A stretch of 64,000 bases of DNA. Origin: Blautia sp. Lineage in GTDB: Bacteria > Bacillota > Clostridia > Lachnospirales > Lachnospiraceae. Positions within the stretch are counted from its first letter, which is position 1; each line of letters begins with the position of its first letter. The position numbers and the translations under genes are program-made. The notes under the pieces were generated by a model that was given only the letters and a program-made list of their open reading frames with translations, ran no database searches and had not been told where the DNA came from. The stretch spans positions 1 to 64,000 of the forward strand of contig JAETNR010000014.1 of assembly GCA_021772055.1 (NCBI GenBank), read 5' to 3'. Below are positions 1 through 64,000 of this stretch, in pieces.

Positions 1-158
1 AACAAAATTCTGGGACATAATCTGTGCATGGCATTTAACAGCATCTTCAGAGAACCCTGTGATATCGGAAAAATAAAACATCTTATTTTCTAAAAAATCC
101 GTTTTTGAGTTGCACAAGGATATTTCGGGCAATTTTGAGCTAACAGGCAGTGCAATTT

Positions 159-1048
159 TCAAGTAGCACAACGAGTAAAATTATTCTCAATCTTATAAAA
201 TTCCCTGGTTTTGCTTAAACTTTGGATACGGTAATCAATATTGCCGCCATCCACGGCACAAATGGCTGAATCAATTCTCCCCAATGGACGAATCAGAATT
301 CTTTGAAGAATCACAGCTGCCATAGCAAGCCCCAAAATGGATAGAAGCAATACACTATATATCCAAAGGGGAATTCCATTATCCACATCCCTTTTTGACA
401 TATAGTTTACCAGAAATAGATCATCGTTCAAAAATCGCCATTGGCTGCATCCCACGTTTCTGCGATTGCATTGGTACTAAGCAAACTTCCCAAAGTAAAA
501 ACTCCGCCTGTAAATGAGATACATAAATAGTTCTTTTCTCCAATAGTTATCAACGCCCATTCTCCCTTTTTAACCTGCCCCTTAGAGAGCCATTGGTCAA
601 TTGTCCAGGAATCCTCATAGCTTAGACTATCCATTGCTCGAACCTTCATGTATTCTCCGGTATTATGCATCTGAGCAAAAATAGCTTCTGCAAACAATAC
701 CTTTCTCATTTTTTCAAGCTGAAAATACAGTCTGGTTTTTGCAAGCTCGTAATCCGTCTCTTTCTTATTGCCTCCTATTCCTACCCAGTAACTGTCCACT
801 GCCGTCTGTGCAATATAATCTCTAAGAATATCCAATTGTCCACGCACCTGATTTCCATACATAGACACTGTAGTGTGACGATCCTGGATAATTTTATCCC
901 GCATATTCTTTAATAGGTTTCTGCCAAGAAAGGGATCTGTCAGGTTCAAAGGAATCAGCAACCCAAAAATCAGCAGCAGGATTTTCCAACGAATGGAGGT
1001 TCTTTTATACATGTTCAAACACCTCTGATTATGCCAGCAGGATAACAA
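159..1048 (-). pseudogene. Frameshifted, truncated YesM-type sensor kinase
   Basis: Two overlapping reading frames make up the sensor half of a two-component kinase. The first (428-1048) has an N-terminal membrane segment and an extracellular sensor region. The second (159-455) has a second membrane segment (VLLLSILGLAMAAVILQ) and the start of a HAMP domain. Reading passes from one frame to the other at a T5 run near 440-450; a sixth T would restore the sense, so a one-base deletion is likely. The sequence then stops inside HAMP, and no histidine-kinase or ATPase domain follows before the window edge. Family knowledge: YesM kinases sense extracellular sugars or peptides and act on YesN regulators. 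I read it as a dead gene; nothing recognisable was found in 1-158. Confidence 0.75.
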
Positions 1049-1130
1049 CTCCCGCTCTCAGTATTTTATATGTTATACCGGCAAATTTTCTCAAAGTCAC
1101 TATCTTTTATATTCCCACGTGATTAATGGC

Positions 1131-1170
1131 AAAAAAAAGATTCCGGATATATTATCCGAAATCTCTTTTT
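1131..1170 (-). terminator. Rho-independent terminator of the ABC exporter operon
   Basis: An inverted repeat (AGATTCCGGATA / TATCCGAAATCT with one mismatch) is followed on the minus strand by a run of eight T. It lies about 10 bases after the stop of the exporter gene, as expected for the end of the marR-exporter operon. Confidence 0.85.
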
Positions 1171-1180
1171 ATCAATAGTA

Positions 1181-3019
1181 TCATGCCCCTGCCTTCTCAA
1201 ACTGGCTGTTGTACAGTTCTGCATAAAATCCGTTTTTGCCAAGGAGCTCTTCATGAGTTCCCTGCTCTACGATATCGCCATCCTTCATCACAAGGATCAA
1301 ATCCGCATCCTTAATGGTCGAAAGCCGATGTGCGATCACAAAGCTGGTTCTTCCCTTCATCAGGTTATCCATCGCCTTCTGGATCCGCACTTCCGTTCTC
1401 GTATCAACAGAGGAGGTGGCTTCGTCCAGGATCAGGATCCTGTTATCTGCAAGAATGGCTCTGGCAATGGTCAGAAGCTGCTTCTGCCCCTGGGATACAT
1501 TGCTGGTCTCTTCATCCAGCACCATGTCATAACCTCCCGGCTGCTGCATGATAAAATTGTGGATATGGGCTGCCTTGGCAGCTGCAACCACCTCTTCATC
1601 CGTAGCATCCAGACGTCCGTAGCGGATATTGTCCCGGATGGTTCCGGAAAACAGCCAGGTATCCTGCAGCACCATGCCGAACATCTCCCGGAGACTGCCT
1701 CTGTCAAAATCTTTGATATTATGACCGTCCACCTTAATGGCACCGCCGTTCACATCATAAAAACGCATCAGCAGTTTGACCATGGTAGTTTTTCCCGCAC
1801 CGGTAGGTCCTACAATGGCAATCTTCTGTCCGTCCTTTACTTTTGCGGAGAAATCATGAACAATGATCTTCTGGGGATCATAGCCGAATTTTACATGCTC
1901 AAATTCCACATTTCCACGGAGGTTTGTAATATCCGCCGGGTTTTCCACATTCTGCACCTCTTCCGGTTCTTCTAGGAACTCGAATACCCTCTCAGATGCC
2001 GCTGCAGATGCCTGGAGCAGATTCGTCACCTGTGCAATCTGCTGGATCGGCTGGGTAAAATTCTTAATGTACTGGAAAAAGGACTGGATTTCACCAACCT
2101 CAATATTCCCTTTGATGACAAAGATTCCTCCCAGAAGGGCAACCATCACATAACCCAGATTTCCCACAAACTGCATGACCGGCATCATAATACCGGAAAA
2201 GAACTGGGATTTCCATGCGGATTCATAAAGCTTCTCATTATCCTTCTCAAATTCCGCAATTACATCCTCTTCTTTGTTAAATGCCTTTACCACATGATGT
2301 CCGCCGTAATTTTCTTCAATCTGTCCGTTTACCCTGCCGAGATAGCTCTGCTGTGCCTGGAAATATTTCTGGGAATGTTTCATCACAACGCCAATGATTC
2401 CCATGGAAAGAGGCAGCATCAGAACCGCCACCAGCGTCATCCAGACATTAATGGACAGCATCATGGCAAATACCCCCACCAGGGTGGTGATGGAAGTGAT
2501 CAGCTGTGTCATGCTCTGGTTCAGGCTCATCTGCAGCGTATCCACATCATTGGTCACACGGGACAAAATCTCTCCGTTGGTCCTGCTTTCAAAATAATTC
2601 AGGGGAAGCCTGCTGAACTTCTCGGAAATATCCTTTCTCAGATGATACGTCACATCATTGGAGATCCCCGTCATAATAATTCCCTGGATAAAGGAAAAAC
2701 AGGCACTGCACACATATAAAGCCATCGTCCATAAAAGGATCTGCCCGATTTTTGCAAAATTGATGCCTCCGGTCCCGCTTACCTTGGCAACCAGGCCGTT
2801 AAACAATTCCGTAGTTGCCTTTCCAAGAATCTTTGGCCCCACGATGCTGAAAATCGTTCCTGCCACTGCAAAAACAAACATAATGCCAAAACGGACCTTA
2901 TACTGCCCCATATACCGGAACAGCTTTGCCATAGAACCTTTGAAGTCCTTGGCCTTTTCCCCGGAATGCATTCCCCGTCCGTGGCCGCCCATAGGGCCTC
3001 TTTTTACCTGACTGCTCAT
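1181..3019 (-). CDS. ABC exporter half-transporter with canonical ATP site
   Basis: A 612-residue fused membrane/ATPase half-transporter of the multidrug/lipid exporter family. The N-terminal ~340 residues carry six membrane segments. The C-terminal ATPase has a Walker A (GPTGAGKT), a signature (VSQGQKQ), a canonical Walker B with catalytic glutamate (ILILDEATSS) and the switch histidine (IAHR). Its start overlaps the stop of the upstream 720-residue partner by 4 bases (ATGA), so the two are translationally coupled and very likely form a heterodimer at the membrane. A MarR regulator precedes both, suggesting induction by a drug or other small hydrophobic compound. The substrate cannot be told from sequence. 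A GGAGG ribosome site sits 8 bases before this ATG. Confidence 0.93.
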   Translation of the reverse strand: MSSQVKRGPMGGHGRGMHSGEKAKDFKGSMAKLFRYMGQYKVRFGIMFVFAVAGTIFSIVGPKILGKATTELFNGLVAKVSGTGGINFAKIGQILLWTMALYVCSACFSFIQGIIMTGISNDVTYHLRKDISEKFSRLPLNYFESRTNGEILSRVTNDVDTLQMSLNQSMTQLITSITTLVGVFAMMLSINVWMTLVAVLMLPLSMGIIGVVMKHSQKYFQAQQSYLGRVNGQIEENYGGHHVVKAFNKEEDVIAEFEKDNEKLYESAWKSQFFSGIMMPVMQFVGNLGYVMVALLGGIFVIKGNIEVGEIQSFFQYIKNFTQPIQQIAQVTNLLQASAAASERVFEFLEEPEEVQNVENPADITNLRGNVEFEHVKFGYDPQKIIVHDFSAKVKDGQKIAIVGPTGAGKTTMVKLLMRFYDVNGGAIKVDGHNIKDFDRGSLREMFGMVLQDTWLFSGTIRDNIRYGRLDATDEEVVAAAKAAHIHNFIMQQPGGYDMVLDEETSNVSQGQKQLLTIARAILADNRILILDEATSSVDTRTEVRIQKAMDNLMKGRTSFVIAHRLSTIKDADLILVMKDGDIVEQGTHEELLGKNGFYAELYNSQFEKAGA

Positions 3020-5178
3020 GCCAATTCCTCCTCTGATAACTGCGACATTGCGATCTGACGATAAACTTCACAGTTCTTCATCAGTTCCTTGTGAGTTCCG
3101 ATGCCTGCCATATGCCCGTCGTCCAGAACAATGATCTGATCCGCATGCAGGATCGTACTGATACGCTGCGCAACAATAATGGTAGTTGCGTCCTTTGTAT
3201 GTGCTTTCAGCGCCTTCCGAAGAGCACTGTCTGTTTTGAAATCCAAAGCAGAAAAACTGTCATCAAAAAGATAGATCTCCGGCTGCTTTGCAACGGCTCT
3301 TGCAATGGAAAGCCGCTGCTTCTGCCCTCCGGATACATTGGTTCCGCCCTGAGCGATCGGGGAATGGTAGTTCTCCGGCTTCTGCTCAATGAAATCTGCT
3401 GCCTGGGCTACTTCTGCTGCTTCTTTCACTGCACTTTCGCTGATATCGGTCTTTCCGTAACGGATATTGGAGTCAATGGTTCCGGAAAACAGGACTCCCT
3501 TCTGGGGTACATACCCCAGTTTTTCCCGCAGCTCCTTCTGGGTCATTTTCCTCACATCCACGCCGTCCACACGGACTGCCCCTTCTGTCACGTCATAAAA
3601 ACGGGGAATCAGATTGAGCAGAGTGCTCTTGCCGCTTCCGGTGCTTCCAATGACAGCCACAGTCTGCCCTTTCTGTGCTTTGAAAGAAATGTCTGTCAGC
3701 ACATTCTCTCCTGCCTCCGGATAGGCAAAGGTTACATGGTCAAATTCCACACAGCCTTTCTGGTTTTCCATTGCATGTCCGGGATTTTCCGGATCTTCAA
3801 TGCTTCCTTCTGTTTCCAGGACTTCATTGATCCGGACTGCCGCCACATTGGCTCTTGGGAGCATAATGGACATGGCCGTGATCATCAGGAAGGACATGAT
3901 GATCTGCATAGCATACTGAATAAATGCCATCACATTTCCTACCTGCATGGTTCCCGCATCTACTGCATAAGAACCGGAATAAATGATAAGAATGGAAGTT
4001 CCGTTCATAATCAGCATCATGATCGGCATCATAAAGGTCATACAGCGGTTGACAAAAAGATTGGTTTTCGTCAGATCCAGATTGGCACGCTCAAACCGCT
4101 CCTCCTCATGCTTTTCCCTGCTGAATGCACGGATGACCGGAATGCCGGTCAGAATTTCTCTGGTTACCAGATTCAGACGGTCAATGAGCTTCTGAAGCTT
4201 TGTGAATTTCGGCATGGCCACCTGAAAAAGCACAAGGATAACAAGGAGGATCAGCACTACCGCTACCCCCAGGATCCATGTCATGGAAGAGTCTGTCTGC
4301 AGCACACGGATCACACCGCCGATTCCCAGGATCGGTGCATACAGCACGATCCGGAACATCATAGCCATGACCTGCTGTACCTGCTGCACATCATTGGTGC
4401 TTCGCGTAATCAGGGATGCGGTGGAAAATTTATGATATTCCCTGCTGGAAAAACTCATGATCCGGCTGTAAACACTGCTTCTAAGGTCATGCCCAAGCCC
4501 CGCTGCCACTTTTGCAGAAAGAAAGGTCACCGCAATCGCCGCTGCCATGATGACCAATGCCATCAGGATCATCCGGATACCGGAAACGATAATGTAATCC
4601 ATCTGGATTCTGTCAACATCCTCGCCCATGTCTTCATATTCCCTGCGGACAAAGGAAACGGCTGCCTGGGTGAGAATGGATTCCGGCATCTCTGTTATTT
4701 TTTCTTCCATGGATTTCATCATCTCCATGCGTGCTTCCTTTGGCATCTGTTTCATCACCATCATGGGATCCATCCCTTCCTGGATTCCCATTCCTGACAA
4801 CATATTTAAGGTTTCTTCATTTTCTGCTGTAAGGGAATAGACCATCATCATAGGTTTACAGAATTGGTCATTCAATCCATCCCTTGCTTCCCGGGAAACA
4901 TTATCCTTCAGCACATAGGTGTCTCCATCCAGCACGTAAGACTTAAGGACTTCATCAGCTGTATCTTCCTCCATAAACAGCTGCAGGTTCTCCATGGTGG
5001 ATACCCGGATTTTTTCCGGCACGCCGTCCTCAATTCCCTGCTGCTGAATTCCCACATTTACAATTCGGGATGTGTAATCCGGAAGGGAAAGGTCACAGTA
5101 GGCCTGGAGAAACAAAAGACCTACGATCAGGACAATACTTCCTGCTGATTTTTTTAGATATTTCATCAGTTTGATCAT
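3016..5178 (-). CDS. ABC exporter half-transporter with degenerate ATP site
   Basis: A 720-residue exporter subunit, longer than its partner mainly because of an extracytoplasmic insert of about 110 residues between the first and second membrane segments (roughly residues 35-200, rich in Met, Glu and Lys). The ATPase has Walker A GSTGSGKS and signature VSGGQKQ. The catalytic glutamate after Walker B is replaced by Asp (YLFDDS), and the switch histidine is Gln (VAQR). Known heterodimeric exporters combine one such degenerate site with one active site, so this fits as the non-hydrolysing partner of the adjacent gene. The gene follows marR by about 70 bases on the same strand. RBS GAAGGA lies 8 bases before the chosen ATG. 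Confidence 0.93.
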   Translation of the reverse strand: MIKLMKYLKKSAGSIVLIVGLLFLQAYCDLSLPDYTSRIVNVGIQQQGIEDGVPEKIRVSTMENLQLFMEEDTADEVLKSYVLDGDTYVLKDNVSREARDGLNDQFCKPMMMVYSLTAENEETLNMLSGMGIQEGMDPMMVMKQMPKEARMEMMKSMEEKITEMPESILTQAAVSFVRREYEDMGEDVDRIQMDYIIVSGIRMILMALVIMAAAIAVTFLSAKVAAGLGHDLRSSVYSRIMSFSSREYHKFSTASLITRSTNDVQQVQQVMAMMFRIVLYAPILGIGGVIRVLQTDSSMTWILGVAVVLILLVILVLFQVAMPKFTKLQKLIDRLNLVTREILTGIPVIRAFSREKHEEERFERANLDLTKTNLFVNRCMTFMMPIMMLIMNGTSILIIYSGSYAVDAGTMQVGNVMAFIQYAMQIIMSFLMITAMSIMLPRANVAAVRINEVLETEGSIEDPENPGHAMENQKGCVEFDHVTFAYPEAGENVLTDISFKAQKGQTVAVIGSTGSGKSTLLNLIPRFYDVTEGAVRVDGVDVRKMTQKELREKLGYVPQKGVLFSGTIDSNIRYGKTDISESAVKEAAEVAQAADFIEQKPENYHSPIAQGGTNVSGGQKQRLSIARAVAKQPEIYLFDDSFSALDFKTDSALRKALKAHTKDATTIIVAQRISTILHADQIIVLDDGHMAGIGTHKELMKNCEVYRQIAMSQLSEEELA

Positions 5179-5250
5179 TGTTTCAATCCTTCTTTCTATT
5201 TGATTTGTATTTCTATATAGTCATTCAGCCATTGCTGAGCTGATACTGCC

Positions 5251-5727
5251 TTATAAACCGCAGAGTCCTGCCGATGTTCCCGGTATCTGTTCCATATTGT
5301 CCAGTATCTGCAGGAAAAACCTCCGTAAAAGGCACATTTCTGTTTCTGTAAAATTGCCAAACATGATCTTTTCCATTTCCTGAAAACGTGCCAGCAGCAC
5401 TTTTACTGTTTCCTTTCCCTTCCCTGTCAGGTAAACACGCATAATGCGCTGATCCTTTTCATCCCGCCTGCGGCATACGATTCCGATCTTCTCCAGGCGC
5501 TGAATGCTTACATTCACTGTAGACGGCTTGTTCCGCAGCAATTCCGTCATTCTGCGCTGACTGCATCCATCAGACCGTGACAAAACCATGATTACGGGCA
5601 TCTGGCCCGGCTGAAGTCCCAGCTCTCTGATCTGTCCGAGACATTTCTCCGCATAGCATCGGCTGATATCCATGTAGAGTTCCTGCATGGACTTCTCACC
5701 AGGTTCTTTTGTATCGAAGGAATGCAT
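5251..5727 (-). CDS. MarR-family transcriptional regulator
   Basis: A 158-residue winged-helix protein. The central region (about residues 45-110) has the MarR pattern: helix-turn-helix (CSQRRMTELLRNKPSTVNVS) followed by a basic wing (CRRRDEKDQRIMRVYLTGKG). The first gene of the operon with the ABC exporter, it probably represses itself and the exporter until a ligand binds. A TTAGTCAGGCTAA palindrome between its promoter and start (5751-5763) is the likely operator. An AGGAGGTG ribosome site precedes the ATG. The dimerisation helices at both ends are present, so the protein looks intact. Confidence 0.9.
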   Translation of the reverse strand: MHSFDTKEPGEKSMQELYMDISRCYAEKCLGQIRELGLQPGQMPVIMVLSRSDGCSQRRMTELLRNKPSTVNVSIQRLEKIGIVCRRRDEKDQRIMRVYLTGKGKETVKVLLARFQEMEKIMFGNFTETEMCLLRRFFLQILDNMEQIPGTSAGLCGL

Positions 5728-5750
5728 TTTTTACACCTCCTCATTTTTAA

Positions 5751-5797
5751 TTAGTCAGGCTAACAATATATTATAGAGATACGCACAAAAAATGCAA
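5751..5797 (-). promoter_or_regulatory. marR operon promoter and probable operator
   Basis: On the minus strand TTGCAT (5792-5797), a 16-base spacer and TATAAT (5770-5775) form a sigma-A promoter. Just downstream lies TTAGTCAGGCTAA (5751-5763), a short inverted repeat in the position expected for MarR autorepression. A related half-conserved copy, TTGTCAGACTAA, occurs at 5872-5883. Binding by this MarR protein is inferred. Confidence 0.65.
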
Positions 5798-5885
5798 GAA
5801 TTTTTTGTGCAGTTTATATTTTTTTAAGATTTTATTTTCCTGTTTTGAGAAACCGGATTTATTTTTTTCATTTGTCAGACTAATA

Positions 5886-5925
5886 AAAAAACTCTGCCGA
5901 AGCGGTCATATTCCGGCAGAGTTTT
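5886..5925 (-). terminator. Terminator after clpB-DUF4250
   Basis: AAAACTCTGCCG and CGGCAGAGTTTT form a 12-bp stem, with a T-run on the minus strand immediately after it. It ends the clpB transcript five bases after the DUF4250 stop codon. Confidence 0.88.
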
Positions 5926-5929
5926 CTCA

Positions 5930-6103
5930 TTATATGAACTGGTTCGTGTGCTCATCATAGTGGTAATCTATGGAGTCCATTTTTTCCACCAGTTCTTTTT
6001 TCCTGATTCCTCTGCATGTGCAGAGGGCTTCCAGGGAATCGTAATAGTCACGGAGCTGGGTGTTTACATAGCTCAGCAGCATAACAGGATCTTTTGGTAT
6101 CAT
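5930..6103 (-). CDS. Small DUF4250-family protein coupled to clpB
   Basis: A 57-residue protein starting [19 protein letters not shown], which matches the N-terminal pattern of the DUF4250 family of small Firmicute proteins. The family's function is unknown to me. It has no signal peptide or membrane segment; the second half is charged ([13 protein letters not shown]) and probably helical. Its ATG overlaps the clpB stop codon (ATGA, 6100-6103), and the operon terminator follows directly, so it should be translated only after ClpB. The context suggests a role under protein-folding stress, but that is inference. I found it by reading past the clpB stop; it would be missed by a 60-codon cut-off. 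Confidence 0.82.
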
Positions 6104-8694
6104 AAACTTCCATCCTTTATTCTTGTAATGAATTCCCCGTTTTCTACATCCAGCACAATGGTATCTCCTGCATGGACATTTCCGGAAAGGATCTGCCTTG
6201 CTGCAAGGGTCTCCACATATTTCTGAAGATACCGCTTCAGCGGACGTGCTCCGTATACCGGATCGTAGCCTTCTTCAATTGCCTGGGCCTTGGCTGCATC
6301 GGTAAGTTCCAGGGACAGTTCCTGGTCAGAGAGACGTTTGTTCAGGTCTTTCACCAGTAAGTCTACTATCATACCAATGTTGTCTTTTGTCAAGGGCTTA
6401 AATAAAATTGTCTCGTCAAGACGGTTCAAAAATTCCGGACGGAAATGATTCTTCAGGTCATTCATAACCATCTCTTCTGCTTCCGGCTTAATCTCGCCAT
6501 TTTCATCAATTCCCTCCAGCAGGTAGGAGGAACCGATATTGGAAGTCATGATCAGGATGGTATTTTTAAAATCTACAGTCCGTCCCTGGGAATCTGTGAT
6601 CCGCCCGTCATCCAGTACCTGCAGAAGAACATTGAACACATCCGGGTGTGCCTTCTCAATCTCGTCAAAAAGCACGACGCTATAGGGTTTCCGCCGGACT
6701 GCCTCAGTAAGCTGCCCGCCTTCTTCATATCCCACATATCCCGGAGGCGCTCCGATCAGCCTGGATACGGAGTACTTCTCCATATACTCACTCATGTCAA
6801 TACGGACCATGTTCTGTTCGTCATCAAAGAGATTTTCCGCAAGGGTTTTGGCAAGCTCCGTCTTACCTACACCGGTTGGGCCAAGGAACAGGAAGGAACC
6901 AATGGGTTTCGTAGGATCCTTGATCCCAGCTTTGGAACGGAGAATAGCATCCGTTACGCGGCGGACACCCTCATCCTGTCCAATCACACGCTTATGAAGC
7001 TGTTCCTCCAGTCCGAGAAGTTTGGTTCTCTCGCCCTCCGTCAGCCTGGTTACAGGGATTCCTGTCCAGCGTGAAATGATCCTGGCGATCTCATCGTCTG
7101 TCACAGCCTCGTGAACCAGCCTGCGGTCGCTTTCCTTCACATTCCGCTCTTCGATCTCCAGCTGCTGCTGCAGTCTTGGCAGCTCGCCGTACTGAAGCTC
7201 TGCAGCTTTTTCCAGATCATAGTTCTGCTGTGCCTTCTGAATCTGCTTATTTACATCCTCAATCTGCTCGCGAAGCTTTGAAAGTTTCTCAACAGAATGC
7301 TTTTCATTATCCCACTGCGCTTTCTGCGTATTAAAGACGTCCCGCAGTTCAGCCAGTTCCTTCTGGATATCTGCAAGGCGTTCCTTGCTTAAACTGTCCG
7401 TTTCTTTCTTCAGGGCGGATTCTTCGATTTCCAGCTGCATGATCTTCCTGCGCTGTTCATCCAGTTCGGTGGGCATGGAGTCCAATTCGGTCTTGATCAG
7501 AGCACATGCCTCATCCACCAGGTCAATGGCCTTGTCCGGAAGGAATCGGTCAGAAATGTAACGATGAGACAAGGTTGCTGCTGCCACAAGGGCACTGTCC
7601 GTGATCTTCACGCCATGGTAAACCTCATAGCGTTCCTTCAGCCCGCGAAGGATGGAAATCGTATCCTCCACAGTAGGCTCATCCACCATAACCGGCTGGA
7701 AACGGCGTTCCAGAGCTGCATCCTTCTCAATATACTGTCTGTATTCGTCCAAAGTGGTGGCACCGATACAGTGCAGTTCTCCTCTTGCCAGCATGGGTTT
7801 AAGCATATTTCCTGCATCCATGGCTCCGTCGGTCTTGCCGGCGCCTACAATCAGGTGAAGCTCATCAATAAAGAGGATGATCTTTCCCTCGCTCTTCTTC
7901 ACTTCTTCCAAAACCGCTTTCAGACGTTCCTCAAACTCGCCTCTGTATTTGGCTCCTGCCACAAGGGCACCCATATCCAGGGCAAAGATCTTCTTATCCT
8001 TCAGCCCTTCCGGAACATCCCCGCCTGCCACACGCTGGGCAAGGCCCTCAATAGCTGCTGTTTTTCCTACACCTGGTTCTCCGATGAGAACCGGGTTGTT
8101 CTTGGTCTTTCTGGAAAGGATACGGATAATATTACGGATTTCCCCATCACGGCCGATCACAGGATCCAGCTTCTGGTTTCTGGCTTTCTCCACCAGTTCC
8201 TCCCCGTATTTATTCAGGGTGTCATATGTGGCTTCCGGATTGTCGCTCACCACTCTCTGATTTCCTCTGACAGTAGACAGTGCCTGCAGGAAACGTTCCC
8301 TGGTGATGCCGAATTCATTCAGGATTTTCTTCATGCCGGGGCTTGGCTGCTTTAAGATGGACAAAAACAGGTGCTCTACGGAAACGTATTCATCTCCCAT
8401 AGCCTTTGCCTCATCCTCCGCACTTACCAGTGCTTTATTCAGGTATTGCCCGAAGCGCAGCTCGCCGCCGGATACCTTGACCTTCCCGTCCAGGGCTTTC
8501 TTCACAGTGTTCAAAAAATAGTCTTTATTAATTTCCATTTTCTCAATAAGCTTGAGAATCAGGCTGTCTTCCTGGGTAAGCAGAGCGTACAGAAGATGCT
8601 CCTGCTCGATTTCCTGGTTGCCATATTCATAAGCAACCTTCTCCAGATTCTGGACAGCTTCTATGGACTTCTGGGTAAATTTACTGATATTCAT
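6100..8694 (-). CDS. clpB: Chaperone disaggregase ClpB
   Basis: An 864-residue Hsp100 ATPase of normal ClpB length. In order: an N-terminal Clp repeat domain (1-150), AAA-1 with Walker A GEPGVGKT and Walker [10 protein letters not shown], a long coiled-coil middle domain (about 400-525, rich in Lys, Glu and Gln), AAA-2 with GPTGVGKT and [14 protein letters not shown], and the C-terminal D2-small domain. The middle domain distinguishes it from ClpA and ClpC. It works with DnaK to pull proteins out of aggregates in the cytoplasm. A CIRCE element upstream points to HrcA control. RBS GGAGG stands 9 bases before the ATG. Its stop overlaps the DUF4250 start. Confidence 0.97.
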
Positions 8695-8761
8695 AGGCTT
8701 TCCTCCTTCTATGATAAGAAACGTATTCTATAAATACTATTATTCCCTTTGTTCTAGTGGA

Positions 8762-8790
8762 AATATAACACTTTTTATTTTTCTTGTCAA
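8762..8790 (-). promoter_or_regulatory. clpB sigma-A promoter
   Basis: On the minus strand TTGACA (8785-8790), a 17-base spacer and TATATT (8762-8767) make a near-consensus vegetative promoter about 68 bases before the clpB start. Confidence 0.85.
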
Positions 8791-8797
8791 TAGATTG

Positions 8798-8824
8798 TTA
8801 GCACTTTCTTTTGATGAGTGCTAA
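8798..8824. promoter_or_regulatory. CIRCE operator (HrcA site)
   Basis: TTAGCACTT, nine bases, then GAGTGCTAA. This is the CIRCE inverted repeat with a single C-to-T departure from the usual left arm. HrcA binds CIRCE and represses heat-shock genes in Firmicutes. Here it sits just upstream of the -35 box rather than over the transcription start. Confidence 0.92.
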
Positions 8825-8852
8825 TTTTCCCAAGATTTTCAACAAAGGAAGC

Positions 8853-8910
8853 AAAAAAGAACTATCATTCCGGCAATTCTATCCATTCCTACGCCTTCTT
8901 GATAGTTCTT
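8853..8910 (-). terminator. Probable terminator after pepT
   Basis: AAGAACTATCA (8857-8867) and TGATAGTTCTT (8900-8910) form an 11-bp stem, with T6 following on the minus strand. The loop is long (32 bases). It lies 30 bases past the pepT stop and before the CIRCE/clpB promoter. Confidence 0.65.
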
Positions 8911-8939
8911 ATTATTTATTCTCTCATATGAACTCAGAG

Positions 8940-10190
8940 CTATTCCCCGGCATTCCCGTAGATCTCACAAAGTCTTATGAGTATCTCCACGTTTTTTGCC
9001 ATGGATTGGATCGGCACATACTCAAAACGTCCATGTGCATTTTCATATCCTGCGGAAAGATTCGGGCAGGGGAGACCACGGAAAGACAAGGACGAACCGT
9101 CTGTTCCGCCGCGGAAAGGTTCTGTCTCAGGTGTGAGACCGCTTTCCCTGATCGCCTGTTTCAGATAATCGATCATGTACGGAACCTGTCTGATCACTTC
9201 ATTCAGATTGCGGTACTGCAGACGCAGATCAAGGTTGATATTCTCCGCTCCGTATTTTTCTTTCAGTCTTTCCCCACAGGAACGAACCAGTTCATTTCTG
9301 GCCTCGAACTTTTCTGCATCAAAATCGCGGATGATCAATTCCACACGGGCATATTCACAGCTTGATGTACAGTTCATGACGTGATAAAACCCTTCCGTTC
9401 CGGATGTATATTGAGGCTTTTCCAAAGGAGGCAGCATCTGCAGAAATTCGGACGCAATATCCACCGCATTCCTCATAACGCCTTTCGCCGTTGCTGTATG
9501 TACGCTCAAGCCTTTGATTTCCAGGATTGCCCCTGAAGCGTAAAAGGTCTGATCCATATAATAGCCCAAATGGTCACCGTCCAGCGTATAAGCAATGGGT
9601 GCTCCAAAACGTTCAAAATCCAATCCCCGGGCAAATCCGCCGGCTTCTTCATCCGGTGTAAATGCGATACTGATAACCCCATGGGGTACCCTAGGATGCT
9701 GTAAATAATATTCCATCATTGTCATGACCGAAGATATTCCGGCTTTATCATCCCCTCCCAAAAGCGTAGTTCCGTCTGTCAGAATCAAATCCTGTCCGAT
9801 ATAGTGCAAAAGGCCCGGAAAATCGGATGTTTTCATAACAATATTCTTTTCTTTATTCAAAAGAATATCGCTGCCATCATAGTTTTTCAAAATCCAGGGT
9901 TTTACATCCTTTCCGCTGGCATCCTCCGCAGTATCCAGATGCGTGATAAATCCAATCGCCTTGCCCTGTCCCTTTGGAAGATTAGACGGAAGAAGCCCGT
10001 AAGCAATAACGTTTTCCTCATCCAGATATACCTGCGGCACTCCCATCTTAAGCATCTCATCCGTCAAAACCCTTGCCAGATCCATCTGACAGGATGACGT
10101 TGGCCACACATCGCTGTTACGCCTGGATTGTGTGTTGATCTTTGCATAGCGGATCATACGTTCTTTTACCTGATCATAAAATTGCATCAT
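8940..10190 (-). CDS. pepT: Peptidase T (tripeptide aminopeptidase)
   Basis: A 416-residue M20-family metallopeptidase of the usual PepT length. The two-zinc site is visible as FITHLDTAEDASG (first metal His/Asp), LLGGDDKAG (bridging Asp), TPDEEAGG (catalytic Glu pair) and a late His in HVMNC or AHGRFEY. PepT removes the N-terminal residue of tripeptides in the cytoplasm. It is the last gene of the operon with the oligopeptide-type importer, and its start overlaps the stop of the glycosidase-like gene by 4 bases, so the two are coupled. Imported peptides, perhaps glycosylated, are the likely substrate source. Confidence 0.95.
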   Translation of the reverse strand: MMQFYDQVKERMIRYAKINTQSRRNSDVWPTSSCQMDLARVLTDEMLKMGVPQVYLDEENVIAYGLLPSNLPKGQGKAIGFITHLDTAEDASGKDVKPWILKNYDGSDILLNKEKNIVMKTSDFPGLLHYIGQDLILTDGTTLLGGDDKAGISSVMTMMEYYLQHPRVPHGVISIAFTPDEEAGGFARGLDFERFGAPIAYTLDGDHLGYYMDQTFYASGAILEIKGLSVHTATAKGVMRNAVDIASEFLQMLPPLEKPQYTSGTEGFYHVMNCTSSCEYARVELIIRDFDAEKFEARNELVRSCGERLKEKYGAENINLDLRLQYRNLNEVIRQVPYMIDYLKQAIRESGLTPETEPFRGGTDGSSLSFRGLPCPNLSAGYENAHGRFEYVPIQSMAKNVEILIRLCEIYGNAGE

Positions 10191-12325
10191 TCTTCTGACG
10201 CCTCCCTTTTGTCGTATCCAATCAGCCTGTACACCCGGTGAATCTCAAGAGGCGCAAGTTCCATACTATAGATTCCGTTATCGTCTCTGGTAAACGGGAT
10301 TTCTTTTTCCTCCGGGAAAACCTGGAATACTTTCTTCAGCAAAATTTCTTTTTCATCGATCTGAAGGATGCCGCCCGGAATAATCGGCGTGTCACCCCCG
10401 GTCAGTCTGGCAGAGGCGGACAGCTCATGCAGGATCCATTCCCTTTCCGCCCTGTTCTCACCCGGCAGGTTTCTCTCATAAAGAGTATATTCGATCATAT
10501 TTGGATACCGGGTCTCTATACAAACACCCGGCCTGAAAAGATGCTTCATCAGAGTGGAAAAAAATTCTTTTGTCCAGATAAAGTTTTCATTCATCAAAGA
10601 AAAGAAGTCAAAACAAAAGCTCAGTACCCGTCCTTCTCCAACAGCATGCTCTGTAATCGCCGGATATCCGGTTTCTTCTCCGGGCAGCGGGCTTCCCCAA
10701 TTGACCCATTCGGTATCGGACAGTTTCACGGCAGGATCCACAAAGCTGGCGTGAATCTGCATATTGGCCGGATCGGAGGTACAACAATTAAGCAGGGTTC
10801 CCTTCACAGGAGGTTCTGTCTTTGGAAGTTCTTCCCAGATTCCGGTAGTTTCCTGCTTAATATAGGCACTCCAGGGATTGCCCACATAATCCTCGTTCCT
10901 TCTTTCCAGTTTAAGCCCCATCAGATCTTCCAGCAGAAATTGTTCTCGCTCTCTTCCGTCAGCATCGGATAACCCGCTCTCACCTGAAATCAGCAAAACA
11001 CCGCCCTCCCGGATATACTGCAAAAGCTCTGCAGCCATTTCATCACTTAGGTAAGCTACGGAAGGGATAATAATTGCCTTAAATTCTTTCATCTTTTTGA
11101 GATTCAGTTCCAGCTCCGGTACCAGACACCAGGAAATTTTAGAATAATCGCACAGCTTCATTGCGCCAAGCAACGCTTCCCTGTGCTTTCCGCTGATCTT
11201 TGTACGGGAAACACTGCGGATGGGAATCGGTTTTGTCACTTTCAATGTATCGGAAATATCACTCTGGAGAATGCAGATGTCCGCATGTACTCTCCGGTTG
11301 CCCAGATATGGCTGGATTTTCTCAATTTCCTCATATGCTTTGCCAATTCTGCGTGCTTCTTCAAATTCAAGGCTCCCGTCTCTGCGCATAGATTCGCTGT
11401 ACATAAATACATGGCAATCCTGCGCTGCAATCTCAGCAGCAGCCAGACGATAAATGCTGCATGGCTGATAATTATAGATTTGAGATACAGTCCCAGGCCC
11501 CAGCTGCGGATGGCGCCCGCCGGAGGTATCTCTTGCATAAGCGCCGGAAAGCCAGTTTCCTGCCCAGGGTTCTGTGTACATATAATCCAGCTTGTCTCTT
11601 GTGCTCTTTCTGTAATGGGAGGAGAAATTCACCGTAATCGCCAGTGAGGGATCGATTGCTTTCAGTTCTGCCTTCACTTCATCCAGAAGCTCTTCCGAAT
11701 CATCGTCCAGAAACGCGGCCAGATCCTTGTTGTGGCGGATCATGTCTTCATCCTTTTCCGGTATCTCCATACCAAACCGTTCTCTGTAGCGTTTCTTACA
11801 GTTATCGCAGTAGCACAGCGATTTTCCGAAGATATCAATGAACAGAGAGTCCGGATGATATTCCCGCACCACTTCTTTGAGCTGTTCCAGTGCATATGTC
11901 CGGTAGTCACCGGACATACAGGGCATTCCCCATTTGGCATTGCTGGAGTTGTCCGGCATGCCGCAAACCATTTTCTTCCCGTCTTTTGTCAGAGAAGACC
12001 ATTCCGGGTGCACCTTGGGAATATAATTGTCATATTCAAAGCAATAATATGCTGTAAATTCAATGTTAAGTTTTTTTAGTACGGGGATTATCTCACGAAG
12101 CCAGTCCCTTTCTCCCAAAGCCGGATGTTTTTTCCCGACTTTTGTATTGTAATAGGAATTGCCCCAGTGATCTTTTGTATAAACCATGACATGATCCACG
12201 TTTGCTTCTATCAGAAAGCGTTCACATTCCTCCGCACTCAGCTTATCAAAATTTACGATCGGTGGATCAGGTGAATGGTGGTCACACAGATAGCCTCTAT
12301 ATGTATATTTGTATTTATCAGACAT
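10187..12325 (-). CDS. Glycoside-hydrolase-like protein (GHL6 / GH42-type)
   Basis: A 712-residue cytoplasmic protein with no signal peptide. Residues ~20-330 look like a TIM-barrel glycosidase of the hypothetical GHL6 group (HVMVYTKDHWGNSYYNT, YHPDSLFIDIFG, CYCDNCKKRY). Residues ~370-600 resemble the class-I-glutaminase-like trimerisation domain of GH42 enzymes (FKAIIIPSVAYLSDEMAAEL, YIREGGVLLISGESG). The reaction and sugar are unknown. It lies between the importer's binding protein and pepT. I chose the ATG at 12325, with GTGAG 7 bases upstream; a GTG at 12337 is also possible. Acting on sugars attached to imported peptides is an inference from the neighbourhood. Confidence 0.75.
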   Translation of the reverse strand: MSDKYKYTYRGYLCDHHSPDPPIVNFDKLSAEECERFLIEANVDHVMVYTKDHWGNSYYNTKVGKKHPALGERDWLREIIPVLKKLNIEFTAYYCFEYDNYIPKVHPEWSSLTKDGKKMVCGMPDNSSNAKWGMPCMSGDYRTYALEQLKEVVREYHPDSLFIDIFGKSLCYCDNCKKRYRERFGMEIPEKDEDMIRHNKDLAAFLDDDSEELLDEVKAELKAIDPSLAITVNFSSHYRKSTRDKLDYMYTEPWAGNWLSGAYARDTSGGRHPQLGPGTVSQIYNYQPCSIYRLAAAEIAAQDCHVFMYSESMRRDGSLEFEEARRIGKAYEEIEKIQPYLGNRRVHADICILQSDISDTLKVTKPIPIRSVSRTKISGKHREALLGAMKLCDYSKISWCLVPELELNLKKMKEFKAIIIPSVAYLSDEMAAELLQYIREGGVLLISGESGLSDADGREREQFLLEDLMGLKLERRNEDYVGNPWSAYIKQETTGIWEELPKTEPPVKGTLLNCCTSDPANMQIHASFVDPAVKLSDTEWVNWGSPLPGEETGYPAITEHAVGEGRVLSFCFDFFSLMNENFIWTKEFFSTLMKHLFRPGVCIETRYPNMIEYTLYERNLPGENRAEREWILHELSASARLTGGDTPIIPGGILQIDEKEILLKKVFQVFPEEKEIPFTRDDNGIYSMELAPLEIHRVYRLIGYDKREASEE

Positions 12326-12370
12326 AATAGATCTCACTTTAACATCATACTTATTATTCAGTTTGTGTTC

Positions 12371-12395
12371 CGGGGACTTTACAGCAAAGTCCCCG
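12371..12395 (-). promoter_or_regulatory. Intercistronic GC-rich hairpin after the binding-protein gene
   Basis: CGGGGACTTT and AAAGTCCCCG pair over a 5-base loop. No T-run follows on the minus strand, so it is more likely an mRNA 3'-end stabiliser or partial attenuator than a full terminator. This would favour the upstream binding protein over the two enzymes behind it. Confidence 0.6.
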
Positions 12396-12406
12396 GGAAA
12401 TTGTAA

Positions 12407-14086
12407 CTATCTGGATGCATAGCTGAAGATGGTATATCCTTCAATTGCAGGATAATATACTCCTTTGAGTGTATCATCCATGCAGTACGTATAGCTTCCG
12501 TCAAACAACGGGCAGACAGAAAATCCTTCATCCGTAAACATTAACTGCTCGATCTGTTTGAGAATCTCATCTCTTTCTGTACCTGTTTCCATCGCCTGAG
12601 CCTGTGCCACCAGTTCATCATATTTCTCATTGCTCCATCCGGAGTATTCGAAGGTTCCGTTGGTTCCGTAAAGATTGAAATATCCAATGGCATCATTGAA
12701 GCTCAGTCCATATCCAAGGCGGGCAATATAGAAGCCGCCCTGAGAAATCGTCTGGGTGTATCCTGCAGAATCGATATTATTTAATGTCACATTAATGCCA
12801 AGTACGTTGGAAAGGTCTGCCTGAACTGCCTCTGCGATTGCTTTGTTGGTATCACTGGTATTATACTGATAATCCATGGTCGTATCCGAATTCCAGCCCT
12901 CGTCTACTGCTTCCTGATACAGCTGCTGTGCCAGTTCGCATCTTCCTACATAATCAGAAAGATCGTAATCCGGATACTGCTCAGAAAGCCAGCTGTACAT
13001 TACCTCACCTACTGCATCTGGCCATGACTCACCCTCGCTGGTGGTAATGGCAACAGGAATCAGAGAAATCGCAGCTGTAGAGCCATCCTGTGTAACATTC
13101 TCTACAAGGTTGTCTCTGTCAATTGCAAGAAGGATTGCGGCACGCAGTTTCCAGCTTGGCATAGACTCTACATTCAAATAGAGATAGGTGCAGTTACATC
13201 TTGGATTAATGAACAGATCACCGGAAGCCTCAAGTGCTTCGATCTGGTCAGCCGGAATCCCGCTGATAAAATCATAATCTCCGGACTGATATGCCGCAAG
13301 GTTGGAAGTCTGACTGTCAGAAAGATGGAAGATGATCTTATCCGGTCCTAAATTTTCATAGTCATAATATTTTTCATTTTTAGCCAGGGTGATATAGCTG
13401 TCATGTACCCATTCGGTCATCACATACGCACCGTTAGAGCAGTAAGTTCCTGCCTCCGTCCAGGTACTGTTTCCCTCTACCACATCTTCGCGAAGGGGCA
13501 AAAGCTGTGGAGTACAGGTTAATTCCAGGAAATAAGAGCAGTTGTTTTCCAACGTAACCACCAGTGTTTTATCGTCGGTCGCTTCTACTCCCAGTTCACT
13601 GGGGTCCATTTCTCCTGCATTGATGGCAGCTGCATTCTTAACGATCGCATTCAGCATGGATCCATTGCTTGCTGCCGTATTGGGATCAACCAGTCTTCTC
13701 CAGGAATATACAAACTGATCTGCTGTAACTGCCGTCCCGTCATTCCAAACAATACCATCCCTGAGATGGAAGGTATAGGTCATGGTTTCCTCATCGTATT
13801 CATAAGATTCTGCCTGACCTGGAACAATTTCCGCACCCATTTCTTCCGGATTTGTTCCAACAGCGTCGGATGTGGCTGCAAATTTCATCAGACCCTCTTC
13901 CATATGAACAATAATCTCGTACTGGTCTGCGCCAGTAGTCAAAGTCGGATCCATAGAATGAGGTTCTGAGTAGCCGGTAGCTGCATCAATGACAAATTCT
14001 TCCTCTTCTGCCATAACGCTTACCCCGCCTGCTGACAAAGACACGCACATCAAGGCTGCCAGTGTTGCTAATGTTCTTTTCTTCAT
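12407..14086 (-). CDS. Oligopeptide-type ABC substrate-binding protein
   Basis: A 559-residue family 5 extracellular solute-binding protein (OppA/DppA type). The N-terminus is a signal peptide (MKKRTLATLAALMCVSLSAG, cleavage probably near VMA/EEE). A classical lipobox cysteine is not evident, unlike most Gram-positive binding proteins. Family signatures include EPHSMDPTLTTGADQ near the N-terminus, the YTFHLRDGIVWNDGTAVTA block, and a C-terminal ligand-binding half with YQYNTSDTNKAIAEAVQADL. It delivers peptides, or for some family members oligosaccharides, to the adjacent permease. It is the first gene after oppB-C-D-F and is separated from the next gene by a hairpin. Confidence 0.92.
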   Translation of the reverse strand: MKKRTLATLAALMCVSLSAGGVSVMAEEEEFVIDAATGYSEPHSMDPTLTTGADQYEIIVHMEEGLMKFAATSDAVGTNPEEMGAEIVPGQAESYEYDEETMTYTFHLRDGIVWNDGTAVTADQFVYSWRRLVDPNTAASNGSMLNAIVKNAAAINAGEMDPSELGVEATDDKTLVVTLENNCSYFLELTCTPQLLPLREDVVEGNSTWTEAGTYCSNGAYVMTEWVHDSYITLAKNEKYYDYENLGPDKIIFHLSDSQTSNLAAYQSGDYDFISGIPADQIEALEASGDLFINPRCNCTYLYLNVESMPSWKLRAAILLAIDRDNLVENVTQDGSTAAISLIPVAITTSEGESWPDAVGEVMYSWLSEQYPDYDLSDYVGRCELAQQLYQEAVDEGWNSDTTMDYQYNTSDTNKAIAEAVQADLSNVLGINVTLNNIDSAGYTQTISQGGFYIARLGYGLSFNDAIGYFNLYGTNGTFEYSGWSNEKYDELVAQAQAMETGTERDEILKQIEQLMFTDEGFSVCPLFDGSYTYCMDDTLKGVYYPAIEGYTIFSYASR

Positions 14087-14137
14087 AATGTCCTCCTTAT
14101 ATATAAATATTTTTTTTGATGCCGGATTTTCTATTTC

Positions 14138-15163
14138 TCAATACTCTATTTCTTCTTTATTAAAAAGATGGCAGGCTGCATAATGTCCTTCTTCGATCTC
14201 CCGCAGCGCCGGCATTTCTTTTTTACAAATGTCACTGGCATAGGGACATCGGGTGTGAAAGCGGCAGCCGGACGGCGGGTTAATGGGGCTTGGAATCTCT
14301 CCGGTCATGGCCATTCCCTTTCTTGCACGGGTCAGATCCGGATCCGGAATTGGAACCGCTGCCAGAAGTGACTGCGTATAGGGATGTTTTGGATTGGAAC
14401 ACAGTTCATAGCTCTTGGCCAGCTCCACCATACTTCCCAGGTACATCACCCCAATCCGGTTGGATATATGGCGGACCACAGAAATGTCATGGGCAATAAA
14501 CAGATACGTCAGGCCCAGTTTTTTCTGCAGATCCTCCATCATATTGATCACCTGTGCCTGAATGGACACATCCAGCGCAGAAATGGGCTCATCGCAGACA
14601 ATGAATTCCGGATCTACTGCCAGGGCTCTTGCGATGCCCACTCTTTGCTGCTGTCCACCAGAAAACTCATGAGGAAAGCGGTTTGCATGCTCCGTATTCA
14701 GTCCAACCATATCCAGCAGTTCTTTCACCCGCTGTTCCCGTTCCTCCTTAGTTTTTGTCTTATGGTGAATATCCAGCGCTTCTCCTATAATTTCCCCTAC
14801 AGTCATACGGGGATCCAGGGAAGCTGAAGGGTCCTGAAAGATCAGCTGCATTTTTTCCCGGTAAGGCTTCATGGAAACTGCAGAACCGGATCCGCTGTCA
14901 TAAATTACTTCACCATCGTAGGTAATTTTTCCGGATGTTGGTTCATGAAGCCGGATCACCGCACGCCCCAGCGTTGTCTTTCCGCATCCGGATTCTCCTA
15001 CCAGCCCCAGAGTCTCCCCTTTAAAAATGTCAAAAGAAACATCCTCCACAGCATGGACTGCCTTCTTTGGCTTTAAAAAGCCGCTTCTGATTGGAAAATA
15101 CTTTACCAGATGCTCTACCTTTACAAGCACCTGACGATCTTCTTTTTTCTTCTGTTCAGACAT
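14138..15163 (-). CDS. oppF: Oligopeptide-type ABC ATPase (OppF-like)
   Basis: A 341-residue ATPase with Walker A GESGCGKT, signature FSGGQQQR and Walker [13 protein letters not shown], followed by the C-terminal oligopeptide-ATPase motif with clustered cysteines ([18 protein letters not shown]). It drives import at the inner face of the membrane as the partner of the preceding OppD-like ATPase, whose stop it overlaps by 8 bases. The start MSEQKKK was kept because it gives the short charged lead typical of OppF. Confidence 0.93.
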
Positions 15164-16184
15164 GTTTTTCTGCCTCCTTCTTCATCTCAAGCACATGAAG
15201 CCAGCAGGCGGATACATGATCCCCTTCTCCCACCTTCACATAGGGAGGCTGATGCTCCTGGCAGATTACCATACATTTGCTGCAGCGGGGAGCAAAACAG
15301 CATCCTTTTGGCGGGTTCAAAAGATCAACCGGAGTTCCCTCAATGGGTTTCAGCCGTTCATGACTGATGCGGTCAATTCTCGGCATAGATGCCATCAGGC
15401 CTTCTGTGTAGGGATGCTTCATATTATAAAAAATCTCCCGGATAGACCCCTGCTCTACAATATTTCCCGCATACATGACAGATACGGAATCACAGATTTC
15501 CGCTACTACACCCAGATTATGGGTAATAAAAATAATTGCTGTATGATGCTTTTTCTGAAGCTTTTTCATGAGCTGTAAAATCTGTTCCTGTGTGGTCACA
15601 TCCAATGCGGTTGTCGGTTCATCCGCGATCAGAAGCTTCGGATTACAGATCAGGCCCATAGCGATCATCACCCTCTGGCGCATTCCGCCGGACAGCTCAT
15701 GGGGATACTGCGTAATCCTTTTTTCCGCATTATTAATGCCCACCTCGGTTAAAATATCAATGGCTCTTTTCGTTGCCTCTTCTTTGGTTACGCTTTTATC
15801 ATGTCTGGTCACCACCTCAGTCAGCTGGTTTCCGATGGTATAAACCGGATTCAGACATGTCATTGGATTCTGAAAGATAATGCTGATCTCGTTTCCCTGA
15901 AGATCTGACATCTCCTCCCTGGAAAGATGGAGAAGATCTTTTCCTTCAAACTCAACGTTTCCTCCGCAGACCTTTCCTGACCCTCCCAGAAGTCCCATAA
16001 TTGTATAAGCCTCAACACTCTTTCCAGAGCCGGATTCTCCCACGATTCCCATGATTTCATTTTCGTGAAGTGTATAGGAAATCCCGTTTACAGCCTTTAC
16101 CTCTCCCGCAGGCGTAAAGAAAGAGACCTTCAGGTCCTCCACCTTCAAAAGAGGCTTTTCTTGTTTTTTTACTGTTTCCGCCAT
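15156..16184 (-). CDS. oppD: Oligopeptide-type ABC ATPase (OppD-like)
   Basis: A 342-residue ATPase with Walker A GESGSGKS, signature LSGGMRQR and Walker B LLIADEPTTALD. The C-terminal cysteine-rich tail (GCCFAPRCSKCMVICQEH) is typical of Opp/Dpp ATPases. It pairs with the downstream OppF-like subunit, sharing 8 overlapping bases, and follows the OppC permease by 9 bases. It is a complete protein of normal length. Confidence 0.93.
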   Translation of the reverse strand: MAETVKKQEKPLLKVEDLKVSFFTPAGEVKAVNGISYTLHENEIMGIVGESGSGKSVEAYTIMGLLGGSGKVCGGNVEFEGKDLLHLSREEMSDLQGNEISIIFQNPMTCLNPVYTIGNQLTEVVTRHDKSVTKEEATKRAIDILTEVGINNAEKRITQYPHELSGGMRQRVMIAMGLICNPKLLIADEPTTALDVTTQEQILQLMKKLQKKHHTAIIFITHNLGVVAEICDSVSVMYAGNIVEQGSIREIFYNMKHPYTEGLMASMPRIDRISHERLKPIEGTPVDLLNPPKGCCFAPRCSKCMVICQEHQPPYVKVGEGDHVSACWLHVLEMKKEAEKHV

Positions 16185-16193
16185 AATTCCCTC

Positions 16194-17552
16194 CTATTTC
16201 AGTCTCGGATCCAGCGCATCCCGCAGGCCGTCGCCGATCAGGTTCAGAGACAATACCAATACGCTGAGGATCAACGCCGGGCAGATCAAACGATAAGGAT
16301 ATACCGATAATGTTGCAAGCGCCTCTGAACACATAGACCCCAGACTTGCCATAGGCGCCGCTACACCGATTCCCAGATAAGAAAGGAATGATTCGGTAAA
16401 GATTGCCGACGGAATCTGCAGGCAGGTGGCGATCACCAGCTGCCCCACGCAGTTCGGCAGCAAATGCCGCAGGATAATACGCCTGTTCTCTGCACCAAGG
16501 ACTGCTTCTGCTGTAATAAATTCCATACCTTTCAGCTGCAGCACCTGTCCGCGTACAAGTCTTGCCATGCTGACCCAATACAACAGCGCAAATACGATAA
16601 ACATGCTGACAATCCCTACACCCAAATCGCTCATTGCTTTTGCAAATGAAGTATGAGAAGAGTCAAACCATGCCTGCAGGGGCGCACTTAAGACAACCTG
16701 CAGAAGAAGTACCATAAGGGTTGTAGGAATGGAAATGATCATGTCGATCAGGCGCATGATTACAAAATCCACCTTTCCCCCAAGCAGCCCGGCAACGGAA
16801 CCTATGGCAGCACCGATCACCAATACAATGACAGCAGCAGCAATCCCGATGATCAGAGAAACGCGTGTGCCATACATACATCTGGACATAATGTCACGGC
16901 CTGCGGAATCCGTTCCCAAAACATGAGGAACCACTTTTGTGATCAAAGAAACCTTCTTCGCCCCCTCCATAGCCTCCATGGTATAAGCAAGGGGCAAAAC
17001 CTCTGAAAATGTCCCGTCTTCCAGGATATTCTTTGCACTGGCCATAAATAATTTTTCCTCTGTATCCTTGTCATAGAGAATATAGCTGTTGGACAGAGAC
17101 TTTTCTCTGGTAAAATAATATTTCTTTCCTCCGGCTTTTATATAGTAGTTTCCCTTGCTCAGTGATTTCATGGAGCCTTCCATCATGTTGGTGCAGAAAA
17201 TTGCATCGTAATTTTCCAGCACACGCATTTCTTCCTGCTCCACTTCGGAATACGCCATCGGCCCCAGCTTGGAGCTGTTGCGGTATTGGCTCTCATAACT
17301 ATAGGGAATCGCCAAGGGTCCCAGAAAAGCAAAAATCAAAATCACAATAAATACCACAGAAGCGGCCATTGCCACCTTATTTGCCTTAAATCTCCTCCAG
17401 GCATCCTGCCAGTAGGAAACACTCTTTCTTTCTTCTGCCGTACTGTTCTTTTTTTCCGCAGATACCGGCTCAAACAGCTCATCCGGCAGGGTCAGCCCTT
17501 CCAGATCTTTCGGATTGTTAATCCGAAGATTTTTCCAATTCATCTCATTCAT
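16194..17552 (-). CDS. oppC: Oligopeptide-type permease (OppC-like) with large loop insert
   Basis: A 452-residue permease, about 150 longer than typical OppC. After a cytoplasmic lead of ~50 residues comes a first membrane segment (VAMAASVVFIVILIFAFLG). An extracytoplasmic stretch of about 110-130 residues (charged, with YYIKAGGKKYYF and EKLFMASAKN) then precedes the conserved HVLGTDSAGRDIMSR motif and five further membrane segments with the EAA loop. The motif and the C-terminal half are canonical. The loop may contact the binding protein or ligand; this is inference. It is encoded directly after oppB. Confidence 0.92.
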   Translation of the reverse strand: MNEMNWKNLRINNPKDLEGLTLPDELFEPVSAEKKNSTAEERKSVSYWQDAWRRFKANKVAMAASVVFIVILIFAFLGPLAIPYSYESQYRNSSKLGPMAYSEVEQEEMRVLENYDAIFCTNMMEGSMKSLSKGNYYIKAGGKKYYFTREKSLSNSYILYDKDTEEKLFMASAKNILEDGTFSEVLPLAYTMEAMEGAKKVSLITKVVPHVLGTDSAGRDIMSRCMYGTRVSLIIGIAAAVIVLVIGAAIGSVAGLLGGKVDFVIMRLIDMIISIPTTLMVLLLQVVLSAPLQAWFDSSHTSFAKAMSDLGVGIVSMFIVFALLYWVSMARLVRGQVLQLKGMEFITAEAVLGAENRRIILRHLLPNCVGQLVIATCLQIPSAIFTESFLSYLGIGVAAPMASLGSMCSEALATLSVYPYRLICPALILSVLVLSLNLIGDGLRDALDPRLK

Positions 17553-17572
17553 ATTTGTCTACCTTCTGCCTT

Positions 17573-18514
17573 TTAGTGATCGCTTCCACTCAGGGAAATT
17601 CTCGGGTCAATTATTTTGTATACAATATCCACAACCAGATTCATGCCAATGATCAGTGTGGAAAGAATGATGGTGGTTGCCATAATAATCGGATAATCCC
17701 TATCAATAATGCTGGAGACAAAATATCGTCCCAGGCCGGGCACTCCAAATGTAGTTTCCACAACGAAAGCTCCGCATAAAAGACCTGCTGTCAGCGGTCC
17801 AAGGTATGTAACAACCGGAATCAGCGCATTGCGAAGAGCATGCTTAAAGATCAGGCTGTGTGTTTTCAGTCCCTTTGCCCTGGCTGTGCGGATATAGTCC
17901 TGATTGATCGCATCAAGCATACTTGTCCTGGTAAGCTTTGCAACATAGCAGACATAGTAGAGACTTAATGATGCGGCAGGCATGATGATAGATTTCCAAT
18001 CACTGAAATCGCCGGATACCGCCGGCAGCACTCCCAATTCTACAGCGAAAAATGTCAGCAGCAAGGTAGCTACTACAAAATTAGGTACTGCAATGCCAAC
18101 GGTGCTGAATACATTCAGAAAGTTGTCAAGCCACTTTCCCCTGTGATATGCAGCAATACAGCCCAAAGGAATTCCGATTATGATTGTCAAAAGCAATGCC
18201 AGCACTCCCAGCTGTATGGAAAGAACAAATTTTCCCTGTCCAAAGATAATATCTTTCACAGGTGTGCCGCGCTGCATCTTTAGGGATTCTCCCATATCTC
18301 CATGGAGATAATTCACCAGATAATTCTTCAGCTGAACAGGCAGGGGCTTATCCAATCCATATTTTGCGTTGGCAATTTCCATCTGTTCCACAGTCGTATT
18401 TTCATCCAGAAACGGGTTCCCCGGAATGGCATTCATCGCCAGAAACGTGATGGACGCCACAAGCAGCAATGTCACAATTGATGCTGCAATTCGCTTCAGT
18501 ATGTAGGTAAACAA
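17573..18514 (-). CDS. oppB: Oligopeptide-type permease (OppB-like)
   Basis: A 313-residue inner-membrane permease with the OppB opening (FTYILKRIAASIVTLLLVA), six membrane segments and the conserved EAA loop (RTSMLDAINQDYIRTARAKG). The start is a TTG codon at 18514, seven bases after GAGAGGG; no ATG fits the family's N-terminus better. It is the first gene of the importer operon, 200 bases after the GntR regulator stop, with a long hairpin in between. Confidence 0.93.
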   Translation of the reverse strand: MFTYILKRIAASIVTLLLVASITFLAMNAIPGNPFLDENTTVEQMEIANAKYGLDKPLPVQLKNYLVNYLHGDMGESLKMQRGTPVKDIIFGQGKFVLSIQLGVLALLLTIIIGIPLGCIAAYHRGKWLDNFLNVFSTVGIAVPNFVVATLLLTFFAVELGVLPAVSGDFSDWKSIIMPAASLSLYYVCYVAKLTRTSMLDAINQDYIRTARAKGLKTHSLIFKHALRNALIPVVTYLGPLTAGLLCGAFVVETTFGVPGLGRYFVSSIIDRDYPIIMATTIILSTLIIGMNLVVDIVYKIIDPRISLSGSDH

Positions 18515-18547
18515 AGATTTTCCCTCTCTTTCTTAAATAATAAAAAT

Positions 18548-18657
18548 AGCCGCAGGTATTTTTCCACGAAAAGATGTATCCATAAATTGTGCATTTCGTC
18601 AATATGACCTGTACAATCTATATCAACACACTCCTGCGTGGTTAAATACCTGCGGCT
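18548..18657 (-). promoter_or_regulatory. Long-range inverted repeat ahead of oppB
   Basis: AGCCGCAGGTATTT (18548-18561) pairs perfectly with AAATACCTGCGGCT (18644-18657), and the stem continues inward with CCACG/CGTGG after two mismatches, giving 19 of 21 pairs. About 68 bases lie in the loop. On the minus strand the second arm is followed by ATTTTTATT, so the structure could act as an attenuator or as the regulator gene's terminator. The loop holds ATTGTACA and TGCACAAT half-sites that could bind a GntR protein. Function is inferred. Confidence 0.5.
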
Positions 18658-18714
18658 TAAAATAGTATTGTTTTCTCCGTATCCCTTCCAGAATCAGTTT
18701 CTGACATCTTTCTC

Positions 18715-19812
18715 TTAAAAGGTACCGCGTTTGATCAGCTTATATCGGATGATCCTGCGCTGCTGAATTCCCGGCAAATCCCCTTCCATTCTCTGGATCA
18801 GCAGCTTTGCTGCCTCTGCTGCATACCTGCCCAAATTCTGTTCATATGAAGTAAGATTAATTGACGGCAAATTACATAGAGAATAATTCCCGTAACTAAT
18901 GACCTTAATCTGTTCCGGTATCTGTATTTTCAACACCTGGGCTGCTCCGAGGAGAGAAAAAGCAGAATCGTCATTTGCCGTAATGACTGCTTCCAAATCC
19001 GGATTACTTTTCAAATACTGCTCTGCAATATCCAGAATCCAACAATAATTGCTTCTGTCACTTTTTATGGCACTGTCACTGCAATGGAAGAAATGCCTCT
19101 CTTCCGGTTCTATACCGTTATCCTTCAGTGCCTGTCTGATTCCTGCTTCCCTTAGATCAGAGGTAGACATCCCAACTGCATATTGGGAAAAAAAGCCGAC
19201 TTTTTTGCATTGATTATTGATCAGACTCAGCGTTGCCCGATAAGCGCTTTCAAAATCCTCCCCTATTACAGAATCAAAGGGATTGTCTGCGGGCTCAATG
19301 TCCACCAGCACAACCGGAATATTCAGCTGCTTCAATTTATCCAAAACACTATATCTGTTAAAATAATAGTAAATAATACCTGCTACATTCTGCTTCTGTA
19401 TGTTGTCTATAAATTCCTGCTCCTGTTCTTCCTTCGCCGGTTCCATAACAGCATTGACCGTGTAAAGGTCATTATCTATATTTTCGTAAATTTCCGGGAG
19501 GTATGTCTGTGCCACATTGCTCATCAGCCGGGAGAAAAACGGGATAATTACAAAAATCTGTTTTTTATCAACATTTCCAATGACTTGTTTTGCATTTTCC
19601 TGCACGTAAGTGCCTGCTCCCTGTTTCCGATACAGTATATTGCATGCACAGAGATCGTCCAGTGCACGGCGAACTGTAATTCTGCTGGCCTGATAAATCC
19701 CGCAAAGCTCATATTCACTCTCTATCTTTTCATTCGGCTGATAACCGCCTCTTTTTATCTTGTCGGCAATACTCTGTTCAATCAACATGTACTTGGATTT
19801 TTTACTTGTCAT
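18715..19812 (-). CDS. GntR/AraR-type repressor with sugar-binding-like sensor domain
   Basis: A 365-residue regulator. Residues 1-75 are a GntR winged helix (IADKIKRGGYQPNEKIESEYEL, ASRITVRRALDDL). The remainder is a LacI/periplasmic-binding-like sensor (IFVIIPFFSRLMSNVAQ, VVLVDIEPADNPFDSVIGED, AVITANDDSAFSLLGAAQVL). This layout is that of AraR. The adjacent oligopeptide-type importer operon on the same strand is its likely target. A sugar-type sensor on what looks like a peptide importer hints that the true cargo may include sugar. It has its own promoter at 19918-19946. Confidence 0.9.
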   Translation of the reverse strand: MTSKKSKYMLIEQSIADKIKRGGYQPNEKIESEYELCGIYQASRITVRRALDDLCACNILYRKQGAGTYVQENAKQVIGNVDKKQIFVIIPFFSRLMSNVAQTYLPEIYENIDNDLYTVNAVMEPAKEEQEQEFIDNIQKQNVAGIIYYYFNRYSVLDKLKQLNIPVVLVDIEPADNPFDSVIGEDFESAYRATLSLINNQCKKVGFFSQYAVGMSTSDLREAGIRQALKDNGIEPEERHFFHCSDSAIKSDRSNYCWILDIAEQYLKSNPDLEAVITANDDSAFSLLGAAQVLKIQIPEQIKVISYGNYSLCNLPSINLTSYEQNLGRYAAEAAKLLIQRMEGDLPGIQQRRIIRYKLIKRGTF

Positions 19813-19917
19813 AACATATTTCCCTCTTTGGTTCCTTCTTTTCTTCTATTTTGTTGAATATTGGTATATCTTTCTTTGCACTTGTATTGCATAAGAGCAA
19901 CTTGTTATAACATCTTT

Positions 19918-19946
19918 ACTATATCATCATACTACTGTGTTGTCAA
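19918..19946 (-). promoter_or_regulatory. Promoter of the AraR-type regulator
   Basis: On the minus strand TTGACA (19941-19946), a 17-base spacer and TATAGT (19918-19923). The following 5' leader holds CAACTTGTTATAA and CACTTGTATTG, repeated ACAAG-type half-sites that could be an autoregulatory operator. Confidence 0.8.
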
Positions 19947-19973
19947 GAGTATTCTTGCATTTTATCATAACCG

Positions 19974-20114
19974 GTTACTGTTCACTCCGTTCCCAGTAAC
20001 GAGCCAAAATTCATTCCAGATTGCCTTCTGCAATGGAATTTTGGCTTGTATGTCTCGGGATTTTGGCATATTCATGCCAAAACACTTCGCGGGATAGTGC
20101 CGTGTGAAAAGTAA
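19974..20114 (+). mobile_element. 141-bp MITE-like palindromic element, copy 1
   Basis: A non-coding element whose ends are imperfect inverted repeats (TTACTGTTCAC / GTGTGAAAAGTAA). Inside are three hairpins: GTTACTG/CAGTAAC, a long one built on GCCAAAATTC/GAATTTTGGC, and TTTTGGCAT/ATGCCAAAA. It is flanked by near-identical 9-mers, TCATAACCG on the left and CCATAACCG on the right, consistent with a target duplication. A second copy with only four differences in 141 bases lies in the opposite orientation at 62195-62335. No transposase is encoded, so any mobility would need an enzyme elsewhere. Confidence 0.85.
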
Positions 20115-20280
20115 CCATAACCGGCCCTTATCCCTAGTTTATCATGAATTTCCAAACTCAACAACAGCGTATCCGGAATTTTCATCCATTCAATCCGGCG
20201 AGCTATCGGATGCTGCCTGGAGGGCTGACCCAAATGAGCGTCATGAGGCAGAAACGTGCGCAGCCAGGCGCACAAAAAAA

Positions 20281-20319
20281 AGCCGCCGGAAACCATTTTT
20301 CCCGGTTTCCGGCGGTTTT
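20281..20319. terminator. Strong bidirectional terminator
   Basis: AGCCGCCGGAAACC and GGTTTCCGGCGGTTTT form a 14-bp stem with T4 on the plus side and A-rich sequence (T-run on the minus strand) on the other. It ends the minus-strand ATPase locus at 20341. The 20120-20280 stretch between it and the MITE holds no convincing gene. Confidence 0.88.
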
Positions 20320-20340
20320 AGATGTATCATGCGTTTTCCT

Positions 20341-21318
20341 TTACGGCAGCTCCCACCTGATTAGTTTCATCGCCTTTTTTACTGTATGTAAAACTCTGGG
20401 AGATAAATATACCTTAGGCAATTTTCTTTTTGAATAACTCCAGACAGGACTATCTTGTGTACTTGTTATCAACAGCTTTGTAAAAAAACTTTCCCAACTG
20501 ACATATTCCTTACTATCAATATAATTTTCCGGCTTATTCAACACAGTCTCCATCCGTACGTTTGGAACAACTGCTGAAGAGAAAAGCATCCATTCAAATG
20601 ACTCCGGAGCATACAAAACAATATGATTTTCTGTTTCCAGATACGTATAAACATCTCTCATTTCCGATCCAAATGCGGCTCCATCTACAATCACCAGCGT
20701 TTTCCTTTCTGAGGATACTTTGGAAAGTGTTTCAAGGATATTCGATTACCCATTTGCAGAAATACACTCAATTTCTTTCTGTCTTGCTAATTCAGAAAAA
20801 AATTCGTATCCGGAATTTGAATCTTCCGTAATTACCAACTGAGGATCCACCCCAGCTGTCTCGGAGAGTTCTCCATATAAATGATAAATCTCATTGTATT
20901 TTTGTTTCGCTTCATGAAATCTTCCGGATTTTCGAAAACCGTATATCTCATTCACACTATAAGGAAGCATGGGAAGTTTCTCTCTTGTAGCAATCACAAA
21001 ATAATTGTCTGATCCGCTTACAAGCTCTGCAAATCTTTTTGAGGTAAGAAAGCGGTTACCTTCATCAATAAATATAATACTTCCTGTGGTTTCTTCTATC
21101 TGCCGCTCCCACTCCTCATTGTCTAAAGTTCTGCAAGTACAGTCACAAGAAACAAAAACTCCGCTGTCAAAACCATATCTTCTGTAATCTCGGATAAGAT
21201 CGATCAGTACAGTTTTCCCCGATCCGCTGTCTCCTGTAATGATTGTGAGATTTCGCTTTACTTCAAAATCATACTTTATTTTTTTCGATTCAACGATTAC
21301 TCTGTGTGCACCTTTCAT
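20341..21318 (-). pseudogene. AAA-type ATPase broken by one in-frame TAA
   Basis: One continuous frame of about 325 codons is interrupted by a single TAA at 20746-20748. The first part (190 residues) has Walker A GDSGSGKT, Walker B SIIFIDEGNR and an arginine-containing sensor-like stretch (VIATREKLPML). The second part (from SNILETLSKVSS through VYLSPRVLHTVKKA) continues in the same frame with no other stop. A codon such as AAA or GAA changed to TAA would explain it. The 190-residue product might still be made. It lies 5 bases after the DUF4869 gene, likely in one operon. I do not recognise the family beyond AAA/P-loop; the partner suggests a conserved two-gene unit. Confidence 0.7.
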
Positions 21319-21323
21319 ATCTG

Positions 21324-21719
21324 CTACTCCTGCTTCATCGCATTCAAATATTTGCCGGCTATGGAAATCAGTTCTCTCATGGAATGCACCATTTCATTAC
21401 CATTGGCAATTTTTATCTCAAATTCTGAATTTTTGCCGAAATTCATCATATGTCTGAGATTGATTGTCAAATCTATTCTCTTTCCTATTTCCAGAATCCA
21501 TTTTGCGCAATTGTCCCCGCATGTGGATGCATTAAAGATTTTCTCAGGCTCATTCAGCATCAGCAATAATGTTTTCACGCCTCCTGATGTATCATCCACA
21601 TCTTTCATTATTGCCTTTGCCAAATCGGAATCAAACCATTCCGGTTCATAGCAATTTTTGAAATACACACTTGTATTATAAATACTATTTTCCGCATCGC
21701 CATAAATAATTGTAAGCAT
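21324..21719 (-). CDS. DUF4869-like protein
   Basis: A 131-residue soluble protein resembling the DUF4869 family (MLTIIYGDAENSIYNTSVYF; SGGVKTLLLML; FNASTCGDNCAKWILEI; LTINLRHMM). The family's role is not known to me. It appears shortened in the centre around residues 40-46 relative to how I remember family members, but no stop or frameshift is evident. GGAGATG precedes the ATG. It is encoded 5 bases before the P-loop ATPase. Together they resemble a signal-plus-ATPase pair, though no function can be stated from sequence. Confidence 0.6.
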   Translation of the reverse strand: MLTIIYGDAENSIYNTSVYFKNCYEPEWFDSDLAKAIMKDVDDTSGGVKTLLLMLNEPEKIFNASTCGDNCAKWILEIGKRIDLTINLRHMMNFGKNSEFEIKIANGNEMVHSMRELISIAGKYLNAMKQE

Positions 21720-21753
21720 AAGGCATCTCCATATTGTTTATCCTGATTCCAGA

Positions 21754-23727
21754 TTACATTAAAAACCTAAGCATCGGATCCAGGAGCCTGATGATAAAGC
21801 GCTGGGCTTTTTCTGCAAAGGTTGTTTCATTTCCAAAGAGTTCTTCCCACCGGTTCTCATGAATCTCCGCTTCCCGGGCGTCCTCCTGATACTGGCGGAA
21901 ACTGTCATAAAGCTGTCCGGCCACTTCCCTGCTGTGGATCACCAGCATCAGCTCCGTATCCTGGTAGACGCTTTTCATATCCATGTTAAAGGAGCCTACA
22001 ATAGCCAGATCGTCATCGATCACCATGCTCTTTCCATGATAGGAAATACCGCCGTTATATTCCAGAACATGCATGCCTGTGTCCAGTATTTTCTGTTTAT
22101 TCAGCACATAATCTGCGGCGCCGAAGGGATTCCCGTTATTTTCTGCAGAATTTGTCATAAGCGTTACTTCCGTTCCGCCCTCCGTGATTTCCCGGAAGGT
22201 ACGGTACATCATCTCATTGCACATAATATACGGGGTATGTATGACAGCACTCTCCTTTGCCTCTTTCATGAGCATGCCAAGAGAATAGAACACATGGGGT
22301 TCTTTTGAATAAAGGCAGGTGGGATTGGAAAGCAGTGTAATCCGATTTACAGGCAAAGTCCTGTCCTCGTAATCCCCATCGCCGAACCAGTCTCCGTGTT
22401 CCTTTTTCATTTGCTCATAAATCTTGTGAAGGTCGCCTTCTGCTTTCTTCACACTGGTGGTTTTTGTGATCCACCCTGCAGGTTCAAAAGGACGGCAAAG
22501 CTCCCAGATTCCTTCAAAATAGTCAAGCACCTGGTAAACAGAGCTTTCCGATCCTCCTGTGTTATATACAAGAACATCCCTGTCGTAGTTTTTGTAGCTC
22601 TCCTGATCTCCAAGAAAATAATCGAATGTATTGCGTCCCCCCAGAAGATAAACGGTTTCGTCCGCGATCAGGTACTTGTCATGCATCCTGCTCATCCCTT
22701 TCCAGGGGGTAAGAAGGTTTACAGGATTGTAGACGCTGATCTCAATGTTTTCCTGCAGCACAAGTGCGTAAAAATAGGGATCCCCGTCCATATGCAGAAA
22801 AAAATTAAAGCCGTCCAGCAATATCTGCACCTGTACATCCCGCTCTGCAGCAGACAGCAGGGCGGCCATCACCTGTTTTCCTGCGGTATCTGAGCGAAAG
22901 TCGAAGGTGGATAAAACAATGCGCTCCTCCGCCTGCTGGATCAGGCGTATCCGCTCCGAAAGGGCATCCCCGTTTTTCTCCACCATAGCGGCCCTGTCGC
23001 AGGAAACGCTGTCACCATAAACGCTGCTGCTGTCAAAGGACTCCTGATAGTCCCGGCTGACCTCCGGCTGTTTTACATACGGAAGCGCCGCACCAAGGAT
23101 AAGATATCCTGCGATCAGCAGTAGGATCAGCCCCCAGTGGATCCTTCTTCCGGATTTTTCCTTTCCTCTTAATGCTGCTATGTGAAATTTAAAATAGCAC
23201 ACCAGAGAGAAAACCATAAACGCCATCATCAAAAAAATCATAAAGTTGGCAACCTGATAGGGCAGATCAGGAAACAGCAAAAGAACCAGGATTCCCACAT
23301 CCATCACAGCCGTACAGATTTTTCCGTACCACTGGGCTCCGTTCCTTATGTTTTTCTTTTTGAGAAGATAAAATCCCATCACACCCATGTATCCCTCTTT
23401 TATGAGAAACAGAATAAAAAAATCCCCCATAAAAGGATAGTGAGTAACAACTGCAAGGGCAAGTGCCCCCTGGGTAAGCTTGTCCGCCACCGGATCCAGA
23501 ATCTTCCCGAAATCCGTTACCATATGAAATTTCCTTGCAATTTTTCCGTCAAAAAAATCTGTCAGCAGGGATACGATCAATATCACAAATGCAGCAGTAT
23601 ACTCTTCCCTGGTTTCCGCTCTTTCATACAAAACCAGAAAAACCGGCAGCATCAGTATCCTAAAGTATCCCATCAGATTTGGGATACTAAAATATTCTCT
23701 TTTTATTCTCTCAGCGCCTTTAAACAT
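21754..23727 (-). CDS. Fused CDP-alcohol phosphatidyltransferase / phospholipase D (cardiolipin-synthase-like)
   Basis: A 657-residue two-enzyme fusion. Residues ~10-185 form a membrane CDP-alcohol phosphatidyltransferase with the full D57xxD60G..AR..G..D78..D82 motif (TDFFDGKIAR, GKILDPVADK), as in PgsA. A linker membrane segment lies at ~195-215 (WGLILLLIAGYLILG). Residues ~235-657 form a two-motif phospholipase D domain with HKD sites at H349/K351/D356 and H564/K566/D571, as in bacterial cardiolipin synthases. A single protein could therefore make phosphatidylglycerophosphate and join phosphatidylglycerol into cardiolipin, although a phosphatase step is still needed between. Both active sites look intact. 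Confidence 0.88.
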   Translation of the reverse strand: MFKGAERIKREYFSIPNLMGYFRILMLPVFLVLYERAETREEYTAAFVILIVSLLTDFFDGKIARKFHMVTDFGKILDPVADKLTQGALALAVVTHYPFMGDFFILFLIKEGYMGVMGFYLLKKKNIRNGAQWYGKICTAVMDVGILVLLLFPDLPYQVANFMIFLMMAFMVFSLVCYFKFHIAALRGKEKSGRRIHWGLILLLIAGYLILGAALPYVKQPEVSRDYQESFDSSSVYGDSVSCDRAAMVEKNGDALSERIRLIQQAEERIVLSTFDFRSDTAGKQVMAALLSAAERDVQVQILLDGFNFFLHMDGDPYFYALVLQENIEISVYNPVNLLTPWKGMSRMHDKYLIADETVYLLGGRNTFDYFLGDQESYKNYDRDVLVYNTGGSESSVYQVLDYFEGIWELCRPFEPAGWITKTTSVKKAEGDLHKIYEQMKKEHGDWFGDGDYEDRTLPVNRITLLSNPTCLYSKEPHVFYSLGMLMKEAKESAVIHTPYIMCNEMMYRTFREITEGGTEVTLMTNSAENNGNPFGAADYVLNKQKILDTGMHVLEYNGGISYHGKSMVIDDDLAIVGSFNMDMKSVYQDTELMLVIHSREVAGQLYDSFRQYQEDAREAEIHENRWEELFGNETTFAEKAQRFIIRLLDPMLRFLM

Positions 23728-23871
23728 AGTTTCCCTTCTTTCTACGTTTCATTATATTGTTGCATTTTATGTATGTCAATCTGCTTTTCTACCAATACTA
23801 CTAAAAGAAAGAGTTACATTTCGCGGTAGGGTGCGAGAGGGCGGAATGTGACAAGAAAAAGGAGGCATTCC

Positions 23872-25419
23872 ATGAAAACAGATGACCCGATTTTCTGGCA
23901 GAAGGAACTGGAAACATTTGAAAAGGCAACCACAAATTTTTATAAAGGAGAGCTTCCCGTCCACCAGTATAAAAGCATTTCCGGCCTTTACGGAAGCTAT
24001 TCCCAAAGAGGCGGAAAACTTGCCATGCTGCGTCTTCGTATGACAGCAGGACGCGTCACCAGAGAAAAAATGAAGTTTGTGGCAGATGTGATCCGCCGTT
24101 TTCATATCAAAAGAGTACATTTCACCACCTGCCAGACCATTCAGCTCCACGACCTGAACCCGGATGAAGTGTGCACCATCATAGAGGAGGCCTTTTCCTG
24201 CGGGATCATTACCATAGGCGGAGGCGGGGATTATCCCCGGAATGTCATGTGCTCTCCCCTGTCCGGCGTGGAAAAAGAAGAATCCTTTGACGTTCTCCCT
24301 TACGCAGAAGCTGTGGGCGAATATCTGATGACGTTTCTGAAAAAAGAAAAACTCCCCAGGAAGCTGAAGGTTGCTTTTTCAAACACACCGCAAAACCTTA
24401 CGCATGCCACATACCGTGACCTTGGCTTTGCAGCCAGAGAAAACGGAAACTTTGACGTATACAGCGCAGGGGGGCTTGGGAAAAATCCTCTGATGGGCGT
24501 GAAGACCGCAGAAAATGTTCCCCCTGAAAAAGTCCTCTATTATGTCAAAGCAATGTGGAATACCTTCCGCACATACGGAAATTATGAAAGCCGTGCCAAA
24601 TCCAGGACACGCTTTATGGTAGAAGCTCTGGGAGGAGAAGAAAATTACCGGAAAGCGTTTCAGGAGAAGCTTGATGAGGTATTCTGGTCCGGAGAAGACC
24701 TGGAGATTCCCCCGGCACCCGGTTTTCCGGCAAAAAAGGGAGACGGAAGTTCCATTTTCCATCCCCGTGCAATTCCCCAGAAACAGGAAGGGCTTTACGC
24801 TGTGTACTGGCATCCCATTGGGGGCCTGCCTTCTGCGGACACACTTTGCAGGCTGTGTGACCTGCTGGCAGAAATCCCGGAAGCAGAAATGCGTCTGTCC
24901 CCTGAGGAAAGCGTCTATCTTATCAACCTGACAGGCAAAGAAGCTCAAAAAGTCCTGAATCTTACCGAGGACAGTGCCCGGACGCCTTTTGAAGCCTCTG
25001 TAAGTTGCATCGGCGCTTCCATATGTCAGATCGGGCTTCGCGATTCCCAGGCGCTTCTTGCCAGATGCATCCAGGCTGTACGAGAGGCCGGACTTCCGGA
25101 AAATGCCCTTCCCAGGATTCATATTTCCGGCTGCCCTTCCTCCTGCGGAACTCATCAGACAGGGGTTCTGGGTTTCCGGGGTGCCGGAAAATTCGTGAAC
25201 GGCAGATCAGAGCCTGCTTTCCTCCTGTACATCAATGGACAGGAACGGGAGGGTGCAGAAAGGTTTGGGCATGAGGCAGGTACCATCCTTGCGGACGACA
25301 TTCCGGCCTTTCTGGTGGAGCTTGGCAGAATAGTCGCTGATTCCGGCATGGACTTTGACTCATGGTTTGCCGGGGATCCCCTGTCGGTAGATAAAATAGC
25401 TGAAAAGTATATCAAATGA
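23872..25419 (+). CDS. Sulfite/nitrite reductase-like siroheme 4Fe-4S protein
   Basis: A 515-residue soluble protein of the nitrite/sulfite reductase family. It holds two ferredoxin-like half domains (about 40-105 and 285-350) and siroheme/4Fe-4S domains. The cluster cysteines are visible as CIGASIC (C-x5-C) and, about 45 residues later, CPSSC (C-x3-C). It reduces sulfite or nitrite, or a related substrate, in the cytoplasm. I take the ATG at 23872, with AAAGGAGG six bases upstream, rather than the in-frame ATG 24 bases earlier. It stands alone between convergent or divergent neighbours, with no cysG or electron-transfer partner nearby, so its physiological substrate is uncertain. Confidence 0.88.
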   Translation: MKTDDPIFWQKELETFEKATTNFYKGELPVHQYKSISGLYGSYSQRGGKLAMLRLRMTAGRVTREKMKFVADVIRRFHIKRVHFTTCQTIQLHDLNPDEVCTIIEEAFSCGIITIGGGGDYPRNVMCSPLSGVEKEESFDVLPYAEAVGEYLMTFLKKEKLPRKLKVAFSNTPQNLTHATYRDLGFAARENGNFDVYSAGGLGKNPLMGVKTAENVPPEKVLYYVKAMWNTFRTYGNYESRAKSRTRFMVEALGGEENYRKAFQEKLDEVFWSGEDLEIPPAPGFPAKKGDGSSIFHPRAIPQKQEGLYAVYWHPIGGLPSADTLCRLCDLLAEIPEAEMRLSPEESVYLINLTGKEAQKVLNLTEDSARTPFEASVSCIGASICQIGLRDSQALLARCIQAVREAGLPENALPRIHISGCPSSCGTHQTGVLGFRGAGKFVNGRSEPAFLLYINGQEREGAERFGHEAGTILADDIPAFLVELGRIVADSGMDFDSWFAGDPLSVDKIAEKYIK

Positions 25420-25485
25420 TGATGGAGAAAAAGCCCTTGCTCCCAACTATGTACTGATTTCTTCGTGCTTACACACTAAAAAGAA

Positions 25486-25527
25486 CTGCATACAGACCAA
25501 AAAATCAAGTCTGTATGCAGCCTTTTC
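25486..25527. terminator. Terminator between convergent genes
   Basis: CTGCATACAGAC and GTCTGTATGCAG form a 12-bp perfect stem with CCTTTTCC after it on the plus strand and A-rich sequence on the other side, ending the reductase gene and probably the esterase gene. Confidence 0.8.
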
Positions 25528-25573
25528 CTGCTGTCTGTCATCTGCCGCCGGATTCCCGGCAGATTTTTCTTAT

Positions 25574-26461
25574 TCAGAAACAAAATTCCCGGAAGAAATC
25601 ACACTCTGCATCATTGCACTGTGCTGCGTCCACGGTCTTAATATCGCAGTGGAATACATGTCCCAGTTTATTCACTTTGTCTCCGAATACACGGTACACA
25701 AAAGGAACCTGGTTCTCTGTCAGCCGTTCCACCAACGCGGGAGCCTGTACCTTCTGGAAGTCATTTACAGAAGTCATACAAAATACAGGGGTATACACAT
25801 CCGTAATGGTATCCAGCACGTTTATTTTCTTAAGCTCCTCATCCGTTCCCTGCTCCGGCAAAAAGTCCTTCATCAGTTCCAGGGTACTCTCCCCTGCCGT
25901 TTCTCTGTCAATGGAATAAACACCGCAATTCAGCGCAATGGCCGTAAGAGAAAAATTCTCAGGTACTTCAAAATCATACTGCGCTGCATATGCCGGGTTT
26001 GTGCAGATTCCTGCATAAAGGCCTAAAAGATGCGCTCCTGCGGAATCACCCACTGCAAAAATACGCTCCGTATCAAAATGGTATCTCCGGGCACGCTTCA
26101 TTACCCATTTGCACACCAGATTCATATCCTCCAAAGGTGCTGGGAATTTATGCTCCGGTGCAAGACGGTAAGTGAAGTTCACAACTGCAAAACCCCTCTG
26201 TGCCAGACTCATACAGTAATACTGATAGCGTTCCTTATCTCCGTATACCCAGCCTCCTCCATGGACACTGATGATCACCGGCAGGTCTTCATCCTCCGCC
26301 TGCCTTGGCCGGTACACATCCAGCACCTGAATATTCCGGTCAATGTGTCCGTATACAATATTATCCCATCTTTCCACATCTTCGGGAGTTGACATCAGTG
26401 CATCTCTGATATCATCATTTTCTTTCGCTTCTTTTCTTAACTTATCGCTTATCTCAGACAT
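25574..26461 (-). CDS. Alpha/beta-hydrolase esterase (HSL type)
   Basis: A 295-residue cytoplasmic esterase of the hormone-sensitive-lipase group. It shows the oxyanion motif HGGGW (about residue 67), the nucleophile GDSAGAH (about 140), an acid in TSVNDFQ and a late catalytic His (KLGHVFHCD). It likely hydrolyses short acyl esters, such as acetyl groups on sugars or xenobiotics. It has no signal peptide. It is monocistronic, with a terminator on the 3' side. The neighbouring beta-helix protein at 26660 is on the same strand upstream, so cotranscription is possible. Confidence 0.9.
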   Translation of the reverse strand: MSEISDKLRKEAKENDDIRDALMSTPEDVERWDNIVYGHIDRNIQVLDVYRPRQAEDEDLPVIISVHGGGWVYGDKERYQYYCMSLAQRGFAVVNFTYRLAPEHKFPAPLEDMNLVCKWVMKRARRYHFDTERIFAVGDSAGAHLLGLYAGICTNPAYAAQYDFEVPENFSLTAIALNCGVYSIDRETAGESTLELMKDFLPEQGTDEELKKINVLDTITDVYTPVFCMTSVNDFQKVQAPALVERLTENQVPFVYRVFGDKVNKLGHVFHCDIKTVDAAQCNDAECDFFREFCF

Positions 26462-26659
26462 GTCGTTCCTCCGTATTATCCATCATAGACTCTTCGAATC
26501 TCTAAGCCTTATTTTATGCGGCTTTCAAGACCACATTTTTCCTTTCCTTCTGATTTTTTATTATAGCATTTCACTTGCTTTTTTACAATGAAAAGGTATA
26601 CTAATTCGAAATCTCTATGTCATAAAACGGAATAACCGGATAATGTGTTTCCGTATCCA

Positions 26660-28192
26660 TCAGGCACGTACCTTTTGGATTTCTTCCATACAGTAAGAAA
26701 TGCGTGGATTAAAAGTTTTAACCTGTAAAGAATTACCTGCACCTGCAAATGGACCAGGAATCACATTTATGTCGCGATGCGCCCCAAAGTAATCTGTATC
26801 AAACTGAATCGGAGTCCCATCAGGATTTTCAAATCTCTGCTCCGGTTCGAACGCTTCGCCAAGCACATCTGTGTTGATCATTCTATCCGTAAAATTGCCT
26901 ACAAAATCATAAATGTTTGTATCCAGATAATAGCCTCCCTCCTTTTCCACCAGTTCAACCCTGATGTCGTTTCGGTCATCACCGGCAGTCAGACCGTTCT
27001 TTTCGTTTTTGCATGCTTTCGCACCGCCAAGATATACATTTCCTTCCATCCACACAGAAAGATGGCCATGTAAATGTACCTCTTCTAACTGTCTCATGTT
27101 TGCGGGCTTCGTAAAATCAAACTGAGAAATCCATTCCTCATAAGTTGGATATTCGTCAAACATCCAGGTACCGGCTGTCCACTTCTCCAGATCCGCTTCA
27201 TTGCCGGACGCATCCTTCCTAACAATCTCCTCAGGATGCCATTTTTGAACAAAAATATTATTGTAAAATCTGTCATCTCCATGAAGGAAAGTCATAAAGC
27301 CCATAACTTCCGTGCGATGCGGTATATGATAAGGTGTGTAACGCCAGGTAGTGCCAGCGCCAACACAGGTCAGAGCGCCGCAGATCAGGTTATCTACCAT
27401 AGCAACACCCTGTGTAGCAAATCTCACGCTGGCCTCGGAAAGCATAATATTATTGTCAATAAGAGTCGGACCATGACTGACTTCCACAAAAATATCCTGA
27501 GACATCATACCGTCCTGAAATGCAGCAGGCGGAGCCCAGGTGGTTGCTGCTTTATTGGTATTAAAACCGCTGACTGTAATATAACCGATGCCTGTTTCGG
27601 AAGGCATGAAGCACATCCGTCTCACATTGATCTCCACATTTTCTTCATTGGGATTCTTTCCCTGGAAGTTCCCATAGATAACAGTCTCGTCCTTCTCTTC
27701 ATCCTGCTCTGTGTACCACTTGTACACAGATTCCTCCGGTACCCAACTGCATTCATAAACTTCCCCTTTGATACATTCTTCAAGGGAAACTGCTTCATAC
27801 ATTGCTCTGTCATTTAAATTAACACAGCCTGTATGCTTATCTGCTTTTGCAGAATACCAATCGCCGTACACAAGTGTCGTATACGGATTATAACTGCCGA
27901 AAATACTATTTCTGATACGGCATACCCATACATTTCCCTGATAAACTTCCCAGCTGTCCACCTGCTCTGCACCGGTGATCACAGCTCCCAAAGGCTCTGT
28001 ACTGTGGTAAATGATACGTGCTTCCTCAGTTCCTGCATGAACCGGATTTACATACTCACGGTAAATACCGGGAGCCACCAGAACTTCGTCTCCCGGCATT
28101 GCAGTTTTCGCTGCATCATTAATATGGCGGAAAGGTCTCTCTTTCGTACCGTCTCCGTCATGCCCTGCATTTACATTTACATAAATCTTCAT
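26660..28192 (-). CDS. Right-handed parallel beta-helix protein, possible glycosidase
   Basis: A 510-residue protein opening with the DUF1565-like pattern (YVNVNAGHDGDGTKERPF, INDAAKTAMPGDEVLVAPGIY), typical of pectate-lyase-like beta-helices and of GH141-type enzymes. Repeated turns follow (GPTLIDNNIMLSEASVRF, GVAMVDNLICGAL), then a C-terminal region with many aromatic residues. It lacks a signal peptide, so it would act inside the cell or be exported by an unusual route. The substrate is unknown; a plant or host glycan is inferred from the fold. AGGAG precedes the ATG. Confidence 0.75.
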   Translation of the reverse strand: MKIYVNVNAGHDGDGTKERPFRHINDAAKTAMPGDEVLVAPGIYREYVNPVHAGTEEARIIYHSTEPLGAVITGAEQVDSWEVYQGNVWVCRIRNSIFGSYNPYTTLVYGDWYSAKADKHTGCVNLNDRAMYEAVSLEECIKGEVYECSWVPEESVYKWYTEQDEEKDETVIYGNFQGKNPNEENVEINVRRMCFMPSETGIGYITVSGFNTNKAATTWAPPAAFQDGMMSQDIFVEVSHGPTLIDNNIMLSEASVRFATQGVAMVDNLICGALTCVGAGTTWRYTPYHIPHRTEVMGFMTFLHGDDRFYNNIFVQKWHPEEIVRKDASGNEADLEKWTAGTWMFDEYPTYEEWISQFDFTKPANMRQLEEVHLHGHLSVWMEGNVYLGGAKACKNEKNGLTAGDDRNDIRVELVEKEGGYYLDTNIYDFVGNFTDRMINTDVLGEAFEPEQRFENPDGTPIQFDTDYFGAHRDINVIPGPFAGAGNSLQVKTFNPRISYCMEEIQKVRA

Positions 28193-28236
28193 AAAAAATC
28201 TCCTTTCTTTAGTTAACCCTTCTTAAATAATCTCCC

Positions 28237-28301
28237 AAAGAACGCCTGGCGGCAACCGTTCCTGCTCTGAAATCTCCGAGCTTATCCGACAGGCGTTCTT
28301 T
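28237..28301 (-). repeat. 12-bp inverted repeat with a possible small ORF
   Basis: AAAGAACGCCTG and CAGGCGTTCTTT are perfect arms around about 41 bases. There is no T-run, so it is a doubtful terminator. On the minus strand an ATG-started frame of 32 codons runs through it (MNKERLSDKLGDFRAG...) and stops just before the ribosome site of the beta-helix gene. It may be an mRNA leader structure or a tiny upstream peptide; neither is proven. Confidence 0.35.
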
Positions 28302-28334
28302 ATTCATTCCTATAATACACTGCTAAAAAAATTT

Positions 28335-28835
28335 TTATAAACCAAGTTCTTCTTTTACTTCTTTAACACGATTTGTCATATATTCATTTAATTGATCCAC
28401 GCCTATTTTTTTCGTAATTTCCTGTAAGTTTTCGTAAGCTGCTTCAAAATCTTCATCTGTTTCCGTAAAAATAATTTTCGCTTCTTCTGCTTTTACTGCT
28501 TCCTTAAGTTTTGCTTCAATAATGCCCTCATCACTGCTGGACACCGGTTTCGCAATACCAACTTCCGGAGCTACTTTGTAATCTTCCATATAGGTTAATG
28601 CAGCTTTTCGATTCTCTTCACTAAAGGCGATGAAATCAGGTGTAACATCATCAATGGCATTGGCTCCATAATACTGATAATAATTATATTTCTCTTTCAT
28701 TAAATCGGGATCATTTAATGCTTCCCGCATATATACGGATATCTTTAAACTCCGAATGGGTAACCGGTTTCAATTTCAAATTTCTGTTTACGCAGGAACA
28801 ACCGTATCCTTACTGCTCCGTTCCTGAAGACAAAC
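28335..28835 (-). pseudogene. C-terminal remnant of an ABC sugar-binding lipoprotein
   Basis: 131 residues (28335-28730) look like the C-terminal end of a family 1 extracellular solute-binding protein (YYQYYGANAI, IIEAKLKEAVKAEEAKIIFT, YENLQEITKKIGVDQLNEYM). This region has no signal peptide and no N-lobe. Upstream a second frame (about 28740-28835) reads FEIETGYPFG and rejoins the first if one T is added near 28748. The rest of the gene is missing. I consider it a decayed fragment of a transporter locus, together with the response-regulator remnant behind it. Confidence 0.65.
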
Positions 28836-28841
28836 TTAACA

Positions 28842-28890
28842 AAGGCATGATCTTCTGCCGCATATTTGCGTCACAGATAAATCATGCCTT
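28842..28890. terminator. Hairpin after the response-regulator remnant
   Basis: AAGGCATGAT and ATCATGCCTT pair around a loop containing a second small hairpin (CGCA/TGCG). The plus side has T6 a few bases on; the minus side has only weak T runs. Probably the old terminator of the yesN-like gene. Confidence 0.5.
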
Positions 28891-28898
28891 CTCATTTT

Positions 28899-29290
28899 TT
28901 ATATTCTTTTATTTTCTTCCCGAAATTTTGCAGGTGTACACTGAAGATTCTTCTGAAACACCTTATAAAACTGTCTGACACTATTATATCCCACCAGATA
29001 ACTGGTATCCTGCACTGAAATTTCCGGCTCATTCATCAAAATATCTGCTGCTTTACACAGGCGATAATAGTCTAAAATACCTAAGAAGCTTGTCATAACC
29101 GGACAAAATTAAATAGTACCTGCACAGCTCTTCCGTTTCCATTTTTTTGATCAATTCAAGACCATTCATTCCCGGCATCTGAATATCCGCAATCAATAAA
29201 TCCGGATGAAACTTTCTACTGATTGCGAGAGCCTTTTCAGCCGAATCTGATACTTTCGTACCCGTATCCCATTAGCTGCACCTGATCCGG
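28899..29290 (-). pseudogene. YesN-type response regulator, internally deleted
   Basis: On the minus strand, reading from 29290, a receiver-domain fragment (KFHPDLLIADIQMPGMNGLE, with the phospho-acceptor Asp) runs into LILSGYD. It then breaks and continues in another frame as an AraC-type helix-turn-helix (YYRLCKAADILMNEPEISVQ, YLVGYNSVRQFYKVFQKNL) ending at 28899. The receiver's last third and the whole linker are absent. This is a deletion fossil that probably once worked with the lost sugar-binding protein next to it and a YesM kinase. Confidence 0.7.
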
Positions 29291-29414
29291 AACCTTTTTC
29301 TCCTTTTCGCCTGCCCTGTTTTGTACAATATGCTATTTAAAACCTGTTTCAATATGATTTTATCATAACATATTTCATATTGTTGTCAACATTTTAATTT
29401 TCATTATATTCCTG

Positions 29415-29461
29415 TTGACATTCGGTGCGTCACAGTGTACTATATCAATAGTACACTGTGA
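29415..29461 (+). promoter_or_regulatory. Promoter and palindromic operator of the ytrA-like operon
   Basis: TTGACA (29415-29420), a 17-base spacer and TACTAT (29438-29443) form the promoter. It is overlapped by a 14-bp perfect inverted repeat, TCACAGTGTACTAT / ATAGTACACTGTGA (29430-29461, 4-base loop). The operator covers the -10 box and start point, so repressor binding should block transcription. The adjacent GntR protein is the obvious candidate. Confidence 0.88.
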
Positions 29462-29476
29462 CAAAGGAGGCAGAAC

Positions 29477-29854
29477 ATGGATTTCAGAACAGAACTTCCC
29501 ATTTACCTGCAGGTGATGGCGTCCATTAAGCGGGATATTGTAACCGGGAAACTTCCGCCAGGGCAGAAGCTTCCCTCCGTCCGTGAACTGGCAGTGAACT
29601 ACACCATTAATCCCAACACAGCCAGCCGTGTTTACAGGGAACTGGAGAACGAGGCGGCATGTTTTACACGCAGAGGAATGGGAACATTTGTGACCGATAA
29701 CATAGAAAGGATTAAGAAAATGAAAGAAGAAATGGCAGAAGAACTCATTAGCCAGTTTCTGGAAGGCATGGCACAGCTTGGATTTGCATTTGAAGAAACG
29801 ATCAGACTAATGGAAGCCAATAAGAAAGGAGAACAACAACATGCTGGAATGTAA
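29477..29854 (+). CDS. GntR-family regulator, YtrA subfamily
   Basis: A 125-residue regulator: winged helix at 8-75 (IYLQVMASIKRDIVTGKLPP, LPSVRELAVNYTINPNTASR) plus a short helical tail of about 45 residues for dimerisation. It has no effector domain, which is typical of the YtrA group that controls ABC export or lantibiotic/cell-envelope-response operons. Its own promoter carries a perfect palindrome. The AAAGGAGG ribosome site is near-perfect. It overlaps the next gene by 14 bases, forming one operon with the ATPase and permease behind it. Confidence 0.93.
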   Translation: MDFRTELPIYLQVMASIKRDIVTGKLPPGQKLPSVRELAVNYTINPNTASRVYRELENEAACFTRRGMGTFVTDNIERIKKMKEEMAEELISQFLEGMAQLGFAFEETIRLMEANKKGEQQHAGM

Positions 29855-30542
29855 GAATATTACAAAAAAATACGGTTCCAAAACTGCCGTAGATTCCATC
29901 TCCCTGATAATCGAACCAGGCAGGATCTATGCGTTTCTTGGACCCAACGGCAGCGGCAAGACCACGCTGATGAAAATGGCTATCGGCCTTGTAAAGCCCA
30001 CCTCAGGGAACTTTTATTACAATGACTCTCCCATCGGCCAGGACAGCCGAAGTGAAATTGCCTATATGTCCACAGAACCTTACTTCTATCCATGGATGAC
30101 GGCTAAGGATGTGGGAGATTACTACCAGGATTTCTTTTCGGACTTCTCTATGAAAAAGTATGAGCATCTTCTGGAGCGGATGCACCTGGAGAAAAGCATG
30201 AAGACCAAATCTCTCTCCTCTGGTATGATGGCGAAGCTGAAGATTGCAGTCACCATGGCCCGGAAGGCGAAGGTCTATCTTCTGGATGAGCCGCTGAACG
30301 GAATCGACCTTCTGGCAAGAGACGAGATCATGACCAGCATCATTGAAGCTTCGGATTCCGACACTGCTATTGCACTCTCCAGCCATCTTGTGGACGAACT
30401 GGAGAAGATCATTGATACCGCTTACTTCATCAAGGATGGGCATCTTGTAAAAACAAGCCAGGTGGAAGAGCTGCGGATCTCCGAAGGCAAATCCATCGTA
30501 GACGAATATCGGGAAATTTACGGACAGGGAGGAATCATGTAA
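29841..30542 (+). CDS. ABC transporter ATPase (YtrB/BcrA type)
   Basis: A 233-residue ATPase with Walker A GPNGSGKT, a slightly divergent signature (LSSGMMAKLKI) and Walker B VYLLDEPLNGID, plus an H-loop (SSHLVDE). It works with the following permease, probably exporting or resisting an envelope-active peptide or ion. Its start lies inside the end of the regulator gene and its stop shares one base with the next start (TAATG), so all three genes are tightly coupled and should respond to the YtrA-type repressor. Confidence 0.92.
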   Translation: MLECKNITKKYGSKTAVDSISLIIEPGRIYAFLGPNGSGKTTLMKMAIGLVKPTSGNFYYNDSPIGQDSRSEIAYMSTEPYFYPWMTAKDVGDYYQDFFSDFSMKKYEHLLERMHLEKSMKTKSLSSGMMAKLKIAVTMARKAKVYLLDEPLNGIDLLARDEIMTSIIEASDSDTAIALSSHLVDELEKIIDTAYFIKDGHLVKTSQVEELRISEGKSIVDEYREIYGQGGIM

Positions 30543-31282
30543 TGGGAAAATTGATGAAATATGAATTTCGAAAAACAAGGATGTCAAGAATGATTCTGCT
30601 TCTTGTAACAGTTCTGTCAGAGATCCTGTTTCTGGGCGGGCTGTTCTTCGACTGGGAAAATGGCTTAATCTTAGGAAGTACCTTCTTATTTGCCTGTGCC
30701 ATGTTTGGACTTTTTTATCTTGGGATAGAGAGCATCCTCGTCTTTTCCAAAGATCTGAATACGAAGCAAAGCTACATGCTGTTCATGACTCCCAAAAACA
30801 GCTTTCAGATTTTAGGTGCCAAGGTTCTGGAAAACCTCCTTTGCATCATTGCAGTTGGCACGATCTTCATTTTGATCGCTGTCGCAGATTTTTCCATTGC
30901 TACGGTTCATTTTGACGGCCTGAGTAGATTTTTAAGCGAGCTGCAGCAATTTTATAAATATATCTTCCACCAGCTTCCTTCCTGGCAGGAAGTCGTAGCC
31001 GCTATCTTCGGCTTTCTGTTAAGCTGGTTTATGACGATCACCATCGGCTACCTGGCTGTAGTTTTGTCCGCAACTGTGCTGGCAGGCAAACGCTTAAGCG
31101 GACTGATCAGTTTCCTTTTGTTCCTTCTCATTTCCTGGGCATTGGGAGTAATACTGGAACACCTTCCTTCCCTTTCTTCCATCACAGCCGATTTTGCGCT
31201 GCAGTATGGTGTTCTTCTTCTGTTTTCAGCCGCCTGCTATCTCATTTCCGGCTGGATCATGGAACGAAAGCTCAGTGTGTGA
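30542..31282 (+). CDS. ABC permease of the YtrA-type operon
   Basis: A 246-residue membrane protein with about six hydrophobic segments (MILLLVTVLSEILFLGGLFF, LENLLCIIAVGTIFILIAV, VLLLFSAACYLISGW). It belongs to the ABC-2 permease type that pairs with YtrB/BcrA-like ATPases. There is no extracellular domain, so the transported molecule cannot be guessed. It is the last gene of the operon, with a bidirectional terminator 25 bases later. Confidence 0.88.
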   Translation: MGKLMKYEFRKTRMSRMILLLVTVLSEILFLGGLFFDWENGLILGSTFLFACAMFGLFYLGIESILVFSKDLNTKQSYMLFMTPKNSFQILGAKVLENLLCIIAVGTIFILIAVADFSIATVHFDGLSRFLSELQQFYKYIFHQLPSWQEVVAAIFGFLLSWFMTITIGYLAVVLSATVLAGKRLSGLISFLLFLLISWALGVILEHLPSLSSITADFALQYGVLLLFSAACYLISGWIMERKLSV

Positions 31283-31306
31283 TTCATACTATTTCTCTAT
31301 AAATAT

Positions 31307-31351
31307 AAAAAAGAAGCTCCCCTATAAAATAAATAAGGGAGTCTCTTTTTT
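31307..31351. terminator. Bidirectional terminator between convergent operons
   Basis: AAAAAAGA...CTCCC pairs with GGGAG...TCTTTTTT around an AT-rich loop. It serves the ABC operon on the plus strand and the MATE gene on the minus strand, whose stop codon lies at its edge. Confidence 0.85.
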
Positions 31352-32717
31352 ATATTGCTCTTTCTCTTCCATCATACGATTTTCTTTCAGCCCCTTTTAC
31401 GCAAATAAAACACATAGGCGCAATATAAAGGCAGGCGGTTACCCATGCGGTCTGATCCGCAAAACAAATCGCCGTATAGCCGAAGGTTCCCACAAAAACA
31501 AGGCTGACAATACATCTTGCAAACATTTCGATCACACCGGCGATCACCGTTCTTCCTGCATACCCAAGCCCCTGTGTGCTCATACGGCACACGTTCAGAA
31601 TTCCCAGTGCCCAGTAAAAATATCCCATACAGCGCAGATATTTTGCCGCCGCATCCAGGACATCCACAGCCGAATTTCCCACAAAAAGCATGGAAAGGGA
31701 TTTTCCAAAAAGAATCAGTACGGTTCCTGCTACAAGCCCATATCCCACCGCGATCGCCAGTCCCTCATAAATCCCCTTACGGATACGTGCCGCTTTCCCG
31801 GCACCCAGATTCTGGCTGCAAAATACGGAAACAGCAGAGCCTATGGCCTCAAAGGGGCACATAGTAAGCTGCTTGATCCTCATCCCTGCGGTGAATCCGG
31901 AAACATACACGCTGCCAAGCCCGTTGTTGGCTGACTGCATCACCATGCTTCCAATAGCCGTAATGGAAAACTGCAGCCCCATAGGAACCCCCATTACAAT
32001 CAATTCCCTGGTAACCATGCCCTGCATCCGGCAATGGCTGCGTGACAGGCGCAGGAGTTTTACTTTTCTGATAATGAATACAAGGCAAAGGATCCCGCTT
32101 ACCGCCTGGGCAGTGATCGTGGCGATCGCCGCGCCTGCACAGCCCCATTTCAAAATGACAATACAGAACAGATCCAGGAAAATATTCAGTACAGTAGAGA
32201 TTACCAGGAAGAAAAACGGGGTTCTGCTGTCCCCGATTGACCGCAAAATACTGGACAGGTAATTATACAGTAATGTAAACGGAAGCCCTAAAAATATAAC
32301 GATCAGATACCGGTATGCGTTTTCATAGATATTCTCCGGCACAGACAAAATATGTAAGATCCGCGGGCAAAGAACTGCGCAGAAAACAGTCAGCACAGCA
32401 GCAAAGACTGCCGTCAAAACTGCTCCGTTAAATACATAATCCTTCATGTGCTCCAGCTTGCCCGCACCGAAATACTTTGCCACCGGAACACCGAAGCCTG
32501 CACAGGCTCCCATACAGAATCCAAGCACCAGAAACTGCACGCTGCTGGATGCCCCCACACTGGCCAGCGCTTCCGTTCCCAGAATCCTTCCCACAATTGC
32601 CGCATCGATCATATTATACATCTGCTGCAGCAAATTTCCCATCAGCAAGGGCACCGCAAAACGCAGCATCAGCGGAAGCGGCCGCCCTTCTGTCATACTT
32701 GTTGTCAAATTTCTCAC
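31350..32717 (-). CDS. MATE-family multidrug/sodium antiporter
   Basis: A 455-residue inner-membrane protein with twelve hydrophobic segments in two repeats of six. The first repeat begins LMLRFAVPLLMGNLLQQMYN followed by ...VGRILGTEAL, the MATE signature; the second begins MGLQFSITAIGSMVMQ. It exports cationic drugs or metabolites using sodium or proton gradients. The family member looks complete and of normal length. The start is uncertain: a GTG at 32717 or the ATG seven codons later, since the SD-like GAGGG lies close to the GTG. It is monocistronic, with no regulator beside it. Confidence 0.92.
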   Translation of the reverse strand: MRNLTTSMTEGRPLPLMLRFAVPLLMGNLLQQMYNMIDAAIVGRILGTEALASVGASSSVQFLVLGFCMGACAGFGVPVAKYFGAGKLEHMKDYVFNGAVLTAVFAAVLTVFCAVLCPRILHILSVPENIYENAYRYLIVIFLGLPFTLLYNYLSSILRSIGDSRTPFFFLVISTVLNIFLDLFCIVILKWGCAGAAIATITAQAVSGILCLVFIIRKVKLLRLSRSHCRMQGMVTRELIVMGVPMGLQFSITAIGSMVMQSANNGLGSVYVSGFTAGMRIKQLTMCPFEAIGSAVSVFCSQNLGAGKAARIRKGIYEGLAIAVGYGLVAGTVLILFGKSLSMLFVGNSAVDVLDAAAKYLRCMGYFYWALGILNVCRMSTQGLGYAGRTVIAGVIEMFARCIVSLVFVGTFGYTAICFADQTAWVTACLYIAPMCFICVKGAERKSYDGRERAI

Positions 32718-32899
32718 CCTCTGTTTTCCTCATGAATGCCCCCATTATAGCATATGTCCCCTTCTTGTTCCATAGCAGATGCCGAAAAAATAAAAGCCGC
32801 ATACCGAATCCAGGTCAGCACACAGCCCTTATTGACAAGCGGGAAATATTCAAAAATGTCCAGTCTGTAATCTTTTAACAGTATTAATACCTTCTGCAA

Positions 32900-33133
32900 T
32901 TATTTTGCAGAAGTCAGAAATGGTGAAATCTGTTCCAGGATACGGCTGTCATCCGAATCGTAGCTCAATAGCTGCGGTGCAGTCAGATCAAGGCCGAAAA
33001 CACCGATCAAGGATTTCGCATCTACTGTACGGTTTCCTGTACCAAGGTTAAAGTCAACATCCATCTTATCAATCGTACGTATAAAGCTTCTCACCTGTTC
33101 AACGTCATCAAATTTTACATATACCTGCTGCAT
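32900..33133 (-). CDS. HPr-like small protein lacking the phospho-histidine
   Basis: A 77-residue protein resembling the HPr fold, with the typical KSLIGVFGLDL stretch where HPr has its Ser-46 helix. It lacks the GxHARP motif that carries the phosphorylated His-15, so it cannot be a normal phosphocarrier. HPr-like proteins of this kind are common in Lachnospiraceae; the role is unknown. I chose the ATG at 33133, nine bases after AAAGGG; the ATG at 33142 would be too close to the ribosome site. Monocistronic. Confidence 0.7.
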   Translation of the reverse strand: MQQVYVKFDDVEQVRSFIRTIDKMDVDFNLGTGNRTVDAKSLIGVFGLDLTAPQLLSYDSDDSRILEQISPFLTSAK

Positions 33134-33426
33134 AAAAATCATCCCTTTCTGTATCTGTTATTATATAAGTATTCATGTAAATATGATATCGTTTTCATTT
33201 TACGCACATTATATCTTATGGATTTCACAATGTAAATTGTCATATTCGACAATGTTTTATTTTTTCTTTGTGCGGGATGACGATATCCTTTTCAGTTATT
33301 ATTTCCATTTCTTCCAGGTCTATACATTTCACTCTTGTTTTCTGTCTTCCAAAATGCTAGAATAAAAAATATTTTTATCTGCCGCATATGACAGTTACAT
33401 TTCGAAAGGAAAGAAGGATACATAAC

Positions 33427-34584
33427 ATGCAGTTTTCCAAAAGATTGGATTTATTTGGAGAGGAAATCTTCGCTGCCCTGAATGACCGCCGTCTGGAGCT
33501 CGAGGCGCAGGGGATGAAAATTTACAATATGAGTGTAGGTACCCCGGATTTTCATACGCCGGACCATATTAAAGAGGCGCTTATTGAAGCGGCAAAGGAT
33601 GACGCAAACTGGCGGTACAGCCTCCGGGATCTGCCGGAGCTTCTGGATGCAGTCTGCTCCTATTATCAGAAACGTTTTCAGGTGGACATTACACCAGATA
33701 TGGTAATGTCTGTTTACGGAAGCCAGGAAGGCATGGGACATCTGGGAATGACACTGTGCAATGAGGGAGATGTGGTCCTGCTGCCGGATCCCTGCTATCC
33801 TGTTTTTGCAGCAGGCAGCCTGCTTGGAGGCGCGGAACCCTATTATTATCCCCTGACTGCAGAGCACGATTTTCTGCCCTATGTGAAAGACATCCCTTCT
33901 GAAATTGCACATAAGGCAAAATATATGGTTGTTTCCCTGCCGTCCAATCCTGTAGGAAGTATTGCATCTCCGGGACTTTATGAAGAGATCGTCGCTTTTG
34001 CAAAAAAATATGATATTCTCATCATTCATGATAATGCATACAGCGATATCATTTTTGACGGTGCATACGGCGGAAGCTTTCTGTCCACTCCCGGGGCAAA
34101 GGAAGTAGGCGTGGAATTTTTCAGTCTCTCCAAATCCTTCAATGTTACCGGTGCCAGGATCAGTTTTCTTGTGGGGAAGTCGGAGGTCATTGCCGCTCTT
34201 CGCAAGCTTAGAAGCCAGATTGATTTCGGCATGTTCCTTCCTATCCAGAAAGCGGCTATCGCAGCCCTGAACGGCCCCTTGACAAGCGTAAAGGAGCAGT
34301 GCAGGGACTATGAGGAGCGAAGAAACGCCCTTTGCGACGGGCTCCGCAGCATCGGCTGGGATCTCCCCAACGGAAAAGGCACCATGTTCGTATGGGCCAG
34401 GCTTCCCGGCGGCCGCATGGACAGCATGAATTTCTGCATGGAACTGATGGAAAAAGCGGGAGTGATCGTTACACCGGGTGCCAGCTTCGGCCCGCACGGA
34501 GAAGGATATGTCCGCTTCGCCCTGGTACTTCCTCCTGAAAAAATCCGTGAGGTTGTGGACGCAATCCGCAGAAGTGGTTTATAA
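33427..34584 (+). CDS. Class I/II PLP aminotransferase (DapL/AspC-like)
   Basis: A 385-residue pyridoxal-phosphate aminotransferase. Visible features are the substrate lead YNMSVGTPDFHTPDHI, the PLP-binding SLSKSFNVTGAR lysine, the aromatic/Asp stack DNAYSDIIF and a late Arg (GYVRFALVLP) for the substrate carboxylate. It is probably an amino-acid aminotransferase; sequence alone does not separate aspartate, alanine or diaminopimelate activity. I use the ATG at 33427, after GAAAGAAGG, rather than the earlier in-frame ATG at 33388, which lacks a ribosome site. No biosynthetic partner is nearby. 33143-33420 is AT-rich and holds only its promoter region. Confidence 0.88.
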   Translation: MQFSKRLDLFGEEIFAALNDRRLELEAQGMKIYNMSVGTPDFHTPDHIKEALIEAAKDDANWRYSLRDLPELLDAVCSYYQKRFQVDITPDMVMSVYGSQEGMGHLGMTLCNEGDVVLLPDPCYPVFAAGSLLGGAEPYYYPLTAEHDFLPYVKDIPSEIAHKAKYMVVSLPSNPVGSIASPGLYEEIVAFAKKYDILIIHDNAYSDIIFDGAYGGSFLSTPGAKEVGVEFFSLSKSFNVTGARISFLVGKSEVIAALRKLRSQIDFGMFLPIQKAAIAALNGPLTSVKEQCRDYEERRNALCDGLRSIGWDLPNGKGTMFVWARLPGGRMDSMNFCMELMEKAGVIVTPGASFGPHGEGYVRFALVLPPEKIREVVDAIRRSGL

Positions 34585-34589
34585 AAAAA

Positions 34590-34650
34590 ATCCCCCTGAA
34601 GGTCTTCTGTCGGAGTAATATCCGCCGGACAGCCCCAGGGGGATTTTCTT
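34590..34650. terminator. Bidirectional terminator between aminotransferase and citrate synthase
   Basis: AATCCCCCTG (34590-34599) pairs with CAGGGGGATT (34636-34645), with an inner stem CTGTC/GACAG. T-runs lie outside both arms. It ends two convergent genes. Confidence 0.85.
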
Positions 34651-34683
34651 ATTTATGATTTATATCAGGAACCGCAGGCAGCC

Positions 34684-36087
34684 TTATTCCTCTTCCCCGT
34701 CTTCCTTTCCTCTCTCTTCCATGGGAATAAACTCAGTATGACATCCCACATATTTATATGCAGGACGGATGATCTTTCCTGCATTTACCAGTTCCTCAAG
34801 TCGGTGTGCACTCCATCCCGGAATACGGGCAATGGCAAAAATAGGAGTAAACAACTCTTTCGGAATTCCAAGCATGGTATACACAAATCCGCTGTAGAAG
34901 TCCACATTGGCACACACATTCTTAAACATTCTCCTCTGTTCCATAATAAGTCTGCCTGCCAGACGTTCTACCAGTTCATAAAGAGCAAACTCCTCGCAGA
35001 GTCCCTTCTCTTCCGCCAGTTTCCGGGCAAACCGCTTCAGGATCACTTCACGGGGATCCGACAGGGTATAAACAGCATGTCCCATACCGTAGATCAGCCC
35101 GGAATGGTCAAATGCCTGTTTATCCAGGATCTTGCGAAGATAAGCTTCTACCTCCTCCTCATTTGTCCAGTCATTGATATGGGCTTTGATATCTTCAAAC
35201 ATATCCTGTACCTTCAGGTTTGCACCGCCATGACGGGGTCCCTTCAGGGAGCCGATGGAAGCAGCCATGGAGGAATAGGTATCTGTACCTGAAGAAGTCA
35301 CCACATGAGTAGTAAAGGTGGAGTTATTACCGCCGCCATGCTCTGCATGAAGAATCAGTGCAATATCCAGCACCTTGGCTTCCAGTTCCGTATATTTTCC
35401 GTCAGGGCGAAGCATCAGCAGGATATTTTCTGCCAGGGAAAGCCCCTTCTCCGGATTACGGATAAACAGAGTTTCATCCTTGCGGAAATGCCGATAGGAA
35501 TGATAGGAATAAACAGCGATCAGCGGAAGCTTGGCGATCAGTTCCAGACACTGACGCAGCACATTCCCTGCAGAAATATCCTCCGGGTTGGAATCATATG
35601 TATAAAGAGTCAGAATACAGCGCTGCATGGAATTCATAATATTGTCATTGGATGCCTTCATCACAACATCACGAACAAATCGTCCGCTTAAGGTTTCCAG
35701 TTCAGTCATCACATCCATGAACTTCTTAAGCTCCGCTTCACTGGGAAGGTGGCTGAATAAAAGCAGATAAACAATTTCTTCAAAGCCGAACTTTCTTCCG
35801 TTCAGTCCCTTCACAAGGTCATAAATATTATATCCCTGATAATAAAGACTGCCTTCTGCAGGAATCTTTCTTCCGTTGACGAGATTATAGGCGTTTACAT
35901 CGGAAACCTCTGTAAGGCCTGTCAGAACCCCCTTTCCTGCGGAATCACGAAGTCCTCTCTTTACGTCATACTCCACATACAGGTTGGGGTCAATACGATG
36001 ATTTTTCATCAGTTCTTCCTGGAGTTCCAGAATCGCATGTTTCAGCTCACCCATCTCCTCCAGATTCAGCATTTCGTTTTCGTTCAT
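34684..36087 (-). CDS. Citrate synthase
   Basis: A 467-residue citrate/2-methylcitrate synthase. Conserved catalytic blocks are present: ILHAEHGGGNNSTF with the first His, GPRHGGAN, YGMGHAVYTLSDPR with the second His, and the C-terminal Asp region before IPGWSAHRLEEL. It condenses acetyl-CoA and oxaloacetate in the cytoplasm, most likely feeding glutamate formation in an organism lacking a full cycle. No aconitase or isocitrate dehydrogenase gene is in the window. It is transcribed with the upstream MBL-fold gene (20-base gap), an unusual pairing. Confidence 0.95.
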   Translation of the reverse strand: MNENEMLNLEEMGELKHAILELQEELMKNHRIDPNLYVEYDVKRGLRDSAGKGVLTGLTEVSDVNAYNLVNGRKIPAEGSLYYQGYNIYDLVKGLNGRKFGFEEIVYLLLFSHLPSEAELKKFMDVMTELETLSGRFVRDVVMKASNDNIMNSMQRCILTLYTYDSNPEDISAGNVLRQCLELIAKLPLIAVYSYHSYRHFRKDETLFIRNPEKGLSLAENILLMLRPDGKYTELEAKVLDIALILHAEHGGGNNSTFTTHVVTSSGTDTYSSMAASIGSLKGPRHGGANLKVQDMFEDIKAHINDWTNEEEVEAYLRKILDKQAFDHSGLIYGMGHAVYTLSDPREVILKRFARKLAEEKGLCEEFALYELVERLAGRLIMEQRRMFKNVCANVDFYSGFVYTMLGIPKELFTPIFAIARIPGWSAHRLEELVNAGKIIRPAYKYVGCHTEFIPMEERGKEDGEEE

Positions 36088-36107
36088 AATAACTCCTCCT
36101 CGTGTAA

Positions 36108-36932
36108 CTATATTTCCAAAATACTGCCTGCTGACAGATATGTGATCTGACTGCCCATTTCTTCCCGGAGCATCTCGTAAGCCTCCACGCTGGTACAGTG
36201 GCAGGTGTAGTATTTGCAGGAACGTTCCTGAAGTTTCCCGGCCATGCTGCTGCAGAACATTTTCTGCTTTTCCTTTTCCGGATATGCATTCATCAGATGC
36301 ATTCCTCCGACAACATAATCTATTCCGGCAGGTGCAAAAGTCTCTGCTTTTCTCAGAATATTCACGATTCCGTTATGAGCGCAGCCTGCGAACAGTACCA
36401 TGTGATCCCCTTCCTTTAAAAGCAGGTTCTGCTCATGCATAAACAGATCCGGAATGTGTCTTCTGTTCATGGACGCAAACAATCTGTCATTGGCAGGGGA
36501 ATAACACTCTCTGCCTGTCACTCCTGCAAAGATCCGGATTCCTGCATCCAGCTTATAATCTCCCGTATGAAGAATGACTCTCGGGTTTTCCTTCCACTGG
36601 GGCGGCAGGCCAATGTACCGGACAGTTCCATCCCCATCGTGGGCGTAAAATTCTCCCAGTGCTTTCTTCTGTATATGGATCTCTGCTGTGGAGTTGGCTT
36701 CCAGAAATGCAGCGATTCCGCCTCCGTGATCATAATGTCCATGGGAAAGTACCGCGATATCCACGCTGCCAATATCCACGCCCAGCTTCCCGGCATTTTT
36801 CAAAAAGCCATCATCCTGGCCCATATCAAATAGTATCCTGTGATTTCTTGTCTCAATGTAAAGGCTTAGTCCATGGCTGCATAAAAAATCCCCCGAAACA
36901 GCCGTGTTTTCCATTAACGTAACAATACGCAT
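36108..36932 (-). CDS. Metallo-beta-lactamase-fold hydrolase
   Basis: A 274-residue cytoplasmic MBL-fold protein with the metal motif SHGHYDHGGG (about residue 66) and further His/Asp ligands (GCAHNGIVNIL; a late CHCTSVEA). The form, including ILFDMGQDDGFLKNA, is that of the family annotated near dihydropterin-methylaminobenzene phosphate synthases and other phosphodiesterase-like enzymes; substrate unknown. I use the ATG at 36932, eight bases after GGGGAG. It precedes the citrate synthase gene by 20 bases on the same strand. Confidence 0.85.
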   Translation of the reverse strand: MRIVTLMENTAVSGDFLCSHGLSLYIETRNHRILFDMGQDDGFLKNAGKLGVDIGSVDIAVLSHGHYDHGGGIAAFLEANSTAEIHIQKKALGEFYAHDGDGTVRYIGLPPQWKENPRVILHTGDYKLDAGIRIFAGVTGRECYSPANDRLFASMNRRHIPDLFMHEQNLLLKEGDHMVLFAGCAHNGIVNILRKAETFAPAGIDYVVGGMHLMNAYPEKEKQKMFCSSMAGKLQERSCKYYTCHCTSVEAYEMLREEMGSQITYLSAGSILEI

Positions 36933-37045
36933 ATGAACTTCTCCCCTTTCACAAAGAAAATTGCACCAGTTTTGCCCACGGGGAAGCTGCTGCAAAATCC
37001 CTTTTTACTATCATAACCTGCATAAAAAAGTTTTACAATAGAAAT

Positions 37046-37074
37046 TTGATAAATTTTCCCTTTTGCTTTATAAT
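37046..37074 (+). promoter_or_regulatory. Promoter of the small alarmone synthetase gene
   Basis: TTGATA (37046-37051), a 17-base spacer and TATAAT (37069-37074). The transcription start should fall about 37080-37082, exactly at the left edge of the 48-bp palindrome. Confidence 0.82.
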
Positions 37075-37079
37075 AGAGG

Positions 37080-37127
37080 TACTCTTCATGGGTGGGGAGG
37101 GGAGCCCCTCCCCACCCATGAAGAGTA
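37080..37127. repeat. 48-bp perfect palindrome at the 5' end of the alarmone synthetase mRNA
   Basis: A 23-bp inverted repeat with a 2-base loop (AG) and no mismatch. The left arm begins TACTCTTCATGGGTGG and the right arm ends CCACCCATGAAGAGTA. The arms are very GC-rich in the middle. It begins where transcription should start and ends 16 bases before the AGGAGG site. No T-run follows, so it is not a standard terminator. A 5' mRNA hairpin or protein-binding site is inferred; a remnant of an insertion element is an alternative. Confidence 0.93.
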
Positions 37128-37163
37128 TCATAAAAAACATTGCAGGAGGATAAACAACAGAAT

Positions 37164-37841
37164 ATGGAGACAAAAGATACAACGCAATGGCTGGATACCT
37201 CCGACCCCAGGAAATTTATTGAAAATACCGCCAAATTTAATAATCTGATGATGATGTACCGATGTGCCATACGGGAAGTCCAGACTAAGCTTGAAGTCCT
37301 GAATGATGAATTCTCGGTTGAAAATAAACGTAACCCCATTTCCTTCATCAAAACAAGAGTCAAAAAACCGGAAAGCATTTACCGGAAGCTTCAAAAAACA
37401 GGGCACGCTTTCACACCAGAGAATATCAGCACACTGCTTAACGATGTTGCGGGAATCCGCGTTGTCTGCGCCTTTGTGGATGATATTTACACGATCGCCG
37501 CACTTCTGGCCGGGCAGGACGATATTACGGTTCTGAAAATAAAGGATTACATCAAAAATCCGAAACCCAACGGCTACCGCAGCTATCACATGATCGTGGA
37601 AATCCCCGTATTTTTCTCCAGCGGAAAAACGCCTATGCGGGTGGAGATCCAGATCCGCACCAACGGAATGGATTTCTGGGCAACCCTGGAGCACCAGCTC
37701 CGTTATAAAAAGGGAATTGAGGAAATGGCCGGATATGATAAAGTCAGCAGGGAGCTTTTGGAATGTGCTGCAGCGGTCATCAGTATGGATAATGAAATGC
37801 AGCGGATCAAGGACGAAATCGGAGAATTTCATGATATTTAG
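37164..37841 (+). CDS. Small alarmone synthetase (RelQ/YjbM-type ppGpp synthetase)
   Basis: A 225-residue RelA/SpoT synthetase-domain protein without the hydrolase or ACT regions. The signatures are VAGIRVVCAFVDDIY (G-loop and ATP site), KIKDYIKNPKPNGYRSYH (the Tyr-containing GTP-binding loop) and VEIQIRTNGMDFWATLEHQL (catalytic Glu). It makes (p)ppGpp from ATP and GDP/GTP in the cytoplasm under stress. The ATG at 37164 lies 13 bases after AGGAGGA; a TTG at 37140 is also in frame but would overlap the ribosome site. The unusual palindrome upstream may control its expression. Confidence 0.93.
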   Translation: METKDTTQWLDTSDPRKFIENTAKFNNLMMMYRCAIREVQTKLEVLNDEFSVENKRNPISFIKTRVKKPESIYRKLQKTGHAFTPENISTLLNDVAGIRVVCAFVDDIYTIAALLAGQDDITVLKIKDYIKNPKPNGYRSYHMIVEIPVFFSSGKTPMRVEIQIRTNGMDFWATLEHQLRYKKGIEEMAGYDKVSRELLECAAAVISMDNEMQRIKDEIGEFHDI

Positions 37842-38095
37842 CCATATACTCCTCCGTTATCCTATTTCTTTATTCATTTTTACAGAATATTTTGTTAAAA
37901 ATTTGTGCATTTTAGAATATTTAAAATTTTCCAAAAGTATGATACACTAAATACAGGTTTTATTTTAAACACTAACGAATTCTTACCAAAGATACGATAT
38001 TTAATATCCGTGCCTTACTATTTCTGTTCATCTTAAGGCGCAAACATTTCTGGAGTTTTCAAGCTCCTAACTCAAATGAAAAAAATAAAATCTAC

Positions 38096-38137
38096 AAAAA
38101 CTCCCTTTCCGGTATTGTTCCGAGAAAGGGAGTTTTT
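38096..38137. terminator. Bidirectional terminator, alarmone synthetase / corrinoid fusion
   Basis: AAAAACTCCCTTT and AAAGGGAGTTTTT form a perfect 13-bp stem with T-runs on both sides, ending the plus-strand synthetase gene and the minus-strand fusion gene. The rest of the 37842-38095 gap is AT-rich and holds no gene. Confidence 0.9.
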
Positions 38138-38147
38138 GTGTTTCGTC

Positions 38148-40976
38148 TTATCTTCCTAATTTTTCACAGAAGGTTCCTTTTACGTCGCACCAGTTTTTGT
38201 CTGCATAGTCCAGAAGATATTCTGCCTGTTCCATGGACATTTCCGGGAACAGAAGGAATAAGCTGTGAGAACCATATTTCTTTACAATACGGTCTACATT
38301 TTTGATCCAGTCTTCAAACTCACCGGAATAAACCTTTACCCAGATGGATTTGCCTGCTGCGATTGCTTTGTCGTAGATCACATCCCAATCCGGAAGGGTT
38401 CCGTCCGGACCTGCATCGCCGCTTGTCCACTGAAGTGCATCAATTCCCTCAATTTCCATCAAAGCATCCATATGCTTAATGGCAGCCGGTCCGTCCAGAT
38501 GATAAAGGACATGGTCTGCTTTTTCAGACTGTGCACGCAGGGACGGCTGAATGTACTGCCGGAAATCCTCCGGTGACATCATGGCAGAGAAGTCACACTG
38601 AAGCTTCACGGTTTTTCCGGGTCCCCAGATCTGGAATACGGTGTAGGCATTTCCGCCATCCTCGTCCTTGATGATATCATAAAAACGATCATAGTATTCA
38701 TAGTACAGGTCTGTTACTTCCTGTATACGTTCCCCTACCATCTCGCCTTCATCCAGAAGGTCAAACAAAACATCCTGGGCTCCCCGAAGAGAAGCAAGCA
38801 CGTCAATGTTCTCCATCAGGTCAGGCATATCTACATAGAAGTCATTTCCTGCCAGCTCGCGGCAGTCTTTTGCAAGCTGAATATGTTTTTTGAACCATTT
38901 ATTCTCAGGGTCAAAAGTAAGCTTCGGTACGCCTTCCCATGTATCCAGACATTTATTGAACCAAACAGTATCTTCCTTAAATCCAATTTCTGAGCCAAGG
39001 TATGCTGCAAGGGATCCCGGTCCAAAGTCAATGTTCAGGTTCGGGAAGCTTTCCCCCAGGAAATAGTGGGTATCGCAGAAGTAACGGTAACGTTCTACGA
39101 TTCTCTCTGCATTCTGGTATTTGTCCTCCATGTCTGTCCATCTCAGTTCTTCAGGCAGATTGTAATATTTTCCCTGGCAGATCTGGTCAAGGTATCCGCC
39201 TTCTACAGGAGCTCCGTCAGAGTACTGTTCTACCTCCGGCTTTCTGGCAATTACGCACATCAGAGGACGTCCTGTATTCTCATGATTCCAGTAGTTTTTG
39301 AATTTTTCCTTTGTCCCTTCCCAGTCTGCTTTATAGCCTTCTCCAGGGCCTGGCAGATGAACGGATTTTACAGGGCCGTTTACTTTAAAGGTTTTCTTTT
39401 CCCCTTTTGCTTCCGATGCGGTTTCCGTTTTTGTTTCTTCCGAAACTGCTTCCTGGCATTTCGGCTTTTCCGGTTCATCAAACTCTCCTGCTGCAGCTCT
39501 GGCGCAAAAGCCGGACTGGGCATACTTTCTTGCCTGTTCTGCTGCAGATGCGGCATCCTCTGTATAGGAGTCTGCACCGATCTCGTCTGCAAATTCCTGG
39601 GAAATCGGAGCACCGCCCACCATGATTTTAATTCTTCTGCGGAACGGCTGTTTCAGAAGCGCTGCCACGGTATTCCTCAGAGACGGCATGGTGGTTGTCA
39701 AAAGAGCGGAAAGTCCCACGATCGTCGCTTCTTTATGCTCTTCAACGGTCTTGATAAAGGTTTCTATCGGAACGTCAACTCCAAGGTCAATAACGTTGAA
39801 TCCTGCGCTTTCAAACATCATGCCTACCAGGTTTTTCCCGATGTCATGAAGGTCTCCTGCTACAGTTCCAAGAATGATGGTTCCTGCGCTGCCTGCCTCT
39901 CCTGTTGCAAGACATGGTTTCAGCACCTCCACACCTGCCTTCATGGCACGTGCTGCTGCCAGCATCTGGGGTACAAAAATAATCTCTTTTTTGAAGTTCT
40001 CCCCAACAACAGCCATAGCAGCAATCATACCGTCGTTGAGGATTGCTGTCGGGTCGCATCCTGCATCAATGGCTTCCTGCACACATTTGCCGATTTCTTT
40101 GTTCTTTCCGTTCTGGGTAGCCTTGAATACGGCCTGCATCTTTTCGTCCACAGGACTTAATGGAGCAGTTTCTTCCCCTTGCGATTCGTCGGCTTTTTCT
40201 GTAAATGCATCAATATATTTCAGGCAGAATTCATCTCTTTCCAGAAGAGCATTGGTCGCGTAGATCATACCGATCATGTTTTTGTTGGTAGGATCTACAA
40301 TAGCACTGTCCATACCTGCGTTCATGGCCAGTACCATAAATGCCTGGTTCACATTTTTTCTTGCCGGAAGGCCGAAGGAAATGTTGGAAAGTCCGCTGGT
40401 AATGTGGATATCCGGATATTCTGCCTTGATCCTGCGGCAGCAGTCTGCAAATACGGTCAGTGCGCTCTGGTCTGTGGACAGGGTCACTACCAGGGGATCG
40501 ATATGTAATCTGCTTGGTGCAATATTGTATTCTTTCGCCTTTTCCATAATTCCGTGGAATACTTTCATACGGCGTTCAACAGAATCCGGAATTCCGTCAT
40601 TGTCGCAGAGAAGTGCCACACATTCCCAGTCCGTGTCTGCGATCACAGGGAAAATGGTATCAATTTTGTCTCCCTCCAGGGAAACGGAGTTGATAAGTCC
40701 CGGGCGTTTGCAGAACGGAATCGCTGCAACACAGGATCTCGCACTTGGGCTGTCTACACAAATCGGGGTATCCGTTACTTCCTGTACAAGATCGATCATC
40801 CATTTCAGGGTTTCGACTTCTGTATCCTCTTCTACAGATGCACATACATCCAAAAATGTAGCACCTGCTTCTGCCTGTTTTCTTGCTCTTTCTTTGATAA
40901 GCTCCGCATCCTTCCGGGCAATTGCCTGCGCTACTGACGGAATGGAACCATTCAGCTTCTCACCGATGATTATCAT
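38148..40976 (-). CDS. Three-domain corrinoid methyltransferase fusion (methyl-THF MT + B12 protein + URO-D-type MT)
   Basis: A 942-residue soluble fusion. Residues 1-260 match the pterin-binding methyl-tetrahydrofolate:corrinoid methyltransferases (FLDVCASVEEDTEVETLKWM, HITSGLSNISFGLPARKNVN, PTNKNMIGMIYATNAL). Residues ~275-490 are a corrinoid domain, with a helical cap and the base-off B12 motif D375-x-H377-x-x-G380 (GDLHDIGKN). Residues ~490-545 are an Ala/Glu/Lys linker. Residues ~550-942 belong to the URO-D-like methyltransferases. In this last domain the H-x-C zinc motif of MtaA-type enzymes is replaced by HLDG (826-829). The protein could demethylate a substrate onto cobalt and then hand the methyl to THF within one chain. 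RBS GGAGGA is perfect. The gene follows an AraC regulator on the same strand. Confidence 0.9.
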   Translation of the reverse strand: MIIIGEKLNGSIPSVAQAIARKDAELIKERARKQAEAGATFLDVCASVEEDTEVETLKWMIDLVQEVTDTPICVDSPSARSCVAAIPFCKRPGLINSVSLEGDKIDTIFPVIADTDWECVALLCDNDGIPDSVERRMKVFHGIMEKAKEYNIAPSRLHIDPLVVTLSTDQSALTVFADCCRRIKAEYPDIHITSGLSNISFGLPARKNVNQAFMVLAMNAGMDSAIVDPTNKNMIGMIYATNALLERDEFCLKYIDAFTEKADESQGEETAPLSPVDEKMQAVFKATQNGKNKEIGKCVQEAIDAGCDPTAILNDGMIAAMAVVGENFKKEIIFVPQMLAAARAMKAGVEVLKPCLATGEAGSAGTIILGTVAGDLHDIGKNLVGMMFESAGFNVIDLGVDVPIETFIKTVEEHKEATIVGLSALLTTTMPSLRNTVAALLKQPFRRRIKIMVGGAPISQEFADEIGADSYTEDAASAAEQARKYAQSGFCARAAAGEFDEPEKPKCQEAVSEETKTETASEAKGEKKTFKVNGPVKSVHLPGPGEGYKADWEGTKEKFKNYWNHENTGRPLMCVIARKPEVEQYSDGAPVEGGYLDQICQGKYYNLPEELRWTDMEDKYQNAERIVERYRYFCDTHYFLGESFPNLNIDFGPGSLAAYLGSEIGFKEDTVWFNKCLDTWEGVPKLTFDPENKWFKKHIQLAKDCRELAGNDFYVDMPDLMENIDVLASLRGAQDVLFDLLDEGEMVGERIQEVTDLYYEYYDRFYDIIKDEDGGNAYTVFQIWGPGKTVKLQCDFSAMMSPEDFRQYIQPSLRAQSEKADHVLYHLDGPAAIKHMDALMEIEGIDALQWTSGDAGPDGTLPDWDVIYDKAIAAGKSIWVKVYSGEFEDWIKNVDRIVKKYGSHSLFLLFPEMSMEQAEYLLDYADKNWCDVKGTFCEKLGR

Positions 40977-41139
40977 GGCATTTTCCTCCTTGACTTAAGC
41001 TAATCTTCTTTTTTCCTGCCGGAAACTCTCCGCTGTTCCTGCAGGAATCAGCTTCTGTTAGTATTTTAGCGGAAAACAGACGGAATCTGCATCTGTTATC
41101 TTGGGCAGTTTATGTATTATTTTACGAATTCCCTTATTC

Positions 41140-42123
41140 TTATAAATGCACCTGGGTTTCGTCATTATTCTTTAAGCGGAATACCCGGGGGGTCATGTGG
41201 TAGCGCTCTTTGAAAACACGATGAAAATAGCTGTTGTTCTCATATCCTACTGCGGCAATGATATCATTAATGGGCAGATTTGTATCGCACATCAGCTCTA
41301 CGGCCTTGCTCAGGCGTTTCCGCTGTAAAAGCTCCTTAAAATTAAAGCCTGTGGACTTTTTGATCATCTTGCTCAGCATGTGCATAGGAAGATGCAGCTT
41401 GTCGCAAAGTTCTGTAAGAGTGGCTGTTCTGTACTGCTGCTCTATGTAGTCCAGGGTCGTCATGGTGATCATATTTTCATACTGGTTCGGAAGACGCATT
41501 TCCACATACTGTACAGAGTCCAGAAGATAAAGGAAGATCAGTCCCATTGTAGTCTGGTTAATCCGGCTCTGATCCCCTTTCCCTGTGACAAGGGAATAGA
41601 TGATGTTCTCCAGAAGATTCTGAATCTGAAGAACCTCTGCCACCTTAAAATAGAGATATTCTCCCCGCTCTTCATCCTGGCGCAGCACATTTACCAGAAA
41701 ATCCGCAAGCACATTATTGCTTCCTGCCATGGAATACGCCACATCGAAAAATTCCGGCAGAACCATGAAATTAATGGCAATATCGTTTTCTCCTGCCGGA
41801 AGGATCTCATGGGTGGTAAACTGGTTCAGGAACAAAAGTTCCCCTTTTCCCACGGCCACCTGCTTCCCGTCTATGATATTCGTCAGCCGCCCCTCACAAA
41901 CATAGAGGACTTCAATAAAATTATGCCTGTGAGGAGGAAAATGCACAAACCTAGTATGGGTCCGCACTGCGATCAGCTTGCCTTCCTCCAGCATTTTCCT
42001 GCTGTCCACAGTAAAGTCCTTTCCGGAGGTGTATAGGTCTTTATCCACCTCCGCAACCCCATCCAGAATCTTCTGCTCCTCTTCTGAAATTTTCCTCAGC
42101 CGCTCCAGTAAATCCTGCTGCAT
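41140..42123 (-). CDS. AraC-family regulator with cupin sensor
   Basis: A 327-residue regulator: an N-terminal helical lead, a cupin-type sensor (about 60-140: FVHFPPHRHNFIEVLYVCEG, GKGELLFLNQFTTHEI) and a C-terminal AraC domain (TATLTELCDKLHLPMHMLSK, INDIIAAVGYENNSYFHRVF). Such proteins commonly activate sugar operons. The gene lies between the rhamnose importer and the corrinoid fusion, on the same strand as both, so either could be its target. The sugar is unproven. No start ambiguity: MQQDLLERL. Confidence 0.92.
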   Translation of the reverse strand: MQQDLLERLRKISEEEQKILDGVAEVDKDLYTSGKDFTVDSRKMLEEGKLIAVRTHTRFVHFPPHRHNFIEVLYVCEGRLTNIIDGKQVAVGKGELLFLNQFTTHEILPAGENDIAINFMVLPEFFDVAYSMAGSNNVLADFLVNVLRQDEERGEYLYFKVAEVLQIQNLLENIIYSLVTGKGDQSRINQTTMGLIFLYLLDSVQYVEMRLPNQYENMITMTTLDYIEQQYRTATLTELCDKLHLPMHMLSKMIKKSTGFNFKELLQRKRLSKAVELMCDTNLPINDIIAAVGYENNSYFHRVFKERYHMTPRVFRLKNNDETQVHL

Positions 42124-42212
42124 ATGCTCATCACTGCCTTACTCTCTTACTTTTTTATCCTATTCTCATTATACCTTTTCTCCCTGAAAGATGTCTACGA
42201 AAAATTATTGGT

Positions 42213-42642
42213 TTAAACATAATGATACTTTTTCCTGTTCCCCCACAAAAACAAACCGGTAAAGAGCAAGGCAAGGAGCTCTGCTGCTACGATTGCCAGC
42301 CAGATTCCATCGATTCCCAGGAAAATGGGCAGGATCAGCACCACTGCAACCTGAAAGAGGAACGTTCTTAAAAAGGAAATTGCAGCGGACACGGCTCCGT
42401 TTCCAAGAGCTGTAAAGAAAGAGGATGCCCACACATTAACTCCCATGATCACAAAGGCAAGGGCATACAGCCGAAAGCCCCGGCAGGTCATGGGCCGCAA
42501 AGGGTGTTTTCCCTACATAGTTGGAAACAAAAAATCCATCCACAATGCTGTACAGGGACGTACAGATCATCATCAATACGGGGGAAATCACAAATCGCAG
42601 CAATCGTTTGCAAGTAAAATGATCAGACAACTGTATTCTCAT
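42213..42642 (-). pseudogene. MATE-family efflux gene with large internal deletion
   Basis: An N-terminal frame (42436-42642) starts MRIQLSDHFTCKRLLRFVIS and reaches FVSNYVGKTPFAA, the start of a MATE pump. A second frame (42213-42500) gives the last two to three membrane segments (LYALAFVIMGVNVWASSFFT, LILPIFLGIDGIWLAIVAAE) and the stop. The centre of the ~450-residue protein, about 300 residues, is missing, and the join shifts frame at CHDLPGL/RPMTCRG. The regulated leader in front of it survives intact. Confidence 0.85.
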
Positions 42643-42673
42643 ATACTTGCAGCTCCTTTCTTCTCAAATGTGC

Positions 42674-42822
42674 AAAAAAATACGCCCTGGTTAAATATCT
42701 AACCGGGCGCACCCGACATCTTCTCCGACTTACTGGCTGCGGCCAAAAGTCCTCCGATGACGTCATCTATACAGTTCTTTTTCAATATTATCCATTGTAA
42801 GCTGTAGGACATCAATTGTCAA
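42674..42822 (-). promoter_or_regulatory. Promoter and terminator-bearing leader of the dead MATE gene
   Basis: On the minus strand TTGACA (42817-42822), a 17-base spacer and TACAAT (42794-42799) form the promoter. A leader of about 90 bases then ends in a terminator (CGCCCGGTTA / TAACCAGGGCG, then T7 at 42674-42680) before the MATE start. A premature terminator in a leader means regulated read-through: a riboswitch, attenuator or antiterminator. The leader contains GATGACGTCATC and CGGGTGCGCCCG, which can form alternative stems. I cannot assign it to a known riboswitch class. Confidence 0.65.
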
Positions 42823-42886
42823 CATCTTTTTCACCATGGCATATATCCCGCTTTCTCTGGTTTTATAATAAGATATACTTTTAGGC

Positions 42887-42974
42887 AAAAAAATGGCGGG
42901 TGTCTTACCCGCCGTTTGATGGACCCGGGTCTTTCGACCGGCCCAAATTTTTGGACGGGGCATACGCCCCGTCC
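42887..42974 (-). terminator. Three-hairpin 3' end of the rhamnose importer transcript
   Basis: After the stop at 43017 come three successive hairpins: GGACGGGGC/GCCCCGTCC (42953-42974), a GAAA-loop hairpin (GGCCGGTC/GACCCGGG type, 42921-42943), and the terminator proper GGCGGGT/ACCCGCC followed by T7 (42887-42913). One hairpin would be enough to terminate; the extra two may protect the 3' end or form a small RNA. Confidence 0.8.
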
Positions 42975-43016
42975 ACATGAAGGATTATCATATTCAGTAA
43001 TGCAAAATCTCAAATC

Positions 43017-44039
43017 TTAGTACAGTTTTGCCATTTCTTCGATGTTATCGGAGTTGAACTGCAGAGGCAGGCCAAGAACGATTTCTGTACCGCCGTCATC
43101 AGCTGTTGTGATGGTGTAGTCGCCAAGGTCACCGGCTGTGAAGGTTTCATCCAGAGCACCTGTGATTTCTTCGTTAGCAAGTGCAATTGTTGCATATGCG
43201 CTGAGTTTTCCAAGGCCCTGCATATCCCACAGATAGAAGTATGGGCAGGAATGTGCATCGTCAGCACCTGTGTACTCGATCATTTCGGATGGAAGTCCAA
43301 GACCTGTCAGTTTGCAGGTGGATTCATTATCCTGAAGATATTTCGCTGCTGCTGCGATACCAACAGTGGTAGGAGCACAGATTACTTTCAGATCCGGATA
43401 GTTCTCAAGAAGAGCGGAGGTCTGGTCTGTGGATTTCTGCGGTTCGTCATCACCGTAAGCAACTTCTACCAGTTCCAGTTTGCTGTATTTCTCATCGCTT
43501 TCCATAATGGATTTCATAGCATCAATCCATGCGTTCTGGTTTGCTGCCTGAGAGGTAGCGGAAAGGATTGCCCACTGGCCTTCTCCGCCGGAGATATCCA
43601 GAACTGCATCCATAAGAGCCTGTCCTACAGCAACTGTACCAGCCTGGTTTACAAATACCTGACGGCTGTCAGAGTTCGGGGCAGAGTCAAAGGAAGCTAC
43701 TTTGATTCCTGCGTCCATAGCTTCTTCCAATTTTGCCTGAAGAGCGTTTACGTCGTTTGCAGAGATGCAGATTGCATCGTAGTCCTGAGAAATCAGGTTG
43801 TCAAGAACTTTGATCTGTGCATCAGCAGTAGCTGCTTCCGGGTAAACTACGTCAATTGTTCCGCCTTCTGCTTCAACCGTTTCTTTGTAGGAAGCTGCTG
43901 CGATCTCGAAGAATGCATTACCGGCAGATTTTCCAACCAGAGCGACTTTCTTTCCGTCTGCTACGCCAGCGAATACCGGGCAAGCTGCTCCAACGATCAT
44001 TGTTCCACAGAGAACTGCGCTAACTAATTTTTTGTTCAT
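43017..44039 (-). CDS. rhaS: Rhamnose ABC importer, substrate-binding protein (RhaS-like)
   Basis: A 340-residue pentose/hexose-type binding protein closely resembling rhamnose-binding RhaS by block order (LISQDYDAICISANDVNALQ, KVASFDSAPNSDSRQVFVNQ, AILSATSQAANQNAWIDAMK, CAPTTVGIAAAAKYL, TGLGLPSEM). The signal peptide is MNKKLVSAVLCGTMIVGAAC with cleavage near VFA/G; a clear lipobox is missing. It delivers sugar to the two permeases encoded directly upstream, and completes a four-gene RhaSPQT-type unit. This is recognition from memory of the family, not a search. Confidence 0.82.
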   Translation of the reverse strand: MNKKLVSAVLCGTMIVGAACPVFAGVADGKKVALVGKSAGNAFFEIAAASYKETVEAEGGTIDVVYPEAATADAQIKVLDNLISQDYDAICISANDVNALQAKLEEAMDAGIKVASFDSAPNSDSRQVFVNQAGTVAVGQALMDAVLDISGGEGQWAILSATSQAANQNAWIDAMKSIMESDEKYSKLELVEVAYGDDEPQKSTDQTSALLENYPDLKVICAPTTVGIAAAAKYLQDNESTCKLTGLGLPSEMIEYTGADDAHSCPYFYLWDMQGLGKLSAYATIALANEEITGALDETFTAGDLGDYTITTADDGGTEIVLGLPLQFNSDNIEEMAKLY

Positions 44040-44120
44040 GATTTTTCCTCCCTAGGATATAGTTTTTATTTTGCAACTGCCTTCCTGCACAGAAAGGCAG
44101 CTAACAACATGGTGAATAGA

Positions 44121-45119
44121 TTATTTTGTTACTGCTCTCTTAACCTGGCCGATGATGTTCGGCAGAGCAACTGCTCCAATCAGCAGGAGCCCCAGGATCA
44201 AAAGGATTACCTGTGCATGTACGTTTCTCTGGCCAAGACCTACCCGCAGGCATACAATGATAAATGCGGAAATAACGCCGCCTGCCAGGTTTCCTTTTCC
44301 ACCGGTGGATGAAATGCCGCCGAATACAGCCATAGCAATGGCATCCATTTCAAAACCGTTGCCGGTTGTGGTATTTGCACCGTAAGAAACAGACACGATA
44401 AACAAAGCACAAAGTCCGGAAACAGTTCCCATGACTGTGTAAATGATGAAACGAATCTTCTGTACATGAATTCCTGAATAGTATGCTGTCAGACGGTTCG
44501 TTCCGATTGCATAAACCCGGCGTCCGAAGGTGCTCTTTCCAAGAATCACTGCAAAAATCACTGCCAGAATCAGTACCAGGAACAGGATATACGGTACGCT
44601 TCCTACTTTTCCTGCAAGAAGACGGAAACCATCGGTATTGCTTGCGGAAATACTTCCGCCGCTTCCCAGTACGATCTCCGCAATGCCGCGGAAGATGATC
44701 TGTGTTGCCAATGTGACGATCATCGGAGGAAGCTCTTCAAATCTTGTAAGGATGAACCCATTTACTGCGCCGCAGAGTGTTCCTACCACCAATGCGGTAA
44801 TGACCACCAAAATAAACGAAGCACCTGTGTTACAGACAATACAGCTCATGGTTGCACAAAGGCAGACAATGGAGCCTACAGAGATATCGATCTCACCTAA
44901 AACCAGGATGTATGCCATGGGAAGCATAAGGAATACTTCTGCCAGGTAAACCGGCATCTGACGGAGCAGATTCTTCAGGTTATAAAACTCAGAAAACCAT
45001 GCGCAGAAAATATTTACTAAGATAAATACGATAACCAGAATGCCTTCCCAGCTGAAAAGCATTTTCTTTATCGGATTTTCCGGCACGTTGTTGATACTTC
45101 TTCCAGATTTTCCGGCCAT
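44121..45119 (-). CDS. rhaQ: Rhamnose ABC importer, permease (RhaQ-like)
   Basis: A 332-residue RbsC-type permease with eight or more hydrophobic segments and the family motif GEIDISVGSIVCL near residue 80, plus the late loop AVFGGISSTGGKGNLAGGV. It is one of two non-identical permeases in the unit, as in rhamnose importers rather than ribose importers. Two bases separate it from the sister permease gene. P/Q assignment is arbitrary. Confidence 0.85.
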   Translation of the reverse strand: MAGKSGRSINNVPENPIKKMLFSWEGILVIVFILVNIFCAWFSEFYNLKNLLRQMPVYLAEVFLMLPMAYILVLGEIDISVGSIVCLCATMSCIVCNTGASFILVVITALVVGTLCGAVNGFILTRFEELPPMIVTLATQIIFRGIAEIVLGSGGSISASNTDGFRLLAGKVGSVPYILFLVLILAVIFAVILGKSTFGRRVYAIGTNRLTAYYSGIHVQKIRFIIYTVMGTVSGLCALFIVSVSYGANTTTGNGFEMDAIAMAVFGGISSTGGKGNLAGGVISAFIIVCLRVGLGQRNVHAQVILLILGLLLIGAVALPNIIGQVKRAVTK

Positions 45120-45121
45120 GA

Positions 45122-46114
45122 TTACATCTCCCTTCCTTTTAATGCACTTCTGTCAGCAACCCGCTGAAGAACAACGTTGGCTACAACAACCACAAGGATC
45201 AAAACACCTTTGATCGTATTCTGGGCTAATGGATCAATGCCTACCAGTGGAAGCGCCTTAGCAATCGTAGCCAGGATCAGGGAACCAAGCAGTGCGCCAA
45301 GTACAGTACCTCTTCCGCCGCTCATGCTGACACCGCCGATTACGCAAGCTGCAATAACATCCATTTCACCGCCCTGCTGCATATCCGGCATGGCTGATGC
45401 ATAAACAGAAACCTGAAGTGCACCGCCAAGACCGGCGAGGAATCCCATGATCATATATACAAGCAATTTAATATTTTTCACATTAATACCGGAAACTTCT
45501 GCTGCATTGGCATTACTTCCTACTGCGTAGATTTTCCGTCCTGTTCTTGTCCACTTCATAAAGAAGAAGAAAATCACATAACAGAGGATAATCACCCAGA
45601 TTACATAGCTTATTCCGAGAATTTTCGTTGTTGCAAAATTTTTGAAGCTTCCCAGTGCAGCAGCACTTGCCCACTCACCACCATTGGAAATCAGATAACC
45701 CATGGCGCGGAACACGTACATAAAGCCCATGGTTGCAATGATGGGAGGCACATCTGCTCTTGAAATAACAAGTCCTACTACCAGACCGCATGCAGTACCG
45801 ATGGCAAGGGCGATGATGAATGCCACTGCCGTATTGGAAATATGTCCATATTTCAGCAGCATACCGATCGACATACCGGAAAGAGCCAGGGTAGACATGA
45901 TAGAAATATCAATGCCCCCTACCAGCATCACGCACAGCATACCAAGGGACATTACCATGGTGACTGCATTGTTTTTCAACATATCCATGATAGACTTCGC
46001 TGTAAGGAAGGACGGGCTGATCGCGGAAACAACTGCAAACAGAAGAATCAGGATCACTGCAAGCAGCGCCTCACGGGAGCCTGTAATTTTTTTCACGATT
46101 GATTTCTTTTCCAT
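45122..46114 (-). CDS. rhaP: Rhamnose ABC importer, permease (RhaP-like)
   Basis: A 330-residue RbsC-type permease with the GGIDISIMSTLAL motif and the loop CVIGGVSMSGGRGTVLGAL. It follows the ATPase gene with a one-base stop/start overlap (TAATG) and precedes its sister permease by 2 bases, so the two permeases are made together. Two permeases, one ATPase and one RhaS-like protein make this a complete rhamnose-type importer. P/Q assignment is arbitrary. Confidence 0.85.
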   Translation of the reverse strand: MEKKSIVKKITGSREALLAVILILLFAVVSAISPSFLTAKSIMDMLKNNAVTMVMSLGMLCVMLVGGIDISIMSTLALSGMSIGMLLKYGHISNTAVAFIIALAIGTACGLVVGLVISRADVPPIIATMGFMYVFRAMGYLISNGGEWASAAALGSFKNFATTKILGISYVIWVIILCYVIFFFFMKWTRTGRKIYAVGSNANAAEVSGINVKNIKLLVYMIMGFLAGLGGALQVSVYASAMPDMQQGGEMDVIAACVIGGVSMSGGRGTVLGALLGSLILATIAKALPLVGIDPLAQNTIKGVLILVVVVANVVLQRVADRSALKGREM

Positions 46115-47628
46115 TATTTAGCGGCCTCCTTTCCTGTTGTCTGTCCTTTTTCCATCGCAAGCTCCAGGATCCGCTCCTGTGTTGCTTCTTCTTTGGACAG
46201 TTCACCGGTCTTACGGCCGTTGCACATAACAATGATTCGATCGCTCATACCTAAGATTTCCGGCATTTCGGAGGAAATCAGGATAATTGCATAACCCTTC
46301 AGTGCAAGCTCACCCATGATGGCATAGATTTCCGCCTTTGCACCTACGTCAACACCCTTGGTAGGCTCATCCATGATAACCACCTTCATTTCCTGGCTCA
46401 ACGCCTTGGCAACAACCACCTTCTGCTGGTTACCGCCGGAAAGAGAACTTGCAGGCTGGAAAATATCTACTGCCTTGGTATCTACATCTTCCAGAAGCTT
46501 CTTGGACAGCTCACGCTCTTCCTTGTCGCCGCAGATGCCGTTCTTTGCATATTTGCTGATGGTTGGAAGGGTTACATTTCTTCCTAAGCCCCAGCTCATG
46601 ATCAAACCTTCTTTCTGACGGTCTTCCGGAAGAAGGATGATTCCTTTTTCCATTGCATCGGAGGGTTTCTTCACATATACTTCTTTGCCTTCCAGATAGA
46701 CTTTTCCTTCATCAGCTCTGGTAATACCGCAGACACTCTCCACCACTTCCGTACGTCCTGCGCCTACCAGACCGGTCAAACCTACGATCTCACCGGCATG
46801 CACATTAAAGGAAACATTCTTATAATAACCGACTCTGGAAAGTCCTTCGATTCTCAGCATTTCTTTGCCGATCTTTACTTCCGGCTTCGGGAACAGATCC
46901 TTGATCTCACGGCCTACCATGGCTTTAATAAGGTCTGCATTGGTGATTCCGTCTACATCATAGGTTCCGATGTACTGTGAATCACGGAATACGGTAACAC
47001 GGCTTGCCAGGCGGTACATATCTTCAAAGCGATGGGAAATAAAGATAATGGATACGCCTTCTTCTTTCAGCTTGTCAACAATGCGGTATAATTCCTCAGA
47101 CTCACTTCTTGTAAGACATGCAGTAGGCTCATCCAGGATGATGATCTTTGCATTGGTGGAAAGTGCTTTTGCAATTTCTACCATCTGCTGCTGGGCAACA
47201 CTTAAGGTTCCCATTTCTGCAGTCGCATCAAAATCCGCATTCAATTCTTTCAGAAGCTTATTTGCCTCACTGTTCATTGCCTTCCACTGGATCATGTGGT
47301 TCTTAACGATCTCGTGACCCATAAAAATATTTTCCGCTACAGTCAGATGCGGATAAGATGTGGGATGCTGGTAAACGGCTGCAATCCCTGCCGCCTGCGC
47401 ATCCTTCGGGCCTTTGAAGTCAACCTTCTGTCCATTTAAAAACATCTCGCCTTCTTCAGCTTTATGTACACCGGTGATTACCTTGATAAAGGTAGATTTG
47501 CCGGCACCGTTTTCCCCCATCAGCGCATGTACTTCACCGGGTTTCAACTGAAAATGTACATTATTCAGCGCCTTTACGCCCGGGAAAATCTTGGTAATGC
47601 CTTTTAACTCAAGAACATATTCAGACAC
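46114..47628 (-). CDS. rhaT: Rhamnose ABC importer, double ATPase (RhaT/RbsA-like)
   Basis: A 504-residue ATPase with two fused nucleotide domains. The first has Walker A GENGAGKS, signature LSVAQQQ and Walker B IIILDEPTACLT; the second has a degenerate Walker A (GLVGAGRT), LSGGNQQK and VVIMDEPTKGVD. This is the RbsA/XylG pattern, in which only the first site is fully active. It is the first gene of the four-gene importer; the terminator at 47761-47808 lies upstream. The cargo is taken from the RhaS-like partner. Confidence 0.9.
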   Translation of the reverse strand: MSEYVLELKGITKIFPGVKALNNVHFQLKPGEVHALMGENGAGKSTFIKVITGVHKAEEGEMFLNGQKVDFKGPKDAQAAGIAAVYQHPTSYPHLTVAENIFMGHEIVKNHMIQWKAMNSEANKLLKELNADFDATAEMGTLSVAQQQMVEIAKALSTNAKIIILDEPTACLTRSESEELYRIVDKLKEEGVSIIFISHRFEDMYRLASRVTVFRDSQYIGTYDVDGITNADLIKAMVGREIKDLFPKPEVKIGKEMLRIEGLSRVGYYKNVSFNVHAGEIVGLTGLVGAGRTEVVESVCGITRADEGKVYLEGKEVYVKKPSDAMEKGIILLPEDRQKEGLIMSWGLGRNVTLPTISKYAKNGICGDKEERELSKKLLEDVDTKAVDIFQPASSLSGGNQQKVVVAKALSQEMKVVIMDEPTKGVDVGAKAEIYAIMGELALKGYAIILISSEMPEILGMSDRIIVMCNGRKTGELSKEEATQERILELAMEKGQTTGKEAAK

Positions 47629-47760
47629 GGCTCTTTCTCCTCCCTTAATTACTCGCGTTTAAGTCAAATATATTGTAACATCTGTATTTTTTTCAGGAAA
47701 CGGGAATATTTTTGGAATCAGGGTAAAATATTTTCCAATTCTCTTTCCGGACAGCAAAAA

Positions 47761-47808
47761 AAAGCGCCGAAAGCAGCAGGATTATCTACAGCTTCTCAGC
47801 GCTTTTTT
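47761..47808. terminator. Terminator between the two sugar importers
   Basis: AAAGCGC...AGC pairs with GCT...GCGCTTTTTT, a two-part stem with A/T runs on both sides. It separates the mutarotase/URO-D/importer operon from the RhaSPQT-like operon, so each needs its own promoter. The 47629-47760 stretch should carry the second one; I found no confident boxes. Confidence 0.8.
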
Positions 47809-47813
47809 CGTTT

Positions 47814-49316
47814 TTATGCCATCAGCCTTCCGATTTCCAGGCTGACATCCTCATAGCTTCTTTCCTTCTCGTTCAGGTCGCTGATCTCACCTACGATCTC
47901 CTGATCCTTAAACACAAGGATCCTTCTTGCCAGCGCAATCATCTCCGGCATGTCGGAGGAAATCAGGATAATGGATTTTCCCTCATCCTTTGCAAGAGAC
48001 CAAATCAGGTCATGGATGTATTTTTTTGCACCTACGTCCACACCCACGGTAGGCTCGTCAATAATCAGAATATCACAGTTGGCAGCCAGCCACTTTCCGA
48101 TGCTCACCTTCTGTTGGTTGCCGCCGGAAAGGCTTCCAACACTTGTTTCGGCAGACGGTGTCTTTATCTTCATCTTGTCTACCATGGAATTGATGATCTT
48201 CTTTTCTTCTTTCAGGTCAATCTTCCGAAATTTCTTCAAAATCTGAGGCAGTACCGTAATAGAAAGGTTCGCTCCAACAGAGAAATCCAGAATCAAGCCC
48301 TCTTCTTTACGGTTTTCGGAAACATATCCTATTTTATATGTCTGCATACTGTCCTGCACAGATGTGATATTGGCCTTCTGCCCGTTTACAAAGATTTCTC
48401 CGGAATCCATCTTATCAATTCCCGCAATCAACCTTGCCAGTTCCGTTCTTCCGGATCCTACCAGTCCATAAAAGCCAAGGATTTCTCCTTTTCGAAGCTG
48501 AAAGCTCTCACCCTTCGCTTTTCCGTAGGCAACTGCATTCTTTACCTCCAGAACCACCTCGTTCTTAATATCCAGAAATCCCATATGATCTGTGGATTCC
48601 TCCCGGCCGATCATCATCTTTACGATATCCTGGCGGGTAATCCCCTTACAGGGCTTTGTTCCCACATATTTTCCATCACGAAGTACGGAAATCACATCAC
48701 AGAGTTCCATCACTTCTTCAATCTTGTGGGAGACAAAAATGACTCCCACACCGTTCTCTTTCAGAACTTTTACCAGCTTGATCAGATTATTACTCTCATA
48801 AGCGGTCAAAGATGAGGTCGGCTCATCCAAAAGAATGTATTGAGCCTGTGCAGACAGCGCCTTTGCGATCTGGATCAGCTGTTTCTGCGCGGCTGTCAGA
48901 TGCTGGATTTTTTCTAAAGGACTAATATCCAGTCCTACCATATCCAGATATTTCCTGGCTGTTTTATTGATCTGGTTCCAGTCGATCCTGTGCCCCTTTT
49001 GAAATTTATCAATTCTGTCAAGTACAATATTCTCTGCAACCGTTGCTTCCGGAATGATCTGTATTTCCTGGCTGACCATGCTGATCTCATGATCTACCGC
49101 ATCTCTGTAGGATTTCATCTCAACCTTGGCCCCATCCAGGTAAACACCGCCCAGATCCGGCTGGTAAATTCCAGTGATAATTTTCATCAGTGTGGATTTT
49201 CCTGCACCATTTTCTCCCATTAGTGCATGAATCTCGCCTTTCTTGAAAGACAGGGAAACATTATCCAATGCTTTCACACCCGGAAATATCTTACTTATGT
49301 TTTTTAATTCCAGCAT
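47814..49316 (-). CDS. Sugar ABC importer, double ATPase (RbsA-like)
   Basis: A 500-residue two-domain ATPase: GENGAGKS, LTAAQKQ and YILLDEPTSSLT in the first half; GLVGSGRT, LSGGNQQK and ILIIDEPTVGVD in the second. It pairs with the binding protein and single permease encoded directly upstream, in the operon with the URO-D-type methyltransferase and rhamnose mutarotase. Sequence does not state the sugar. It is the last gene before the terminator. Confidence 0.9.
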   Translation of the reverse strand: MLELKNISKIFPGVKALDNVSLSFKKGEIHALMGENGAGKSTLMKIITGIYQPDLGGVYLDGAKVEMKSYRDAVDHEISMVSQEIQIIPEATVAENIVLDRIDKFQKGHRIDWNQINKTARKYLDMVGLDISPLEKIQHLTAAQKQLIQIAKALSAQAQYILLDEPTSSLTAYESNNLIKLVKVLKENGVGVIFVSHKIEEVMELCDVISVLRDGKYVGTKPCKGITRQDIVKMMIGREESTDHMGFLDIKNEVVLEVKNAVAYGKAKGESFQLRKGEILGFYGLVGSGRTELARLIAGIDKMDSGEIFVNGQKANITSVQDSMQTYKIGYVSENRKEEGLILDFSVGANLSITVLPQILKKFRKIDLKEEKKIINSMVDKMKIKTPSAETSVGSLSGGNQQKVSIGKWLAANCDILIIDEPTVGVDVGAKKYIHDLIWSLAKDEGKSIILISSDMPEMIALARRILVFKDQEIVGEISDLNEKERSYEDVSLEIGRLMA

Positions 49317-49353
49317 ATTCTTTACCTCGCATTCTTCCTGGCTATTGCTGACT

Positions 49354-50373
49354 TTATTTTGTTAAATAAGTGGTGGTAAGCTCATCCAGTATTCCCCCGG
49401 TTACCGCATCAAGGTCGTCCTGATAGGTATCCATGTTGTCCTTGGTTACAAGCACGGTCTTGGAATCGATGAAGTACTGATCATCTTTTACAGTATAACC
49501 TTCTCCTAAATATTTCAGTGCCATACAGGAAATATAGCCATGTCCCATAGAGTTCTGTGCGATCGTTGCATCAATGATCCCGTTTTCAATTCCTTTCATA
49601 ACACCGTCATCTGTGTCAATTCCGATTGCATAAATATGCTCTGCGTCACCCTGCTTTGCATAGAAATCATCTAAAGTCTGCGTCATACCAACGCTGGAGA
49701 TCATGCCTGTACAGATAATACCGTTAATATTTCCAAGATTTGCAGTCAGAGCGCTTTCGATTTTGCTTACTGCTTCTTCCTGTGTCTTGATTCCTGCAAT
49801 TTCCTGAATAATTTCTACATCAGGATATTTTGCCACAACTTCTTCAACTCCTTCTTTACGGAGAGTTGTATTTGGGTCTTCCAGTACCTCAAGAACATTC
49901 AGGATTTTTCCTTTTTCTCCCATCATCTGGATTAGAGCTTCTGTTGCATCCATAGCTGCCTGTTTTACGTCTGTTGCTACTGCAAAGGAAGCTGTTGTTG
50001 GTTTCTCTGTATCTGTACCGAAGTTTACAATATTCACACCCATTTTTTCATGGATTTCTTCATAGAGTCCGTTTGCTCCGGAAGCATCACTTGGATAAAT
50101 GGAAATGGCATTCACACCCTGTGCTATCAGTGCTTCTACTTTTTCGTTCTCACTTGCCTGCGTCCAATCTGGTCCGATCTGAATATCTACCTCGATTCCG
50201 GTATCCTCTGCAAACTTCTCTACACCCTTTTTCACCTCGTCAAAATATGGATGAGGAGCAGGCGCATACCATGCCATTTTTGTCTCGCCCTCTGCCATTA
50301 CAACAGTAGCGGTTCCCATACTCAGAACCATTGCACCACAGACTGCCATTGCTACACTTTTTTTGAAATTCAT
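49354..50373 (-). CDS. Sugar ABC importer, substrate-binding protein (RbsB-like)
   Basis: A 339-residue periplasmic-binding-fold protein: signal peptide (MNFKKSVAMAVCGAMVLSMG, cleavage near VMA/E), then a mature part with the family lead KMAWYAPAPHPYFDEVKKGV, SIYPSDASGANGLYEEIHE, ICTGMISSVGMTQTL and IDTDDGVMKGIENG. No lipobox cysteine is evident. The aromatic lead (WYAPAPHPYF) differs from the RhaS-like protein in the neighbouring unit, so the two importers probably differ in cargo. It stands between its permease and ATPase genes. Confidence 0.9.
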   Translation of the reverse strand: MNFKKSVAMAVCGAMVLSMGTATVVMAEGETKMAWYAPAPHPYFDEVKKGVEKFAEDTGIEVDIQIGPDWTQASENEKVEALIAQGVNAISIYPSDASGANGLYEEIHEKMGVNIVNFGTDTEKPTTASFAVATDVKQAAMDATEALIQMMGEKGKILNVLEVLEDPNTTLRKEGVEEVVAKYPDVEIIQEIAGIKTQEEAVSKIESALTANLGNINGIICTGMISSVGMTQTLDDFYAKQGDAEHIYAIGIDTDDGVMKGIENGIIDATIAQNSMGHGYISCMALKYLGEGYTVKDDQYFIDSKTVLVTKDNMDTYQDDLDAVTGGILDELTTTYLTK

Positions 50374-50408
50374 AGTTTCTTCCTCCTTTAGGATTTTATA
50401 AATATTTT

Positions 50409-51413
50409 TTATTTATCATATTGTTTTTTCAGTTCCTGTTTCAGTTTTCTGGTTGCAATAATCTGCTTAATGCTGTCCAGAGATACCGCTAGCAAAAGGA
50501 TCAGGCCAAGGTAAGTCTGCTCATAATAAACATTTGCGTTCAGCATTACCAGACCATTCTTAACCATAACAATCAAAAAGCCTGCAAAAAATACACCGAT
50601 AGAGTTGAACACACCGCCCTTTAACAAGGTTCCTCCAATTACAGCCACAGCAAAGGAAATTACCATCCAGTCGGAACCTGTGGTCGGCTGTGCCGAACCA
50701 GTTCTGGAAATCCATAAAATACCTGCGATTGCGGCAAACAAGCCGGAGCCTACATTAGCCAGAATAATCATTCGGTCTGTATTTACACCGGAAAGCCTGG
50801 CTGCTTCCAGGTTTCCGCCGGAAGCAAGATACCGTCTTCCTGTTACAGTATATCGGAATATATATGCCAAAATAATCAGGGCAATTGCCGCCAGCCACAA
50901 AAGATAAGGAATGCCACACAATCCCTCTCTTCCGATATAGGTAAAGCCTTCGGAAATCTGATTATAAGGATGTCCCTGTGAAATACCATTGATCAATCCT
51001 GTAAAAATAAAAGAGGTTGCCAATGTTACAACAAAGGAATTCAGTTTCAGTCTTGTAATAATCAACCCATTCAGGAATCCGGCTAAAATTCCTACCAGAA
51101 GCCCGGCAAGAACCGCCGCTATTGCCGGGAGTCCAAGTACTTCCATAGAGTAACCGGTAATTACAACTGTCAGCCCGCCAATGTATCCAAGGGACAGATT
51201 CATTCCTCCTACAATGACAACCAGCGCCTGTCCAATAGCGATAAAAATATAAATAGCAGCCGTTCTGCTCATATTAAATAAATTATAAGCCGTTAAAAAG
51301 CTATCTGAAAACACAGTAAAAATGATTCCAAGAACCAGCACGGCTAAAATAACCGTCATCTCACTTCTGGCTAAGAGCTGTTTCAGCCCGCTTTTTGATT
51401 TTGTTTCGTTCAT
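50409..51413 (-). CDS. Sugar ABC importer, permease (RbsC-like)
   Basis: A 334-residue RbsC-type permease (GGMNLSLGYIGGLTVVITGY, GGNLEAARLSGVNTDRMI, AVIGGTLLKGGVFN). The only permease of this importer, it would act as a homodimer, unlike the two-permease RhaSPQT-type unit. It follows the URO-D-type methyltransferase gene by 29 bases in the same operon. Confidence 0.9.
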   Translation of the reverse strand: MNETKSKSGLKQLLARSEMTVILAVLVLGIIFTVFSDSFLTAYNLFNMSRTAAIYIFIAIGQALVVIVGGMNLSLGYIGGLTVVITGYSMEVLGLPAIAAVLAGLLVGILAGFLNGLIITRLKLNSFVVTLATSFIFTGLINGISQGHPYNQISEGFTYIGREGLCGIPYLLWLAAIALIILAYIFRYTVTGRRYLASGGNLEAARLSGVNTDRMIILANVGSGLFAAIAGILWISRTGSAQPTTGSDWMVISFAVAVIGGTLLKGGVFNSIGVFFAGFLIVMVKNGLVMLNANVYYEQTYLGLILLLAVSLDSIKQIIATRKLKQELKKQYDK

Positions 51414-51442
51414 AATGACCTCCCTGCCTGTTTTCTGGCGAA

Positions 51443-52684
51443 TTATAATTTTGCATCTGCAACAGCCTTGTACATGGCCACGATGTTTTCCGCCGGAACA
51501 TCAGGCATAATATTGTGTTCTTGATTAAATACAAATCCGCCATCCTTCATAAAGATATCAATCATTCTTCTGGTATAATCGTATACCTCCTGCGCAGTAG
51601 AGCGATTCAAAACCGTTCTTGTATTGCATCCGCCGCCCCAGAAGGTGATATCCTTTCCAAATTCCCGTTTCAGGATTTCCGGATCCATCTGCCTTGCTGT
51701 TGTCTGGATCGGATTCAAAATATCATACCCTGCATCAATCAGATCCGGAATGATGGGATAGATAGAACCGCAGGAATGAAGGAAGGTTTTCATATTGCTG
51801 TGAGTATGTACATATTCATTCAGCTTTGTATGGTGCTTTTTAAAGTGCTCCTGGTATTTTTCCCTGGACATAAACATTCCGCTGTCCATACCAAGATCAT
51901 CTCCGAAGCGAAGGATATCCACGATATCGCCCACGGATTCGCACACATTCTTCAATGTTTCCAGATGACGTTCCATCAGCTGCTCAATCAGTGTATCCAC
52001 TTCCTCAGGCTCTGAATAGATATCCATCAAAAAGTTATCAATTCGCCTTAAAAAAGTTCCCCATTCAAACAGGTTGCAGCCGCAGGTAATCACCAATGCC
52101 CGGTCTGTGGATTCCCTAAGCTTTAAGGTTTTTGTGCGAAGCTCCTTCCAAAAATCCTTGTCTCCTGCATGATCCCACGGGCTGTGTACCAATGCATTCC
52201 AGAGGACTTTTCCCATTGCATGATCCAGATCTTTATAATTATCCGGATATTCCTCCAGATAAGGAAAGCAGGTCTGGTCAAAAAAGGTGGCCCCTACCGG
52301 CATTCTGGCAATCTGCGTTCCTTCTTTATCAAATACCAGATAATCACCGTTGGGTTGTTTCTTCGGCTGGAACCAAAGGGGATACTGTCCTGTAGTTCCG
52401 TCTGCAAGGGTGGTATCATACCAGTCAGAATCCTCTGTATTAAATACCCTGCCGATATCAATGGTATCTACTCCAAAACGATCCATAATCTCGATTTCCG
52501 GATAGACCACCTGCTGCACCACATCAAAAATTCTGGTATGTCCTGTTTCTAGTCCAAGATGTTTTTTTAATCGGTTATAGGCGATGGCGGAAATTCCTGA
52601 GCTTGGGGTTGCTCCCAGATCCAGCGGGACTCTGTCCGGCTGCTTATGATTCACAGACGCCATCACTCGCTCTCTCGATGTCAT
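51443..52684 (-). CDS. URO-D-type corrinoid methyltransferase
   Basis: A 413-residue member of the uroporphyrinogen-decarboxylase superfamily. It lacks true URO-D catalytic features but keeps a likely zinc site: H303-x-C305 (LHSCGS) and C353 (WGGGCNTR), spaced as in MtaA-type methyltransferases. Such proteins move methyl groups between a substrate and a corrinoid protein; the O-demethylases of acetogens include members of this family. It carries no corrinoid domain, so a partner such as the 942-residue fusion is needed. Its place between rhamnose mutarotase and a sugar importer suggests an O-methyl sugar as substrate, which is an inference. GGAGGA is seven bases from the ATG. Confidence 0.85.
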   Translation of the reverse strand: MTSRERVMASVNHKQPDRVPLDLGATPSSGISAIAYNRLKKHLGLETGHTRIFDVVQQVVYPEIEIMDRFGVDTIDIGRVFNTEDSDWYDTTLADGTTGQYPLWFQPKKQPNGDYLVFDKEGTQIARMPVGATFFDQTCFPYLEEYPDNYKDLDHAMGKVLWNALVHSPWDHAGDKDFWKELRTKTLKLRESTDRALVITCGCNLFEWGTFLRRIDNFLMDIYSEPEEVDTLIEQLMERHLETLKNVCESVGDIVDILRFGDDLGMDSGMFMSREKYQEHFKKHHTKLNEYVHTHSNMKTFLHSCGSIYPIIPDLIDAGYDILNPIQTTARQMDPEILKREFGKDITFWGGGCNTRTVLNRSTAQEVYDYTRRMIDIFMKDGGFVFNQEHNIMPDVPAENIVAMYKAVADAKL

Positions 52685-52712
52685 AATCTTCCTCCTTTAT
52701 CATACTATTATA

Positions 52713-52726
52713 TCTAAACGTTTTGA
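52713..52726. promoter_or_regulatory. LacI-type operator, copy 1
   Basis: TCTAAACGTTTTGA is a palindrome with the central CG of LacI-family sites. It lies 29 bases before the URO-D-type gene's start, just past the mutarotase stop, so it could control an internal promoter or act as a roadblock. It is identical to the copy at 53149-53162; the LacI fusion gene next door is the likely binder. Confidence 0.78.
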
Positions 52727-52743
52727 TTCTCGTTTAAAAATAA

Positions 52744-53067
52744 TTAGTCCAGGTGATATACCTCTTCCATGAAGGCCCACCATTCTCCCGGCTTCGCAGT
52801 GGGAATCGGCTCCTGACATGGATCCGTTTCCTTCCACCACTCCCGGGTTTTGGGATCTGCTGCCATCTTCGCCATATCTCCTTCAAAGTCATTTCCGATA
52901 TATTCAAAGTAACTAAATAAATATCCGTCTCTGTAATAGATGGAATAGTTTCTCATATTGCACTTACGGATCATTTCGTTGACCTCCGGCCACGGATTCG
53001 CATGAAGCTCTTTATATCGTTCCAGGAACTCCGGTTTTACTTTAATTACCTGTCCGTATCTCTGCAT
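52744..53067 (-). CDS. rhaM: L-rhamnose mutarotase
   Basis: A 107-residue protein of the DUF718/RhaM family. It matches the conserved opening RYGQVIKVKPEFLERYKELH with the active-site Tyr18 and His22 pair, and the tail TREWWKETDPCQEPIPTAKP. RhaM interconverts the alpha and beta anomers of L-rhamnose before the isomerase. It is the first gene of the importer operon. Its presence next to a methyltransferase and an importer is the best evidence that the cargo is rhamnose or a rhamnose derivative. Confidence 0.93.
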   Translation of the reverse strand: MQRYGQVIKVKPEFLERYKELHANPWPEVNEMIRKCNMRNYSIYYRDGYLFSYFEYIGNDFEGDMAKMAADPKTREWWKETDPCQEPIPTAKPGEWWAFMEEVYHLD

Positions 53068-53098
53068 TCTGTTCTGCTCCCTTCCGTTTTTTATGTTT

Positions 53099-53193
53099 TC
53101 ATTATACCCCTTGCAAATACAATTGCAATACGTTTCTCAAAATAATAATCTAAACGTTTTGATATTGACGTTTTACATACGGTATGTTACATT
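53099..53193. promoter_or_regulatory. Divergent promoter region with LacI-type operator, copy 2
   Basis: On the minus strand TTGCAA, 16 bases, then TATAAT (53099-53104) drives the mutarotase operon. On the plus strand TTGACG (53165-53170), 17 bases, then TACATT (53188-53193) drives the LacI fusion gene. Between them lies TCTAAACGTTTTGA (53149-53162), the second copy of the operator, placed to control both directions. Confidence 0.8.
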
Positions 53194-53244
53194 AGATATA
53201 TCAGGATTGTGCCAAATATTACAAAATAGAAAAGGAGTACCTCT

Positions 53245-55545
53245 ATGGTCACTTTAAAAGACGTTGCAAAAGATGCCGGTGTCTCCATTGCCACTGTCTC
53301 CTGCTGTTTAAGCGGAACCCGCCAGGTAAAGCCGGAAACAAAAGCCCGTATCATGGAATCCATAGAAAAACTAAAGTATATTCCCAACGCATCTGCACGC
53401 AACTTAAAAATCTCAACATCCAACAGGATCGGAATCGTTTTGACGGATATTAACAATCTGTATCATGCTGAAATTTTTAAAGGAGCCTCTGATTATCTGC
53501 AGCGGCAGGATTATACCATTCATGTGGCTTTCTCCAACAGCGCTCCCGTAATCGAGCAGGAGAAGATCAATGAATTTATCAGCCAGAATGTAAGCGGACT
53601 TTTGATTATTACCTCTCAGCCCCATAACACGCGTTTTTTTCAAAACTGTATCCAAAGTTATTCGATTCCTACGGTTTTTGTAGAACGCCGGCCGGAAAAT
53701 ATTGATAGCAGTTTTGCCTGTTTTGACAACTACCGTACCACTTATTTTCTCACAGAACAGCTTCTTCAAAAGCATTACCGAAGGATCGCCCTGGTCACAG
53801 GACCTGAGCATTATTCTTCTGAAAAGGACTGCAGTGACGGCTATGAAATGGCTTTCCAGAATTATAACATTCCTTTTGATCCTTCCCTGATTCAGCGAAC
53901 CAATATGTCCAAGGAGGATGCCTTTAAGGTGGTGCTCAATAATCTGGATCCGGATACCATTGAAGCCATCATCACCACTTCCGAGAACATTGCCGATGGG
54001 GTTCTGGAAGCCCTCACCATCCTTGGCCTTGAAGTACCGGGAGACATCCAGCTTCTCACTTTTGGAGAAGAATGCTGGAACCAGTCCTTCCGCCATCCCG
54101 GCGTGATCCACACATGCCGTAATGCCTTTACCCTGGGATCTGAAGCCGCAGGCCTTCTCATCCGGCACATTCAGTCTCCCGCTTTTTTTGAAGAAAAAAA
54201 CATTACTTTTACAGATAAGGTTGTGCATAGCAGCCTTCCTCTTCTTCTGCCGCCCGCCACCAAAGCGCCTTTTCAGCTGGCAGCTGATTACGAAGCGCCG
54301 CCCCTTCGTATTCTGATGGCAGATATCGCAACCTCCCATTCTATTAAGCTTTTGTCCAGAGCCTTTACGCATCAGACGGGAATTCCTGTAGAAATCGATT
54401 TTGCCCCACAGGCAGCACTCTTGTCCCGGATCGTCAAAGACATGGAAAAGGCGTACCATGACTATGATATTTATATGTATGATATTCCATGGCTGCAATA
54501 CATGGTCCAGAACAGACTGGTAAGCGATATTTCCCTGTTTATTCGAGAAAATCCGGAACTGATGGATTCTGTGTTTCCCGAGAACTGGGAAAACTGCCAG
54601 CATGACGGACATTACTACGGGATTCCCATTGTGGGCGGCTCCCAGATTTTGTTTTACAGACAGGATCTGTTTGAAGATCCTGCTATTATCCGGGAGTTTC
54701 AAAAGCAATACCAGATTTCTCTGCGTCCTCCAAGGACATGGACCGAATTTAACGGAATCGCACAATTTTTCACAAAGAAATACAATCCGGCATCTCCCAC
54801 CCTGTACGGTACTTCTCTTGCAGGGATTGTTGATGAAGAACTGGCGCCGGAAATCCTCATCAGGCTTTGGGCATATGGAGGTTCCATCTGGGATAAGTAC
54901 AACCGTGTATCTTTAAATACTCCGGAAATTGCCAAATCCTTTAATAGCATCCTTAAGACACTTGACTATACCGGAAGAGATCCCTTTCAGACCTCCATTA
55001 GCCAGACTGTAGAGGATTTTTCCTCCGGAAAAACAGCCATGCTGGTTACTTACTCGGAATATGCATCGGAAATCAGTACCTCCATATCCAACAATACGAT
55101 TGGGCGGGTGGGGTATGAATCCCTTCCGGGCCGCACTCCCATCAGTGTAGGATGGAATCTTGGCATCAACCCCTACACCGGCAATACGGATGCTGCATAT
55201 GCTTATTTTAAATGGATCTGCAGGAGTGATATCAGCTTTTATATGACCATCGTGGACGGGCAGTCTCCCGTTATGGCCCCCTATCAGAGCCACGAGATCC
55301 TGAAGCTTTATCCCTGGATGGAACTGACAGAAAAGAGCTTTAACTACTGCAGGAAACGAATCGGTCCTTACAGGCCGAACTCCCTGGTCATTCCGGAAAA
55401 CAAGCTGGAGCGGATTCTCTGTTCCATACTGAAAAATGTCCTCCAAAAGAATATGTCCGTATCCGAAGCGCTCGCCCTCGGCCAAACGGAGATGGAACTG
55501 CTGTTTAAATCCTACGGCTATCCCAAGCCTCTCCATTTTATTTGA
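53245..55545 (+). CDS. LacI-family regulator fused to a solute-binding domain
   Basis: A 766-residue protein with three parts. Residues 1-55 are a LacI helix-turn-helix (VTLKDVAKDAGVSIATVSCC). Residues 60-335 are a LacI-type sugar-sensing domain (RIGIVLTDINNLYHAEIFKG). Residues ~354-690 are a family 1 extracellular solute-binding domain (IPIVGGSQILFYRQDLFEDP, GKTAMLVTYSEYA). It has no signal peptide, so all three parts must work in the cytoplasm. Two stacked sugar-binding folds could sense two ligands. It is transcribed away from the mutarotase operon, and its operators lie upstream and inside that operon. It precedes a two-component pair by 83 bases. Confidence 0.92.
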   Translation: MVTLKDVAKDAGVSIATVSCCLSGTRQVKPETKARIMESIEKLKYIPNASARNLKISTSNRIGIVLTDINNLYHAEIFKGASDYLQRQDYTIHVAFSNSAPVIEQEKINEFISQNVSGLLIITSQPHNTRFFQNCIQSYSIPTVFVERRPENIDSSFACFDNYRTTYFLTEQLLQKHYRRIALVTGPEHYSSEKDCSDGYEMAFQNYNIPFDPSLIQRTNMSKEDAFKVVLNNLDPDTIEAIITTSENIADGVLEALTILGLEVPGDIQLLTFGEECWNQSFRHPGVIHTCRNAFTLGSEAAGLLIRHIQSPAFFEEKNITFTDKVVHSSLPLLLPPATKAPFQLAADYEAPPLRILMADIATSHSIKLLSRAFTHQTGIPVEIDFAPQAALLSRIVKDMEKAYHDYDIYMYDIPWLQYMVQNRLVSDISLFIRENPELMDSVFPENWENCQHDGHYYGIPIVGGSQILFYRQDLFEDPAIIREFQKQYQISLRPPRTWTEFNGIAQFFTKKYNPASPTLYGTSLAGIVDEELAPEILIRLWAYGGSIWDKYNRVSLNTPEIAKSFNSILKTLDYTGRDPFQTSISQTVEDFSSGKTAMLVTYSEYASEISTSISNNTIGRVGYESLPGRTPISVGWNLGINPYTGNTDAAYAYFKWICRSDISFYMTIVDGQSPVMAPYQSHEILKLYPWMELTEKSFNYCRKRIGPYRPNSLVIPENKLERILCSILKNVLQKNMSVSEALALGQTEMELLFKSYGYPKPLHFI

Positions 55546-55628
55546 TACGTTTTTCTCGTAATCCCGGAAAATTTGTGTTAAAATACAAAGAAGATACTAA
55601 TGATCGAGCAAAGGATACGGAGAGAAAG

Positions 55629-57185
55629 ATGAAATTACTGATCGTAGATGATGAAGAGCTGACCCGCACAGGCGTCATTTCTTCTATTGACTGGAAATCC
55701 CTGGGGATTGATGAAGTGTTTCAGGCAGATGACGGGCTTCACGGGCTGGAAGCAGCCCAGAAGTTTCAGCCGGAAATTATCCTGTGTGATGTGAGAATGC
55801 CTCGTCTGGACGGCATTTCCATGCTGGAGCGCCTGGAACGGGTTCTGCCCGACACTGTTGCCATATTTATGAGCGGCTACTCTGACAAAGAATATCTGAA
55901 AGCGGCTATTAAGCTTAAAGCAGTCAATTATATTGAAAAGCCGCTGAATCCCGATGAAATCCGGGAAGCTGTCCTGGAAGCCAGAGAGCGCTATATCCAC
56001 AAGCTTCACTCCCACAGGGGCGAGGCTCTTCATTCCATGGAAACAGCTTCCCGGCTGGCTCTGAAACTTACCGCTCCCTTTGGCTCAAACAGTGAAGAGA
56101 TCCAGGCGTTTATTAAGGAGCTGGCCCTTCCCATTACATCGGGAACTTACTTTACCGCATTTATCGTGAAGCTGGATGCTGCCCTGGAAATCGCAGAGCC
56201 CTCTTTGGGAAATATCTGCCAGAAGGTGGATGTCTTTCTGAAATCCTTCCATCTGTACTGTATCCACGTAGAAAAAAGGAGACAATATCTGGTCTATTTT
56301 GTATATGGGCCTTCCATGCCTTCCTCCTCTGTCATCCAGTCAGTGGGGCAGCTTCTTGGAACCCTTTATGCGGATTTGGGCAGATACTTTATTGCTGCAG
56401 GCGACAGTCTTTCCGGAATCTCCAGGGCTTACCAGTCCTATGCCTCCGCAGTCATTCTTCTTCAAAGCAGCTTCTTTTTCCCGGAAAACACGTTCCTGAC
56501 TTCTGACCTTATAAAAGATGCCGCTTCTTCAGGAGCCGCTGATCTCCCCGCTTCTTTTAACAGGGAATTCAGCGAAGCACTCTCAGGCAGGGATAAGGAA
56601 ACATGCAGGAAGCTTTTGGAGAAGCTTACAGAATATTTTCATAAAAATACCTCTCTTTTGCAAAATCAGGTAAAGGATCTGTATTATAAGCTGCTCCTTT
56701 CTCTGGATGATTCGCGAAGACAATTAAAGATCACCAGCACTTTGGATAGTGTCAGCATTGCGGAAGAAATGGAGCATTGCTTTACTTTCCGGGATCTGCA
56801 CAGGGTTCTGGAAGAAAAAACAGAACAGTTTTTCCGGGATGCAGCCACTTCCACGGAAGAAAATCCTACCATTTTTCTCATTAAGGATTACATCAGCAAA
56901 CACTATATGCAGGAAACCCTTTCTGTAAAAGATATCAGTGCCCACGTGTTTCTGTCCGCATCCTATGTATGTACATTTTTTAAGAGTGAAACAGGAAAAA
57001 CGCTGAACCAGTATCTTACAGAATACCGCATGGAGCGGGCCAAACAGCTTCTGGGCGATTCCCGTTACAAGATCACGGATATCTCTTCCAAGGTGGGCTA
57101 CAGTGACGGCAATTACTTTGGAAAAAGCTTTAAGAAATACAGCGGGTTTTCTCCATCGGAATACAGGGAGAGGCTTACACAATGA
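55629..57185 (+). CDS. YesN-type response regulator
   Basis: A 518-residue regulator. It has a receiver domain (residues 1-120) with acidic cluster DDEE and phospho-acceptor Asp in ILCDVRMPRLDG, a middle region of about 250 residues, and a C-terminal AraC helix-turn-helix (LSVKDISAHVFLSASYVCTF, YKITDISSKVGYSDGNYFGK). It binds DNA when phosphorylated by the adjacent kinase. I take the ATG at 55629, six bases after GGAGAG, rather than the upstream in-frame ATG at 55542, which overlaps the LacI fusion's end. It overlaps the kinase by 4 bases. Confidence 0.94.
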   Translation: MKLLIVDDEELTRTGVISSIDWKSLGIDEVFQADDGLHGLEAAQKFQPEIILCDVRMPRLDGISMLERLERVLPDTVAIFMSGYSDKEYLKAAIKLKAVNYIEKPLNPDEIREAVLEARERYIHKLHSHRGEALHSMETASRLALKLTAPFGSNSEEIQAFIKELALPITSGTYFTAFIVKLDAALEIAEPSLGNICQKVDVFLKSFHLYCIHVEKRRQYLVYFVYGPSMPSSSVIQSVGQLLGTLYADLGRYFIAAGDSLSGISRAYQSYASAVILLQSSFFFPENTFLTSDLIKDAASSGAADLPASFNREFSEALSGRDKETCRKLLEKLTEYFHKNTSLLQNQVKDLYYKLLLSLDDSRRQLKITSTLDSVSIAEEMEHCFTFRDLHRVLEEKTEQFFRDAATSTEENPTIFLIKDYISKHYMQETLSVKDISAHVFLSASYVCTFFKSETGKTLNQYLTEYRMERAKQLLGDSRYKITDISSKVGYSDGNYFGKSFKKYSGFSPSEYRERLTQ

Positions 57186-59008
57186 AACGATTTTTACACT
57201 TTATCCGGCAGGGTTACGGAGATATGAAGCTGCAGTCCAAATTCTCCCTGGCCCTGATACTGGCAGTTACTCTTCCCATGCTGATGCTTGCACTCTTTTT
57301 TTACGGCAAGCTTTATGACATGACCGTTTCCTACACCATTCGCCAGGAGCAGGATCTCTCTTCCAAAACAGCACCTATGATCGATGAAACTGTACAGAAA
57401 GTACTGGATACTTATACGGAATTATCCCAGCTTTCTTTTTACCAGACTTTGTTTCACCAACCTGTCAATTATCCCTTTTCTTCCCTCACTGCAAGTTCGG
57501 ATGCAAGGGAATTTCAAAAACAGGCAAGGGAAATGATTGACGGGACTTTGATCACCGATATCCAGATTTATGTGGATTTTCCCAATACATCCTCCAGCCT
57601 TTTTCATGCACCCAGCACAAAGGAGATTTTTTCTCCGATCCGTTATGTAAAGGGCACTTACTGGTACGGCATTTTTCAAAGCACTCCCATTCCTGCAGCA
57701 GATCTGTACTGCCCTTCCTTTTATCTGGGCACTCAGGAAAGGCAAAACCATGGGGATCTGGCTTATATCCGCAGGGGTTCCCTTTATTATCACGGGACCT
57801 CCTATCCCTGCTATACGGCAATTTATTATTCTTCCGCTCCTCTTCGGGGAATTTTACAGGATAATCTGGCTCTGGCCGGAAGTGTTTCCTATATTTTAAA
57901 TGACCGGGATGCCCTGGTCGCATCCTCGGATGAGTCCCTTTCCGGGATTTACTGGCTGGACTATGAAAGCATTGAGGAATCCTTTATGTCCTCCAATAAC
58001 TTTATTGAGCGAATGATTCTGGATCAGAAGATTTATGCCGGATTTTACAGTATTTCCCACACAGGCTGGTTTATGGTAACCGTCCTTCCCTCTGCTCCGT
58101 TGATTCAGCAAAGCCACAGGATCATGCTGCAGTATGTGGCGCTGTATCTGGGGTTTCTGGTTCTGGCGATGCTTCTTGCCGCTTTTCTGGCACGTTCCAT
58201 CAGCAGACGTATTTCCTCTGTGATCAGCCAGATGCAGCAGGTACGCATGGGTCCCCCTGTTCCCATGGGCAGTCCGGAATATCACGATGAAGTGGGCGAT
58301 CTGATGGATACCTACAACTACATGACCAGGAAAATGGGGGATCTGATGGAGGAGCAGAGACAGGCTGCGGAGGATCTGCGGATTGCGGAGTTTAACTCCC
58401 TTCAGGCGCAAATCAATCCTCATTTTCTTTACAATACCATGGATATGATCAACTGGCTTGCACAGCAGGGCCGTACCTCTGAGATCAGCAATGCTGTACA
58501 GAATCTTTCCAGGTTCTACAAGCTGACCCTGAGCCGTAAACAGAGCATCAGCACCATTGCCCAGGAAGAAGAGCATGTTTCCATTTATATCCGTTTACAA
58601 AATATGCGCTATCACGATAGTATTGAATTCATTTCGGATATTCCGGATGAGCTGATGGAATACCAGATTCCCAAGCTGACGCTGCAGCCTGTCATCGAAA
58701 ATTCTATTCTCCACGGGATCCTGGAAAAGGATACAAAATCGGGAACCATCGTTTTGACCGGCTGGATGGAGGATGGGGATATTGTACTTTTGATTTCCGA
58801 TAACGGCGTTGGCATTCCGCCGGAAAAACTTCCTGTGATTCTTACCGGTACAGGAAAAAGCGTCTCCGGCGGCACAAATATCGCCGTATATAATACGCAC
58901 CGGAGACTGCAGATTCTATACGGGGAAGCATATGGATTATCCTATTCCAGTGTCCAGGGGCAGGGTACAGAAGTGCAGATCCGCCTTCCTGCAAAGCGCG
59001 GAGAATAA
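57182..59008 (+). CDS. YesM-type sensor histidine kinase
   Basis: A 608-residue kinase. It has a first membrane segment (FSLALILAVTLPMLMLALFF), an extracellular sensor of ~270 residues rich in Tyr and Pro, a second membrane segment (YVALYLGFLVLAMLLAAFLA), HAMP, the His-kinase box (QAQINPHFLYNTMDMINWLA) and an ATPase domain with the N box (LTLQPVIENSILHG) and G box (ISDNGVGIPPEKL). It senses an external ligand, likely a sugar or glycan, and phosphorylates the YesN-type partner. Start and stop overlap 4 bases with the partner. A likely target is one of the nearby importers. Confidence 0.95.
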   Translation: MKRFLHFIRQGYGDMKLQSKFSLALILAVTLPMLMLALFFYGKLYDMTVSYTIRQEQDLSSKTAPMIDETVQKVLDTYTELSQLSFYQTLFHQPVNYPFSSLTASSDAREFQKQAREMIDGTLITDIQIYVDFPNTSSSLFHAPSTKEIFSPIRYVKGTYWYGIFQSTPIPAADLYCPSFYLGTQERQNHGDLAYIRRGSLYYHGTSYPCYTAIYYSSAPLRGILQDNLALAGSVSYILNDRDALVASSDESLSGIYWLDYESIEESFMSSNNFIERMILDQKIYAGFYSISHTGWFMVTVLPSAPLIQQSHRIMLQYVALYLGFLVLAMLLAAFLARSISRRISSVISQMQQVRMGPPVPMGSPEYHDEVGDLMDTYNYMTRKMGDLMEEQRQAAEDLRIAEFNSLQAQINPHFLYNTMDMINWLAQQGRTSEISNAVQNLSRFYKLTLSRKQSISTIAQEEEHVSIYIRLQNMRYHDSIEFISDIPDELMEYQIPKLTLQPVIENSILHGILEKDTKSGTIVLTGWMEDGDIVLLISDNGVGIPPEKLPVILTGTGKSVSGGTNIAVYNTHRRLQILYGEAYGLSYSSVQGQGTEVQIRLPAKRGE

Positions 59009-59009
59009 A

Positions 59010-59520
59010 ACGATCCGGCCAGCGGATGCCGCTGGCAGTATACAGTGCTTTATCCTGTGCCATGAGATAAAGCACTGCCTTTTTATTCCGATTTTCCGGA
59101 AGCTTACAGTGAAAATACCATTGCAGATTGTCTGCATTAGGATCATTTTTCATCGCCTCTTCTTCTGTAAAGGACAGCGATTTTAAAACAGCACCATCTT
59201 CCCCTTTCAGCAAAGTGCAAAATATCTTTTTTTCTAAGCTTTGTTACTTCTACTGTATAATCATCAAATGTAAATTCCTGGTCTTTCAGATATTCTATTT
59301 TTGCACTTGTATTTACTGTAAAGGTCATTAAAATGCGGATAAGCCAGGTTTAGGCATAGACATCCTGTTTTAATGTATGCAGTTTTTCAAAAGCTTTTGT
59401 AATTGCCTCCTGTGCGGCATCTGCACAGTCTTCATCCTTTTTCAGAATGGCCCTGGCAATCCGGTACAGTTCTTCCTCATTTTCCAAAACAATGCGCAAA
59501 AGATTCCCGGTATTTCCGAA
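59010..59520 (-). pseudogene. Fossil of an ECF sigma / anti-sigma gene pair
   Basis: On the minus strand 59353-59520 reads LENEEELYRIARAILKK and TKAFEKLHTLKQDVYA, matching region 2 of an ECF sigma factor. A TAA at 59350-59352 interrupts it, and in the same frame it continues TWLIRIL, as expected for region 2.4. It then joins directly to MTFTVNTSAKIEYLKDQEF, which looks like the extracellular half of a DUF4179-type anti-sigma factor. That part suffers a frameshift at an A7 run (59228-59234) and runs on to IRWPDRFIL near 59010. A deletion of about one and a half genes fused the two, then point damage followed. Not functional. Confidence 0.65.
59043..59085 (+). terminator. Terminator of the two-component operon
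   Basis: CAGTGCTTTATC and GATAAAGCACTG form a perfect 12-bp stem followed by CCTTTTTATT. A short 8-bp hairpin (GCCAGCGG/CCGCTGGC, 59018-59036) lies before it. It sits inside the tail of the opposite-strand fossil gene. Confidence 0.85.
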
Positions 59521-59525
59521 AAAAA

Positions 59526-60422
59526 TCAAAAAGGATATTCATCAATGCAGACAGTTTCTCCAAGAATTTCTCTGGATACGCACAAAGTCAGATCTTCTCC
59601 TGCAGACATGCTCCATTTTACAAGGCTCATACAGCGGTTCCGGAGCTCAATGCCTGTGATTCCGTAGGGGTGGACACAGCTTCCCGTGTTGCAGTAAGGG
59701 GAAACTTCCTCTTCCGCTTTCACCTGCGTTTGATTTTGCGCGCTGTTTTCAGAGACTGCAAATCCGATCATCGGATGATGGGTGTGTCCGCAGATGAGAA
59801 TGCAGTTCTTTTCTCTCGCCCATTGAGTAAGAAGTTTCTCCGATTTCTTCTTTTTGGTATTGTTTTTTGCAGCACTGGTGGGATCCGGGATGCCCAGAGC
59901 TTCCAGAGGTCTCCAGAGATAGCACACCAGGAAACGGGAAAGCCGCCAAAACGTGCTGTTTAACATATCCGCCTGGTGTCCATGGATGAGACAGATATCT
60001 TTCTTTTGCTCCTCATCCTTCAGGATAATCCCCGGATAAGAAGGCGGCAGATCCGACGGATTTTTTTTCCGGAAGCTGCGGCATTTTTTTACCATGTCAT
60101 GATTGCCATATATTGCATACATTCTTCCCGCATGGGAGAATTTTTCCAAAAGGGCAAAGCTTTCCGGATGCATTTCACGAATGCACTTCATGGAACGGTT
60201 TTCCCACAGCTCATCCCCGTCCCCAAGCTCAATATAGGTAAAACCATGGGCAAAATAATATTTCAATGCAGCCAGATACAGGTATTCATTTTTCAGGAAA
60301 TTATCGTTGGCAGTTCCGCACCCTCTGTGACAGTCGCTGAGCAAAATGTATCTGGAGTTTTTCGCAAGGGGCAGATGAAGAGCTTTTTCCAGATCTGCAT
60401 TGATCCTCGTATGATAGCTCAT
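59526..60422 (-). CDS. Metallophosphoesterase (calcineurin fold)
   Basis: A 298-residue cytoplasmic phosphoesterase with all metal motifs: LLSDCHRG (D-x-H), IELGDGDELWEN (GDxxD variant), IYGNHDM (GNHD) and CLIHGHQAD plus ICGHTHHP (GHTH). Its substrate is unknown; related enzymes cleave UDP-diacylglucosamine, cyclic nucleotides or phosphoprotein bonds. It is encoded 4 bases overlapping the membrane-anchored DUF4474 protein and on the same strand, so the two probably work together. The motif GDGD with an extra Asp is unusual but leaves the metal ligands in place. Confidence 0.9.
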   Translation of the reverse strand: MSYHTRINADLEKALHLPLAKNSRYILLSDCHRGCGTANDNFLKNEYLYLAALKYYFAHGFTYIELGDGDELWENRSMKCIREMHPESFALLEKFSHAGRMYAIYGNHDMVKKCRSFRKKNPSDLPPSYPGIILKDEEQKKDICLIHGHQADMLNSTFWRLSRFLVCYLWRPLEALGIPDPTSAAKNNTKKKKSEKLLTQWAREKNCILICGHTHHPMIGFAVSENSAQNQTQVKAEEEVSPYCNTGSCVHPYGITGIELRNRCMSLVKWSMSAGEDLTLCVSREILGETVCIDEYPF

Positions 60423-61315
60423 ATTCCCTTCCTCCCCGGAAATACATTTCTCCCCATGCGCAGCATACGGCGGCAGCTGCCCGGAAGAAGAAAATAGAGA
60501 TACAAAATTTTATCCAGAGTGCAGGAAAATGGGGATGTTACAAGCTGATACAGTCTGCAGAACATCAGGTTTTTCCACTGCTGCCATCTTCCTTTTCCTG
60601 CTGCCCTGCGTCGGGGCTGACTCCCATGGGGTGTCTTCATGGTAAAAAAAATGGTTTTGCAGCCAACGCAAAGTTCGCATGTTCGGTAGCCTGCGTTTTT
60701 TAACCCTTCGTAAAAGCATTCCAACATTTCTTCTTCCGGAAATGTAATGGAAACTCTCATGGTCAGTTCTTCCGGCTCGCTGTATTCGCCCACGCAGAAG
60801 CCGGTCAGCCACCAGTGTTTCCGCTGCAGTCTGCATTTCCTTCTTCCGTTTTTATAGAGTTCCAGGGAGATAGGAAGCAGTTCTTCATCGGGAATACTAT
60901 GAAAAACCGCAGACCTTCTCTCTCCCGGATTTATCAGGGTATCCGCCCGGTATATCCCTACCTCCCCGCCTGTGTTCAGCCCGTACTGTCCTTTCCAAAA
61001 CTCGATCAGCCAGGTTTTTTGACCATAATCAAAATAAATAGGTTCGCAGTCAAACACCATCTGAAAATGTACGGCAGTTTCATCAAAAAACGCGCAGTAT
61101 CCAAACTCCCTTTGCCATGCATCCAGCGTAGTCGTAACCACGTCCTCCCCCGGTACATACTGAAACCCAAAGGGCTTCAGCAGATCATCCAGACGGCAGA
61201 TCTTTTCACAGCGATCCATTCTGCAGATCCTGATTCTCATTTTCCTGCACTGGGAAAAACCGAATATACAAAAGAATACACTGCAGCAAAGCAGTATTCC
61301 AATAAAAAAATACAT
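60419..61315 (-). CDS. DUF4474-family membrane-anchored protein
   Basis: A 298-residue protein with an N-terminal membrane anchor (MYFFIGILLCCSVFFCIFGF) followed by a soluble domain of the DUF4474 type (YVPGEDVVTTTLDAWQREFG, FDCEPIYFDYGQKTWLIEFW, KGQYGLNTGGEVGIY, MRVSITFPEEEM). The C-terminal ~60 residues are basic and Cys-rich. The family's function is unknown to me. It overlaps the phosphoesterase gene by 4 bases, so the anchor may tether that enzyme or supply its substrate; this is inference. Confidence 0.75.
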   Translation of the reverse strand: MYFFIGILLCCSVFFCIFGFSQCRKMRIRICRMDRCEKICRLDDLLKPFGFQYVPGEDVVTTTLDAWQREFGYCAFFDETAVHFQMVFDCEPIYFDYGQKTWLIEFWKGQYGLNTGGEVGIYRADTLINPGERRSAVFHSIPDEELLPISLELYKNGRRKCRLQRKHWWLTGFCVGEYSEPEELTMRVSITFPEEEMLECFYEGLKNAGYRTCELCVGCKTIFFTMKTPHGSQPRRRAAGKGRWQQWKNLMFCRLYQLVTSPFSCTLDKILYLYFLLPGSCRRMLRMGRNVFPGRKGI

Positions 61316-61380
61316 ACGCTATCCCTTTTCTTTTTACCATAGTATATGATTTATGCAGATACTTTGTTTTTCAGAAAGGA

Positions 61381-61423
61381 ACTCCCAGGCCTGTATAGTT
61401 TTCAGGCCCGGGAGTTTATTTTT
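61381..61423. terminator. Hairpin terminator between DUF4474 gene and pseudogene
   Basis: ACTCCCAGGCCTG and CAGGCCCGGGAGT form a 13-bp stem with one mismatch; a T-rich stretch follows on the plus side. It probably ends transcription of the minus-strand pseudogene, or acts in both directions. Confidence 0.7.
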
Positions 61424-62190
61424 GATATTTTTCTATTTTACATGTGTGCACTTTTGTTGATGCATTATAGTTAATTCCAACCAGAAGAACCTCACCGCTT
61501 ATTCCCTCCAAAATCTGAGGATAATTACGTTCTTTTATCTGGGCAATCGCACCATGGGCTGTTTTATTCCATTTCAGTTCAATAACCATTGCAGGCAGCA
61601 TCCATAAATTCCTGTCTGACTTCCTCATTGGGGATGGATACTGTTTTATTATTTGCATCATAGGTCAGATATCCAAGATGTACCAGCAGTGTGAGAACAT
61701 CATCCTTGCTCTTAATCGTCGTCATATCATTCTGAAATGTCCTTATATTGATTCTGATTGATGCCCCACCCAGCATTTGGACAATATTTTCCTTTAAGCC
61801 ATCTTCATCCATTTCAATATAAATCTTTAACGATTCATAGGTTTCTGTCTGCGTCCAGTAGGTACTATACTCTCCCATTTTCATTGCCATAACAATGGAA
61901 TTTGGACTATACACGGACTTTACTTTTCGGAAGGAATAGCCATCATACCAGCGTTTCGCTTCGTCAAATTCCATATGATATTTTTTACAGAGGACTTTTA
62001 CTTCATCTTCTGTAAATCCAACATATTTTTCCAGCGGACCGGGACGCAGCATTGTATATTCCCTGAAATCTGTCATTGCAGACTGCGTACCATATTTCTT
62101 TATGGGCAGAATCTCCACTATTTTTATTATAGCAAAGTCCTCTTCCAAATAAAAGCGAATTGTCTTCGGTTCTAAAATAAAGTTAGAAAA
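61416..62190 (-). pseudogene. AAA-ATPase-like / PD-(D/E)XK nuclease protein, truncated and deleted
   Basis: The frame at 61579-62148 matches the C-terminal part of the AAA-ATPase-like domain (VGFTEDEVKVLCKKYHMEFD, WYDGYSFRKVKSVYSPNSIV). Its frame then breaks at DAACNGY and continues at 61416-61661 with the nuclease-type end (AMVIELKWNKTAHGAIAQIK, EVLLVGINYNASTKVHTCKI), which keeps the D/E-x-K core of PD-(D/E)XK enzymes. About 130 residues between are missing. The N-terminal half, including Walker A, is also absent; the open frame runs into the MITE at 62195. Normal members of this family (over 500 residues) are abundant in gut anaerobes. Confidence 0.8.
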
Positions 62191-62194
62191 TTAG

Positions 62195-62335
62195 TTACTT
62201 TTCACACGCCACTATCCCGCGAGGTGTTTTGGCATGCATATGCCAAAATCCCGAGACATACAAGCCAAAATTCCATTGCCGAAGGCAATCTGGAATGAAT
62301 TTTGGCTCGTTACTGGGAACGGAGTGAACAGTAAC
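62195..62335 (-). mobile_element. 141-bp MITE-like palindromic element, copy 2
   Basis: An inverted copy of the element at 19974-20114, same length, four substitutions in 141 bases. Flanking 9-mers are GAAAATTAG and GAAAATCAG. Two of the four differences restore pairing in hairpin stems (GCC TTC GGC; GCATATGCATGC), so this copy folds better. It lies right at the cut end of the AAA/PD-(D/E)XK pseudogene. Confidence 0.87.
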
Positions 62336-62344
62336 GAAAATCAG

Positions 62345-62372
62345 AAACGGGAGCCCGAACAGGCTCCCGTTT
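62345..62372 (-). terminator. Hairpin after rhaA
   Basis: AAACGGGAGCC and GGCTCCCGTTT form a perfect 11-bp stem with a 6-base loop, 43 bases after the rhaA stop. The T-run on the minus strand is short, so termination may rely on the strong stem. Confidence 0.75.
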
Positions 62373-62414
62373 CAGTGAATATGTGTATAAAAGATAAGTT
62401 AGAAGGCTGATGAA

Positions 62415-63677
62415 TTATGCTCTCCTGGAAAGTACTTCTGCCTCGTACTTTTCTACTTCCTCGAACCATTTCATTCCTGCAGGAGCACCGCATGCTTCGC
62501 AGTAGTAGTCCCAAACTTCTCCGAACGGGAAGGTCTTTACTTCTTCCTGTACAGTCATCAGCTTGGTCATGTTATTGGATTCCTGAAGAGCTTTCATTTC
62601 TGCGTTCGGCTGAAGAAGGGCGAACAGCAGGGCTTTCTGCATATTTCTAAGACCTGTGGTCCATGCGGAAATACGGTTAATGCTTGCATCAAAGTAATCA
62701 AGTGCAATATATACGCGGCTTAATGCATCATTTCTTACGATTTCTTTTGCAATTTCTCTTGTCTCATCGTCAAAGAGAACTACATGGTCAGAGTCCCAGC
62801 GTACCGGACGGGTTACGTGAAGAGCCAGTTCCGGGAAGAAACACAAAAGGGCAGAAATCTTATCGGAAACAACCTCTGTTGGATGGTAGTGTCCATTGTC
62901 CATCAGCGGAAGGCATTTATCTTTATGTGCTGCTGCGAAGGACAGAGAGAATTCTGCGCTTCCTGCAGTATAGGATTCTACACCGATACCAAATACCTTG
63001 GACTCTACACATGGTTTTACAAGGTTGGTATCATACGGCTCGGAAAGGATTTCCTCGATAGACTCTTTGTAACGCATTCTCGGTCCAAGTCTGTCTCCCG
63101 GGATATCTTTGTATCCGTCACCTGTCCAGATATTCATAACACAGGGAATCCCTGTCTCCTCAGCAAAATACTGAGAAATACGGATGCAGGCTTTTCCATG
63201 CTCAATCCAGAATTTTCTGGTTTCCTCATCAGGACTTGAAAGGGTCAGGCCGTCTTTTACCTTGGGGCTTGAGAAGAAGGTCGGGTTAAAATCAAGGCCC
63301 AGTCCTCTTTCTTTTGCGAACTCTACCCATTTTCTGAAATGTTTCGGCTCCAGTTTATCTCTGTCAACCCACTCACCCTCTTCAAAAATAGCATAGCTTG
63401 CGTGAACGTTGATTTTCTTTTTGCCGGGAGCCAGGGACATTACCTTATCCATGTCAGCCAGAAGTTCTTCCGGAGTTCTTGCCTTTCCTGGGTAGTCTCC
63501 TGTCGTCTGGATACCGCCTGTCAGCGGACCGTCCTGGTCAAATCCCTTTACGTCATCTCCCTGCCAGCAATGCAGAGAAACCGGTACATTTTTCAGGATT
63601 TCGATCGCTTTGTCAGTGTCTACGCCGATTTCCGCATATCTTGCTTTGGCGTATTCGTATCTTTCCTGTGTGGTCAT
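62415..63677 (-). CDS. rhaA: L-rhamnose isomerase
   Basis: A 420-residue metal-dependent isomerase matching E. coli RhaA over its length: VSLHCWQGDDVKGF, LTGGIQTTGDYPGKAR, LGLDFNPTFFSSPKVKDGLT, VESKVFGIGVESYTAGSAEF, NGHYHPTEVVSDKISALLCF, RPVRWDSDHVVLFDDETREI and LDYFDASINRISAW. It converts L-rhamnose to L-rhamnulose in the cytoplasm. GGAGGA precedes the ATG. It follows rhaB by about 70 bases. The same window holds a rhamnose-type importer and mutarotase, so the pathway is nearly whole; rhamnulose-phosphate aldolase is not in view. Confidence 0.97.
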   Translation of the reverse strand: MTTQERYEYAKARYAEIGVDTDKAIEILKNVPVSLHCWQGDDVKGFDQDGPLTGGIQTTGDYPGKARTPEELLADMDKVMSLAPGKKKINVHASYAIFEEGEWVDRDKLEPKHFRKWVEFAKERGLGLDFNPTFFSSPKVKDGLTLSSPDEETRKFWIEHGKACIRISQYFAEETGIPCVMNIWTGDGYKDIPGDRLGPRMRYKESIEEILSEPYDTNLVKPCVESKVFGIGVESYTAGSAEFSLSFAAAHKDKCLPLMDNGHYHPTEVVSDKISALLCFFPELALHVTRPVRWDSDHVVLFDDETREIAKEIVRNDALSRVYIALDYFDASINRISAWTTGLRNMQKALLFALLQPNAEMKALQESNNMTKLMTVQEEVKTFPFGEVWDYYCEACGAPAGMKWFEEVEKYEAEVLSRRA

Positions 63678-63750
63678 GGTTGCATCCTCCTTGTATTGAA
63701 TAGTTTTTCTATAGAATCATTCTTACGGTTACTGCCGGAATGAAGCCCTT

Positions 63751-64000
63751 TTATGCATGATAAATTTTAATATCAAAGGATTCATGAATCACCGTACGTG
63801 CCTCTTCTACAGTGGAAAATTCCCCTGCTTTCAGCATCTGCGCTGTAATGTTTCCAATTGCCGTTGCTTCTCCGGGACCTGCATGAACTTCCTTGCCTGT
63901 TGCTTTTGCTGTCAGTTCATTTAAGTAGCCTGCATTGGAACCGCCGCCTACTACATGGATACGGCTGTAGGTTCTGCCGGTCATTTCTTCCAGCTCTTTG
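63751..64000 (-). CDS. rhaB: L-rhamnulokinase, C-terminal part only
   Basis: The last 83 codons of an FGGY-family sugar kinase, continuing off the right edge. The segment shows the C-terminal ATP-site motif VVGGGSNAGYLNELTAKATG followed by VHAGPGEATAIGNITAQML, typical of rhamnulokinase, and the end FDIKIYHA. Being directly upstream of rhaA supports RhaB rather than xylulokinase. It phosphorylates L-rhamnulose at O-1. Its start, and the operon promoter, lie outside the window. Confidence 0.88.
   Translation of the reverse strand, partial: KELEEMTGRTYSRIHVVGGGSNAGYLNELTAKATGKEVHAGPGEATAIGNITAQMLKAGEFSTVEEARTVIHESFDIKIYHA

Follow-up and report, generated by a model that had tools for sequence, protein, structure and literature searches.

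The O-demethylases of acetogens consist of an MTI, a corrinoid protein (CP), an MTII and an activating enzyme according to excerpts of PMC12915777, and MtvB, OdmB and VdmB are assigned to the URO-D superfamily in excerpts of PMC13222342. The gene we describe here lies in a 64,000-nucleotide stretch of a Blautia sp. genome (assembly GCA_021772055.1, contig JAETNR010000014.1; hereafter the window). What it has in common with the acetogen systems, as far as the excerpted sources describe them, is the inventory: corrinoid and pterin-binding components, a third component that is of URO-D type by fold and profile-profile comparison, and an activator encoded separately. The acetogen O-demethylases, however, are separate proteins, whereas here three components form one chain, whose URO-D-fold part is outside the Pfam and NCBIfam models. 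We think it fairly probable that the product is a one-chain corrinoid demethylase, resembling the core of MetH, whose methyl groups probably come from sugar-linked compounds and are handed on to THF.

Architecture and history of the fused chain

The open reading frame occupies positions 38148..40976 on the minus strand, starts with ATG just downstream of a strong Shine-Dalgarno sequence (AAGGAGG) and encodes 942 aa; its features and upstream neighbors are given in Table 1. Along the chain, a MeTr domain (PRK07535, 1-264) is followed by B12-binding_2 (283-353), B12-binding (366-478) and the C-terminal part. The MeTr part scores 350.8 bits against NCBIfam NF005719 (cut-off 259) and also matches Pterin_bind; its best solved relative, PDB 4o0q (1.7e-96), was deposited as DHPS and is presumably a Desulfitobacterium protein. 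For the CP part the best solved relative is the cobalamin-binding protein PDB 1y80 (4.9e-55). In 21 aligned fusions (the window's and 20 of 25 others), D75, N96, D160 and N198, which we take from work on AcsE to be catalytic positions, are invariant, as are D375, H377, D378, I379 and G380.

Table 1. Features of the fusion gene and its upstream neighbors, with positions in the window.
Feature	Positions	Strand	Evidence
MeTr domain, residues 1-260, methyl-THF:corrinoid protein methyltransferase type	40197..40976	minus	NF005719, Pterin_bind, PDB 4o0q
Corrinoid-protein (CP) domain, residues 283-478 (helical cap 283-353, B12-binding 366-478)	39543..40130	minus	PF02607 and PF02310 over cut-off
D-L-H-D-I-G, residues 375-380, lower-ligand histidine motif	39837..39854	minus	sequence motif
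Variable linker, residues 485-547	39336..39524	minus	low identity, low pLDDT
URO-D-fold domain, residues 548-942, predicted substrate methyltransferase	38151..39335	minus	AF2, Foldseek, hhalign
HLDG, residues 826-829, at the H-x-C position of MtaA-type enzymes	38490..38501	minus	hhalign alignment
AraC-type regulator, upstream of the fusion	41140..42123	minus	PF12833, PF02311
Sugar-type ABC importer (binding protein, two permeases, ATPase), upstream	43017..47628	minus	Peripla_BP_4; permeases and ATPase named from translations

An earlier note on this DNA had claimed three corrinoid-methyltransferase components in the order MeTr, corrinoid, URO-D, akin to the separate proteins of O-demethylases, with a B12 motif D375-x-H377-x-x-G380 and with the reductive activator missing from the window. 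Component number and order were recovered by profiles for the first two parts and by fold and profile-profile comparison for the third, and the kinship to the separate proteins was borne out. The motif reads D-L-H-D-I-G at residues 375-380, and a tblastn search of the window gave neither an activator nor any further CP or MeTr.

All three domains are under strong purifying selection, while the linkers evolve fast. Residues 485-547 share 11-71% identity with nine relatives, compared to 71-96% for the three domains. In the dN/dS analysis of these nine, most values were saturated for three more distant ones; against the six closer relatives (L055, L057, L058, L059, L061, L066), each of the three domains has a dN/dS of 0.02-0.06, and the linkers reach about 0.15-0.20 in those comparisons in which dS is unsaturated. 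In a structure prediction of the full chain, pLDDT falls below 50 across residues 500-537; with an overall pLDDT of 67.6 and a pTM of 0.46, this model was too poor to inform docking of the three active sites.

A pattern scan of genome contigs from 84,980 species gave 98 relatives of the C-terminal domain, the best 80 of which were kept as loci. The search for the same domain order that had been suggested for this gene was positive: a three-part ORF is present in 25 of these 80 loci (the best 80 of 98), and the other 55 have the last part alone. The fusion is therefore neither a chance ORF nor an assembly chimera, and isolates carry it as well (Blautia sp. MSJ-19, B. schinkii DSM 10518 and MSK.6.26, B. 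caecimuris DSM 29492 and Robinsoniella peoriensis). Among the 25 fused loci, L076 extends as far as the contig does, and L079 begins with two frames that overlap. The C-terminal domain has relatives across Lachnospiraceae and beyond: the domain was matched in 19 of 250 genomes of a family sample (15 close, 4 distant or partial only; two fused), and the family or distant relatives of it in 28 of 398 genomes of a phylum sample, where the matches listed include no fusion-sized frame outside the window's genome.

We built a tree of 71 rows (17 fused, 54 alone) from the window, 68 of the 80 loci and two paralogues from the window's genome, leaving out 12 loci, nine of them fused, that were near-copies or cut off. 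The fused or alone state changes at least twice on this tree, by a quick method and with the forks near the fused rows resolved only in part. One change falls on Blautia MAG23 (L069), a stand-alone gene inside the Blautia group, which we read as a later split because its N-terminus is linker-like. Independent repeated fusions are not needed, as two state changes suffice and one of them is read as this split. In one genome (G133, locus L137), the MeTr and CP are encoded separately and share 82% and 70% identity with their counterparts in the fusion. The simplest history suggested by these comparisons is that a MeTr-CP gene pair of this kind fused with a URO-D-fold gene that had stood alone.

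The C-terminal domain and its putative metal site

Searched with thresholds as loose as E = 10, residues 536-942 match no Pfam or NCBIfam family; nor did a profile of 69 sequences (residues 546-942 and relatives) find any match among PDB sequences. As Pfam gives no family even at this threshold, we call the domain URO-D-fold rather than a member of PF01208. Its AlphaFold2 model is of high confidence (pLDDT 93.2, pTM 0.91), and the top Foldseek matches are MtaA structures (4ay8 and 4ay7, E 2e-8 and 4e-8), with URO-D enzymes next. The PDB fold matches with E <0.001 comprise 2 MtaA, 14 URO-D enzymes and 1 cobalamin-independent methionine synthase (n = 17); the TM-scores of the first 16 are moderate, at 0.50-0.67. 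When the C-terminal profile was compared by hhalign with eight proteins of PF01208 type, of which one is encoded in the window and seven in other parts of its genome, it aligned over 165 columns with a probability of 96 and an E of 1.8e-9. The URO-D assignment made earlier thus fails in a plain Pfam, NCBIfam or PDB-sequence search and stands by fold, with MtaA first, and by profile-profile comparison. On these models, the C-terminal part is predicted to be a URO-D-fold substrate methyltransferase.

Zinc thiol methyltransferases such as MtaA and MetE carry H-x-C zinc ligands, which are absent here, with H-x-D in their place. In the hhalign alignment, H826 falls on the H of H-S-C-G and D828 on its C, and HLDG is invariant in 69 of 69 rows of the C-terminal family alignment. 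Some methyltransferases I use a different zinc motif, E-X14-E-X20-H. We tried this candidate and rejected it: E803 and E818 fit E-X14-E, but glutamate is kept in only 16 and 20 of the 69 rows. Cys794 is invariant in the same 69-row alignment, and given this residue a different metal site is possible.

The earlier note had reported the loss of H-x-C and had taken HLDG as a sign of possibly new substrate chemistry. The loss is real, as HLDG occupies that position and the whole 942-aa chain is without H-x-C, but the sign is not a reliable one. We took 10 PF01208 loci from the 17 matches in the window's genome; three carry H-x-D-G, four H-x-C-G and two neither, and one gave no ORF. The exchange is therefore not peculiar to the fusion. 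Moreover, zinc-free URO-D methyltransferases are published: according to excerpts of PMC13222342, zinc was absent from CdmB both in the structure and in assays, and a Moorella O-demethylase is likewise zinc-free, whereas veratrole and vanillate O-demethylases of other origin contain zinc.

Partner genes, neighborhood and alternative readings

Elsewhere in the window's genome, the C69 locus (L144) encodes a RACo-type activator (PF14574, over cut-off) adjoining a CP gene, beside which there is no MeTr, and C133 has genes for an ACS-type MeTr, an activator homologue and, by eye, CODH/ACS. In the family sample, a stand-alone CP (E 1e-52, frame <600 aa; 46 of 250 genomes by hand count) occurs in 19 of 19 genomes with the C-terminal domain or a distant paralogue and in 27 of 231 others (Fisher p 2.8e-16). 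For a strong activator homologue (best E <1e-40; 115 of 250 genomes by hand count, 149 at any score), the corresponding counts are 19 of 19 and 96 of 231 (Fisher p 1.6e-7); both p values are too small because the genomes are related. Activator homologues also occur close to family members. In L060, an activator homologue that meets the Pfam RACo models and is below the NCBIfam AcsV and RamA cut-offs, a DUF2284 gene and the fusion succeed one another on one strand; in L059 the activator homologue lies beside the fusion, divergently; in L070 it lies ~5 kb downstream; and in L109 a stand-alone family member is followed by a CP and then an activator homologue.

At 8 of 12 stand-alone CP loci (L135-L142; the CP position in L138 and L140 comes from the family-sample genome search), a MeTr gene lies directly upstream on the same strand, which is the order in the fusion, and the other four (L143-L146) have no MeTr beside the CP. 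In the fetched flanks of the 55 stand-alone loci (among the best 80 of 98), CP is present in 5 and MeTr in 3, most having neither. Twelve genomes with stand-alone members divide into seven with a MeTr of the fusion type and five with only a MetH-sized frame; THF is therefore not the acceptor everywhere in the C-terminal family, and in those five, judging by gene content, the methyl acceptor would have to differ or MetH would have to serve. Further MeTr genes are found in 10 of 20 fusion genomes, and the other ten have none beyond at most an ACS-type one. Since the window's genome also has 17 PF01208 matches but CP matches only in the fusion and at C69, further methyltransferases may draw on the fused MeTr-CP as well.

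Two sugar-type ABC importers lie upstream of the fusion on its strand, the farther one preceded by a second URO-D gene (51443-52684). The binding protein of the nearer one scores 279 bits against RhaS TIGR02637, below the cut-off of 342. This importer stays near the fusion in close relatives only (L055-L058, partly L061), as does the AraC regulator (L055-L058, L061). By raw counts over the 80 loci (best 80 of 98), 29 have a GH31 gene, which in 12 of them shares the strand and is no more than 121 bp away; a homologue of sugar permeases accompanies 15 of the 25 fusions and 24 of the 55 stand-alone members. Genes for GH106, GH95, GH42, a nucleoside hydrolase and a rhamnosidase-like protein (below cut-off) lie near single stand-alone members. 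In L066, a xylulokinase-type kinase (over cut-off) stands directly before the fusion, and the preceding protein has a weak, below-cut-off isomerase match. An MtaB-family methanol methyltransferase gene with a CP close by occurs in L101-L104 (Pfam was run on L104 only). A riboswitch scan of the window and of loci L059, L060 and L066 gave no cobalamin riboswitch at the gathering score. The neighbors thus change across loci yet stay saccharolytic, which is suggestive, and we consider an O-methylated or otherwise methylated sugar-like compound a plausible substrate, at somewhat below even confidence; methoxylated sugars were also the candidates named in the earlier note.

The main rival to a demethylase is a protein that serves mainly in methionine synthesis: MeTr-CP would be charged from methyl-THF and a separate homocysteine methyltransferase would take the methyl group, as in the split MetH/MtgCD arrangement, with the URO-D fold as an accessory input. 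In the window's genome MetE has no match and a single homocysteine methyltransferase of 291 aa stands alone, 20 fusion genomes (those of 19 of the 25 loci and the window's) have no MetH-sized frame besides the fusion, and excerpts of PMC12478193 describe a core that is used for methionine synthesis as well as for betaine demethylation. However, 22 of the 250 family-sample genomes have no CP-domain match at E 1e-25, and a homocysteine methyltransferase of this kind is encoded in seven of the eight of these that we tested and likewise in seven of eight fusion genomes tested. Relatives thus manage without the fusion, which weakens the methionine reading; the sugar-uptake context and the additional MeTr genes in half of the 20 fusion genomes also speak against it, and we regard it as unlikely.

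Closer to the demethylase reading is the idea that the substrate is an ordinary methoxylated aromatic, as in known acetogen O-demethylases, and that the sugar genes reflect its glycosides, the form in which aromatics often arrive. Corrinoid-dependent O-demethylation by Blautia is indeed published (PMC12915777 and PMC9602652, both in excerpts). The C-terminal family, however, has diverged from PF01208 enzymes so far that Pfam gives no match at all, and the kinase and weakly isomerase-like genes before the L066 fusion also speak against an aromatic substrate, which seems improbable to us. Finally, methyl transfer is reversible in principle, and MtaA, which acts with coenzyme M, is the closest solved fold, so the flow could be biosynthetic, from methyl-THF through the corrinoid to a URO-D-fold domain that methylates a thiol or other acceptor. 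Yet half of the thiol-activating site, H-x-C, is replaced by the invariant H-x-D, and with importers and glycoside hydrolases as neighbors the gene looks catabolic, which makes this direction very unlikely in our view.

Proposed mechanism and comparison with known systems

We consider it likely that the fusion carries out corrinoid-dependent methyl transfer in the demethylating direction, from substrate to THF. As a one-chain demethylase it would work as a MetH core in which a demethylating module replaces the homocysteine chemistry. A separate ATP-driven activator encoded elsewhere in the genome would serve the fusion by reducing the cobalt of its corrinoid to Co(I). A methylated substrate, taken up through the neighboring sugar-type importer, would dock in the URO-D-fold domain and give up its methyl group to Co(I), after which the corrinoid domain, tethered by flexible linkers, would swing over to MeTr. 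MeTr would move the methyl group to THF, which, in view of the C133 genes, could feed the Wood-Ljungdahl pathway.

Taken as a whole, and only tentatively, this would be a natural three-in-one corrinoid demethylase for methylated sugars, by which gut acetogens import O-methylated sugars, strip off the methyl groups via B12 and feed them into acetate synthesis. The C-terminal family would then be an expanded set of sugar-directed methyltransferases, in many relatives stand-alone spokes around a MeTr-CP-activator hub, with one spoke welded to the hub in Blautia and its kin; the hub may still serve the cell's other URO-D-type enzymes. Should the sugar reading be true, anaerobic cobalamin-dependent demethylation would extend to methylated carbohydrates. 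The fusion is in any case a strong hint to the function of a C-terminal domain that no Pfam or NCBIfam model covers.

Compared to MetH, the fusion has MeTr, cap and B12 domains in the same order, and TIGR02082 aligns over residues 2-531 with 240.7 bits against a cut-off of 1010.85; in contrast to MetH, profile search finds no homocysteine or SAM-reactivation domain in the chain, and the B12 domain is followed by a URO-D fold. Methanosarcina likewise has natural fusions, its fused corrinoid/methyl transfer proteins, which presumably have two parts. According to excerpts of PMC13222342, CmuA is a natural fusion of a methyltransferase (MTI) and a CP, but its chain is without MeTr, the MTII being the separate CmuB. 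The chloromethane system CdmBCA of Acetobacterium dehalogenans, in the same excerpts, has a URO-D-fold MTI, a CP and an MTII and is zinc-independent, but consists of separate proteins that act on haloalkanes. MtgC and MtgD of marine bacteria provide a CP and MeTr core common to several substrate methyltransferase genes per genome, yet they are separate proteins, with pfam06253-type substrate enzymes and glycine betaine as substrate (PMC12478193, excerpts). The engineered MT-L5-CP, an active methyltransferase joined by a linker to a CP, is artificial, has two parts and derives from Desulfitobacterium hafniense (PMC9930637, excerpts).

Among the titles and abstract openings listed from the open-access literature that we searched, none describes a natural MeTr-CP-URO-D fusion; subscription papers lie mostly outside this literature, and an earlier description is possible. 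An artificial two-part fusion is already practical, as excerpts of PMC9930637 report. In the known O-demethylases the CP meets its two methyltransferases by diffusion, whereas here all three are tied in one chain, and shuttling, linker length and cofactor loading are therefore open to study on a single polypeptide.

Other PF01208 genes and the methionine route

The window holds a second URO-D gene, which looks like another substrate methyltransferase, linked with a sugar importer: a sugar-type permease gene lies 29 bp downstream. Elsewhere in the same genome, a stretch of about 16 kb (C183:94268-110711) carries five PF01208 matches. The genome's total is 17 such matches, but only two to corrinoid proteins.

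No MetH-sized frame besides the fusion was found in this genome or in 19 other fusion genomes searched, and MetE had no match in this genome. The route to methionine in these genomes is not obvious. Near the fusion, a DUF3800-XI RNA motif is flanked by an AraC gene and a sugar-binding protein gene.

Features of the window and of fetched loci
Feature	Location	Strand	Remarks
DUF3800-XI RNA motif	window 42898-42945	-	Rfam RF02975, 62.6 bits
Second URO-D gene	window 51443-52684	-	PF01208 match, H-S-C-G motif
409-aa protein gene	L003 (same genome) 2559-3788	+	adjoins C-terminal-domain paralogue
Stand-alone C-terminal domain gene	L069 9827-11194		Blautia MAG, linker-like N-terminus
CP, activator homologue and 454-aa gene	L145 2749-4113 and 6581-9798		

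Stand-alone relatives of the C-terminal domain

The stand-alone gene of L069 is probably a product of fusion splitting. At four other fetched loci (L101-L104), genes for a CP and for a methanol methyltransferase of the MtaB family are found near stand-alone family members. The 409-aa protein of L003 has no match in Pfam or NCBIfam (E 0.001); a relative (42%) is encoded at locus L133, near that locus's own family member.

A corrinoid locus lacking MeTr

Locus L145 has a CP and an activator homologue without MeTr. Their neighbours are a 454-aa gene that resembles a URO-D protein, two CobW-like genes (these and the 454-aa gene named by eye) and a PocR-type regulator. L145 is a different make-up of the same machinery.
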